Source of the DNA: Pithys albifrons albifrons
Lineage: Eukaryota > Chordata > Aves > Passeriformes > Thamnophilidae
DNA: 64,000 bases
Reading direction: 5' to 3'
Assembly (NCBI RefSeq): GCF_047495875.1
Contig: NC_092462.1
Coordinates: 31,902,023 to 31,966,022 of the forward strand
The translations under genes and the position numbers were made by a program. This document shows, piece by piece, positions 1 to 64,000 of this stretch; the stretch's first letter is position 1, and the number at the start of each line of letters is the position of its first letter. The notes beneath the pieces were generated by a model. That model did no database searches. It was not told the DNA's origin and saw only the letters and a list, made by a program, of their open reading frames with translations.

Positions 1-519
1 ACAGATCAAAACATGAACAAAGTTATTTTCTTGAACACTATTTGCTGTGGTTTTTCAGTGGCACTCTGGAAAAAGAATCTTTATGGTTGCCATTAACCCT
101 GAGTACAGGGTTATTTTATCCTTTCTGAGTTGCTGAAAGAGCTTATAATGAAAATAAAGCCTTCTGCCAGGAGAAGCTAGAAATGTCTGTTCATAGCAAG
201 TGTATAAAGGGCTGACAAACTCTCAAACTAAGACAGATTAAACATGAATGATATTTATAGTTGTTATGCTATTGTAATTTATTGAGAATCTATGTAGAGG
301 GGTTGATGGACACACCATTTATCATCTGGCTTTTCTGTGAATCCTAAATCTGGCCTTGCAGAATTCTGCATAAAAGTCTAAAGCAAAAGCCTGTGTTTTC
401 AAGCAGGCAAGACTGTAAGAGAATTAATTGTCTTATTGCATAACTGCACATTTTAAGAACTTTAAAAGTCCAAACTCCATGCAGATGTACTTAAGTATGG
501 TATAAGTGTAGGTTATGGG
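1..519. other. AT-rich non-coding sequence, nothing recognised
   Basis: No open frame of useful length, no RNA gene and no repeat signature were recognised here. The sequence is ordinary AT-rich DNA leading up to the CR1 fragment. Confidence 0.6.
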
Positions 520-925
520 TTGTGATGGGTTTTCGGATTTGTCTTTGGTGACTTAGATTGTGTTTATTGGTGTGGTTGAAGTCGCCCATGAAGACCAGGG
601 CTTGTGAATGTGAGGTCACTCCTAGCTGTCTATAGAGGACCTCATCTGCTTGGTATTCCTAGCTGGGAGGTGTGTAGCAGACCCTCTGTCTGTCTGTCAC
701 CTGTCTCTGTCCTCCCTTAATCGTGACTCCTAAGCTCTCAGGTGGCTTCTCATCCACACACAGGCAGAGCCCTATGCACTCTAGCAGGTCACTGACATTG
801 AGGGTGGCACCAACTCCTCATAGCCCCTGCCTATCCTTCCAAAGCGCCTGTATCCTTTTATTCCAACACTCCAGTCATGGGTGCCAGCCCACCACATCTC
901 CATGGTGTTAGTAAGATCCTAGTCC
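520..925 (-). mobile_element. CR1 LINE fragment: ORF2 endonuclease domain
   Basis: Read on the minus strand, this stretch encodes a decayed piece of the CR1 ORF2 apurinic endonuclease. In order I can read EMWWAGTHDWS (CR1 usually has ETWW..SHDWS), a GYRRFGR block, ECIGLCLCVDEKPPESL, VCYTPPS and then ALVFMGDFNH. The GDFNH motif is part of the endonuclease active-site region. The frame is interrupted by stops and at least one shift, so the copy is dead. Neither the CR1 5' end nor the 3' end is present, so it is an internal fragment. It is clearly GC-richer than its flanks, and short open frames on the plus strand here are shadows. Both boundaries are approximate (about 15 bp). Assignment to CR1 is firm from the residue pattern; the subfamily is not determined. 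Confidence 0.9.
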
Positions 926-2102
926 TACAGTATGTATATGGTCAATGTTTTTAATAAAGTGCTGTGTAAAGCAAGTGGCTGGTCACAGATAATAACACCA
1001 ATTGTAAGACAGTGTAACTGTACTTGAGAATAGAAACTAGTTCATATAAATACATTGATATATCTTGAAATACTTAAAATTGTTTAATTTTTCTAGGCAT
1101 ATTTTCTTAAGAGGTATTTTGTTAGACTTCCTTTATAGCACTTACTGTAGTGTCAATTCTAGAAAAATATTCTGCTTCACTAGAAGCAGCTTTTCTTAAG
1201 CATTTAAAGATATCAGAAGTTTTTTTAATAATTAACAGGTCTGTAAGAATATGAGAAAAGTGAAATTCCTAAGTGTTTTCATATATAGAAAACCCAGATG
1301 TTACAGGAAATAAAGAGAGGGATTTTACTGGCTTCGTTGGTCTGCTCTGTTCCATCATCTCTGTAGCGGAAATCTATGTTGATTAGAAGTCTAATTATGA
1401 GTCCTTTTTTGAAATCTAATTGCTTGTAAAAGGTGATAAAATGAACAAGTAGGAGGTTGCTACCCTTGATACAGGCTGGGTAAAATTCCAGCTGGCAGGG
1501 CACTGCTTTTCTCATCTTATTTATCCTCTGTGCTTTAGCCTTGAAGTGGATATAATAATAGCTTCTTTTATTTTCAGCCCAATTTGGGTTCCACATTATC
1601 TGGGAATTATTCCTGGTCTACAGAGACATAAGAGAGAGAAAAATAAATCTGTAATTGTCTTAAGAATAAGGATGGTTCGATTTTTTTATATATATATATC
1701 TCAATCAAATTGGCAGCTAATTCAGATTCATTGGACAATTTTATTCCTTCTGATCTTAGGTCATGAACAAGTAAGAATGTCTAGAAAAAAACAAAACTGC
1801 AGAACTTGAGAACAATGCAGTATATAGGGGGAGAACGGCTATTCATCCCTCAAGTATGTAATTGTGAATGGAATTAGCACTTTTATATGAAAGGGTCTTT
1901 TAGAAAAAACTGAAATGTCACTGAAGAGTCAAGGAAAAAACAGAAAAATCTTGTGAATTCTGCCAGAACTGAGATTAGTACAATAGTTTACAGAACCACT
2001 TTGAGATGATAAGGCCATTATTTCTCAGAAATATATGAGTGTACAGCTTACTGGAAAATGGTCAAAAAATTTTGGGACAAAAGTAGTGACATAAGTGTTA
2101 TT
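926..2102. other. AT-rich non-coding sequence
   Basis: Open frames of up to 105 codons occur on both strands around 1279-1809. They overlap one another, are lysine-, isoleucine- and tyrosine-rich as expected from AT-rich DNA, and carry no domain. I see no RNA gene or identifiable repeat. Confidence 0.6.
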
Positions 2103-2480
2103 TGTAGATCTTAGGCCTTATCTGTCTCACAGCCCTGAATGGAACCTTAACCTGAGACCAAGAGGGGAAGGAGCTGTCAAGGGAAATTTCCTTAGGCGAC
2201 CCCCTTCACTTTGGCAGCCTTTTTCTGGCCCTGTAGCTCTCTCTCTCTTCGCGATCATCTCGCTGCCAACCATAACCCTCGATGGTCAGATGAGTCTTTA
2301 CCCCAGACCAACAGCCATAACCTGGAAAAAGAGGTTTTCAGTGGAAATTTCTTTTGGCAGCCTTCCTCTTTGGCACTTATACTGTAGATCTAGGGTCTAC
2401 CTGTTTTTATGAGCCTTAACCCAAAACCTGTAAGGGGAATTTGCTGCAGCCCATATCTTGCTTTTGCAGCCCCTTTCAGC
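2103..2480. repeat. Internally repetitive, GC-richer block, unclassified
   Basis: The block contains imperfect copies of one unit. TGTAGATC followed by a T/A-AGG stretch and CTGT occurs at 2103 and again at 2383. GGAAATTT-type cores occur at 2181, 2341 and (as GGGGAATTT) about 2434, each followed within 10-30 bp by GGCAGCC- or GCAGCCC-type sequence and CTTT. The spacing is irregular (about 160 then 90 bp), so this is a diverged short tandem or partly duplicated element rather than a clean satellite. A 105-codon plus-strand frame at 2095-2412 spans it but shows no domain, and I do not consider it a gene. It may be part of an old LTR or satellite; I cannot assign it. Confidence 0.5.
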
Positions 2481-5400
2481 CTTACTTGGCAGCTTTAGGC
2501 TCTTTTAGTTTGCAAACCCTAAGAAAAATTGCAGGTCTTAATGATAGTTTATGAAAGTGTTTGGCAACTTTTATTCTCTTAGGAAAATGTATCAGTCCTT
2601 CATTGTCATGCAGAATGTGCTGTAAATTCATATCCTGCATACTGAAAAGGCAGGCTGTTAGTGTTACTCTTCTCACATACTTGTTCTTACATATTTCAGT
2701 TTATACTAAAATTCATGCTGAGGGGAGATAGTTACTTTTATGGCATGGAATGCATGGAAAGATCTGTCTAAACTCCTTCAGATGAACATATGTGGTATCT
2801 GAAAGTCTGTGTAAGTATGTAAAATGATTGTCTTCTGTTACCCAACTGCCATATTCACTCAATCCCCTGAAGAAACTCAAATGCCTAAATTTGTGGATGT
2901 TGCATTCATGGTGCATACAGAACCAGTGTGCAAAACATGGATGTGAACACTTCTGCATTTCACTTCAAGGAAGAAGCGGCCTTATGTGATTTGAGGGAAT
3001 ATCACTGTCACACTTATTTTAAAAACAAGTTCAACTACATTTTTAACTTGAAGTTTAATAACATATAATAATATCTTTCACTATAGCATCTGACAGAAAC
3101 AAATATATTTTTTTCTCTGTATGGACGGAAAAACAATCACTTTTTCTCATTAAGCACATGCAGAATGTAATTTCACATGGTGGGTCTGTTGCACTGGCAG
3201 ATTTTGTAACATGGCCTGAATGATAAAGCTCACATCATCATCAAAGTGGCAAGAGTTTAACAACCTCTCGGTTTTATTGCTTAAAGTATAACTTGATGAT
3301 ACTTCAGAAATTCATGATGTTTTCAAGTCTTGGGGATAAAAAAAATGTAGGATCAAGCTACTTTACCTGGAAATATGCACGAGAGGTGAAATAGTAACCC
3401 ACATAGGGGTGACTCCATTTTTGTAGGAAAAGGCTTAAAATAATATATGAGCAAGGTCTATAAAATCATAGAAGTGATGGCTTAGGAGGAAGGTGATGCC
3501 ACAGTTCTGGAACTAAGGGGCAGTCCCTGAAACCACTAAGAAGCAGTACAAAACAGATAACACTCTTTCATGCAGCAATGTATGCAGCATGTAGAAATTC
3601 TGTTATTTGTCATTTCAGAAAGCTGTGGAGTGGCAGAGTTTGAGAAGACTTTTACAGGATGGAACATAGTATGTCACACTGGAATATTTCTTAAATTCTT
3701 AAATGTCAAGCAGTTACAGTTATGTTCTGGTTTGTTTGGGTTCTTGTTAATTAAAGCAACACGTTTTCTGATAACACCTATCAAAGTGTCATTAAAAAAA
3801 AGATGGGTATTTTAGAAAAATAAGGAATCTAATGAGATTTTAAATTTCCTTTATTTAGACTATTACAATGAAATCTTCAGTTTAAGACCCTTTTCCTCAG
3901 TAGATGTTGGAAAAAAGGCAAAAATATTTAATTCTCCTATTCTTTACACCAATGCCAGCAGTGAGATAATCTTGTCATTCTTTACCAGGGTCTTCCCTTG
4001 GTTCTCTCACAGAGGCTTCAAGATGATGTGTTTTAGAACAGACTCATAAATATGAGGCAGCCAGCTAGAGTTCCGGTGGAGGAGTGTGAACATCTTGGGT
4101 GTATAGGAACTTCTTTTTATATTTCAATAAAATAAGTCCAACTGTTAAAGATAAGGAAACATGTATGTTCCAAATCCAAAAAAATGTCTCTAAGAAGAAA
4201 ATTGTTAGGAAATCATTGGCTAAATTCTCTCAAATTGAAAACTCTTCACAATGGCAGCTAGTTGTTACAAAATTCAAGGGAAAAGGGTGGTGGTTTTTCT
4301 ACCCTGAAAGTGATTGAACTGCTCAACAGAAATTGCTCCATAAAACTGACTGAAGTCTCCTCAAGCTAGGAAAAAGAAGAATAAGGATCCATTGCCTTTT
4401 CTTCCATATTCTGAGCTTATTAAATGCCTCTTTTCCACCTTTATCTGCTGTAGGGCATCCTATGTGGTCTGCTTACCTGGATTCTCTTTTGCAAAACTAG
4501 CATGCATCCCTTTTTCTGTCCTTTTGAAGTGGAACAGTGCTGGTTGATTAAGAAAATGTCAGAATCATTACATACAGCAACCTGATTTAAATGATGGCAC
4601 TACAGTTCTTTGCTTTTATTACTTTTTTTGTGAAAGCTCATACCGCTAAAGACTCTGCTGTAAACAAGAGGATCTTGTTTTTCTTTTTGTAAAGAGAATT
4701 TTCCAAAAGTTTGATTTGAAGAAAACAGTAATTATTCTGCTTGCAGTACAGACTTGGAGAGGGTTTTATTTTATTTTTATTTTCCCAAAGAAAAAATTTC
4801 CTTCAGAGTAGTGCAATCCACTCTGAGAACAGCAGTAGAAATTTAGATAGTATCATTTAAAGCAGAACTGACAAGGAGCTTCTCTGTACTTCTGTATCCA
4901 ATCACTTTTTTATGTTTTGGCTGGGAGAAAATGATTTTCAACTCAAAGGTATGCATAGAGTCCATGCAGAGGGGCAGTAGGCTCTAATTGTCTTTTTATA
5001 GTTCCATTAAAACAAAAAGAAAAAGTAACCAAAAAGATTAGAGGGAAAGTATGTTTTGCAAGAGCATAGAACTATATTGCTACCTACAAGAAAGGCTTAA
5101 GAACTTGGAAGAACACTTTGAAGATAAGAGTTCTTAAGTCACAAATTGACCTCTACTTGCCCCTAGTTCCCCATTTTTATTTTCCTAATTGTTTTGGTTT
5201 TTTGTTTGTTTGGTTGGTTGGTTTGGGTTTTGAGTTTTTTTAATTTATTTTTTTTACTTTTTATGCATTCTAACAACTTGGGGACACTGACTTTTAACTG
5301 AGAAGATGAAATGTGGCACTTTATTTAGAGGAGTTTAACTTAAAGGTTAAAAAATACTTGAATTTCTCAACTCCTCTTCCAATACCACCCCAAAATTCTT

Positions 5401-8400
5401 GACAATAATCTCCTGGTTATGGGAATTCACTCTTACTGTAAGTTTGTCATGTCTGTGTATTGTTTACTATTACCTTTCTGTTGTGGAAGCCTGTTATGTT
5501 CACTGTGAGTGACTAAGGTATAAAATGAAAAAAATAATTTTTTTCTTATCTCAGTAATGTTTCCAGTAAAGGAATGGACTTTTATGTACGATATTGAAGT
5601 AAATTTCCTGTGATTTCATTAAAATAGACCACTAGCATTCAAGATAAACCAAAGAAAATATTTAAATATAAATATATGTACTCTGTGTATTTAATATAGA
5701 ATAGATTTCCCTATTTAATTTTGTGTAGTTCTTTCCCACTCTGTCCCTGCAGAAAGTATGTGTTTTGATAAAGTTGAAAGGAAAGTGGCACAGTGCAAAT
5801 CCCTATAGGATAGCAAAAATCTAAATATGACTGTAAAAGTAAATAAGCACACATACATAAATGTATACAGTTTACTGTGGTAAAATACTTGACTGCATTT
5901 TTCCTACTCTGAAGACAGGAGAGAGAAACTGTCTTTTATGGGATTTAAAAAGAAAGTCATCCAGATATTAAAATGTTAAGTGTGAGAAAGGTCCATGAAA
6001 GAATAAGCATATTTGGCACTGTACTCTTCAAAACAGTGAGGTCTGTAATATAGTTTACTTTTCTGTGAGGGAAACATGTTATTGAGACTTTACATTGTTA
6101 AAAATTGCGATTATCTGCAAGAGTAATAAACATATATTAGCTTTATTGTTAAGGTCCAGGGCTAATGGTAAAAGTAGTTTCTACTTGAATATACCTTCTC
6201 AAGAGAGTATTTCTTGAAGAAATGAGAAAACAATGTGATCAATAGAAACTTGCTATTTAGTAAAAGGCATAATTTAGTCTTGACTATTTCTAAAAAAATT
6301 ATATTGTAATGATCAGGAAAAATATTTTTCTGTGAAATGCCTACAATTACTTATTTTTACTGTCAATATCACAGGCACCAGTAGGTTCCAGACCTAAATC
6401 TTGTGTAGGTCTGGTCAAGTATATCTAAATTCAATGAAGTCAGAAAGAAAAAACCCATAAAATTTAAAGGAAACAACCTACTTTGAACACCTGTTTTGTC
6501 ACTGGTAGATTGTTGAGGTTATAATTATACAGAGTGCAGAGACTCTGGCACTGCCTTTGCATTAACTAGCTAAGTCCTGGAAGACAAAAGCATTTGTGCT
6601 GCGAGATGTCCTGAGACAGTGTAATGACTTATTTCACCATTATCTCTTATATCTCCTATTGAGTTCTTGTCATAAGCTGATAGAGGTTTTTGTTGCCTAA
6701 TTATCTCTGGCATCAGTGACTGCTCTGCTTCATTCAGGTTATGTTCCTCATTAATATCCCGGAATAGCTGTTAACAAGCTGTGGTTGATGACATCTTGCC
6801 TTCATACAAGGTGCACACAGTTGTCCTGTGTCTTTGCTGTTGCTGCACCTGATTGCTACAGCAAGCAGAATTTGCTTAGGCCTAATGGGATGTAGGAGAA
6901 TGGCAATCCTACAATCAGTGGAAGAGGTTTTACCAGCAATGGATTTATAGTGCCGAGGACCACCTTGAACTGTGACAGTTTAAGGGATTCTAATGGACAT
7001 TTAATGAATGTTTTTTGCGTTATATATGTTTTCCCCTGTTTGATAATGATTATTCAAACAGCGTCCTATTCCACTGCTTCTTGGAGTCCTGTCATTTTCT
7101 GGGAGCAACACTGGAAGTGGGAGCCAGGATCACCAATCCAATGGCTTCCAGTGGGATGTCTGTGTAATGGGACACACTGGTGCTTCATTCAGAAAATGTG
7201 TACTGCAGCAAATTTACTTAAAGCTGAATAACTAGACTTTTTCAATATTTCACCTTCATTAATATTCACTTTGAAAAGGAATGTTAATTGTTATTTTGGT
7301 GAGATTAATTTGAACAGTGAGATGTGCACAGAGATCTTTGATAGCATAGTTTTCTTAGCTTATGCTTCAATGAAATTCTAGGAAACAGCCTGTATTTAAG
7401 CTTGCAAGTAAATCTTCCAGAAGCATGTTAATTGCTGAGTGATGAGCCTGTGTAATGAGAGCATGTTGATTTCCCATCTTAATTTGGCTTAAATTACATA
7501 TTTGTTTCAAAAGAAGCCATGCTTGTTATTTAATTATGAATTATTAGAAATAGAGCATTGGTTTAAAATGTAATAAAGAGGTTATAATATGAATTTGTCT
7601 TCTCAAATTGTGGTATGTTTTTAAGCTTCTTTTCATTGCTTATACAGCAATTGCTTTCAGATTGCTCATTTATTTTCCAGTAGGTTGTCCTTGACGATAT
7701 AACTTTCAGATTCTTTTTACACAAACTGTCCATCTTTGATGAAAATACATCATTTACTACTGGTAATGGTTACCATTTTAGCAAATGTAAAAGATGGATT
7801 CATACACCCTCTTGAGCCATAAAATGAGAATTTTAATTCATAATTATTTGGGCTTTGGCCCGTTCTCCCTGAAATATTAGGAAGCAAGACTTTTTCCCTG
7901 CAGATATTTGTATTTGATCTCAAATAGCTTTAAAGTAATCTTTTCTTGTAGTAAAAATAAACCACATGATTTAATGTATTATGGTTCCATGCCATGGAAA
8001 GTTTAATCTTTAAGTTAGCATACATTGAAATAGCATACTTAGATCCAGAACTTCAAAAGTACTTCGGTCTCTGCGATGGAGTGAAGTGCCCAGCTGGAAT
8101 TACTTCCTGACATGGTGCTGCCTAACTTGTCTTCAGTTAGTTTTCTAGGCATTTAAGTGCATGCAGAAAGTTTGCCTCCATTGTATCTCACAGTTAAAAG
8201 ACTTGGCATGTATTTTGTGCTCATGCCTGCTTCAAAGCCTCAGAAAAGTGTCCTCCAATAGTTTACTGAGAGCAGATACATTCCATAAGCCTGCTCTTGA
8301 TACACCACAGACATGTGCTTGAATACCTTTTCTTCAATAATGTAAGTCTGTTTTGTTGAAGTCTGGTAGCCTGAGATCCCCTGTCTTTCCAGGGATTTTA

Positions 8401-11400
8401 CTCTGCATCTTCTGTGTAGGTGAATGTTGGAGTTGCAGGCTTTGGCTAATTTGTTTAGAGGCACTTTCCAATCTTTAGCTGAAACTTTTCTGCTGTGCCA
8501 TGAACAACCAAATTATTGCTGGAGCAGAAAAAAGTGAGCAAAACTGTATGAAGAGACATGGAAATTCTGAAGAGGGCTGTTCTTCAACTTATACTCCAAG
8601 ACAAAGTCAATTTAGAATGGACAGGTATTTTATTGAAAACACAAATCTAGTCTTCAGAGCAGGTGTCCTTTCAATTTTTTTTTTTTTTACCATCTTCCAG
8701 TAACTCTTCCCCTGCTCAGTTTCCCTCCCCACAAGGCTGAGAAATTTTGGGCTGCTGCAGTGACTAATGTTCTTCCTGCCTGCCAAAATCTCTTACGAAT
8801 ATCCAATAGACACTTTTTATTCTAGATCACTTACTTTAAATTCTTTTTTTCTTTAACTTATGGAACTCTTTAGAAAATTCACTTTAACTGCATTGTACAG
8901 CATTCAAGAATTTGCTTTTCTTTATGTACTGTGGGCTTTTTTAGAGGCAACTGGGAGTTGGATTGTATTATTTATAGAGGAAGCAGCGTTGTTGCATCTC
9001 CATGATTCCTCTCTGAGAATACCAATTCCTTTCAGATAGAAAACTGTATTTAGTGCTTTTTTGCTACTTCACATGATCAGGATTTAGGTTAATGATGTCT
9101 AAATAAGAAACTTTATCAATTGCGAGTGACTGCGTTTAAATTCCAGTCCTTTTCAGCAGAGAACCTCCAGTGCTAATGATTACTTCGGAGTAAATTATTT
9201 TCTTTGAGTATATAATGTATACATTGTATTATATTTATTTCTTCAAATACTCCTAATGTTAGCCTGAGATACTGAGTAAAAGCAGTATATTTAGAATAGC
9301 TTTAGCTGTTTTCATAAAGACAAGCTGTTTTCAAAGTGTAACTATGTACATGCATAGTGGGAGTGGGACATTTAGACCTTATACCACTAGTGGTCTGGTT
9401 CACTTAAAGTTAATTTATTTTCTTATGCAAGTTGATTCCTTTTCACTGAGGCTGAAAAAGAAAATCAATTTCTATGATACGTCACCCCTTCAAAGTCATA
9501 ACTAATGCTGCTGATTCATGACATGATTACCATGCCTTCAAAAGTTCAATTAGCTCAATCTGAAATAGAATTTCCAAAGGCAGTGCTGTCCTTTGAGGTA
9601 ATATAAATGTCAGAAAAAATGTACTAGCTGAATAAATATCATGCACTTACAGTTAAATACTAAGACTGCAGATGGATTCTACTTATGGCACTTAGGCAAA
9701 TAGAGTTATCTTATAGAAAAGGTTGCAAATATGCCTTTTAACCATATGAATTCTGTCCAAAAATCATTAATATTAATCAGAATAGTCTCGAAGTGTTCTA
9801 AAGTAAGGAGCATCTCCAAATTGTGTATTTTTGTGAAAGTTTTTCTGCTTTGAAGTCAAACATACTTGATTCTGTTTATTTGCTGTTGCTATTTTTTGTG
9901 TGTTGGTGACACTTCAAGTTTTTAAGTTTTACTGAATTTAAATTAAATTTCATACAGAATTAAAGTGGGAGAAACAAGATTATTTCGATTTTGAGGGATT
10001 GGCTGTTTTAGTGCATAGAAAGTTTGGCACCCAGTGCAGCATCTATGGACCTGGGGCTGGGCTCTTCACTTTGCACATCATGGATATACTTCTGGCTCTT
10101 TGGAAAAGTGACAGTTGCATACTTTTTGCAGACTCCACTTCCTCTGTTAACCTGGTAATGTAAAAAAAAGTCATTGGAAAGGGAGATAGAGAAAAAGTAG
10201 TTTAGACCTAGCCCAAGGTTACTATATATTTTTTCTTGAGGGGAAAAAAATATCCCCAAAAAGCTGAGCTATAGTGACAACCTTGATAAGCTGAAGTGCT
10301 TCTGCTTGATTGGCAGGTTTATTTGAAGGGTTTGAATGGTCTTGTGTTGCGCAATATGTAATAGGTAACAACTCTGGGATTAATAGTTTGCCTACACAGT
10401 CTCAAAGACTTTCAGTCAGTTGTTGCAACAACACTTTATTTTCAGAATGTGTTTATACTGCTCCTTCTCTTCATAATGCTGGGGAACTTTTGTGTTATTG
10501 TGGGGTACACAGCCTACTGTAACATATCTAAGGCTTAAGTATAGTAGAGATTTAAGACTTTCACACAAGCATATGAACAGTGTAAAATAGACAGTGGAAA
10601 TCCTCAGGAAAAAATATGGAAAGCAGTGTGGTATTGGGACTTGAATTTTTTGTGGGTATACAATTCACTAGCACTAGATTCTCCGGATTCAATATACTTG
10701 ATAGAATATTCTTTTAAGTGCTGCCTAGGCATGCTATGTGCTGTCCAGATGTCATGAACATCTTGTTGTCCTTTCTATATCACACCTTAATTTAATTAAA
10801 TGTAGAAAAAATTTAGGAGACAGTAAGATGAGGAGAAAGAGTATGTTTTTGTAATTTTGAGAACTCTTTGTTTGAGCTGGGGTCTGAAAACCCATGTGTT
10901 GTGAAAAATATGCAGAAAATAATCAACACTGTATTTTTGCTTAAGCCTAATGTTAAATCAGAGAACAGGTTGGGATTTCAGTGTTACCGGTGCTCTGTTG
11001 AAAGTTATGGGGCAAGGAGGAATAATTTAGTGGGGATGCTCCTCTTTGTAGCATTAAATCAAGAAAAAAATAGTTTGGGTTTGACATTCTTATCAGCAAA
11101 AAGTCTTCAATGAGCCAAAACGGAGAACAGGAAAACCTGTCCATTTTCAGTTCCCGTGCAGTGAAAATGTTGGTGGCATTATGAATCAGTTACTGAAAGC
11201 TGTTAGAACTATCAAGCATAATCCAGGCCCTGCAATCTATTTGGAAACATTATTTTCTAAATGGTGGATTTTAATACTGCTCACCATCTTTTTTTCTACT
11301 ACTGGGTAGTGTTTTAAAGATGCAGAGCTGTGAAAATGACGTTTATTACCCAGAAACTGGTGTAACAGCTCCAGCACTTTTTCCAGGGAGTAATGAAATA

Positions 11401-11832
11401 TGGAAGGATTTGATACGAACAGCTTGGGTTTTAGGTTTACTGTTGGAAAAAGTAATTACTACAAGGTAATTGCACTGCAGCTGTTGTCATTTGGAACATA
11501 AAGTGACTATTCCAGCACAATTTAGAATGAAATCTGGTCAGATTTTGATAAAATCTCAAGTAAATATGCACCTGTGAGAATCATTCTTTATCTGATAAAC
11601 ACACTCTATCCATAAATGCAAGTTGTAATAGAAACCACACAAAACTTTGGATTTCTTACATTGGTCAAATGACCCTAATACAGTACAAGACTTGAGTGTT
11701 GAAGGGAAAAAACCCTGGACGCTTTTGAAAGTTCATTGGGATTTTTAAATTGCATGTCAGCTTTGAATTTTTTGTGGTATTTGCTTTAATATGTATTTTG
11801 CCTTTTCTTGCTTAAAAATTAAAATATTAAGT
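2481..11832. other. 9.3 kb AT-rich non-coding sequence
   Basis: No gene, RNA gene or identifiable transposon was found. There is a T/G-rich low-complexity tract around 5185-5260. The open frames (up to 93 codons, at 6950-7231) show no domain and overlap frames on the other strand. Parts such as 6500-6850 have mixed, non-repetitive sequence that could be conserved non-coding DNA, but conservation cannot be judged from one sequence. Confidence 0.55.
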
Positions 11833-12247
11833 TGTCATGGTTTAGGAATGGTATTCTCCAATTTAGTAGTTCCACTGAAACCATGCTGCTACTCACTACC
11901 CCCTTCCCTCTCCATTTGGAAGCACAAAAGACAAAGATCACATGTTGAGACAAGAGCAATTTACTGAAAATGGCAATGAGATAAGAAAACAAAGAGTAAC
12001 TGCAAAAATATTAATAACAAAAGGTGTAAGAGGAAGAATTTATTTACACTGAAAGTCCATGACAATACTGATTGGCTCTTCCCCAACATATTTTCTCCCC
12101 ACCAGAAGGAATGCTTTTCTCAAAGCCATAGCCCTTTACCTCCCCACCAGCAATGACTGATGTGGGGGACAATAACCGATGTGTTTTAGCCACATCCTCT
12201 CATGGCTACTGCAAAACATTAACTCTGTCTTGGATGGAACCAGGACA
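11833..12247 (-). mobile_element. Solo LTR, avian ERVL-like, diverged
   Basis: The block runs from TGTCATGG at its left edge to CCAGGACA at its right edge. On the minus strand it therefore starts TGTCCTGGTTCC and ends in CA, the terminal pattern of avian ERVL-type LTRs. The interior contains a GC-rich stretch near 12090-12200 (CCCCACCAG repeats) and an A-rich stretch near 11960-12050, as in that family when read backwards. No gag, pol or env sequence lies on either side, so it is a solo LTR left by recombination. I could not find a convincing 5-bp target duplication (left TAAGT, right CAAAA), so either the ends are slightly misplaced or the copy is old. Subfamily is not assigned. Confidence 0.75.
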
Positions 12248-13827
12248 CAAAAGATTTATTGCTGGGAATGTTTGATTTAGTTTATTTTATTTTAGACCTG
12301 AATGAGAATCCTAACAGGCATAGTTGACATAACTCAAAACTTCTGGCAGCATTCCTTTGTATCCCAGAATAAAACATGGGGTTTGTAAGCACAGTTGCTC
12401 CTCAGTGAGGCTAAGAGTGCCAACTCAGATAACTGTTTGTTTCAGAAACCTGGCAACTGCTTAGTGGCATAAGAACTGGCTTTCTGACTATTTATCTTTT
12501 GTAATTTCCAGAAATATTAGAATGAGCTCAGAACTAAAGCAACTCAAATAGACTGGGTATTTTCCACTGAAAATTTATACCTCTGTGATACCATAACAGC
12601 CTATTCCAGATATAATTACAGGGTCCCAAACAGAATTGTGACTGAAAGTGTCAAATGGGAGAAGAAACTGATTAACACTTGAGGAGTAAAAGCTCTCACT
12701 TTTTGAACAATCTTAGCAAGAGAGGAATAACTATCTTGATTTCTTCCTAAAGTAATGTTTTCCAGGTTTTTCAAAACTGCCAGAGTAAGTACTTTGTTCT
12801 TGCTAAGAGATACCCTTAAAGTGTGTCCCATGATTTTATGTAGCATATAGGCTGTACAAGTACAGACATTTGGAAGAGCTTCTGGGACAGGTGAATGAAA
12901 ATAACCTGCATCAAATATTAGAATTATTAGCACAGAGTAGATAGTTCTTTCGTATATAATGCAATGGGAAGCAGATACTTTCCGTTCTTTACAAATTCAG
13001 ACTTTAAGCTGCATTGGTCTTTTTGGAGGGTTTGCTTTGGATTAACTCAGCATAACTTGCACAGTGTCTACACCCTGAAGATTTGAATTTTTTTTTATTT
13101 CAAAAAGCAAGTGATACCACTGAACAATTTTATGACAAATGACTACACCCTTTTTAATGAGGAAAACAATAATTTGGCTTTACTGACAAGAAGCCAAAAA
13201 ATACTGAAAGACTAGCACCTCAATTACCTCATCTCATCTCTTCTACAGGCCATAAATGAAATTAGTATGGATTTTGAACAATGGTATTTCTGTAAAACTC
13301 AAGATAGTTCAAAAATAATGAACTTAGTGTAAACTAATCAAAAATATTCCTATCTTTTCTTCAGGTTTAGAAGTGTATTTTTAATTGAATTGTGACATCA
13401 GAGACTAGCCCCTCAGCTATCTATGCAAGAGAGAGGGAAACTGGAGAATACTGTAGAACTGATTGAAGTTCAAAACTGTTTTAATGAATAGGTTTACCCA
13501 GAAAAACTGTTTTGTTTTACTAAAGATAAAGAATTGCTTTTTTTCCTCTTGATGAATTTGAAGCACTGCTACCACTGAGGCTGAGCCACTTCCATGATGG
13601 CCAGTGCTATTGAAAAACACACAAAAAGCTATCAAAGCAAATGTACAACGAAAGGGCAACATTTGACTCTTTACTGAAGGTGACCAACAACAAATGTAGT
13701 TTATATAAAACTTATAAAAAGGTGTAATTAGTTTAGGAGATCAGACATGGAAAGGAAAATAGGAACACTTGAATGTGGTACCACTTTTTGTGTAATAAAT
13801 GGCAGCATTTTGAATGGTGAAAAATGA

Positions 13828-13852
13828 ATTCTGAAGCCATTGACTTCAGAAT
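13828..13852. repeat. Perfect 9-bp inverted repeat
   Basis: The arms ATTCTGAAG and CTTCAGAAT are separated by seven bases. It is short enough to occur by chance in this much AT-rich DNA; no function is claimed. Confidence 0.5.
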
Positions 13853-16800
13853 ATTTAGATATGTTTAAATATGACTTTCAAAGAATCAAAGCTAAAGGAT
13901 ATGGAAATAGTAATATACTCCACAGCAGAGGTTCATCCTAGTCTTTTGGATATGAGAGCTGTGAAAAGGGCTTGATTAGTTTTATAAAATACACAAATTG
14001 GTAGAAAGACCAACTTGAAATAGGGGAAATAGCAAAACTAGAGAAGGACGAGTGAGAAACATGCAGCATTAAATAACTAAGAAAAAGTTGAATAACTTGC
14101 AATTAACCAAGTAATATTTTTCAAAACAAGTTTATACTAGATTTTTCTGTAAACAGAAACAAAGTTCTTAAAAATAAAATTTTATAGTTTGACAGTTGAT
14201 CATAACTTACTATGTACAGGTACTATGTATTCCACTCATTGCTAAAATTATTTCAGAACTTCTTGAAAGTATTCAGGAGCACATAATTGCAGTAGTAATA
14301 TCATACTGTCCTTGCTCTTTGCTTTGGTAAGAAAGAACCCGGTTTTTCTCTTTTAAATGATGCTTTTCATTCCTTGTACTCTTAATCATGTTCTTTCAGC
14401 TTCAAACACTAGTATTTCAATTAATTTCATGAATTACTTTTACTTTTTAGCTCTCTGGATTTGCATTTCAGTGTTCTTAGCTCTTATCAGTACTAGAGAT
14501 ATTTATATCCTTCATTGACTCACTTAATGTAGCAACAGTCCTAAGGCTGGATTTCAGATTATTTAATGCATTTTCTGAGATTAAGAGACCCATCAGACTG
14601 AATGGCTCCTGCTTTCATCTATTTTCTTAATTCAATGGAGTTAAAAATTGAGTTTTGTGGTATCATTTGAATATAATGACTTCAGATTTGATTTTGAATC
14701 CTCTGGCATCGATGATTGTGTAAAACAGAGCATCTAATAATACAGCAATCAGATGAAGTATGGCTTAGTAAAGTATCAGATTGAAATGTAGGGCATGTAG
14801 CTTCTCTTTACTTTTAGACTAATGACAGAACAGTGATGAGACAGATGGTTCATTTCTGTGTGCTGTAGTTAACCTGCCTGTAAAATAGGTATAACTATAC
14901 CAATGTGTGTAAAGTGTATGCATTAGACTTTTAAAGAGCTATAGGAGAAAAGTTACTATTAAAGGCATGATTTCTCTATTATCTCTCTTCAGTCTAACCT
15001 GGGAAATCCTGATCTGATTGTTGGACAACTGCAGTCTTTTGAATAATCTAAGTTCAGGCATATTAGTGTTTTGGGTTTTTTTGATTGGCTGGGTTTTGGT
15101 TGTTTTTTTTTTTTTTGTTTGGTTGGGGTTTTTTTCCTGTCCATGAGGAGCTTCTTTTATTTCAAAACTAAGAAGTAGCTCTGTTCTTTCAATAAAAGCC
15201 AAAGCACATCCTACAAAGAAAAAATAGTGTACGTGAAAAACCTTATGAAACAAGTCAGGCCACTAGTCTAAACTTGGTGTGGAAATAGAGTCCTCTTTCA
15301 TCAAAACCCTATAGAATTGGACATCTAGGCAAGATCTTGGGAGATAATGATGTACTGACTTGTAACAGTTTCCTGGAAAAGTTTGTTTATGGCTCTGTGT
15401 TTTAAGGTCTTCTGTGGTGAACAGATAACAAGAATGTGTAGTGGTCAATTAGGAAGGTAAGAGAAGTCTTATTTTAGATCACATGTAGTTTCAGAGAAGA
15501 TTAATGAATTGTGTTGTATTGTGTAAATGGAAAACAGTACCCAAGGCCTCCAGATCTATACTGTGTTTATATGTAAGAAAACATATAAAATGAGACCAAA
15601 ACATTCAGATTAATCCACTGACTCTAGTTTTTGCTATATTCATATCATGGAAGGGTCGAGGAGGTAAGAATTTTTTTTTCTTAAGGATTTAAATCACTTT
15701 TTAAAAACTCTGTCAATGTCTGAAATGGAAATTTTAATTAGGTGTCTGGATGCCAGTCTTATAATGTAAGGTATAGTATGCACACAAGTACGGAGCCTTC
15801 CCATGCCAAGAATGTTAATTGTTTCTTCATAATAACTCTGACCTTTTTAGACCATTTTAAAATGAGCTTCTTGGTTTCTTAATTTTATGTCAGATTTTGT
15901 AAAACTGTATTGTTCTCCTTTGGAGAAGTCTTGCATAATTTAGTAATAAAACAAATATGCTTTAATGGTAAACAAAATAAAATCCTCCCTACAACTTTTG
16001 CGGTCCACAGATTGACTAAAATGGAGACTGTACCTTGTTGTCATTGCATTTCATGTAATGAAAATGTGTTTACTTTCTATCTAATTGAGAATTATGATAG
16101 TTTTATAGGTCTGCTCTTATGTCCCTGAGGACGTGAAAGTATGAAAGCCAAATGGCCTCCACAACTCCCTCCTAAGACCATGTTTTTGCCTTGGAAGTAA
16201 CACAGTGTAATATGAGATACAGCAGTTGCCAAGGTAACCGTTCTTTTCTCGTTTGATAGCAGGAGATGAATGGTTGCCTGGATATCCACAGTATTTCCTG
16301 GGGCTCTAGTAGTTCAGTAAGGATGAACACATTCTTTTTCAGGCTTTTTTTTTTTCTCTCATAGAAGCTTTAACTAAAATCCTAAACTACATGATAAATA
16401 TTAAAATATTATCCAATATCATTCAATATTTATTCTTCCTCTAGTGCTGCATTTTAATGTTAATATTTTAATAATATTTTCATATGCAGAATATTAGACC
16501 AAGATATTTTTTGTATTATAATCTTTTCAGAAGAACTTCACTTCTGATTAATTTTTTTTTATATTTTGATTTACTATTTCAAGGTTTTTCATAAATTTAA
16601 CTAATTAACTCCACATTTAATCTGGAGCTGAGACAAATTCTGCAAGCAGAATTTCCAGTGTGTTTTTATTGTACCATCTTTTAGTGAAATTAGTGAGATG
16701 TTTGAAAATAAGACGAGCATTCTCCTGCATTTAAAAGAAAATACTAGCAAAGAGGTGTTCAGATTTTATGGACTTTGAGGACTTTTATGTGAAAGTTCTC

Positions 16801-19202
16801 ATGAAATGTGGCATAATAATTATTTTCTTGACTGCTCCTTTTTTTTTTGTTCTGGTCAGCCTGAATACCATCAGTCTAATTATATACTCCAGTTTAGAAT
16901 ATTCATTCTGTCCTGCATCCTGTGTATTATTGTATTGTGCCAACTTCGTTTTGCACATTTTGAATAAAATTATCAGAGATTAGAACCTAAGTCTTCAGTG
17001 TGTCATAATTAAATTTTAATTTTTTTGTGATGAGAATTATAGCTTTACTCAACCTGTTGGCAGACCCAGAAAGAATCTGTTGCACTGTTTATACCAGTTT
17101 GTTGGCTTATTACATACAAGTAGTCAGAATGTGAAGAAAATCTTAAACTTGGCACAAATGGAGTATGATTAAAGGTTTCAACTGTCTGTAAAATTGACGA
17201 TACAAGCCTCTGAACACATGATATATGTGTTGCCTAAATTCTAGGTGTTAAAGACCTGAGAACTGGGCAATTTTCCTCATGTAATCTCCAAATGTAGCAC
17301 TATATGTGAAATAGCATTTCTTAAAGGAAAATTACTCTTTCTTCATAATTCTGTTGCTATTATGAATAATATCAATGTTTGCAAAAAGCGTTACGACCAA
17401 ACTGGCAGTACATAAGTAACGTGGCTAAGTAAAACAGTCAGCTGTATTTAGGCAGAGGTGGACAAGACAGGCTCACAGCTGTTGGATCTCAACATTTGAA
17501 GTAATATTTTCAGTGGAGTTATTCTGTATACTGGCAATGATGACATTTTGAAAGATTTGAAGGAAATACTGTATTTATATATTTTCTATAGTTTGCTTTG
17601 GTTTTTTTTCCCCCGAGCACTTGATTTCTGAAAAGTAGGATTTGTGCTGGAAATGAATTTTTCAAAGCTGACAGTGAAACTGCTTTGTAACAGAAGTATC
17701 ATCTGTTTTCTCCTGGTTACTGAAATAAAATGCAAGGTATGTCATTGTTGTATGATATAGACAGTTCTTGGTTCAGAAGTAGATTGTTTGACCACCCTAA
17801 AAAGGGGTTGGGGAACAGGTAGATCTGTTTGAAGAATCCATCTTAGCCAAGACTACCATCTGAAAGGTAGACTCAACATCTTGACACTACTGTAAATGTT
17901 AGCTCTTTGTTTTCATAGCCTTGTCAGACACTTATTCACCAATAATACTTTCTTAAGTAGATCAGACTCCTAGAATTAACAAAACTACTGTAATTCACTG
18001 TCTGAGGACTCATTTCTTTTACTGAGGTGTGTAACTCCAAACAGATGATTTGACACTAAATCCTGTATCTCAAGTGAGTGACCAGGAATGACTAAAGCAT
18101 AGCTGTAAGATTCTGGGTTGATTTAGAAGTTATGTGAACTGCATCAGCCCATAACAAGTAAAGCTCTACAAAAGTTCTGGAGAAGCTTTTTTTAATTTTT
18201 TTTCTTTAATGTTTAAATATTGCTACAAATTTCTCTTCCAATGGAGATTTCCAAATTCAAATCTGCTATTAAACACAGGCAAACCTAAAGAATGTTACTA
18301 TGGCTGCTAGTCATTTCTGAACAAAAGAAAGAAAGTGATATGTTGATACATATTTATTCCCTCTGGCTCTACATATGATGTTTTTGATTTATAAAGTCTC
18401 CCATTGGTGGAACAGAATGGAAAATACATCCTTTTAAGCTGACAAACTAGCACTCCTGTTTATTTCAGTAGTGCAAAACTGACTCTTCAATATGAAACAT
18501 TGTTCTACCCTTGAAGGTTCCAACTTCAGAAGAGTTAATTGTTAAAAACAAAATAAACTCAACCAAATAAAAACCAACAAATGAAACTGTGGGCATGTAG
18601 ATCCTCCTAAAGCTGCATTTCTCTGTGCTAAATTATTATCTACCAGAGGTGTAAAGCACATCTATAAACTGCAAGTTCTAGGCATATGTTTCCTTCTTAC
18701 TGCAAAGTTGAGTCATTGAATCATCCATGTCTTGTATTGTCAAAATCTTTCTTAGTTTATAGAAGTAAAGGTCAGCACTTGGGAATTTTAACAATCCTGG
18801 TGAATTAAAACTGCAAAATACAGATCTGTGCATCCAGATAACAGCATTGAAATGATTCAGTATCACATTTCAACAGAAGAATCACTATTTTTTTTTCTTA
18901 ATGTTTATGTTTAGAGTTTGGCTTTTTTGTGTATGGAGAAGCTGCAGAGCAGGTGCATATTTACAAAAAGGTTAACAACATGTAATGTTTCAAAACATAG
19001 CAATGTTTTGTGACATGAGTGATCTTTATAAGTTGTCAGAGAACTGCATGTTTGGAGCAAACTTCTTAGCATCTTGCTTTATCTCCTTTTATTGTGGCAG
19101 ATTTTTGATATCCAAAAGGACAGTGTGAATGTCACTGGAGAAGAACTGATTGAACAACCTTTTTGCAGAGGTAGGGGGAAAATTATATATATTACATTAT
19201 GT

Positions 19203-19236
19203 TATATATATATATATATACACACACACGCACATA
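19203..19236. repeat. Compound (TA)n(CA)n microsatellite
   Basis: An uninterrupted TA run is followed directly by a CA run with one CG interruption. A further degenerate TA stretch lies just upstream at 19184-19202. Confidence 0.9.
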
Positions 19237-21049
19237 AGATTTTCTTAGATGAGCTGTTTCTTCTTTAAAATATAAGTAAAGCAGTTTTGAGGCTACAGAT
19301 TGAACTTGTATCTTGATCATTGAAAAATCAATATGAGATAAATTAAAAATATGTCTGCATGTCTTTCAAATTTTTATAGTGTTTCACTGCAACTGCTTAC
19401 CTAAACTCTTTTTTCCTTATTGAAAGAATACAGAAGCCATTTTGCTGGCTATAATGCTTCCAAAATAAATGAGTTTGAGGTGGAGGAAAAACTGAGAAAG
19501 CAAGTGCTTGGACTGATGTATTCAAAGAGTAGAAATGTATTATTTGATCTGTTTTACTTAGCAGAACTAGAGTAGTTAGCAGAAGTGGGTCCTGTGGGTG
19601 AAGATGTGAGATAGATTTTAATACGTTTTTGCTAAATGGCTATACTACTGAGATAGTTGCATGTTTAATAGTGGAGTTAATTGAGCCTTGCGAGGATCAC
19701 AGCTCCTAAAACCTGTTTCTAGAAATAAGCTGTGAATGCTGTTTACCAGGCAATGGGATCCCAGAGTGTGGATTAGGGCTTCATTGTGCTGAGGAAGTAT
19801 ATGATACTATAATTAGAAAGTATGTGAATTACTACAGTCTTATTAATGGGATTTATCACTGTAACTGTTTTTGAAAATAATGATTTTTTAAAAAATGAAT
19901 TTGAAGAATAAGCTTCTTCCTATTGTTTATGATGTTTAGGAAAAGCAAGCTAAATTGATTAGAAGAAAAAATGGTTAAATCACAGTTTGAACAGGTATTG
20001 GTACAAACGGGCACCACAATAAAATGCTGGTAAAATCTTTGAGTTATTCTCACAGCATAAACAGTATTTAGAGACTTAACAATTGAATGTGTGCAAATGT
20101 CATCTAGTATAATGTAAAACTTCATCTCCAGCTTTCAGAAGACATTCTCAGGTTCTGTATATTGTGGCTAAATACAATCCAGGCATTTATGAGTGCAGAT
20201 GGTGTTTTTAACCAGCTGTATCACTGTGATGTAAAAGGAATTCCTTGTAACATAGAAGGGCACCTCATCAGCTGAGGGGAATGTAAGGAGAAGAGATTTA
20301 AATGAGCCCAGAGAAACATCTGTTGCAGTCATAAATATATATGAGGCTGTTCAGCTGTATAGAATTAAAATTGCTTCAGTAACACTTATTTTAATAAACC
20401 ATTAAGGGGATTGCATTGCAAATTATAGATGCTGCATGAATTTTAAAATCAAACTAAATGCTTATTTTTGTGCTGCACTTTCACATCATGATAACATTGT
20501 GTTTCCCTTAATAAAGTTAGAAATTAAGGAATTTGGCAAAGTCAACAGGCTCACCCTGCAGCCTTTTTAGAGACTCATAATTTGGGCTATCAGTGATTGA
20601 GAGACTAGAAATACATTTTGTCAAATAAATTAGTGAACTATCTCCTGTTTATCCAAGCTGAAAGTTTCTTTGATATTCCTGTCATCTTGAAACTAGCAAA
20701 ATGGCTTTTTAATGAAGTTTCTAATTGTCTTCAATGCTTATTAGATGAAATTAATTTATAAATTGGGTCAATTGTTTTACAATACTTACAGTCTTAGAGA
20801 GCTCTTGTCAGTGCTGGTAAGGTCATCACAAGGGTTTCTATACACTTGAAAACAAAGAGAATGAGTCATACCCATATCCCAAGGATAAGATTGTTTCCTT
20901 AAGTCTTAATGGCAGAATTCCTATTAAAGGCAAGATTCAGCCTCTTTTCATCTCTTCTATTTCTTACCTGCAAAAGAACTTTCTTATCACGTTTCAAAAT
21001 CTCTTCCTGACATTTCCCTGTATTTTTTCTCTGTTTTTTCCTGGCATGA

Positions 21050-21631
21050 TGTTGTAGTTTAACTGTAGCCATAAACTAAGTACCACACAAGCCACTTCCA
21101 CTCCCCCCATCCTGCCCCTGCAATGGGATGCAGGAAAGAATTGAAAGTGTAAAAGTAAGAAAACTCACAGATTGAGATAAAGGCAGTTTAATAGGGCAAG
21201 CAAAATTTGCGCACACAAGCAGAGCACAACAAGGAATTCATTTACTACTTCCCGTGGGCAGGCAGGTGTTCAGCCACCTCCAGGTGAGCAGAGCTCTCTT
21301 ATGTGTAATGATCACCTGGCTATCTCTTTGAATGTCCTCTTGTTCCTTCTTTCCTCAGCTTCATATGCTGACCATGATGTTGTGGAATATCCCTTTGGTC
21401 TATAGGGACCAGCTGTGCTGAATGTGTCAGCTCCCAGCTCCTTGTGCAAGCGTCGTCTCCTCGCTGTGGGGTGCTGTGAGAACCAGAAAATGCCTTGACT
21501 CTGTGTAAGCACTGCCTAGGAGTAACTGAAACATCCGTGTATTGTCAACAGTGTTTTCAGCATACATCTGTAGCAGCCCCATACTAGCTATGATGAAGAA
21601 TAGTCACTCTATCCCAGCTGAAACCAGCACA
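21050..21631 (-). mobile_element. Solo LTR, avian ERVL-type
   Basis: On the minus strand the element begins TGTGCTGGTTTCAGCTGGGA followed by TAGAGTGACTATTCTTC, which is the characteristic start of a common avian ERVL LTR family. It ends at the left with sequence complementary to TGTTGTAGTTTAA. A minus-strand CTATTAAACTG motif near 21187-21197, typical of these LTRs downstream of the promoter, is also present. Length is about 580 bp, as expected for a complete LTR. No internal retroviral sequence flanks it, so it is a solo LTR. The flanking five bases (CATGA left, AATTA right) match at only three of five positions, so a target duplication is not demonstrated. Short open frames inside it are not genes. 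Confidence 0.88.
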
Positions 21632-24600
21632 AATTATTAATTCCAATCTTTACTCAAGCTACTTGTGTTTATAGCTGTGAACTCCACTGATGATAATTTT
21701 TTTTTCTATTATTCTATTATCATTTTGTTCTAGAGGTATAGCTCATTCTGGTTTCTTGCTGCAAATACTGTTTACACTTACAATAGTCTTCAACTAAATC
21801 TATTATACTTGCCATAATAATCCATCTCAGTACCCTAATCGACATTCTTTTCAGTGTGACAGAGGTTTTATGTCCATCTTGACTTGCCCATCTAATTTAC
21901 ATAATTTGGATTTGCTGGAAAGGTTCTAAATACTGTTACATTGTCAATTAAAAATAAAACTCCTGAAGTAGCCTGAAGAATATGCATGTTGATATTTAGC
22001 ACTTGTTTTTTAAAATAACCCATTTAAAAATAAATAATGTCATTAATACTATATGAGCAGATTACTTACTTGCAATGCTTAGCAGTGTATTGAAATTGTT
22101 GATTATCTCAGAATAATTGAATAGTGATTCAGATGAAACATTGAAATGTATTCATCTTTTTACTCCTCATTTAGGAAGAATAAAATAATGAAGAAATTAA
22201 TGGTCTGAAATTTGATCGTATATACTGCTTGGAGAGAAGCTTGGATTCTTTCTGTTCCCAGAAGAATATTTCTGTCAGACCTTGTTATGCTTGACTTGTA
22301 TCATCCTTGGGATCTGCTCTGTTAAACTAGTGTCTATTTGATATATATTTAATTTTTTTCAGTAAAGTTGTCGAAACTCACACACTATGTACACACATGC
22401 CTTCTCTTATGGTAAGAAGATAAGCAGAGAGCGACACTGGGAAATGTCAATCTCTGTTTTGGATGGTTGTGGCTGACTGGATGCTGTAGTGCATCTTCAA
22501 CTTGACTGCATCTTCTACTAACATTCACTGGGTCCTGCCTCAAGGTGGAGCTGTTATATTTTCGATAGAGATGAAGACATGAAAAGCGTTTTCTTCCCGC
22601 AAATCCTGTTTCTGATTTGAATAGATGTATGAGTTATATTGGTAGAGAAAAATGGCAATCAATCTTCCTCCCCCTCAGCAGGAGTCGTCAATGTGTCACG
22701 CAGGTGGATAGGCCTACAACACTGATTTTTATTCTATCTGACATTACTTTTCGGAGGTTCAGGAAGATGCATACCTTACACTTACAGTAGATATCCAGCA
22801 GGATTATGACAATATGTGCATTCCAGCTGTCAAAAGCAGTACTATTCTTCTTATAGCTTTTTGTAATTGGGAATGTTTTCCCAGCAGACTGTGTGTGTGT
22901 GTGTGTGTGTATGTATTGTGTTCTAATTAAGACTATATGAGACAGTCATGGCAAGCTGTCAAATCAGTGGGACACCGGGTATATTTTAGTCTCCATGCTA
23001 CAGTCTAAATAACCTTTTAAGGACTCTTTTCCCTCGATGTGGTAAATAAATGCTGAATGTTTTGTACTTAATAGGCCTTTGAGTAATATATTCCATATGG
23101 CTTTATTGCTGGAATGAAACCTTCTTATCACTAAATACACAATAGTGACATGAGGTCATTTCAGCATGGAGAAATGCATAAATCTCATACATGAACAAAG
23201 TCAGTTTATTGTGAAGTTCAGTTAAACAGGAATGCTCAAAAGTAAACATTGGTGGCAAATTTAAGGAAAATGAGGGGAACCCAAAAATACTTATTCTAGT
23301 AATCTTTCACCTCTCAGTTTAAATGCCATGAATGTCTATCGTAGCTGGGTTTGTGAATGTGACATTAATTTCCCACTTTATTTTCTCCTCTGATTTAGAC
23401 TATCTTTATTCTGGTCACTTTAGTCATGCATTTCAAAAGCTTCTCTCTTAACAGGTATAACAAATGACCTGCTTGTAGTTCATTTGGGGTGAAATTTACC
23501 AGACATGAGAATAAATTCAATTAGGCCCTGAACAGAATGTGTGATCTGAATGGACTGGGGCAGTGTCAGATGGCTTGGGCACACAGTGCCCACTGCCGCC
23601 CTGTGTACTGCCAAAGAAGGTTCATGTTTTGAAGCCAGTTTTCTATACAGGGTTGAGTGACATCTGTTTTGCAAGACATTTATTCACCTGAAAATGCAGC
23701 TTCTAAGTGCTAGCTGTATTAGTAAAATACTGGCACACGAATGGAAAAAGAAACATTCTTGAATGGTGAAGCATTTCAGTGTTTTAAAATAACATTTTGA
23801 TCATTCAGTGCTAGACTGGGAACACAAAAACCCGGAGATTATATACAAAACTGAAGACAAATTCTTTTTTACAAATACAAATCTTGGCTTCAATTGATGT
23901 TTAAATTATATGTTAACAATTATTTCTTTTACCCATTTTATCCCATTGCCTGTGGGTATTTTATTTTTTTTACCTGTTACTTAGAATTATTTTTTGTGTG
24001 AGGTGCTTCTAATATATATATATATTGATTCTGACAGGAAGAAAATTCACTTCAGTAACCCTTCACCATTGAAACAGATTGGAAAAAATCACCAACAACA
24101 TTGATTCATATCTTAGTGATGTAAATGTTAATTCCTCTTTAATTCTAAAACTAAGTCTTATTATAGAAAATTACTGTGATAAAATAGTTTCATCTGGTTG
24201 AAATAATTAAATTTTCCCTAAGTCATTGCTCGGTCTGAAATATGAATGGGAAGACCAGAAAATTGTGATAGTTTGAGCTTTATACTTTTGTTTCTTCTGG
24301 AGTTTTTTGCTTGGTTTGTTTTGGTTTTGCAGTGAGCTTAATGAGAGGAGGAGTTAAACCTTGAGTTATGGAGTTAGTCTGTATACCTTAGTGTTAGTTG
24401 TCTATTTTAGTATTTTTCAGAGTATTTAGGGACATGCTTAATATCCTTGATGAAAACAGATGTTGAAACTCTCTGCTAACTGGAGTCCAAGGTGTTTGGC
24501 CATGCAGTCAGTTCTGCAGCTGTTGTTTTCTAGGTGCCCCGAGTCTAATTTTCAGGAGTATTTTCAGTTCTTGCCTCACACGCTATTTATGGTTCTTGAA

Positions 24601-24878
24601 TGGTTGATGTCTGCTCTGAGCAAGAGAAAGATAATTCCTAGTAGCAGTATTTAAAATTATCTCAAACTGGTTGAAGTCTATCTGGAACTCAGAGCACAGA
24701 TTTGACAGTGAGAATTAACTTGGTCTTGCTTTCAGACTAAGAAGCAACTTCTGAACAACTGAACCCAGCTTTGCCACTTGTCAGGATTGTGATGCATTAT
24801 TATTATTATTACTGTAGGACGCCTGTATGGATGCTTCCTCATTGATTTATAGCTAAGTTGCTAATTTTAGGGCTAGAG
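21632..24878. other. AT-rich non-coding sequence
   Basis: No gene recognised. It contains a (GT)10 microsatellite at 22891-22910, a short (AT)n at 24011-24025 and (ATT)5 at 24796-24810. A slightly GC-richer patch at 23535-23640 has no identifiable origin. Confidence 0.55.
22891..22910. repeat. (GT)10 microsatellite
   Basis: Ten uninterrupted GT units, followed by an imperfect ATGTATTGTG extension. Confidence 0.95.
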
Positions 24879-24893
24879 TCCAGAAGAGTTTAA
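24879..24893. repeat. Target-site duplication of the 5S SINE, left copy
   Basis: TCCAGAAGAGTTTAA here is repeated exactly at 25208-25222. These are the direct repeats made when the SINE inserted by target-primed reverse transcription. Confidence 0.95.
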
Positions 24894-25090
24894 TGATGAT
24901 GATGATGGCCAGGTTTCGTGAATGAAGATTTGGGAAGGGCTCTCCCCACGTGGGTGTGTCCTTCAAGCCTGCGCAGTGGATGTTTTAGGTCAGGCACAGC
25001 GTGCACAGAACTGGCCCCACCTTTTAACTCATGAGGTTCATCTGCCATGGCCAAGTGAGCTTGGACAGTGACAGTGAAGTCCTCAGGACT

Positions 25091-25207
25091 AGAACCTTCA
25101 GCTTCAGGTATTCCCAGGAGGTCTCCCATCCAAGTACTGGCCGGGGCTGACCCTGCTGAGCTTCCGAGATCTGACGGGATCGGGTGTCAGGGTGGCATTT
25201 AACTGCC
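25091..25207 (-). other. 5S rRNA-like head of the SINE
   Basis: This is a 5S rRNA pseudogene-like module, not a functional 5S gene. It has many substitutions in the first and last thirds and is fused to unrelated sequence with no Pol III T-run terminator at the 5S 3' end. Its role is to supply the internal Pol III promoter (A-box, intermediate element, C-box) that transcribes the whole SINE. Confidence 0.9.
25120..25163 (-). promoter_or_regulatory. 5S-type internal Pol III promoter (C-box and A-box)
   Basis: Read on the minus strand, the A-box AGCTCAGCAGGGTCAG lies upstream of the C-box GTACTTGGATGGGAGACC at the spacing seen in 5S genes. TFIIIA binding is expected from 5S biology, but activity of this copy is untested. 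Confidence 0.75.
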
Positions 25208-25222
25208 TCCAGAAGAGTTTAA
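25208..25222. repeat. Target-site duplication of the 5S SINE, right copy
   Basis: An exact repeat of the 15 bp at 24879-24893. Confidence 0.95.
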
Positions 25223-28059
25223 ATGGGTACAGAATAAACCTTCTGTCTCTGTCCCATCTTTCTTCTCAGTTTATGATGAGAATTGTACATTTCCTTCTGC
25301 TCAGCTTTTCAGGAGTACTGCAGATAGCAGCATTTAAAAGTCAAACTGCCAGTTTCAGCCTATGCTCATTTCCCTATGCCGGTTCTAGCTGGCAGCTTCA
25401 GCTCAGCTCAGGTTGGAATGGCTAGTGTTTCCAGAAGCAACTTTTGTTATCTTCTCAGCAGAATTGATCACAAAAACATGAGAGAAGAAAGAAGGTGAGC
25501 TGAATAAGCTTCTAACAGGCTTATAAGGGTAAGTTCATAAATCCAGCAGGGTCTGAAAAGCATATTAATGCTCATGTCTTGAGAAGTGCTTGCTGTACTA
25601 TTTGGTCTTTCTGCTAGAACTATGTAGGTGGGTAACCCATTTCAGGAACATGCTGCTCCCTTTCTATCAGACAAAGGTATGTCGTCAGGAAAGAATCCCT
25701 AAAATTTATGAACTGCAGACTCTCTTGCATTTTTCAGCCTTTACTGATATTTTATAAATACAAATAAGGTAATAGAATATTTAAAACATAACCCCATTTT
25801 ATTTAAAGTTTGTGTCACATGTTAGTTTATTAAAACTAAAAAGAAATCTCATAGAGAATAATATAATAATGTTAAGAGGCTGATTTGATTAGAAAACTGA
25901 AATATAAATGACAGCCAAGTTGTCCTGGACTTATCCTATCCTTCCTTTCTCATTTTAATGGTCTCAATCCTCATCCTCCTCCACATCATTTTCAGACAGA
26001 ATGAACTTGGAACATTTCTTTGGGATTTCAACATGTTGTGACAGTCTACAAATATCAACTGTACTTTTTCAGATGAATCTACACTGTATGAGTAATTATG
26101 ATGCTTCCAGAATACACAAGATCTTCAAGTACTGTACTTTGTGCCCACAGAGTGGATACACAATTATCTGACACATGCTGAACAAATGTCGCCTGTAGAG
26201 AAGAAGAGATTCTATACAGAGTGCTGTTCTGTGAATTGATTTTCCTAAATAAATGTTTTTATCATAGTAATCTGAAGGAATGAGAATCTGTGGGGAAAAA
26301 ACCAAACATGTAAAGTCAGTTATTTAGTAAAGATGTTTTAATATATCTGTGATTATTTGTGCATCACACATATAATGATTTTTTTTAAGTAATTCTGAAA
26401 AATAAATAAACTCAGAAGTTACTTTTTCTGTCAGTCAGGCAGTTGGAATATCTTCACATTATTTACAAGTTCTGGAAACTTTCCCTTTCAACCAAGATAA
26501 CATTTCTTGAGCATTGAGTTACCCGGTTCTGCTTGTGCTCTTTTACTGTGTCCATCACCGAGTTATTTATTTGGCTGATCTGTTCCTATGGGAACCATGT
26601 GGTTTTAATTGGATGTTATGACATGGGATTATCTTTATGCTTTGGCAAAACTGAATAATGTCATTCCATCTCTGCAATGGAAAAAAACCAAGTATTTTTC
26701 AGTTGGCATAAAGATATTGTCAGAGGATAAACTAATGATGATACTTTCCCTAAACTCTGTATTTGGGAGTTTTTTTGTTTCTTTTTTTGGCGTTTATTGC
26801 TCTTGTTTTTTGTTTTTAAAGCATTTTCATTAAAATGTCTTGCTGTCAGGTGGTGAACAAAGTCATCAAAGAAGATGTAAGCAGAAGTAGAACTGCATTT
26901 ACTTGCAGAAGGACAACAGGAGTAAGATGAAATCAAGTACCATTTAGGATTTCAAGGAGTATGACAACCAATTGTATTCAGAAGCTTTGGACTTCTATTG
27001 AAAAAAACACATTTGCTCAGCATAGTGTACTCTCAAGTTGCAGAAACAGTTCTGTCCACAGCTTTTATGTGTCAGAACTAATGCAGTCAGCAGTAATACA
27101 TTTAAAGAGAAATGGCCTGCTGGCACCCTATTTTTCCAGGACGCACTTGTTTGACAGGTAGACCTGTTGAGAAGCTGGCAAGAAGTCAGCAGGAGTGCTG
27201 GAGATGATGCATGATCAGAAGGAGGCCTAAAGACGCTGTCTGTGTCTACTGACTCTTCTTTTGACTTCTATTTCATTTTGTGATTTAGTGAGCTTTTATA
27301 AACCAGCAGACTAAGGGAGCTAAGTCCCCATCAGTGGGGCTGCAGAGACATTATTTCAAGGATACATAAAATACAGTTGTATAGTAATGGTATTGAGGAG
27401 ACTATAAAAATCGGGATGTTTTTTCCCAGTTGTTTCTTGTGTGGTTTTAGTCACGTATGTTGCCATGGGTAGTGTCAAAGGAAGGTGTCTGTGAGTCTAG
27501 CGCTTGAAAAAATAGTTATGACCAGTATTCTTTTGGAATGTGCTGTCTGAGAAATACGTTAAAGCCTGGAGAAGCTGAAACCCTTAGAGGAACTTGTCTG
27601 AACTTTCTAGTAATGAGTAATTTTTAAAGTATAACACAATATATTAAGGTGCAAATTGATATAATTTCAGGACTATTTCTCTTTATGCGGAGAGGACTCC
27701 ACGAAAGACTCTATAAATTACTACAGGTTTTGAAATAAATTCCAGTCCCTTTTTCTAACCCCACCTTTTTCTTTGAAAGGTTTTATGGGAGCTCAGCATA
27801 AATGCCTTACAATAAAAACCAGAGAAGCATATTTAGTTTCTGAAGTTTAACTCCTTCAATTAAGAAACATGTCATGGCTTTGAGACAGTGTTAAGAAATT
27901 GCTATAGATTTTGTGATAAGGCAGCAAACCTACATTTTTCTGGCCCTACAGAAAAATTAACCTTACTTCTACAATGCACTGAGAATAATAAAGGGAATGC
28001 GTGTAGGATGAGGGAATCCTCTTTTCAGTGCATTTCTTTATGCTATGTGCTTTTCACAT
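25223..28059. other. AT-rich non-coding sequence
   Basis: Only short overlapping frames (up to 91 codons) without domains. No RNA gene or clear repeat was recognised. Confidence 0.55.
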
Positions 28060-28200
28060 ACACAGAATCACATACACAGATTATTCTGAGTTGGAAGGGA
28101 CCCACAGCGATCATCAAAGTCCAACTTTTAAGTCAATGGCCCACACAGGGGATTGAACCCATGACCTTGACATTATTACAACCAAGTTTTAACCAACCTT
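28060..28200 (-). mobile_element. CR1 LINE 3' end fragment
   Basis: The plus strand reads ATTCTGAGTTGGAAGGGACC, then a GATCATC..AGTCCAACT block, then GGGATTGAACCCATGACCTTG and a TTATTA..CCAA block. This is the reverse complement of the non-coding 3' end of an avian CR1 subfamily. The element's 3' terminus is at the left, beside degenerate CACAGAATCACATACACAGA, which is the CR1 terminal short repeat. Only about 140 bp remain, as is usual for heavily 5'-truncated CR1 insertions. A plus-strand frame at 27888-28214 overlaps this CR1 sequence and is therefore not a gene. Confidence 0.87.
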
Positions 28201-29706
28201 ACAGAAAGTTATAACAGTTTCTAACATGGTATCAATACATGTGTTGCAGTCTGCTTGGTGCAAATAGAAAGAGCTCTTGATTTCAATTTTGTGTCAGAAA
28301 AACTTTAACTATAGTTGAATTACATGTTTCTGAATATTTGTTTAACCTGCAGAGTAGAAAATGCTGACGTTATATCCAGGTTCTACCCAATAGCCTCATG
28401 ATTTCATGTCAGTCTTTGGTGTTTTACGAAAATATAGATTGAAAAGTCAGTATTTTCTTGCACAAAAGGATGAAGCAATTAGTCTATTTTCCTTTGTGTT
28501 TCTATTAGTCAAGTTGGAAATAATTAAAAAACATCATGGATAATGACTTAAAATGACTTGAGTGTTTCTCTTGATGCTTTTCAGAACAAGAAATATTCCT
28601 GATTAGACTTGCCATATATTGTCAGACAGAACAATCAATACAGGGATTTCTATGTTTTGGTCACACTTTATTTCTTAATATTACTGATCTGTAAGTATTA
28701 AAATATGTTTTATAAAGCCTGTACTTTATATGGAGATGAAAATTATGTATGAATAGTGTGGGATTGTTTTATAATTATAGTATCTTATCCAAATAGCTTA
28801 AGCCTGTGGTGTTTGTAAACACACTTGCTCTGCAAACTCAGTTTAACTGCTCTTTAACTGATAGGGATTCATTGAGTACTTGCAAATGCATTTACTCGAA
28901 TTAGTCATTATTTTCTCATTTTGTCATCAAAGATGTTCATGATTTCTAACACCATAAATTGTATTCCAGTACTCTTTGTTGACTTTAACAGTAGGCAATA
29001 GTGAAATCTATCCTAACGGTGTAAGGACAATAATTGTCATATCATTATTCTTTTGATAATCTCACTATAGAAATTGTTTTTGCCCATGCATGTGTTACAG
29101 AGAAAGAATTTATCTCTTGAACTCTTCTTTATCACTCAATATGTATTTCAAATCATATTCAAAAAGGAACAATTTAAAGGAAATTAACTCCATTATCCCA
29201 AACTGCTGTCACTTGTCTTTCATAGTAACACCAATGCAAATTGTTTGTGTTGCATGGCAAGGAAATTTGGGCTGCTTTCATTCACAACAGGTAACTTTCC
29301 TTTTGATTTCCTGTTCTAATTAATTGTAGTATTGCAACATGAACGAAAGAACAACCTTATTTTAATTAAATATGAGTGTATTGATGGAAATAGAATTCCT
29401 CTATTGCTTTCATTGTTTTTGAATATTTTTTGTAAGTGGAAGAAACTATATTCCTACAACTTCAATATCAGGTTTGTGCGCATTCTCTTCAGTAATCCAG
29501 AGTTAATGTAATCACAAATTTCACCTAAAATAGTCTTCTATGTGAGGTTCTCTTTGTGTGCTTTTTGGTGATTTGCTTTCCTTTTGTTAACTAAATCTGT
29601 GTTTTGATTGGTTTGTAGGTTTTGGAAGATTTTTCAAAACATTGCAAATGTGTTGAAACAACCTGTAACAACTAAGCTAATTACAAGCTGTGTTTTATAT
29701 GTTAAG

Positions 29707-29760
29707 TTTTAAATTTTATTTTCCTTTTAAATTTTATTTTCCTTTTAAATTTTATTTTCC
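29707..29760. repeat. 18-bp tandem repeat, three exact copies
   Basis: The unit TTTTAAATTTTATTTTCC occurs three times without a mismatch and is followed by a degenerate partial fourth copy (TTATTTTTTC). Perfect identity of the units suggests recent slippage. Confidence 0.97.
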
Positions 29761-30404
29761 TTATTTTTTCATTTTAATCAATGTTAAGTGCAATGTTGTT
29801 GACACAAGAAAATCTTTCTGAATCACATCATTTCACTAAGTTACTATCACATTTTGCCTAAAGCATTTGAACAGCTGTCCTTAGTAGTTTAGTGACCTCA
29901 TTGCTCAAGTATTTGCTGGCATTAATTCTGAATTTCAGCTTAAGAAATTGTCTTCCTTTGGAGTTATGCTTAAGACTTTATACATATTTTAACTGGATCA
30001 GTGTTTTAAATCTCTTCTAATTTTTCTCTAAGGAATATCCTAGGATATGATAACAATTTTTGATTATTCACTGTAGGACAGCTTTCACACAGTATTACTT
30101 GAAAAAAACTTCTGAATCTATAAAGTGCATGATGCAAACTACCAAACTTGTTAGAAACAATGTAACTTCTGTTTATCACAAACATTACAAAAATAGATCA
30201 AATTATTAACTTGGTAATAGCTGCCTTATTTACATCAGTAAATTCTTTTATTTTTTTTTTTTTCCTAGCATTCAATTATTGCAAACTCTGAATTGAAGAT
30301 TTTTACTGTGTTATTGTCAGATATAGTGATTTTTATGTTTAGCTTTGAATTGATTTATTGAGGAGGGGGGACGGTGTCTTGTTTTCTAGGTTTTTTTCCT
30401 TTTG

Positions 30405-30459
30405 TTTTTTTTTTTTCTCTTCCCCTTCTTTCCCCCCTTCCCTCCCCCTCCCCCCCCCC
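30405..30459 (+). repeat. 55-nt pure polypyrimidine tract
   Basis: The run begins with twelve T, passes through mixed CT blocks and ends with ten C, without a single purine. Long homopyrimidine-homopurine DNA of this kind can form a triplex (H-DNA). Two proline/phenylalanine-rich frames that run through it are composition artefacts. Confidence 0.95.
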
Positions 30460-32100
30460 AGTTTTTGTTGTTTGTTGTTGGGGTTTTTTTTTGTGGTACT
30501 GTTTTGCTTTGCTTCTATTTTTATAAGGAGCAGTCTACTTGCTTATTTTATATAGAGGTCACATTAGTGTCACTCTCAGTACCATAAATTATTTAGTTAT
30601 GCATGGATGCTCAGCCTTTTCTGTTTGTGCATAGAAATAATTCAAGCAGTTTGCAAGCTGTAGAGGTCAACTAATCTTTCAGTTTTCATTTCTGTTTTTA
30701 ATTGAGGTAGGATTTTTCTTTGTTCTCTGGATTTTTTGCTAATATTTTATTTCTCCAAAATATCCATAGTCATAAGTGTATGAATGTTTTGCTATCAGTA
30801 ACTTTTTAAAGATTCAATGTTTTCTGTTATGGTTTTTATCAGTACTCTCTTTTGTTTTATTTTATTTTATTTCAACATGGGAATTAATACTATGTTGTAC
30901 TTTCACATAATGTACTTAATTCCTTACCATTGTTTGTATTGGGTAACTACTTAAGGGATGAATGTTGTTTTGAATATAAATTGTTGTGAAAAAAGTTTGA
31001 CCCTTTTAGTGGTTTTAGATTGAAATTTACATTTTGTTGTTACTAAAGGAAAATTCCTCAGGTACATACCACATCACATTCTTCTTCCATGCAAGGAAAG
31101 GTTCTAAAAGGCCATCATTCTCTCCTACAACACCTTCCCCTCCAATTCTAGATACCATGATGGAGGGTGGCAGGATTTGGGTGGAAGGATACACCTTCAT
31201 TGAGGTCAAAGTGTAGTAGGTGGCTGTGAGTTTTCTTAGGTTTGGCTTTTTTTTTTTCTGGTGGAGGTAGGCAAAACCAGCAAGCTTTGACAGTTATTGC
31301 CTGAAACTGAAGTTCTGGTAAGAATCACAAGGACAATGCCTTTATGCCTGTAGGCACAACCAATGTGGTGCACTCAGAACAAATTTATTTGGCAAAACAC
31401 CAGGGAGTAAATTGATGTTTTTGAAGGTTGTCACTCATATATTAGCATTAACTGTGGAAAACCTGACAGTCTTAAAATAAAGTATATAGCTACACGGTAG
31501 CATTAAAATATCCCCCAAATTATGCTTTCATATATTCATAAACTAATTTGTTCATATCCCATGAATTTGGTGATAAAGTAGTGCTATAGGAGATTAGAAT
31601 TCTGTGTTTTGTTATAAGAGACTGAAGCATTCTTCCCTACATTGTCAAAGGACAAGAAGTATCAGTAGTTTGGGGTGAGATGCTGCACTTGGGTCTTGTC
31701 TAGGAATGTTTGTCTCTTTGTTTGTGCAACTGGACTTCATAGTTAGAACTGCTAATATCTTCCTCTAATGAGCTCAAAAAGGCTTCATAAAAGTCTGGTT
31801 TGTTTATTAGTGTTTTCACCAAGATAATTAATTCAGAGCTCTTGATGTAGTTCCACAGGTTGCAGAAGTCTTGAATTTAAGACTTGTACTTTTGGGCCAC
31901 GTTATTAGAAATTGGTCACTACCTCATTTTCCAGTGTGTTCTGATTTGAACTTTGAGTGCTAGGTAAGCACAGAGCATGGATAGAAAATTAGACAGTTTA
32001 GGAGATATTGGTAAGGTTTGACATGTGTCTGGATATTGAATGGGTTGAATATCTGCCAGATCCACCAAAGCAGCATTGGACAAGGTGTTGATGCAATGGG

Positions 32101-32122
32101 GTGTGTGTGTGTGTGTGTGTGT
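32101..32122. repeat. (GT)11 microsatellite
   Basis: Eleven uninterrupted GT units. Confidence 0.95.
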
Positions 32123-35100
32123 TTAAACAGTTAAAAAGATTTCAAAAATCTCTGATGTGCAGGAGGGACTTGAGTGCTTATACAGACATGTAAGACCTTG
32201 AAATTCCAAGGTACTGCTTTGGCCTTGGCTGTGATTGTCCTGCTACTTAGTTTTAACTGCAAGGTTTCAAACATGCACATGGGAATAAAAAGGAGTAAAA
32301 GGAGAGGGGAGACCCATTAAAATAAAACTGAAAATCTGGCCCATAAGATGTCAGCTGGACACTCTTCACTCTTCCCCAAGGTGTACTTAAGTAAAACAGT
32401 TCCCTCCTGTTGTCCCTCAGTAACATGACATGGTTTCCATGAATTTACTGGCTGGCATCTGCTTCTTTCTCATCCTAGGTGTGATCCAGCCTTCTGACAT
32501 GGACAACTGCTGGATTGGTTCAAGCAGGGCTGTGGGTGGTCTAGCATGGCTTATAGCTGGGCAAGTGATCCAGTTCTGTGATTTCTCACCTTCTGCTGGC
32601 ACTTGTAGTGAGGAGGTGAAGAAAGGCTGGAAATTAAGGAGAGGGGAAAAAAAATAAAAAGAGCTGTCTTCCTCATCTCACTGGCAGCTCTTGTCAAACA
32701 GCCAAGGTGCACTCACAGCAGAGTGGGAGACTGGGCTGCTGTTACTGCTCCCTGTTCTGTGGGAGGGAAGTCCAGGATTTAGTACCATTAGTTCAGCACT
32801 GTTACTGGAGAGTTTACTGAATTTCTAAACCTGAGGGAAACTTCCATCAGTTTTCCTATTTACCAGTTTGCACTGATCAGTTTGGGAAACAATGTAACTT
32901 CGTGATATGTCAGAGCATAGCATAAAAGCCTAGTTCTTTCTGTCTTGTTTTTTGTCTTTTTAGCAGACTCCCACATATTTTCTGGTTTATCTGATTCTTA
33001 CACAAGCTCTTGATGACTTAACACAGAATGCACCTTTACATCAGATGGGAACACAGCTCCAAGTTCTATTTAAGTTGGGATGGTTTTATAAAGACTATGG
33101 CAAATGCCAGCTTTCTGTTAATAAAATGGTCTTAAACAGGAGAAAAAAATTTTCTGTCATTAGGTATCAATGCCTTGTTGTTAATCATATCTTTTAAACT
33201 ATAAGAGGTGTTGAATATTTCAATACAGAAATCTTAACAAGCTTCAAAATGCAAATAAAGGAAAACTGTTGAAATTACTTTTGGACAACTTTTATTATTT
33301 TTGCTAAGTGAGGAATAGTTCTGGATGGTAGTACCAATGGTAAGGTGGAAAAAGAATTTCTACTTTTTTGGTCTATGCACCTGGTCCTCTTCTTGTGTGC
33401 CTTGTGAATTTGGCAGACATAAGCCTGGAATCAGTACTCTCTCTCAGAGAGAAATAAAAGGTCAATTTTAAAAAAAAATATTTATTTTATTTCTATTGTG
33501 TCTGTGAGACATGAATATGCTTTTGACTACATCCCTTGATTACATGGCTGTGGCTAAGACATCTAGTCTGTCTTTTGGTGCCAGAGATAAAAAATGTGCT
33601 CATTTCAGGAGAGCTGATCATCACAAAAGTAACCAATACAATACTTTGCTCCTTGTGGATTAAATTCTTTTGTTTTTTTCATATATGCAAATCATATCTA
33701 TCTTCATGCATCTATCATGCCTAAAAAAGCAGCTACTTAACAGATGTAGATTTAATATCTTGTGAAATTACAACTTTATATAACAATTTATTACTGCAAT
33801 GAAGTAAATATGAAGCAGTACATAGAAAGCAGTTACAAACATAATTGGAAATGGCTGGCTATTATTTTACCTGAATGCTTTGCAATAGAAAGTTTATCTC
33901 TTAACTGAACTAAATAGTTTTTTGAAATTACTGTTTCCCATTTGAAAATTTTTTACTTCTCAGAGAAAAAAGATTCAGAATTTTTCTCTTGTGCTTCTAT
34001 CCTGTGCCTTCTCCCACCCCCAGCAGCCAAAAGCAGACTTAGAAATACCACCAAATATTTCATGTGAATTAGTTCATGTGTCTTGTCTCCACCATGCTTG
34101 CCCCTAAAGACACAGTTTTCAATTTAGACTGTTTCCCATGATATGCTGCACAGATTCATTAAGATCATTCATTTTACAGTGCTTTACCAAGGACAAAAAA
34201 GTTGTAGAACACTTTTTGCAAGGGACTAAATTGGGACTATTTCTTAACTAAATATTTTATTATCTTATCTCAAACATTTTTAATTCTAATATTTTGTTCT
34301 AATGTGTTGTTTTGATATTTGAAAATTTGCCATTTCCCATAGGGAAGAACAGTATACCTTTTCAGCTGTATCTGATTTCAGAACTAATGTTTCAATGTTT
34401 CCATTTTGGTCTTGAATTTATGTTATAATATTTCTTCCATTAGCACATAGTATCTCATCTGACATCATTATAGCAAATGTCTTCAAAGAGAATACATTTT
34501 CTTTTAGTCTTTTGGCTAAAACCACAACCACTGGCTGCTGCTTCTCATTCCTGTGTCACAAAATAACAAAATACAAGTAGTGGTATTTCCACATACTGCT
34601 TGCTATATAATGGTATGCAACAGAATAAAAGCTGCTTGCAAATGCTTCTTTAATTTTCCTTCTCTTTCCATGCCAACAACTCATTAAAGCTAAATAATGA
34701 AATTAGTTATATTTAACTCCTTCATAGTTTGGCAGGTGGTGGATCCTCAGCTCCCAACGTTCACAGTCAGGTTTTAGAGCTGTTAGAGTTTTCAGGCAGA
34801 AAAGATTCAAAAAGCTCAACTTCAAAGCTTTTGCTTCTCATACTATATGATACCTGAAGAATGGGTTTCGGAAGGCAATACTGTGTCAAAGCTGACTATT
34901 GGGACATAACTCTGTTTGGTTTAGGAAGGTCCCTATTGGTCTCAATTAGAGCAGACTCAGGCTGCTAGAGGATGCTTTAATTACAATGTGTACTACAAAG
35001 CCTTTTGCTCTTATAATTTTCTGAGTATCAGTGTTAATATTGGGCACTACCTCATTATGCACAACAAGAGATTTTGCTGTGGTTAGAGACAGCTCCTTTT

Positions 35101-38100
35101 CCTGATTCTTGCCTTCAGGCCGGATATAAAGAATTTCTGTTGAGAATTTTAAGTTTTGTTCCCAAATCCATGTTGTTGAGGATGAATGACGTGTTTTGCT
35201 TGTTAGCCAAAATGCAAACTGGCAATAATCTTGTCACAGAGTAGACACAGCTTGAAAAACAATAAAGTAGTTTTCATGGTTTGCTCAGTTACAGACGAGT
35301 ACCTGATATTTCATTGCCTTTCTGGGAGAAAGGGACTAGTGAGAACAAGACAAATAACCTTAAAATAAAAAAAAAAGCCCTAAACTACCTGAATAAATGC
35401 TGTTTAAATTACTTAAATTTTATCAACACTTAAGGCTTGATCTGTTTTTTCTGCATTTGGCTTCATAAAGGAAAAATAGTTTTTCCTCCTTCTCTCTGTG
35501 ACTCATATCTTGGAAAACATAGCTGTCTTTGGAACAGCTGATTCTTTGTCTTACCATTCTTGCCATGGTGCCAAAATCAGTTCTCAGAATAACTGATCAG
35601 AAGAACCCTTGAATATTCCTTTTCATCATTAAATTAGGAAAAGAAGTGTATAAACAAATGAAAATTGTATAACTTAGAATAATAAATATAAATCCTAGAT
35701 AAGTGACTAAAGGAGAATAGAGAGGAACAAAGTAAAATCTTTTTAGAAGTATAAACATGTGCTATCTCTTTATTGCTCTGATTTAAAATATATCTCCCTT
35801 TTTAACTTTCTCACACCATTTGAGTTACTGAAATGTCACAAACCATTTATTTTTACTTTTCTGATGATCAGAGAAAATAAGTAGACTGAGAAAGAGGTGT
35901 TTATCAAAGCACACCATAATTATTTTGGTAGCTTGCATACCAGGTGCCAGCTTTTACTTTGAGTTCTTAATTTGTGCAATAGATGTACAAATAATTTGCA
36001 GATAATTTTAATTTTAATCCTTTTCCCTAAAAATATTATAAAGTGAAGAGAACTGGGGGGGCACAGGCTGGGAGTCGGGATGTGGGGCAGGATGCAGCAA
36101 CAGGTCACAGTGAGATGTTTGTGTTGATTTGCAAGACAATTGATAAATACTCACTGTATTTTAAGGCACTGCAAGGATGCTTCTCAAAATAGCTTTCCCA
36201 GTAATTTTACTCTTGGAAATTACAGAATGTCAAGAATTCCAGAATGTGAAAATGTGTGACTGGACTATGATATAGGCAGCTGGAATAGCTACCCCTAAAC
36301 TCAGTTAAGAATATTTAATCCTGGAATTTTTGAAGTACAAAAGCAACCACTGTTATACTTGTGCCATGTAATAATGAGCAAAATTTTTAACTTAAACAAG
36401 TTAATTTCCTATTAAAAATTAAGTAGTTCACACCAAGCCCCATCTCATATTAAAAACAAATATCAAACAAAACATATTCGAAGCATTAGTCTCAGATCTA
36501 AAGAACCTTGCTACTGCTAAGGGATGCAGTTTTTTCAAATGGCTTTCAAAATTTACCAAGAATGTGAAACAGACTAATGAGAAAATACAGACTGCACAAT
36601 ATGAATTTATGTTGAAAGTTTTTAATCCTATTCCACATTTTATTCTTAATAAGACTAAGGTCTCATAGCAAGAACTTGAGAGCATTATCAGGGTTGGTTT
36701 GGTTTTTTTGATTTTTTCGTGTTTTTTTTTTCTTTGTTTTGTTTTTGTTTTTAATTTTCTTTCATACTTTTGCTTAGAAGGAAGTATGTCTCAGTGTGGA
36801 TAGCTTAGTTTTATTTTATATTTGTATGCTATCAGGTATGGTTCAGAGATAAAAAGAGCAGAGTGGCAAGATCCCTTAAGACCAGGAACTGTGTTGTCAA
36901 CCTAATTTCTCTTGTAAAATTAATTCTGTGATGCATACAAAACAAAAGAAGCATTTTACAGCCAGGGTGTCTCTCTGTTTCTTCCATGACATGTAGCGTT
37001 AAAAATAAATAAATAAATGAAAAAGGGAAAAAATTGCACTTACTTTTCTGCCCAAAGCTATTGCACTGTGAATTATTTATATAGGCCTTATGGACTTCCA
37101 CGGACTTTTAATAGCTCTACTGTTGAATGTATATAGTTCTCTATCATTCTGAGCTAATCTAAACTAGGTACCTGCACTTTAACTATAGGCTTATTGATAA
37201 CACTACAATGAATCAGTTTTTATGGAAATAATATCACAACACTCTAGTTACCTCTTTCCATTAATCCATTTAATAGTGTTAATATTTTATTATATTTAAA
37301 AAATTCTATCTTCAGTTCTATGTGATAGCAAAGGAGGTATAACCAATTGTACGTCTGAACTCTGAACATCACAGGCCATTCTCAAGTCATACTTTCAACA
37401 ACATTCTTTTTTGTGAGTTTATCTATGTGGTACAGATAGTAAGTCTGCTAATATATAGTGTTGAGGCTACTGAAATATTATTGTTCTGGAAAATACAGTT
37501 TTGTGCGTGTGTATCCAATCTTTTTCAACATAATTACGTTGAGAATAGTCTGGGTGGGTAACCATGCCTATACCTGCTCCTGATAACATACTTAAGGCCA
37601 AATGAGGCAAGGCTCTGGGCCAAGGACATGAGCTAGGTCTCATTCAAAATGATTGACATATTTCCTGAAGACACATCAGTATCTCTATGTCCTATAATTC
37701 AGGGTCACTACTGAGTGGAAACCTGTTCCAAAACCTGATTTTTTGATGGTTAGAAAACTTTTATTAGGCAGTTTTCATGCAGTATTTCTTTCTCCAGTGT
37801 CGTTTTCTATAATAACTATTTGATAAATAAATCTGTTAGCTGTTCTATCCAGGATTATTCTACAGTCTGTCTCTGGAAAGTCAGTCTCCTATAATGATGT
37901 GATTCTTCACAGTATGACCTTTTGTAATAGCATTATATAGATATTTAATATATCCAGGAAACATACCTATATGGGGTACAGGGAGGAGAGAAATGGGCCC
38001 CATTAAACTTCTTTAATACTTTTGTCAGGGTTTGTTTTTGTCTTCCTGAAATTGATTGTCTTTTATTCTTTTTTTTACTATTTTGTTGACCCCCAGCAAA

Positions 38101-39377
38101 AGAGGGGATACTTTGTATCTTCATACTGTGGTAGATAGGTTTTCTTAAAGAGCCTTTTTGCCTTTATCAGGTGACAGCATCTTTTAATTTCAAATCATAT
38201 AATTATATTTAAATGGGTGATATCACTGCCTTGGATAGATATCCTTGTTATGGAAATAAGATTCTGTTAAATGGGGGAAAACTGTTTAGAAAGAAAAAAG
38301 TCATATGAATGATAGAAAACTTGTTATCTAAATAGAATTTTGAAAACATGGTATGGAAAGAGAAAACTTCTTGCTTTTCAATACCATTATAGATCTCCTT
38401 GCAATGTTATTCGGCCTGCTTTTTCTGTCTGGACCTGCTGAAGATAGGTTGAGATAATAGAAAATAGGCATGAATAGACAATAAAAATAAAAAAAATAAA
38501 TTTTATGAACAAGTATTATCTTAACCAAAAATGAACTTTATTAATTAGCAGTTTTCATCAGTTTAGAAGTAAATGTTGAGCACTGTATCAGTGAGTAACT
38601 GGGAGACAGGAATGACAGCTGTATTTTTGTTAAGGACTACCACACAAAAATGGGTAATATTTCTGTAGAGATGTAAATGTAGTTCTCCTTAATTGAGCTG
38701 ATTCATAGCAATGTAAGAGTACAAAGACTCGGGCAATGGCGTTAAAGCAACTGCTTTAGGTTTTATCAGGAATGGAGCCAGCCTGGAGAATCAGAGTTAA
38801 AACAAGTTCCTTCATGGACCCCAAACATGAGGCCAATGGAGCGGAGAGGAAAGGTATCTGATATTTGTCTTTCTGTCAGACTTGAGAATAGAAAGTTTTG
38901 GTACTATGGGCAAAATACATCATAATGCCCCCATTTTCAGTCCTGCACCATAGGAGAATGAAATCCGATAAATGAGGAAGGGATTGATTTTGCGCAGCTT
39001 AAGATGGTTCTGTTATGTTTATTATTATTGAAAATTCAGTCTGCTTCTGAACCACCAGAAAATATTGCTTGGGAATTTATGCAGTTCCTTCTCCCATGCT
39101 TACCTTAACCACTTGCCTAACAACTGCAGTTTCACTCCTTGTTTTAAGGGTTGAGAAAAAGATCTTAATTTTTGAGCTAAGGAAAAATGCATGGGTGATA
39201 TTTTTATTATTGAGACTATGTATAATTATTTAGAAATATTTTCAGATGCTCTAATGAGGGGACTTTTAGACTGCTTTCAGAGGAAATGAAAGTAGTTTCA
39301 TTAAAACTTCTTGAATATTTTTACCAGAGTTCTTTAACTTCAAACAGAAGGTTATTAAACCTACAAATCCTGGAAGA

Positions 39378-39425
39378 GTGTGTATGTGTGTGTGTATATA
39401 TATATCTATATATTTATATATATAT
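39378..39425. repeat. Compound (TG)n(TA)n microsatellite
   Basis: An imperfect TG run passes into an imperfect TA run with CTA and TTTA interruptions. Confidence 0.9.
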
Positions 39426-42400
39426 GAAAGATATAACACAGTTTTTAAGTGACTAGGTCAAAAGTGTGCTACTTTAACAATGAGTAAAAGTGTTATAATA
39501 AAATAAGGAGAGAGGGTGTTGCTATTATTAATGTCTCTTTGTCATTAGAGAAAAGCATTTCTTCATGACAGGACTTCAGTTTTTCCTGTTCATCTGTATG
39601 TCCTAGGCCCTCACACAGGGCTGCTCATCATCTCTGCGTGAGAAAATATTCCATGGAAAATTTATATATTGGCAAAGACTCAAATGATTTTTTTCATGCA
39701 TATTTTCTTGTTGTGTCCCTTTCCAAATGTATAAATTTTTGAATCTGAAGTTTTGATTTATCTTTCGTTTGAGGGACTGAAGAAGTGTTAATGACTTGGG
39801 GATAATATAAAATCATAGTGAAAAAAATTCCAGATTTCAGAAAGGTGTATCACATGAAGAATGTTGTAAAGGTGCTAGTTACAGAAACTTGCAATGTGGA
39901 TTTTTTTTGCCAGGAAAGTACCTTTTTTAGTGTTTCTAGAACAAAGTAACTTAAATCTTATCATATCTGTTCCATCAGCTCACTTCAGCTTGTAAATTAT
40001 TCATATAATTTGCAATTTTTAATCATAGTTTGCAGAGGCCTTTGCATTCTTTTCTATCTCTGTGCTGTAATGGATATTGCCATTGCTGTTACTAAAAACT
40101 ATTATTAATAATAAATATTGCTATCTAGGCAGGGTAAGAAAAGGAATCTCTAATTTTTGTCATCCTATATCGTAAAACGTTTTGATCATGTGAGTAGAAA
40201 AATGATTGTAAACCCAGAAGACAAAACATGTAAGCACTCTGCCCCTTATGATATGGCCCCATTCCCTGCAATGTTTTCTGGAGAAAGTCCAGGGCAAAGA
40301 GGACTCAGGCAGTAACATGAATGTCACATATTTTGTGTCAAAATTTCTGATTCTGATGAGAAGTTTAAAATTTTGGTTAAAAAAACCATTTAGTTCACTT
40401 CTGGAACTGTAGTCTGCAGTATAACCATCTCCGTTAGCAGCAAAAACAAAGTGCTAGTTAAATGCACACAATGAATATAAATAGTATATCTTTCAGCTCT
40501 GCTGGAGCTGAAGAAATTCTTGCTTTTGGCCCCATGTTTTGAGTGTCAGAGCTCAGACTTAGACTGTGTTTCTTACATCTGGATTCTGCATATGCATAGG
40601 AAAAGAATTCTTGGGTATTTTTAAATTTTTTTTTTTTCTTTTGCAAGAAGCAGTTATTCTACACAGGCACTGAATTCCCAAGAAATTCAGGGTAAGGGCA
40701 TGGCTCATGATGAAGTTTTACCTTGGTATTAGGAGAGTTTGTTTGGGGAACCCTCAGTGCTTTCAGCAAAAACGTATCTGATATAAATATGTGTTTTCTA
40801 GTGCCTGGAAGGATCATGGTGTGATCCAGTCCAGGATCACACTTTGGACTCAGGCTGCTGTAGAACTTGGTAACAGACCCAGCAAACCTGAGAATGCCAG
40901 GAGTGCAATAGTCTTTAGCCGACAGACTGTCAATTGAAAGCAATAAAGCATCTTTCTTTATTTTAATATTATTGTAGTTCAATGAATGACTTCTGCACAG
41001 ACACCAAAATCACATAGTCCAGCTCTATTTTTGAGTACGTAATTAATCACAAAACTGTGCTAATACCAGCTAAAGAGTGAAAATACCAGTCATCCACCCA
41101 TTTGTGGAACACTGTTCTTTTTATTTTCTCATACTTCTATTATAATTTTTTGTGCAGGTAGGTTAAGCAGTTTTCAGTGTGACTTAGAGGATGAGCTAAA
41201 TGCTCTAAAATATAATTGTCACTCCGCTTTCCATTCTCAGGTGAATTATCTATTCAGAGATGCAAACAAGCTTATGCAGATAAAAAGCTGCTATGTGTAT
41301 CAGCAAGATTGACTGGAAGTTCAGCAGCTAGAAACAAGAGTTCTGAGCCTGATGGCATATATCTTTAATCAGCATGAGGATTCATTTGGTATGTTCTGTG
41401 GTACAGGATATACAGTCTGATAATCCTTAGCCAACAAACTGGCCGTGGCAGGATGATCTTGCTGCTGATGCACATGGCATACAGATTACTTAAACTAAAA
41501 TTAGCTTCTCTTCTGTGTTCTAACATGTGCTTTACAGAGCTGAAAACAAGATTCGCCTTTGCCAGCTGCATCATTCAGTTTATTAGGCATCTAACCAGAG
41601 TTTATGACATGATCATTACAATGTAAAATTGGAAAAAATATTTGAACTATGAACAGTGTAAATGCACCTACTAATGAATATTCAAATTGAATTGTGTTAA
41701 AACACACTTCTCATTAAACATCACTTTAAATGGCACTAAGTGATCTCAGACAGAATTGTTGTCCCTTCACATTAATATTTTGACCATATCTAGTCCCTGA
41801 CACTATGAGGGCCTCATTATCTGACTGTGTCTGTGGTTCCACCCAGGGTTGGAAAAAGATTTTTCAAAGTCCCTTCAGATTTTGAACTGATTAAAACCAT
41901 TAATATTTAATTTACTTTTTTCTTGTACACATTCCTCCTTTATTATAGAGCTATATAGTAAGAGAAAGGAAGGCGATGGGAGATGTGAGAACCTTTGGAT
42001 TTTTTGCCATAGCTATGAGCAGCCAGCCTTCGTGGAGAGGATTCTTCTGAGCAATTGTTTTCTACTGTGATGAGGTCTCAGGCAAGTGGTCTAATGGAGA
42101 CCAATAGTTGTAGGCCACTGCTGTGGAATAAATTGACAGAGTTTATCTGTCACAGGGAAGTAACCAAGTGGCTGTTATGCATCTAGTTTCCTAAAACCGT
42201 TCTTAAATATTGGCGATTATAACTGGGGGCTTGAAATACTTATTTGAGGCAATTGTCATCTATTGAATGTGACACTTCATGCTAGTGCAAAGGAGATGCT
42301 ATAAATTTTTGGTCCCTTTAGATATTCTGCTTCAATTTAAAATTTTTAATTACTTCAAACATGACATTGTGTATAAGCTGAGAAAACACTTCACCATCTT

Positions 42401-44491
42401 AATGGAAGGGAGGAAGATTATCCATTTGATCAATTAGACAAGTGATTTTTGAGTTCTGACAGCTATGCTGGACTCTGAGAAGAATGTCAAAACTTATCCA
42501 ACCCTGATGTAGTTCTATTTACACCTCATGATGTGAAAAACATTTTCACTTGTTACTGAGACTGTAGCTTTCTTTATAGTGTTCATAAAACTGATACCTC
42601 GGTCTTTGTTAGTTATTCCAAGGTTTTCAATCTGAAAATTAAAGGTTCTTATTGTTTTACTTTTTACAGTTTCCTGCTGAGAAGTCAAGAAGATTTACAT
42701 TTTTTTTTAAATTTTAGCAGATACTGTGTGTAAGTTTAGGAAAACATTTAATACTGAGTGGCTATATCCCTAGCTAATAAGCTTTTTAGTTTTCTAATTA
42801 CACAGAAATCACAGCAAAATTAATGCTTTTACAACCAAATATTAGGGTGACAATATTACAATACAACTCTAATGTATCACTAGAATATCAGTACATTCAA
42901 AATAATCCTGATACATTTCCAAACAATATTTCTGTCTCAGCCTCTTCCCCTCAAACTATTCTGATTTACCTTCTGCACACTACTTTTCATACTATTACTA
43001 CCAATATTAATGTATCAAGTCTAAGAGAGAAAATGACTTCAATCTCTAAGCTGAAATTTACAGGAGATTTTTAGCATGTCAAAACAAAAAACCCACAAAA
43101 TTATAAAATGTTGGGAAAATGTGACCATGGCTTCTTTATAGCCTTGTTTAGATTTTAAGATATTCTGTCGAGAGAGACCAAAATTATAGTGATATTCTGA
43201 TTTGCTCTTGACTTTTCTGGGTTATCCTCCATTAACCTGACATTTTGGACTTGGAGGAAGGGATGAGTAAAATTAACATGCATTCCCTATGCTGCATGAA
43301 AAGTTTGAGCCTGTGTAATTCTATGTTGTTACTGCTTAAGGAGTTGTCCTGTGGGCATATTATACACTCCCTCTTTTCCAGCATTCCTGAACAATGATTT
43401 TGATTCAGTTTTCTGGTTGGTTGTTGTTCGGGTGTGAGTTGTTGGGTTTTTTTCTTATTTCAGTCCAAGCAGAAAGACAAAAAAGAATTTTTGTGAAAAA
43501 ATTTGCTACTATGTTCTAAAGATAATTGGAAAATTCTGTAGAATTAGGAGAATAGATGTTTCAGAAGCCATTGTCCAATTCTCTTTAGCAGACAAAAAAT
43601 ACTCAGTGTTCTGGATCTGTGCTTCAGAGAATACTTTAAAATACAGAAAAAAAAAAGTTAGCTTCAGGAACCACTCTTTCTTTATTCTTAATGGCAACCC
43701 TCTAAAATTTTAAAGCCTATGAAACTTGTCATTACATGGAAACTTTAGAAGAGAGGAGCATAGTACTTCTAAATACTGCAGTAGTAATTAGATACTGGAT
43801 GGCATAACTACTGCTAGTTATTGACTTCTCTGTTCTTCATACACTCTTAAGTGCTTAAAGGATAACAGAAAATGTCACTGCTTTCCCTGAAGGAAATTGG
43901 AAAATCTAATTTGTCTTAGGATCTTTCAGTGAGCCTAAAGACAATAAATTAGGAAGTATATTTTCTCCTCTTCACAGACTCACATGGACTCCAGCTGCTT
44001 GCATAGCAACTATCAGTGAAGGCAAAATTTTAAAATGAACAATGCATTTGCAAACCAACCAATATTAGTTAAATTTTACTTCCTGATGCAGAGATGATTT
44101 GAAAAATGTACAGACTATAAACATACAGGTATTGGATGTATTTTATGGATGTCATGCATCTTTACTTGCATTGAAATACCTTCCTCATCCTGCCCCAAAT
44201 GAAATCCAAATTCCAGGAGAAATTGAGTTTATTTCTTGCAGTGTAACATTTCCTGGAGCTTATATACCCAATTCAAAATAGCAATTATAAGATTTACATA
44301 TGCATGTTGCCCTCAATGAAATTTTTCATTCTATCTAGCAAAATTTAAATTAATGGGTAAAAGGCAGCCTTTTCCAAGAATTGTGACTGTTGTCTGACAG
44401 TGAAAATAGGAATACAATAATTTACCTTTCTGTATGAAAAGTATAGTTAGCTGTATCATTAGTGGCAGTTTCATGGTGTGAAATATGATTC

Positions 44492-44790
44492 TGTTAGGGA
44501 TTCCAGAACCTCATACCTTGATGGACACAAGGGTCCCACAACAAGGTCATCACCGCACTGACCCAACAGCAAAGCTGTGCATGCATTCCCAATAGCCACA
44601 AGCACAGTCATGCCACACATACAGAAACCCAAATAACAGACTCCCTCACCCAGGAAGAATTAGAAAAGGAATTTAATGAGAAGGAAGGACAGACTGTGCT
44701 GCATCACATTCAGGACATGGGGCTGGACAAGCATATTAACCAGACCTGCTTATATGCAACTGTGAGAGTGCAGTGAAATACAGATTGTGG
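44492..44790 (-). mobile_element. Probable solo LTR, minus strand
   Basis: The left edge is TGTTAGGGATTCCAGAACC, so the minus-strand copy ends in CCCTAACA as an LTR U5 would. Read on the minus strand, a TATAAGC promoter-like motif near 44753 is followed about 80 bp later by an ATTAAA polyadenylation-like signal near 44672. About 180 bp of GC-richer U5-like sequence then leads to the end. This order (TATA, polyA signal, U5, CA) supports an LTR. The U3 start is not visible and the right boundary is a guess. No retroviral coding sequence is adjacent. It could also be another kind of unclassified repeat. Confidence 0.55.
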
Positions 44791-45524
44791 AGTGTTTGCT
44801 TTCTTTTATATTCTTTTATTTTTCTTTTCTTTTAACCCTCATTATTCACTTAGAAGACATGCAAGAGAATCACAATTCATTTAACTGGTGGTTGGCAATA
44901 TAGTTTAAACAGAGAATAACTGAAAGCAAAGACTGCTAAAGAAATTATGAAGTAAAAAATAATTTTTATCAGACCTTTGGAAGAATAACAAGGCTGGAAT
45001 CTGAAGGACCATGCATTAGTGTTCTGCAAAATATATAAAGTGTGGGGCAGAAGAAGCTAATAATTTTTGTGTGTGCAAAATTTGTATTTGCTCTGCTCCC
45101 TCTATTTTCTTTTTCTTATTTATAATCCTGAATTTTCAGGATGCTTTGTTCTATATGTGGAGCTTAACATTGCCATTATGCATACAACAAAGAACTCTGT
45201 CCTTGAGTATCTCCTTGCTGTCAAATCTCAAAGTACTGACTAGGCAGATGCTATAATTATTTGAAAGGCCTCTTATATCCTAGGATTTGTTTATTCCTTC
45301 CTCTGCCAAGTGAGAGTAGTTTGTTATAACTGCTGAAGAGGTAAAAAAATTGTTTTTATTTCCTTCTTATGAAAAGTATTTTCTAATAAGATTACATTAT
45401 TCATAATAAAAAATTCTTAAAATGCTCAACATTTAGACTACTGAACAGAAAGTTTTTTTATGTATTGCTGTTGTGAGATTGCTTGCAAAAAGTGAATTTC
45501 TGAGCAATCCAAACTGCTTCAGCT
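44791..45524. other. AT-rich non-coding sequence
   Basis: Nothing recognised; only frames of about 60 codons without domains. Confidence 0.55.
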
Positions 45525-45870
45525 CTGTGAGAATCATGCAGATACTTCAGCTTGCAAGGACACACACCTGCTGTTTGTCCGTTAGGCGACGGTCACTCCT
45601 TGCAAATGTTTTCATGAGAATGTCTCAACTGCCTTCCTGATCTCCGGATATGGACCTCAAAACATCGGGATGAGATAATACAAACACTGGACTTGTGAGA
45701 TGTAGGCTTTTAACCAATTAGAAGTTCTAGGGTGTTGGGGTGAGACCTTTTTAGCCAATAAGGTGTACCTCTAACCCTATATAAACCGTGTGCTGTGTGA
45801 AATAAAATGTCTTCACTTTGAATCTCATATATTTGTACTGTGAAGTCCTTTCTCTCCGCGAAAGTTTGTT
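45525..45870 (+). mobile_element. Probable solo LTR with intact promoter-like signals
   Basis: The block is GC-richer than its flanks and begins near TGTGAGAATCATGCAG. It contains two CCAAT-type motifs (AACCAATTAG near 45714 and AGCCAATAAGG near 45754), a strong TATATAAACC box at about 45779 and an AATAAA signal at about 45802, then a short CTCTCCGCGAAAG stretch before AT-rich flank. This is the standard U3-R-U5 order of a retroviral LTR. The 3' boundary lies somewhere in 45860-45880. I found no target duplication and no internal retroviral sequence. The compact promoter with little visible decay suggests a younger insertion than the minus-strand LTRs; the age is inference. Family not assigned. 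Confidence 0.72.
45779..45788 (+). promoter_or_regulatory. LTR TATA box
   Basis: TATATAAACC lies 15-30 bp upstream of an AATAAA signal and about 25 bp downstream of a CCAAT motif. Its arrangement in the LTR, not experiment, supports promoter function. Confidence 0.6.
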
Positions 45871-46585
45871 TACTTTATATTGCTTAAAAACAGATATGTG
45901 ATATGAAGGATAGTTCTGCACTGATGCTATCTACATTTTGTGCTATGTATGCATATACTCTTCTTCAATATATAATCTAGTCATTATGGCCATCCACACC
46001 GAGAAATGTGTTTGTAATTTGTAGTTCCTATAATTTTAGCAGGACTATATTCCACTACTTATTTTTCCTGTCAGATGGCTTTCATGTAATTAAATGAAAT
46101 GTGTTAAGAGTGTTTTAATGTGCTTAGGTATCCTAAATTTTCATGTAAGGGAGATTTTCTGTTCCAGTGCCACAATCTTGTGTGAGTATGCAAAGGCAGC
46201 GTCATGGATCCTGTGTACCTTTCAGCATTTAACAGCACAGGACTAAAGTACATTTGTGGATTGTGTACTGGAAGTGACTTTAACTTTCTAGATGGGTATC
46301 TAGGAAAATCAGTTCTCATCTGGAGAGCTGGAACTAAAGAGGGCTAAGAATGAAAGATTAACCAGAAAAGATAATTGGAAAAAGTGACTGTGAAACAATT
46401 GAGATAATTTTGAACAAATGATCTGTACACAAGGGCAGGTACAGAAGAAAGGAAGAAAATGTGGGAAGGCAATATCATGAATATAAAAAAGAAACCAGGA
46501 GAGAACATAGCAGTAATAAAATACTAGTGTAACAAAGGAGACTGAGTTCTAGAAAAGCAAAGGTTGATTTTGGTTTGCTGGCCAC

Positions 46586-46620
46586 TTGAAGTAATGCAAA
46601 TTATTTGAAGTAATGCAAAT
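46586..46620. repeat. 16-bp direct duplication carrying two octamer motifs
   Basis: TTGAAGTAATGCAAAT occurs exactly at 46586-46601 and again at 46605-46620. Each copy ends in ATGCAAAT, the consensus POU-domain (Oct) octamer, so two perfect sites sit 19 bp apart on one face. Whether they are bound is unknown. Confidence 0.85.
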
Positions 46621-48625
46621 GTTTCTTTTCAGTGTAATTTGGTAGTGGGTTGCATTTTTGTTTGGTTGATTCTGTTTTTTTTTATTGAGTTTTTTTTGTT
46701 TTGTTTTGTTTTTGTTTCGCTTTGTTTTCTTCAAGACATAAAGGCTAGGGCACAGCTGAGGTGTCCCTGGAGCTTATTTGGGCTCTGACCATCCTGGAAA
46801 ACAGTAGTATGGTACATGGCTCTCCATTGCTCCAAGAGAAATCCATCCAGTTGTTAACTGTGCCAGTAAGAAATTATGACCCAATGATTAGGTAGGACAA
46901 CAGTAATTTTTTTAATACTCTCATTATTTGTCATTATAGAATATGTTTTTCTGCCTGCTGGACTGCTGTGGGACTGTAACACATATCCTTTCACCCAATC
47001 GTGTGAAGAGTCACAATTGGGCCTTAAGCCTGAATGTTCATTGAGGCGTGTATTAATAGTAAAACAATATATTGAAACATAAGAAGGGCTGAAATCCCAG
47101 TGTGGTCTAGCAGGTTGCCTATACATTGTTGGATACTGGAAGCCTGACCCTGTGACAGCCTTTGACATGGGGCTGCAGATTTAGGAATGCAGCTGCTGAG
47201 GAATTCAGTAAGCAAGTAAGGTAAAAAAAGCAAGGCAGGATTCTATTGACTTTTTTCCTGAGGAACCTCATCAGAATCAAGCTATCTCTGTAAAATATTG
47301 AACTGGAAAAAAACAGTAAAAAATATCCCCAAACTTTCCAACTGACTCAACCCCAGAATTATACTTTTAATGATGTTATTATGATGTTAGCAATGCAATT
47401 ATTAAGGAAGAATAATGACCAACACTATATACATTAGAGCCATGGCTGATTTTCTGAACCCTCTGCAAAGAATAGCTTTTCCCCCCTCATTCCCTGCAAA
47501 TTTTTTAAAGCATAAAACTGAAGTGTAGGAGGAAGTGTGTTCTTTTTACGCAAAAGTCAGAACTGCATTTTCTTCAGGAGTTCATTCCAGTGCCTTAGAT
47601 ACTGAGGACTAAAATATTTGGATTAACTAATTTTACCTATAGTAGAGACTATAGATATAGGCTTAGTTGTTGTATTAATATATGCATGCTAGGTATAAGT
47701 CTAGGCATATACTTAGGTCTGTTAGATATAGTCAAAAATACAGATAGATTTATAGCATTGTGGCAACTTCCTTGAACTAAATAAGAATATTAAGAGCTAT
47801 AGTAAGTTTTAATTCTATCTACCTGTTCTTGACATTTTATAGGCTACCATTAGATTTCATCACAGAGAAAGCAAGAAGAAGGAACCTTTTGGACATAATT
47901 TCTTCACAGAATTTGGGACATTAAGTCTAAACTGTGTAGTGTTAAAAAATTTATAATTCATCAAGCTTGCTTTCATTCCAAAAGACCCTACAAATTTTAA
48001 TGATACAAGTGTAAACAATCCTCTTAGGTACTATGAACATAAAACCCAATTGTGAGCACTTATCATGAAACACATGATTCATGAGTGCCACAGGCAAGGG
48101 GACACCGATTAGGCAAACTGTGTTTCAGATGCTGCATTCTCTGATCTTGAGTAATTGCTTGAAATGATACGTGTAAAAAAAATAAAGTGAAAACCTTGCT
48201 GCAGTCTAAATATTTTATCTAAAAGGCAAAGTACCATAGCAATTTGCCTGGTCTTTAGTTTTAGAAAGCCCAGGGAATGAATTGACTCAATTCATGATAG
48301 TGAAACACTTATGGCAAATGCACAGTAGGAACAAGTTATTTCACAACACTGCTTAAAAGGAGCAACTCAGCAGCAATTATATAGAACTTTCAAATTGCCT
48401 AAATGTGAAAGAACCATTATATATCTCTGGTGTGATTCATCATCATAACATGATTATAAGACTATAAAGGTACACTTCTTGTTTCGGTCCTCTGAGAGAG
48501 GCTCCTCTTACACACTGTGACCACTCAGAGCTGTGAAGTGATACTATCTCTAGATGTGTAGTTGGAAAGTCCTCTGCTAGAATAAGTATGATGCAAAGAT
48601 CAAACAGCACAGTGTCATTTCCCAG

Positions 48626-48639
48626 CCCCCCCCCCCCCC
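48626..48639 (+). repeat. Run of 14 C
   Basis: An uninterrupted C homopolymer; its exact length may be affected by sequencing or assembly error. Confidence 0.9.
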
Positions 48640-49917
48640 ATTTCTCATTTTATTGACACTGACAGCAAGGTACATCAAGTCTGAATGTGCATTGTGGAAT
48701 TTGAGGTTTGCTGCATGATTATTCTTACAGCCCTTGGTTACTTAACATAAAACCACAAAAATGTTTAGAACCTGTTATAGAAGTAAACAAAAGGAAGAAA
48801 CCCACTGGATAAGAAGCAATCTTTAACTGCTTATGTTGATGATGCACTTTAATAGACAGAGGGAAAAATAAAGTAATTTTTTTCCCTCCTTACTCAGGTT
48901 CTGTGTGTAGAAAAGGTATTTATAGAAGCTTTTCAGTGCTGTGAACAACCACTGCATGTCGGCTGGCTCTGTGTGCTCTTTCCACTTGAAATGTGTTGAA
49001 CTTTGGCTAGGGAGAGGTTCAAGGGCAAGGTAAATTTCTACTTCTTCAGGAATATCATGGTGTCTACATTCTACAGAAGAAGCAGCGCTACTGTTCTCTC
49101 CATTGGAGGAGGGAACAGAATTTTGTATTCACAAACTTCTATAATGTTCAGTTCTTTGGGCTTATATTAGGAGATGGATTTTCTTTGTAATCTGAGTGTT
49201 TCTCTTGTTTTCCTTATCTGACAACTTTAAGGTAAAACTGTGAAGGTAGAGCTGCACCATATAGTACTAAATTACCAATGTTCTCATCTTGTTACTGGAA
49301 ACATTTTTCAGTGAACCAATCTTCCCATAATATAAATCGATTACAATATCTCTCATGCTACAGAGTTTAGAAGTGAGTTTTGATTTTCAAAATATACAGT
49401 ACTTAGAAAACAAATCACAATGTTTTACCAACAATACCTTTTCTTCACTGTGCAGAGCTGTCTGAGTAAATCCTGTCAATGCATGGATGGCAGCAAAGGC
49501 TGGTCAACAAGCTATGTGGTCATTTCCCACTCCTTTTTTTTCAGTTTTGTTTCTGTTTCAATGAGAAAGCAGATGAAATATTATTTTCAGTTTTATTCAT
49601 TGGAATACAGATGTTCCCATAAACAAAAATCAGTGGGCTGAGCAACCCTTAGGCAAAGCAGGATGGAAGTGTTCTCTGAGTGTGATACAACTTACATACA
49701 GAAAACTGCTTGTGACTGGTATCCAGGGTACAGAGAACTAGTATATAGCAAGCCTGTGTAAGCCCAGACTTAAAGCTTGATACTGACATTTGTTAGCATT
49801 GTAGAAGGAGGATGCCATATAAATGGGGAGCAAAACTGAGATTGGGAGAAAAGGTACATCACGTGACACAGGAACCAGCATAAAAGAAATGATCTAAAGA
49901 TATTAGCTCTGTCACAC

Positions 49918-50712
49918 TGTCCTAGTTACAGTGGCTGGGACCAGTTTATCACTGTGTGGTTGTAACCAAAACTGTGTATTCTACACCCTTTATATCCTTT
50001 CTGATGAACTGTTAATAAGGATCATTTGCAGCAGCTGCCCAGGGCACACCTGACACCTCAGGCTACAAACTAAGTCTTAAAGAACCCCAGGAGACAGGAA
50101 AGTGTTTTTGTTTTCACACCAATGACTCAGTTGATAACTCCCCTCCAGGACAGCATTAGCACCTTCATCGCAAGCCTGACAGGTCATGTCTGCTAATGAG
50201 CCATTAGGGATTGGATAATAGGCAGATGCAATGACCTAAAACCCATCAAAGATTCAAAAAATATCCCATGACTCACAGAATTAAATGACCCATTGTGAAA
50301 CTCCTCATCCTGAGGGGAGGTACTAGGCATTCCCACCTGAACCTGAGCATATATAATCTTTGGATTTTGGGACTCCTGTTACCATTTGTTGGAACCAGAG
50401 GAGGACCAGAACATCAATAGGACTGTAACTGCCACTCTCGACAATACTGCGACCATCATCCTCACCAACAGGTTTTCCTTTCCTTTTATTTTGCACTCGG
50501 CGGGGGACCATGTGGTGCTCAGCACAGGGGCTAACAAACACCATTCTGTTTGTGCCTCAGGGTTCTGGGTTATACACTTGTTCTTTGCGGATTAAAACCA
50601 ATTTTTCTCTGTATTATTGTATTTAATGTAATCTTTTTAGTAAATTGTAACTCTGACTTGAAATCTCTCAAGTCTGGTTCATTTCTCCTGCTAGTTTACC
50701 TTTAAACCAGCA
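49918..50712 (+). mobile_element. Solo LTR, avian ERV type, about 795 bp
   Basis: The element opens TGTCCTAGTTACAGTGGCTG and closes with TTTACCTTTAAACCAGCA, a start and end that resemble complete avian ERVL-like LTRs. Inside, a TATATAAT box sits at about 50350, followed by a GC-rich leader with CTCGGCGGGGGACC near 50497-50510 and ATTAAAACC near 50591, which may act in 3'-end formation. The order (long U3, TATA, R, U5) fits the plus strand. No gag, pol or env sequence lies downstream, so it is a solo LTR. A target duplication is not visible with these ends, so the boundaries may be a few bases off. The overlapping frames at 50323-50595 on both strands lie inside the LTR and are not genes. Confidence 0.82.
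50350..50357 (+). promoter_or_regulatory. LTR TATA box
   Basis: A TATATAAT motif at the boundary between the AT-rich U3 and the GC-rich transcribed part of the LTR. Confidence 0.55.
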
Positions 50713-53700
50713 TGAGCACCTATACTATATAATAATGGAAATTGTTCCCAGTTAGGAAGACTACAGTTTATGTAAACACTGTGTGATGAATCAATTTTTT
50801 GGTCAGCTCTGGCTCTTGTTCTAGATGGTTTTGTTTGAGGTGTTTTAATCTTATGTTTGGAGAGGTAGTGAAAGAACAGATCCAACTCACTGTCTGCATG
50901 TTACTCATGATTTTGTAGACCATAGCCATGGGGGGTTTGATATAAAATTCCTTAGTCTTTAATGTAGCTTCATTCATTATTTTCTTTTCCAAGTGTATGT
51001 CATTTTTTCCATGACACATAGCCTAGACTTGTATAGTGCACTCAAGCTGGGTCAAACCATTAATTGTATAATGTTAGTTACATTTTATTTTCCATCTTGC
51101 TTTTCTGATTGCTATTGAACAATAAGCTGAAATGTTCAGATAACAGTCAAGTATAACCTTAATATTTAATTTCTTCAGGGGTAATGTTCATTGTAGATCC
51201 CAATGTTTTATTCATGGGATTAGGACAGTTTTACATAATGTGCATCCAATATACCATTATCAGCATTGAATTTGTGTATCTGCTTCCAGCTGTCTGTGTC
51301 CTATAAGGTTTATCTTCATTTTTTAAAATGCTTTTCTACTCAAAATAGCTTAATATTCTTGGTAATATTGGCACCTTGCTATTCAATGTCTTTCCCTCCT
51401 TTCCCCAGCTCTTGTATGAAAGTTATAGAGTCTCTTCTCCACTATGACAATTTATTTCCAGTTCACTGAGTTTTAGCCACATAATTTTCAATATATAGAC
51501 CTTCTCTGTCATTTTATGGGTACTTAGATTCTTTAGCGTTAAAGGAACTTGTCAAAAGGCAATTAGATGGACCAGGTGACACCTTCAGTCAGATCTGTCT
51601 TGGCAAAATACTTGTTATTCATTTCAGATAACTTCAAGGTTACTCATGTAAAGGCTTTTGGGAAGGTGAATTAGATCATGTGGGAGTTTCATGAAATCTA
51701 AGGAGAGAGAGATAGTGCAAACTAGCTCTTGGTGTTTATTCAGTTCTTTTTGTTTCTAATTGGATGTGTCAGGATGAGATCAACTTCATCTTTACAAAAT
51801 GTTTATACCTACAAATACTCAAGTCTTAATGGCTGTTTTTAATTGATGTACATTTGGGACCCATCCTGTGACTGATGGTGTATGGGAAGTGCTTTGTTCC
51901 ACCAGGAGATCTCAGTGCAGCCGAGTTAGTTTCAACAACCTCAAGGCTTCCAGAATCTATGAGGAAGGTACAGAGTATACATGCTTTGTGGGATCCTGAT
52001 TAAAAGAGTAAATATGGGGGTTTTATACTCTATTACAGACTTGTGGTGGAGATCCTTATGATTTCACTTGTTTTGCCCTAATGTCTGACAAATGGTTACA
52101 AACTTGTATAAGTACAGGAAACACTATAGAAGAAAAATGGCCAATTTATTTCAGTAGCACTTTTTAAGTACTAGTTAATACACAGTAGAATTAGTGGTGA
52201 TACATTTTTAGTATATCACTTGGGGTAGATTTGGGTTGGCCTGGATAGAGTTTACTTCATTTTGTCTTTCAGTACCTTTTTGACTAATGTTAGCATTGAT
52301 CAGTCTCAGCACAAACCAATATGAACATATTTGTTTTAACAATAATGTCTATTAAAATGAAGGATGTGGTGAGCTGAAAATGAAGTTTTGAAGTAGAGGC
52401 TCCCTGTCAGGACAAATGAGAAGTTTAATTTTATTTTCCATCTCTTATTTGTGGTGGCCTAACAAAGTCTTGCTGAACACCACTCCAGGCAGCAGTGTAG
52501 GACAGAAATACAGTACAGAGAAATAAATTATAATTCACCTTTTTTGTGTGTGTTTTTGGGATGGTATTATTAACAGATCTATTTTGAATGTTACCTTTCA
52601 CCTGTTTAGAGTTTATCAATAGTTTAATTTATTCCAGTGTTTAAGACATTTGTCTTACCTTTCTGTGTCCTTATTTTCTCATTTTTTAAAAGTCCCTTTC
52701 CTGTTTGCCATGACTTTCTAAAGAGAACTACTAATGACTTCGAGATTTCATTGGCAGTTTGATAAAGTGCTTCAAAATTAGGCCTATCATGCCCAGTCCC
52801 TCTGAAAACTTCTAATTTATCTATATTTGCCTCAGCCTGTTCTCTCCTTATCTTGTACCTACCCCTTAAATACAGGTGTGAGCAGTGATAGCAAGCAAAT
52901 CATAGTTGACTTCTTAATTGACAAACTTGAGACAATGAATGCTTTTAATTTTCCAGGTAGGTGAGGAGTTTGGTTTTAAGATGGATGAACTACCAAAATT
53001 TAACCACAGTTAACCCAAAAGATATTTCCTAGAGCTAAAACCTGAAGTTAGTAACTAACCTAAATCAGATAACTTCTGTTGCCTTTACAATCACAATTCT
53101 CTTAACTTGACAAAGGGGTTGTGTACCAGTCTCTAGCACTTTTTCAGATCTCACACATAAACTTAGTTTCAAAGCTATTGTTTTTCTGCAATCTCAGTAG
53201 TAATGCTACTTTGAATTGTTTTTTTTTTAATCAGTTGGATCAAATAAGTTACATTTTTCATTTTGTAAACAAGTATTCCTCTTTCTGTATTCCTGGAATG
53301 GTTTTAGAATACTTCTTTGTAGTATACAAGAGTTCGAAACCTATGACTCTGTCAGCATGAAACTGAGCTTTTTCCTATCCTGAATTTTGCATTACTGTTC
53401 TCTGCAGATAAAATTAGGGGCAAAAGTCCTGCCCTTTTGGTTTATTACAATTTTACTGCCATTTTACTATTCTTCTTCAAAAGGTATAAGTGTCTACACA
53501 AGGTACTAAGCACCAGAGAATCAAAGTCTGTCCCTTCCTCTTCCTCACATTCTAGTCTTTCTGTTCCTTTGTTTTCATGTCCTGCCTGAAAGAAGTTATA
53601 TTAACTCTGCTAACTTTAGAAACTTGTCTTGATTAGGGGAAGGGATTGTTAACAAACATTTCCAGTTAGATGTAAAAAATTCTTATATAATCAGGCTCCA

Positions 53701-55434
53701 TTTCTTTTCCAAGCAATTTAAGAAAAGTCCATGCAAGTAACACTGCTACTTAAGTAGTGTCCCCAAAATATATTTACACCAGCTTCAACTGAACTGTTTC
53801 AGAGCTTAATGAATACAGGTTCTTCAAAGAGTGCAAGACCTCTGAACTCTCTCCTTGACATTTGATCAGTGTTGGATGGTCTGAAAAAGGGTGCCATTCA
53901 TAGCTGTGCAAAACCTGGTGGGTTTATGCATCATTTTAAAAAGACTTTAATCTACTTGCCTTCATGTTCATTGAATTTTGGTTTGTGTTTGGACTCAGCT
54001 GGATTCAGAACTCCAAGCAAAATACTGGTTTCACCCAATTTCACACTGCAACCATGGAAAACTTACTAATTCTAGCTGGGTTTGATGTGAAACCATAACA
54101 TATCTTGGCCCAAGTTCATACCAAAAGTATGTGAACCTTTCAGTTAATGTAGGCTGGGTTCCCAGTTTGTAATGAAACAGTAAACCAAGTGGGCTTTTTT
54201 ACATGGCTTTGTATTTGTTGTACGTTTTATTTAGAACCCATGGCAAAACATTCCTGATACCTTAAAAACAAGTCTATTCTTCTATAGTTTTAAATCTGTA
54301 ATTGCTTTTCCAGTAGAAACTGGAGGAAGATGAGAAGCTGAAGCCCTTTGAAGGGGAATTAATGCCAAAACATCACCTTGTGGAAGAGGAAACCTCGGTA
54401 TCTTGTTTCCGCTATTCCAAGTGCAAAGGAATGTACTGTTATGGGTCCACATATCAATTTGTGATCATGTAGTAACACTGTTGCTAAATTCAGCAAAACA
54501 AGAAGTGAACTTAAAAGCACACAGCAATGGTTTCTGATGGTTTGAAGCAAGCAGTGGTGAAACCTGCTTACGTTTTAAGTCTCAGCTGAAAGAAAGTCAG
54601 CATTGCTGTCTTGTATCTGTCCTTTCCACTGGCTGCAACGGAAAGGACTTTTACAATAGTTTTCTGAGCCTTGTCCTTTGGTCAGAGTTTTTTAATTCCT
54701 GGAACATACATTCGTTATATAGTGAATGGAATAGGTTGTGACTTGGTTACCATGAAAGAGTAATTTATTTTTAGGGTTTTTTCTGATAAAAAACATATGC
54801 TTTGTTGAATCATACAATAGGCTATCTTATAATAATAGCATGATATAATAATTATGTCAAAGGCTCTGCTTGAGAGGAAAATGTTACTCTTGGTTGTCAC
54901 ATTTGTTTCAAGAAAAATATATTGAAAAAAAAGCCATTTCTGCTACACTCTGGATAAGGTGTCAGATGTGTGAAAACATTAACTCTATCATTAGAGTTAG
55001 ATTTGCTGGATCTAAGTACACAGAAATATGTACTAGCCAATAAAACTCTTTATTTTTGACATGTCAATATGGGTATGTCACAGCCAAACCTAATCTGAAA
55101 CAGAGTCTGATATTCCTGTTCTGTGAGGAGCACTGAAGAAATGATTGCTGTCTGTATCCCTGTCTCTGTTGTCAAAGAGTGGTGTGACCTTGGGCAACTT
55201 ACCTCATTTGTGTGTTAGTTTCCACATTTGTAACAAGAGAATCATGTTACTCAGAAGTCTGTATAAAGGTCTCTTATGAAAAGCACACTTAGAGCTAAAC
55301 CACTGTTTTTACTGGTTGTAAGAGGTGAGTTTCAATTGTGGACTCTATTTATTACATAGCAATGGAGTTTGGAGTAGCATGTGGTTGTGAATTGTAAAGA
55401 ACATCTAGCATATATTTTTCCTTCTCTACTAGAA

Positions 55435-55456
55435 GGCAAGAATTCATATTCTTGCC
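55435..55456. repeat. Perfect 9-bp inverted repeat with 4-nt loop
   Basis: GGCAAGAAT and ATTCTTGCC flank TCAT, followed by a T-rich run. In bacteria this would suggest a terminator; in this context it is more likely chance. Confidence 0.5.
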
Positions 55457-56039
55457 CTTTTTTGATGAATGCCATGATTACTCCTCAGTACCATTCATAA
55501 AGATAATTTATATAGGTTTTGGTTTCTTACAGTAATTCTTTGGGTAATACTGAAGTTTTTGCTTCTGTTTTACTGAACTTTTCAGTTTTACCAGTTAGTC
55601 TGTCTATAAGAACATTTTGTTGTAATTGAGCTCTCATTCCTGTATATCATCATTTACCTATATATTTAGATATCACTGGAGTGTCTGAGGTGGCTTTTCT
55701 TCTTGAGCATAAAAATGCTGAACCTGCTCCAGGTTCAATGTATAAAGAGTTTAAATATTGTTTTTTAATAAGTTAGATCTAGCCTCTACTCTTATAATGT
55801 TTTTACAGTGAGCTGAATTCCATCTCACTATTAGATTATATACAGATGTAACAAAAATGAAGGGTGTTCTCCTTGAACATTATTTTGCTCCTGCAGACAG
55901 AAAGAATGTGGAAGAAATAAACATTATTCATTTTTTTAAGGATAAATGCTAGCTCTAGCTCCACTGCATCAAAATAATATCATTTTGTTTTGATGGAGTT
56001 TAGACTGTATTCCAGGAATTTCCTGTTCCTTCTTTGACA

Positions 56040-56495
56040 TGGGTTTTAGAAGGAGGGCAAAGGACAATGGAAATAGCATCATCAAAATACAGATTTGCTT
56101 CTACTAACTCCACTAGCTCTTTCTCAGGCCTGTGGCAACCATGGATTTTTACTCTTCCTTGTGAGTACATCTTTCAGCACTCCTCCTGTAGCATTTGCTG
56201 CGCAGGAAAGACCTAAACCTGTTCCTATCTGCATTATCTCTTGCTGCTCAAATGCTGTTGTCAAGGGGAGACCTAAAATAGTGAAACAAGTTCCTCTCCT
56301 CGTGCCACTTGCTTTGCATGAACTCCTCAGCATTTTATGTGAGAGCTATCCTACAAGCTACAGTGAATGCAAGGGGTACATTTCAGTGGTCAACTTTATC
56401 CCTTCCAAAGCTACACTACTCCTTTCCTGCACTGGCACAGCAGGATGCCTTTGAGGCAGAACAGAATGGTTATGCTTACTCAATACTATAGACCA
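56040..56495. other. GC-richer patch with overlapping open frames, unclassified
   Basis: A plus-strand frame of 119 codons (56095-56454) and a minus-strand frame of 69 codons (56124-56333) share the same DNA, with further plus-strand frames at 56034-56216 and 56309-56491. The 119-codon product is hydrophobic at its start and cysteine-rich; the minus-strand product has a small-residue-rich middle. I recognise neither. No splice arrangement, upstream promoter or poly(A) context singles one out. The likeliest explanations are a decayed repeat of unknown family or chance openness in GC-richer sequence. A real small gene or lncRNA exon cannot be excluded. Confidence 0.35.
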
Positions 56496-58629
56496 TGTTC
56501 CTAGCATCCCGTTGTGTTGTAGTTGTGTTCTCTGGATGAATTTTTACATTGTAGGGGTGAGTTTTGTTTTGGTTTGTTTTTTTAAATTTTTAGTTTTTGA
56601 CTACTTTGGTGCTGTCATGAGCTATAAATAGCTTCTATAGTTGCTTTTTTTTTCTTTTTTTTAGGGCAGCCTGACCATTCTAATATATGTATATGTGAAC
56701 AAACCCAAGACAAGTTTAATGATAATTACATCAATCATCTTTAGTAGACCTTTATTTTTATGCTATTAAATGAAACTTTTCAGTTAGCTTATAGCATGTG
56801 ATAGGAGGTAGATATTCAATAAAGTATCAGAAAAAAAGTCATAGCATCCCTTCAATGTGTACTTTAATGTAACACAACTCTAGTATGATGATTAGTTTTC
56901 TTGAGATTGCTACTGGCTAGAGGAATGTACTGTAATTAAATAACTAAATTATAACAAATCTGAAGGAGGTAATACTGGGTTATCTTGAAATAGTATAAAC
57001 CAAAACTAATCATGCTGAGAAACTAATAGGCCAAACCAAAAATTATAATCGGCTACTAATTAAGATGACATGGAGAGATGCAATTAAAAACTAATTGCTA
57101 ATGGACTTTTTCTTTCTCTTTTTTTTTTTTAATTAAAGGTCTTGATGCAGTTCATTAAAACTGTGATTTTGTTTTTGAATGTTTATTTGCATTTTGTTAA
57201 TATCTAGTGTTAAAGAAGTGAATTTAAGGCTATAAATTTGGCACACCATGATACTTTGTTTATTTAATGCCAAATTTAATCACACATGACTGTTATGAGA
57301 CTAAAGCTTCGCTAATGATTTGACCAGTATCTTGAATTTACTCACTTAAAGTGTTAAGTTTAGTGTTCTCTTTGCCAGCTTTGCTCAGAACAGTAGCTAA
57401 TTAAAACTTGACAGTAGAGTCATGACTGAGGGTTGGCATGATAGCACTCAAAAAGCAATATAGGAGTATACTGCATTATTAAAGGTGGTGTTGCTTTAGC
57501 CATTTAGTCTCAACTCTGTGTTAGTTTTTACTGTTTTATTTAATTTGTCACTCTTAGTGACTTTAGGTATCATACTGATAATTTCCTATAAAATAAATAT
57601 TTTCTAACTTATCCTTTGTCATTGTAGAATACTTGAATTCATTTATTGTGACAGATGTCCAGATTTGTCCAATGGATGTTTTTCTATGAAGATGAAATAT
57701 GTCTCCAATAGTGAACGGCATTTCATAACTTTTCTCTTTTAAAGGAGAAGGGAGGTTTTGATTCTATCAGTTTCATTTGAACAATAATAATTAAAAAAAT
57801 AAAATAGGAGACCTTTTTCTTCAGGTGAACAGAGTATTTTAGCTGCCTTTCACCTAAATTTTTTGTGGCTATCCTGAAATTTTGATACAGACACACATTG
57901 TTACCTGCCATTTATGAAATCACTCTAAAACATTTGTTTTCTGACCTGCACACACAAAGAACTCAAGTTTAACCCAGAAATTATAGAAAAACTATCTTTT
58001 ATGGTGCACGGATTCCAGTACAATTGTGTTTACAGAGTTTGAATACATTCTTGGCATTTCTGGAAATCAATGAGCATTTATGAGTATTGTTTAACCATAA
58101 AAAGACAGCCAAAGTAGCATATATTGACTGCAGCTCAGAAATCACAAAACTACCCATCAGAAAAGCGCCTTATTTCAACTGTATTTATAAAAATTTAAAA
58201 ATTTGAAAGCTAGAAAATTTGATTTTCTTTTACCATTTCAAAGTTTTATCTTTTATTATTTTAAAATTTAAAGAGAATTGAAATGTATTTCATCAGTTTC
58301 TGTTCATGAGGGAGAAACTTGTGTATAATTTATTCAGAATGCCTTTTTAAATTTAAAATCTTTGTTTGGATGTTTGAAATTTTCAGTCCATAAGGGGACC
58401 TATTTCAGCTTGCTCTGTGGCAAGATAGTGCAATTTGGCTACAAGAACTATTTTAAACAGCAGCAGCATACAAAATTCATTTACTGCAAACATGATTTTA
58501 AATAACTTTGTTTGAAATGCATATATTCTGCCAATGCCAGTAAAAGCAGCAAACTCTGCCTTTTAACAGTCAAGGAAATAACAGTAGTGATAATGATAAT
58601 AGTATTGCAGCATCTGTTCTTAGGCACTG

Positions 58630-59212
58630 CATCAAAGAATCATAGAATCACTTAGGTTGGAAAAGACCTCCAAAATCATTGAGTCCAGCCATTAACCCAG
58701 CACTGCCAAGGCCACAACTAGACTATGTCCCCTAGTGCCACATCTACACATCCTTTAAATACCTCCAGGAATGATGACTCAACCCCTTCCTGGGCAACCT
58801 GGTCTAATGCCTAAACACCTTTCAATGAAGAAAATTTTCCCAGTATAAAGTCTAAACCTCTCCCGGCTCAACTTGAGGTCATTTCATCTCATCCTGTCAC
58901 TTGTCACCCTGTAGAAAAGACCAACCAAACCTCACTACAACCTCCTTTCAGGCAGTTGCAGAGAGCTAGAATGTACCTCCCTGAACCTCCTTTTCTCCAG
59001 ACTAAATCCCCCCAGGTTCCTCAGCTGCTCCTCACAGGACATGTGCTCCAGACCCTTCACCATCTCCATTGCCATACTGCGGACACACTTCAGCACCTCA
59101 GTCTTTGTTGTGGTGAGGAACTCAAAAATGAACACAAGATTTGAGGTACAGCCTTACTAGTGCTGAGTACAGATAAGGCCCTGGTCCTGCCGGCAACTCT
59201 GTTTCTGATCAT
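58630..59212 (-). mobile_element. CR1 LINE 3' end with ORF2 C-terminus
   Basis: Read on the minus strand, the element covers the end of ORF2 and the whole 3' UTR of an avian CR1. At the right it starts with sequence encoding the last part of the reverse-transcriptase region (GCCTTATCTGTACTCAGCAC, then AGTAAGGCTG). It continues through the GGTGAAGGGTCTGGAGCACA and TCTCCAGACT-type segments and ends at the left with AGGTCTTTTCCAACCTAAG and TGATTCTATGATTC. That 8-bp-type terminal repeat is diagnostic for CR1. The insertion is 5'-truncated to about 580 bp. Short open frames on both strands at 58935-59144 lie inside the repeat and are not genes. Divergence is moderate, with several small indels. 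Confidence 0.96.
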
Positions 59213-60524
59213 ATTGTATTAGGAAACCTGAGGCCCTATTATTTGCAAGTAGAAATCAGGAAATGTCACAGAAATGTTTGATATTCACTAAGTTTCCTGT
59301 TTTCTATTTTTCCTTGGATAATCTAGGAAATAAAAATCCAAAGATTTATGTTCCTTTTCTGATAGCTTAAAGTAATGTTTGAAGAATGCATATGGTGTGA
59401 CAGTGTATGAAACCATGTGTTGTTTGTGTTTCTCCTGTTCTCCTGAAGGGACATTAGTCTTGGTCTTACAATTTGTATCCTCAGCTAAGAAGTGCTGTCC
59501 TTGCAAATGTATGTCTCAGGGCACATGGATAATTCATGGCATAATCCTTCTTGGCAGTGGAAGGACTATACTGCTTGACCTAGCATTTAAATTTAAAATT
59601 CTCTGAACCTCAAAAGAAGTAAACAAAATGGCATCCTAGAAAAAACCATGCATAGGATCTATAAGAAGAGAATAAATATAAGGTGATATCTATGATACAG
59701 GAAACATTATTATACTTGAGTAACTGTCCTGAATAGTCTCCTTGTAGGGCTTTGCTGTTTCAGAAACCTTAAATGATTATGAATGGCCTTATTTTTAAGA
59801 TGATACACTTTCTAATTTGACTTTGAGAAGTAAATGATGTTTCTTGAAATTAAATTAGTCTCAAGGGGTAGCTATTTTATAGTATTGTATGTTTATTGTG
59901 AGCCAATAATAGATGAAATATGAACTAAACAGTTAGACTACTATGAATACAGTATTAGTCAGTCAGAGGAAGTCAAGCTCACAACAGACATTCTACCTGT
60001 AGGTGCACTATGAAAAAAAAAATAGATGAAAGTAATCTTACCTTTGTTTTGGCAGAAAGACTGAAAGAGGTAATGATTAGTAGACAATAGATTATCAGTG
60101 TGTTTGCTCTCTTTATGAAAAAGAAAAAACATTTACATTTTTAATATTTGGGATATACCTATCAGAGTCTCAGATGCACATCTTCAGAGAAATAAGTGTT
60201 TGCTAGAATACACTGTTGTGTAAAAATGTACTATCTAGATGTATTTTTATTTTGAAGAGGAGATATGAGTAAGGTAGACAGTAGCCTACTTTTTGGTAAA
60301 AAAATTTCCTATTCAAGTTGTTACTGTGTTTGATTCAAAATCCATATTGTGGCATGAATAATTAGTGCTATACAGGCACTTAAACCTTAATCCAGGGACT
60401 TTGCCTTAATCACACATGTAGTCTAAGTGGGGAGGGAGAAAAGAAAGTAAGTTTAATTATTTCTTTTCTTAGGTAAAAATGTATATATATATGGTCAATT
60501 AATGTTGCTGTCAACTGATTCAAC
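59213..60524. other. AT-rich non-coding sequence
   Basis: Nothing recognised; overlapping frames at 59288-59606 on both strands have no domain. Confidence 0.55.
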
Positions 60525-60883
60525 TGTTGGGGTTGAAATATGCTAAAAAACTATATCGAGGAGTACATTCAGTGCAGGAAGTAGCTCGGTGAGCAGCTGC
60601 AGTGAGAGCTGCAGGTTGAGCCCTGGGTGGCTAGATCTGAAGTACCGACCCTTTGCATAAAAAATTGCACTCGGAGCTGTGGCCCAGCCAGGGGACCAAT
60701 CACCCAGAGACATGGCAGAAGCTGAACCCTTGCTTAGACTGTGAAGGTATAAAAGCACAGGGTGTCCTTTATTCGGGGTCTCTCCTCAGAGGCACCAGCT
60801 CAAGATGTTATTTTGTTATGGCACCAAGATTAAATTATTTGAAGGATCTGGGTGTCTGAGATTTTGCTCTGGGAAATCTGTGG
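60525..60883 (+). mobile_element. Probable solo LTR
   Basis: A GC-richer block starts near TGTTGGGGTTGAAATATG. It carries a CCAATCA motif at about 60698 and a TATAAAAG box at about 60749, followed about 25-35 bp downstream by TCGGGGTCTCTCCTC, a leader-like sequence of the kind found in R/U5. ATTAAATTA near 60828 may serve as the polyadenylation signal, and GTGGTCA near 60877-60883 is a plausible CA end. No internal retroviral sequence is present. The boundaries and the absence of a visible target duplication leave the class open; it could be another promoter-bearing repeat. Confidence 0.6.
60749..60756 (+). promoter_or_regulatory. LTR TATA box
   Basis: TATAAAAG, about 45 bp downstream of a CCAATCA motif and just upstream of the presumed transcription start in the LTR. 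Confidence 0.5.
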
Positions 60884-61604
60884 TCAAAATACTCCCACTC
60901 TGAGCTGTTTTGAGAAACACAGAAAACTGGGAAACAAACAACTTTGAGTTGTTCCCTGTTTTTCTTTGGTTCCTGGTAACAAGCTGAAGGAAGCTTTGTG
61001 CTTAATGTGATGACTGTAGCTGACTCCTTGCCCAGTGTTCAAAATATTCTTATTGGTCGTACAAAAAGACTAAAAAGCTAATACAGAACTCTGGATTCTG
61101 CTGCAGCGCCTGCATATTTTTGAAAATTTTTGTTTGTTGGTTTGTTTTGTTGGTTTGTTGTTTTCCTTCATAAATACTAAGTGTTGGTGTAATTATGCCC
61201 CTGCTGAAGTTAGTTACAATTTTCCCATGAACTTTGGGAAGCTTAACATCTCTGAAAGTTCTTTTCCTGTGACCTTACTGGTGATGTTGTATTAAGTAGT
61301 GTTTGAAGGTCAATATAGTACTCCAAATATGCCATCAGTTTTGTGTTGTCAAAATATGTGAAGAGAAAGGAAGAATTTCTCATTGTATATTAACTTGTAC
61401 ATGTGTAGACCAAGACATTTTACCTTCTCTTTCTGCTTTGAGCAATTCATTAGTGCTACAGCTGATCTCAAGATTGCTGTTGATGTGTGGTAGCCTCACT
61501 GCATACTCCACGCAGATGTTAGATCAGGAATGGGTTTGTGTATCTGAAAAGTAGGTAATCTATTTCACACTTTGCAAGAATTTCTGGGCATTTTATAAAA
61601 AATT
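60884..61604. other. Non-coding flank of the RTE insertion
   Basis: AT-rich with a (TTTG)n-like tract at 61125-61163. No gene recognised. Confidence 0.55.
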
Positions 61605-61615
61605 ATTCAATATGT
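61605..61615. repeat. Target-site duplication of the RTE element, left copy
   Basis: ATTCAATATGT is repeated exactly at 62914-62924 and brackets the LINE. Confidence 0.93.
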
Positions 61616-62860
61616 CCCCCCAAGTTCCTCAAAATGATGATCCTACTACATGAGGATCAGTGTGGACAAGTCAGATATGGCGATGCACTCTCTGAGCCCT
61701 TTCCAATAACCAATGGTGTGAAACAAGGTTGCGTTGTTGCACCAACTCTATTCACAATCTTCTTCAGCATGATGCTCCAAAGAGCCACAGCAGACCTCGA
61801 TGAAGAAAACAGCATCTACATCCGATATCGTACCAATGGAAGCCTATTCAACCTAAGGCGACTGAAGGCCCACACCAAGACCCTGAATCACCTTGTCCAC
61901 GAGCTGCTTTTTGCTGATGATGCTGCCCTCGTTGCTCACACAGAAGCAGCTCTGCAGCGCTTAACATCCTGCTTTGCAGAGGCTGCTGAGCTTTTTGGGC
62001 TGAAAGTCAGCCTGAAGAAGATGGAAGTTCTCTACCAACCTGCACCTCAAGAAGTCTTCCATCATCCTCACATCACCATAGGCAATTCAGAGCTTAAGTC
62101 AGTCCAGCAGTTCACCTATCTGGGAAGTATCATTTCCTCAGAAAGTAAGATTGACAAAGAGATAGACAACAGGCTAGCAAAGGCATACAAAGCCTTCGGG
62201 AAACTCCATAAAAGAGTCTGGTCCAATAAACACCTGAAGAAAAGTACAAAGATTAGTGTCTACAGAGCCATTGTACTGTCTACTCTTTTATATGGGTCTG
62301 AATCCTGGGTCATCTATCGCCACCACCTGCGGTTTCTCGAACGCTTCCATCAGCACTGCCTCCGTTCAATCCTAAACATCCACTGGTCTGATTACGTGAC
62401 CAATGTGTCTGTTCTTGAACAGGCAGGGGTCACCAGTATCAAGACCATGCTGATGAGAACGCAGCTGCGCTGGGCAGGGCACGTCTCCAGGATGGAGGAT
62501 CACCGCCTTCCGAAGATTGTGCTCTATGGTGAACTCGCCACCGGCTGCTGCAAGAGAGGAGCCCCGAAGAAGAGATACAAGGACTCCCTGAAACAACACC
62601 TCAGCCTTGGCCATATTGACTGCCATCAATGGTCCACTCTGGCCTCCAATCGGGATTCATGGAGACACACCATTCACGACACTGCTGCTTCCTTTGAGAA
62701 TGCACGGAGAGTCAGTCTTGAGGAGAAAAGACAACGCAGAAAGAACCGTTCCTTGCCCATGTCACCTAGGGAGGCATTTCACTGTGCCTTTTGTGACCGG
62801 ACCTGCCTATCCCGTATCGGCCTTTTTAGTCACCAGCACGCTTGCAGCAAGCGTGGGTAG
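61616..62860 (+). CDS. RTE reverse transcriptase, C-terminal fragment
   Basis: The frame is open from the insertion point to a TAG stop. The first ATG is at 61634 (408 residues), but the homology starts upstream with PPKFLK, so that ATG is not a true start. Counting from it, NGVKQGC is at residues 27-33 and the catalytic FADD at 93-96, the polymerase Asp pair of RT motif C. YLGS lies at 162-165, YGSESW at 220-225 and LRWAGHVSRM at 278-287. A C-terminal zinc finger of form C-x2-C-x12-H-x3-C uses C384, C387, H400 and C404. The enzyme family makes cDNA on nicked target DNA. This piece lacks the endonuclease and RT motifs before the NGVKQGC block, and so should not be active. There is no internal stop or frameshift over 1.2 kb, which suggests a recent insertion. 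A 110-codon frame at 62607-62939 and a minus-strand frame at 62372-62629 are shadows. Confidence 0.92.
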   Translation, partial: PPKFLKMMILLHEDQCGQVRYGDALSEPFPITNGVKQGCVVAPTLFTIFFSMMLQRATADLDEENSIYIRYRTNGSLFNLRRLKAHTKTLNHLVHELLFADDAALVAHTEAALQRLTSCFAEAAELFGLKVSLKKMEVLYQPAPQEVFHHPHITIGNSELKSVQQFTYLGSIISSESKIDKEIDNRLAKAYKAFGKLHKRVWSNKHLKKSTKISVYRAIVLSTLLYGSESWVIYRHHLRFLERFHQHCLRSILNIHWSDYVTNVSVLEQAGVTSIKTMLMRTQLRWAGHVSRMEDHRLPKIVLYGELATGCCKRGAPKKRYKDSLKQHLSLGHIDCHQWSTLASNRDSWRHTIHDTAASFENARRVSLEEKRQRRKNRSLPMSPREAFHCAFCDRTCLSRIGLFSHQHACSKRG

Positions 62861-62913
62861 TGCCCTTCTCAAATCTTCGTTCGCGAAGCCTAGCCATGAT
62901 CATGACGATGATG
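61616..62913 (+). mobile_element. RTE-type non-LTR retrotransposon, 5'-truncated
   Basis: This 1,298-bp insertion is flanked by exact 11-bp target duplications. It holds the C-terminal part of a single reverse-transcriptase frame, a 3' UTR of only about 50 bp after the TAG stop, and a short GAT/CAT-type repeat instead of poly(A). Very short 3' UTRs with microsatellite tails are typical of the RTE clade. The endonuclease, the N-terminal fingers and the first part of the RT domain are missing, so the copy was truncated during insertion and cannot move itself. Its GC content and codon use stand out sharply from the AT-rich flanks. Birds as a rule carry CR1 as their main LINE; RTE elements (AviRTE) are known only in some lineages and are interpreted as horizontally acquired. 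Whether this is AviRTE is inference. Confidence 0.93.
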
Positions 62914-62924
62914 ATTCAATATGT
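62914..62924. repeat. Target-site duplication of the RTE element, right copy
   Basis: An exact copy of the 11 bp at 61605-61615, directly after the GATGATG tail. Confidence 0.93.
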
Positions 62925-64000
62925 GATGCACTTCAATGAGCTGAAGTTCCTTATATATCACAGCAAAGCAATTAATCCTGGTCCTTTTGAACAGCATTAG
63001 AAAATGAAACCACACTTACAGCCAGTTCTTGCAAACACAAAGAAAAGTGTGTTGTTTTCACTGTAAATAAATAGAATAATTATGTGGCTAGCAAGCAATC
63101 CTGTTACATTGAGGAATTTACAATCCATGCCAGAGCACACAATGTTAAACAGCCCAGTTCATAGAATCTCTTATAAGCCCCAGAAACGATCATAGATGAA
63201 ACAGATAGAATGGAAGGCTTCCACCAGGATCACCTGGATACACACAAAGTGTCATTAGATAACTGCATATATATGCCTTTGAGCTCTTCAGCATGGAATT
63301 GGTATATGCAAACCTCAGACAATTAAGTTGTAATATGTCTTTTCTTAAAAGTGCTGAAGGCAGCAGTGCTGTCAATCAGGAGTGTCTAAATTGCTGGAGA
63401 GTAACTGCAGATCTGTCCCAATCAGGGCACCCATTCAAAGAGACATCATCTTTATTAAGCTTCAAGTCTCCCAGTTAGAACCTTGCCTACACCACCCAAC
63501 ATACTCTTCTCAAATGGTACTTCAGCATTCTCTTGAATGGTCTTTAAGATAGCCTCTGAATTCTGTCTACACTAGTGAATGACCATGGCTATATTGTTAA
63601 AAAAACCCTAACACTTGAAGGAAAGAACAGTCTACACATTCTCAGTTTATTCTGGCCAACTACAATGAATAAATCTTTGAAGATACCTTCCCTGTTGCTC
63701 CCATCTGTAACACTGGCTACTTTCAGACCATGGCTATTTTGGTGCAGAGGGAACCAAAGTCAATGTGCTTTGCTTCTTTTCTTATTGCTCACTACTGCAT
63801 TTATGTTTCTGCTTGTTTTACTCTTTCCATCTTAAGAAATAATTTTGACCTTTGTCTGAAATGTCCGATATTTCAAAGGGAATTTGAGAAAATAAATGCA
63901 CATTTGCCAAGCATAAATTATTGAAACTTACAGCTTGATTAGGTGCCAGCATTGGGGGCATGGAATATTAATCTCTACAGTTTACTTCTTGCCAGTTGCC
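62925..64000. other. AT-rich non-coding sequence
   Basis: No gene recognised. Frames up to 86 codons (63575-63835) are hydrophobic but lack a domain and overlap another frame. Confidence 0.55.

What the first reader, a model, noticed from the sequence alone, without database searches (positions are those of the whole stretch)
24905..24950. SINE tail matches the 3' end of the RTE LINE 38 kb away in the same window
The reverse complement of 24905-24950 aligns without gaps to 62852-62897 at 39 of 46 positions, mostly transitions, and both continue into a GAT/CAT-type repeat. The match stops abruptly upstream of this segment. A shared tail restricted to the extreme 3' end is the signature of a SINE using a specific LINE's reverse transcriptase, so this window holds both partners.
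Basis: seen in the sequence. Interest (0 to 1): 0.85.

Follow-up and report, generated by a model that had tools for sequence, protein, structure and literature searches.

The report
Bird SINE borrowing a LINE's tail
Two kinds of jumping DNA in a bird chromosome share an end because the short one very probably travels on the copying enzyme of the long one; this partnership is already published, but following the shared end also led to a less familiar short element with a double head.

Summary
The reverse complement of 24905-24950 matches 62852-62897 at 39 of 46 positions; 100 shuffled windows reached at most 30. The left element is a SINE with a 5S rRNA head and a 15-bp target duplication; the right one a 5'-truncated RTE-type LINE with an 11-bp duplication. 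Family consensuses match at 41 of 46.

The partnership is known. Suh et al. 2016 (PMC4844689) described AviRTE LINEs and the SINEs they move, including GymnSINE, a 5S-headed SINE of antbirds. As published, the tail is bipartite: 140 columns just before the shared block come from the LINE's 5' UTR (128 identical). So the sharing is not restricted to the 3' end.

Following the tail genome-wide showed a second SINE family that I did not find in print: a tRNA-Gln-like head in front of a 5S part that lacks 26 nt including box C. It made up 9 of the first 40 TCCC-form tail places on one chromosome. Tail repeat and target base co-vary among SINE copies, but this is not replicated. Interest is modest.

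The parts
24879..24893 (.). target-site duplication of the SINE, copy next to its 3' end (TCCAGAAGAGTTTAA)
   Evidence: 15 of 15 identical to 25208-25222
24894..24904 (-). short (CAT)n terminal repeat of the SINE
   Evidence: sequence
24905..24950 (-). SINE tail shared with the LINE 3' end: last two codons, stop codon and 3' UTR of the LINE
   Evidence: 39 of 46 to 62852-62897; consensus 41 of 46
24950..25089 (-). SINE body derived from the LINE 5' UTR
   Evidence: window against LINE 5' consensus, 140-column alignment, 87%; SINE consensus 128 of 140
25093..25206 (-). 5S rRNA-derived SINE head
   Evidence: Rfam RF00001, 52.6 bits, model 1-120
25208..25222 (.). target-site duplication of the SINE, copy next to its 5' end
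61605..61615 (.). target-site duplication of the LINE, 5' copy (ATTCAATATGT)
   Evidence: 11 of 11 identical to 62914-62924
61616..62913 (+). 5'-truncated RTE-type LINE copy
   Evidence: best-matching family members elsewhere in the genome at 96-97%; boundaries taken from the duplication
61634..62860 (+). open remainder of the LINE ORF, 408 aa, C-terminal part of the reverse transcriptase protein
   Evidence: the ORF listing; Pfam RVT_1 7e-12
62861..62897 (+). LINE 3' UTR, 37 nt, followed by a GAT-type repeat to 62913
   Evidence: sequence; consensus of 30 copies
62914..62924 (.). target-site duplication of the LINE, 3' copy

Best explanation
The two elements are a SINE/LINE pair of the published AviRTE system. 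The LINE is an RTE-type element, very probably AviRTE. The SINE is a GymnSINE-type element: 5S rRNA head, then 140 bp of AviRTE 5' UTR, then the last 46-47 bp of AviRTE. Inferred mechanism: RNA polymerase III transcribes the SINE from the 5S internal promoter. The LINE reverse transcriptase recognises the shared 3' block, which is predicted to fold into hairpins, and primes on nicked chromosomal DNA, making the short terminal repeat and the target duplication. Shown here: anatomy, duplications, shared blocks, copy families. Inferred: promoter activity, enzyme recognition, and identity with the published names.
For: 5S head. Target duplications on both elements. Consensus tail match 41 of 46. 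SINE 120-259 to LINE 5' UTR 128 of 140, seen in 9 of the 10 LINE 5' stretches fetched; the tenth, L091, begins inside the LINE past that region, so it could not show it. The exact 21-mer tail motif occurs 2098 times in the genome, reversed control 0. LINE protein: RVT_1. Among the 120 relatives listed of 2163, most without a name, the named birds (Pseudopipra, Manacus, Corapipo, Myiozetetes, Pitangus, Willisornis) are by my knowledge all suboscines, and the other named organisms are aquatic animals, as PMC4844689 says of AviRTE. LINE 5' UTR of about 795 bp to the first in-frame ATG (start placed where copies begin to agree) and 3' UTR of 37 bp match the published ~800 and ~40 bp. Published: GymnSINE is 5S-headed with a bipartite tail.
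Against: The published consensus sequences (supplement, Repbase) could not be read, so identity with AviRTE and GymnSINE rests on anatomy. No transcription or mobilisation was tested, and no tree places the LINE in the RTE clade. The best manakin and tyrant proteins (81-85%) match the ORF remainder no worse than the one named antbird protein (80% over 63% of it); further manakin and tyrant entries have 64-80%. Of 20 SINE copies found without the tail, 4 do not match to the end of it.
Confidence: 0.93

Rival explanations
1. The similarity is chance or a low-complexity match around the CAT/GAT repeat.
For: The block ends in a short repeat and the window copies differ at 7 of 46 positions.
Against: Shuffles reach 30 of 46 at most; 2098 exact genome-wide occurrences of a 21-mer inside the block, reversed control 0; a second, independent 140-column block from the same LINE in the same SINE.
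Confidence: 0.01
2. The SINE is an internally deleted, head-capped derivative of the LINE and not a SINE that acquired a LINE tail: a shortened LINE RNA (5' UTR joined to 3' UTR) was fused to 5S RNA by template switching. This is an origin story that can hold together with the best explanation.
For: About 187 of 305 SINE bases are LINE-derived, in LINE order. The joint CCCAC|GTGGG is an inverted repeat of 5 bp in the SINE consensus; 0.36% of 200000 random joins of LINE sequence gave 5 bp or more (looked for after the fact). Two of 40 tail-motif places (L154, L179) start at SINE position 117, where the 5S part ends.
Against: No free headless intermediate family was shown, and L154 and L179 may be ordinary 5' truncations.
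Confidence: 0.5
3. The LINE is a different RTE family of suboscines, not AviRTE, and the SINE is an independent parallel of GymnSINE.
For: The published consensuses were not available to compare.
Against: UTR lengths, host group, aquatic relatives and the bipartite-tail architecture all match the published description.
Confidence: 0.05

Closest known systems
AviRTE (Suh et al. 2016, PMC4844689; abstract, passages, part 1 of the Results and figure legends seen)
   Same: reverse transcriptase protein, about 800-bp 5' UTR, about 40-bp 3' UTR, suboscine hosts, relatives in aquatic animals
   Different: deposited sequence not compared; the window copy is 5'-truncated; nematode sharing not testable here
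GymnSINE (same paper, Fig. 1 legend)
   Same: 5S rRNA head plus bipartite tail from AviRTE 5' and 3' UTRs
   Different: published from the antbird lineage; the species here is not identified and the sequence was not compared
ManaSINE1 (same paper, Fig. 1 legend)
   Same: tRNA-headed SINE with the AviRTE bipartite tail, like the second family found here
   Different: published head is called tRNA-Glu; the head here is closest to tRNA-Gln of the three tRNAs tried (recalled letters) and stands in front of a 5S remnant; the sequences were not compared
AmnSINE1 (recalled; only search listings seen)
   Same: from memory, a SINE whose head combines 5S rRNA and tRNA parts, so a 5S/tRNA double head has a precedent
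   Different: from memory, 5S part first and a different tail; not compared here
PittSINE (PMC5729268, passages seen)
   Same: passerine SINE thought to have gained a new tRNA head by template switching
   Different: CR1 tail; no 5S part mentioned in the passages
[quoted passage not shown]
   Same: RTE-clade LINE and SINE share a 3' end; terminal repeat and first target base are correlated
   Different: there the correlation is between families; here a similar one is seen between copies of one SINE family
Ped-1 (5S head, BovB tail) and Bov-A2 / RTE1-N1_LA (5' end of RTE), Table 1 of PMC3747384 (passages seen)
   Same: 5S head with an RTE-clade tail; or an RTE 5' end with an RTE tail
   Different: mammalian; that table does not list the two features together for any of these three

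Membership tests
AviRTE (RTE-clade LINE) | RTE-type reverse transcriptase | tested here: inconclusive
   reverse transcriptase domain met: RVT_1 7e-12, relatives; placement in the RTE clade by a tree was not done
AviRTE (RTE-clade LINE) | 5' UTR about 800 bp and 3' UTR about 40 bp | tested here: met
   about 795 bp to the first in-frame ATG in the 5' consensus of 9 copies; 37 nt
AviRTE (RTE-clade LINE) | 83-99% nucleotide identity to AviRTE of other hosts and of filarial nematodes | not testable with these tools
AviRTE (RTE-clade LINE) | host in one of the seven AviRTE bird lineages | tested here: inconclusive
GymnSINE | 5S rRNA-derived head | tested here: met
   RF00001, 52.6 bits against gathering 38
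GymnSINE | bipartite tail: fragment of the 5' UTR plus the full 3' UTR of AviRTE | tested here: met
   128 of 140 and 42 of 47
GymnSINE | sequence identity to the GymnSINE consensus | not testable with these tools
SINE (general) | target-site duplications and dispersed copies | tested here: met
   15-bp duplication; a duplication called in 53 of 83 SINE copies, L051 and L149 excluded by hand
SINE (general) | RNA polymerase III transcription | not tested
   needs RNA data

The most novel reading that the evidence does not exclude
The same LINE machine carries, in this genome, an undescribed compound SINE: a tRNA-Gln-like promoter placed in front of the 5S SINE, whose own 5S promoter is crippled by a 26-nt deletion that removes box C. 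A promoter replacement in a SINE lineage would be caught with both states still present. In addition, each insertion's terminal repeat unit goes with the target base at the nick (CAT tails with T, GAT/AC/ACAT tails mostly with A), so that the RNA end helps to choose the cut.
Probability: 0.5. Interest if true: 0.45.

Novelty: already known. Interest (0 to 1): 0.3.

Why it matters
The pair is a clean example of a SINE using a LINE that was acquired horizontally according to the published work, and it supports the published bipartite-tail structure in a chromosome-scale genome. The compound tRNA+5S family and the copy-by-copy variation in terminal repeats would let specialists test how SINEs change promoters and how RTE enzymes choose the cut site; the Bov-B paper says there is no general consensus on what the terminal repeats do (PMC13295347, passage).

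Tried and rejected
Splicing as the origin of the SINE joint was considered and rejected: the LINE 5' UTR after the joint reads ATTGC, not GT.

I first thought that tail repeats were renewed at each insertion independently of subfamily: among the first 39 copies no column of 40 tested reached a corrected threshold (lowest P 0.023) and a permutation gave P 0.2. The wider sample contradicts this in part: 12 of 16 copies ending TTTGGCCAT carry ACAT repeats, and a group ending in CAC carries AC repeats (14 of 14, but that group was defined partly by its tail). So tail units are at least partly inherited.

The CAT-tail/T-start association (6 of 6 against 8 of 47) rests only on copies found with a query that itself had a CAT tail; the two other batches held no CAT-tailed copies, and the search meant to find more did not complete, so it is not replicated. 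LINE tails looked uniform: 30 of 30 continue with GA, 23 of 30 with GATGAT by my count on the listing, and 47 of 47 distinct ends with GA (partly found with a query holding the tail). But 2 of 5 LINE copies of the CCC type end in GAAT repeats.

Copies dropped before counts: L117 from the class tests; copies without a called duplication (one search keeps 27 of 39); L051 by hand and L149 by hand; L140, L151 and L154 left out of the tail table; 11 of the 94 given to one search were skipped by its rules. Searches used faulty tail-class rules and are superseded by 101 for the classes; the duplication calls of 97 are used for the compound family. My note gives the 5S deletion as about 41 bp; counted on the alignment it is 26 nt. 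ARAGORN found no tRNA in L158-L162; with a relaxed setting it called Glu weakly for three of five heads, one of these being my consensus, His for one and 54 conflicting calls for one. Rfam showed no tRNA match in L158-L162, and a 5S match in the compound element of only one of the four compound loci, below gathering (L159, 23.7 bits).

A genome-wide count of the 5S deletion joint was asked and never answered. Age comparison of SINE and LINE was dropped: the copy lists are best-match lists.

Full report
Observation. The reverse complement of 24905-24950 aligns without gaps to 62852-62897 at 39 of 46 positions, 5 of the 7 differences being transitions. The best of 100 Markov-shuffled 64-kb windows, both strands, gave 30 of 46, and the best other place in the real window 24.

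The SINE. The left element occupies 24894-25207 on the minus strand between two identical 15-bp copies of TCCAGAAGAGTTTAA. Its head is a 5S rRNA derivative (Rfam RF00001, 52.6 bits, window 25093-25206). The genome (1.14 Gb in 53 contigs; a bird, inferred from the named protein relatives) gave thousands of first-look candidates (5288, 3920; not exact copy numbers). A consensus of 20 copies runs GGCAG...GCCAT; a short repeat and, where it can be called, a target duplication follow.

The LINE. The right element occupies 61616-62913 between two 11-bp copies of ATTCAATATGT and is 5'-truncated. Its open remainder of 408 aa carries the end of a reverse transcriptase domain. Among the 120 relatives listed of 2163 (most without a name), the birds named (Pseudopipra, Manacus, Corapipo, Myiozetetes, Pitangus, Willisornis) are all suboscines by my knowledge, and the other named organisms are shrimps, sea slugs, lancelets, corals, fish and other aquatic animals. 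The best-matching places elsewhere in the genome (39 in each of two searches) are 96-97% identical to the window copy.

What is shared. Thirty LINE 3' ends were located with a query that stopped 60 bases before the end of the LINE ORF, that is without the tail. Against a rarer LINE type (5 copies) it agrees at 42 of 46. The shared block covers the last two codons, the stop codon and the 37-nt 3' UTR of the LINE. Of 20 SINE copies found with head and body only, 16 match to position 294 or beyond and 4 stop earlier (250, 265, 267, 281). The window SINE shows the same match at 25089-24950. So the SINE is 5S head, 5' UTR fragment, 3' end.

Known already. Suh et al. 2016 (PMC4844689; abstract, passages, part 1 of the Results and the figure legends seen) describe AviRTE, an RTE-clade LINE acquired horizontally by seven tropical bird lineages and by filarial nematodes, with UTRs of about 800 and 40 bp. 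All its SINEs share a bipartite tail from the 5' and 3' UTRs. GymnSINE of antbirds has a 5S head; ManaSINE1 of manakins and tyrant flycatchers has a tRNA-Glu head. Here the 5' UTR measures about 795 bp to the first in-frame ATG, with the start placed where the copies begin to agree, and the 3' UTR 37 bp. I conclude that the pair is AviRTE and a GymnSINE-type SINE.

How it works (inference from established knowledge of SINE/LINE pairs, reviewed in PMC3747384, passages). Pol III transcribes the SINE from its 5S promoter; the LINE enzyme recognises the shared 3' block and starts copying on nicked DNA. In the predicted fold of the SINE tail there are two hairpins, a 7-bp stem and a 5-bp stem CTTCG-TTCA-CGAAG; the two LINE consensuses fold differently in the same program. 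This is not proof of recognition.

Beyond the finding: genome-wide tails. The exact motif GCCCTTCYCAAATCTTCGTTC occurs 2098 times (reversed control 0); 513 are the LINE form TCTC, leaving 1585 of the form TCCC. The compound SINE has a head of about 74 nt that reads as a tRNA 5' of the 5S part. It is closest to tRNA-Gln among three vertebrate tRNAs recalled from memory (54 of 71 identical, against 44 of 69 for Glu and 46 of 68 for Asp). Its 5S part lacks 26 nt between GGTTAG and TACCGGG, which by recalled 5S numbering removes box C. Four of the nine copies have a target duplication within 5 bases of the tRNA head (L160, L161, L172, L182; two of these with one mismatch), so the head is probably the true 5' end. 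The head motif occurs 410 times with up to one mismatch. Of 314 exact shorter head ends, 245 are followed after exactly 6 nt by GGCAGTT, the start of the 5S part; reversed controls 0. Against this reading, ARAGORN and Rfam do not call a tRNA in these loci, and Rfam sees the 5S remnant in only one of four compound loci, below its threshold. So 'tRNA-derived' rests on the alignment and on A- and B-box-like letters judged by eye, and the 5S remnant on alignment to the simple SINE (78-82% for the whole body). I found no description: one held paper names GymnSINE and one ManaSINE1, both PMC4844689; no held paper has 5S rRNA, SINEs and suboscine together. The supplement and Repbase were not seen, and AmnSINE1 is, from memory, a precedent for a 5S/tRNA double head.

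Terminal repeats. SINE copies end in different repeats: CAT, GAT, ACAT, AC and others. In the first 27 copies with a called duplication, CAT-tailed ones began their duplicated target with T in 6 of 6 and the others in 1 of 21 (P 2.4e-5). Permutations that allow for overextension of the duplication gave P from 5e-5 to 0.003. In the wider set of 53 copies the figures are 6 of 6 and 8 of 47 (P 1.3e-4), but all CAT copies come from the first batch, whose query had a CAT tail. First base A: GAT tails 13 of 14, ACAT 11 of 15, AC 7 of 9. [quoted passage not shown] Tail units are partly inherited with the last bases of the SINE, so cause and direction are open.

Verdict. The compound tRNA+5S SINE and the tail/target link are modest new leads.

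Noticed in passing
L158-L161, L164, L167, L172, L178, L182 (G000 C1): A second SINE family on the same tail: tRNA-Gln-like head joined to a 5S part with a 26-nt deletion; head motif 410 places with up to one mismatch.
   Followed up: partly
L154 and L179 (G000 C1): Two SINE copies begin at SINE position 117, where the 5S part ends; L154 has a 14-bp target duplication there. Headless elements or 5' truncations.
   Followed up: no
SINE consensus about 255-264; window about 24945-24955: The joint of 5' UTR and 3' UTR pieces is the inverted repeat CCCAC|GTGGG; 0.36% of random joins do as well (post hoc).
   Followed up: partly
SINE terminal repeats, e.g. L047, L057, L114, window 24894-24904: Terminal repeat unit varies between SINE copies and goes with the first base of the duplicated target.
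   Followed up: partly
L168, L175: LINE copies of the CCC type ending in GAAT repeats, unlike the GAT-type ends of the other LINE copies seen.
   Followed up: no
window about 59000-59190: Looks like a fragment of an avian CR1 LINE (recognised from memory, no call).
   Followed up: no
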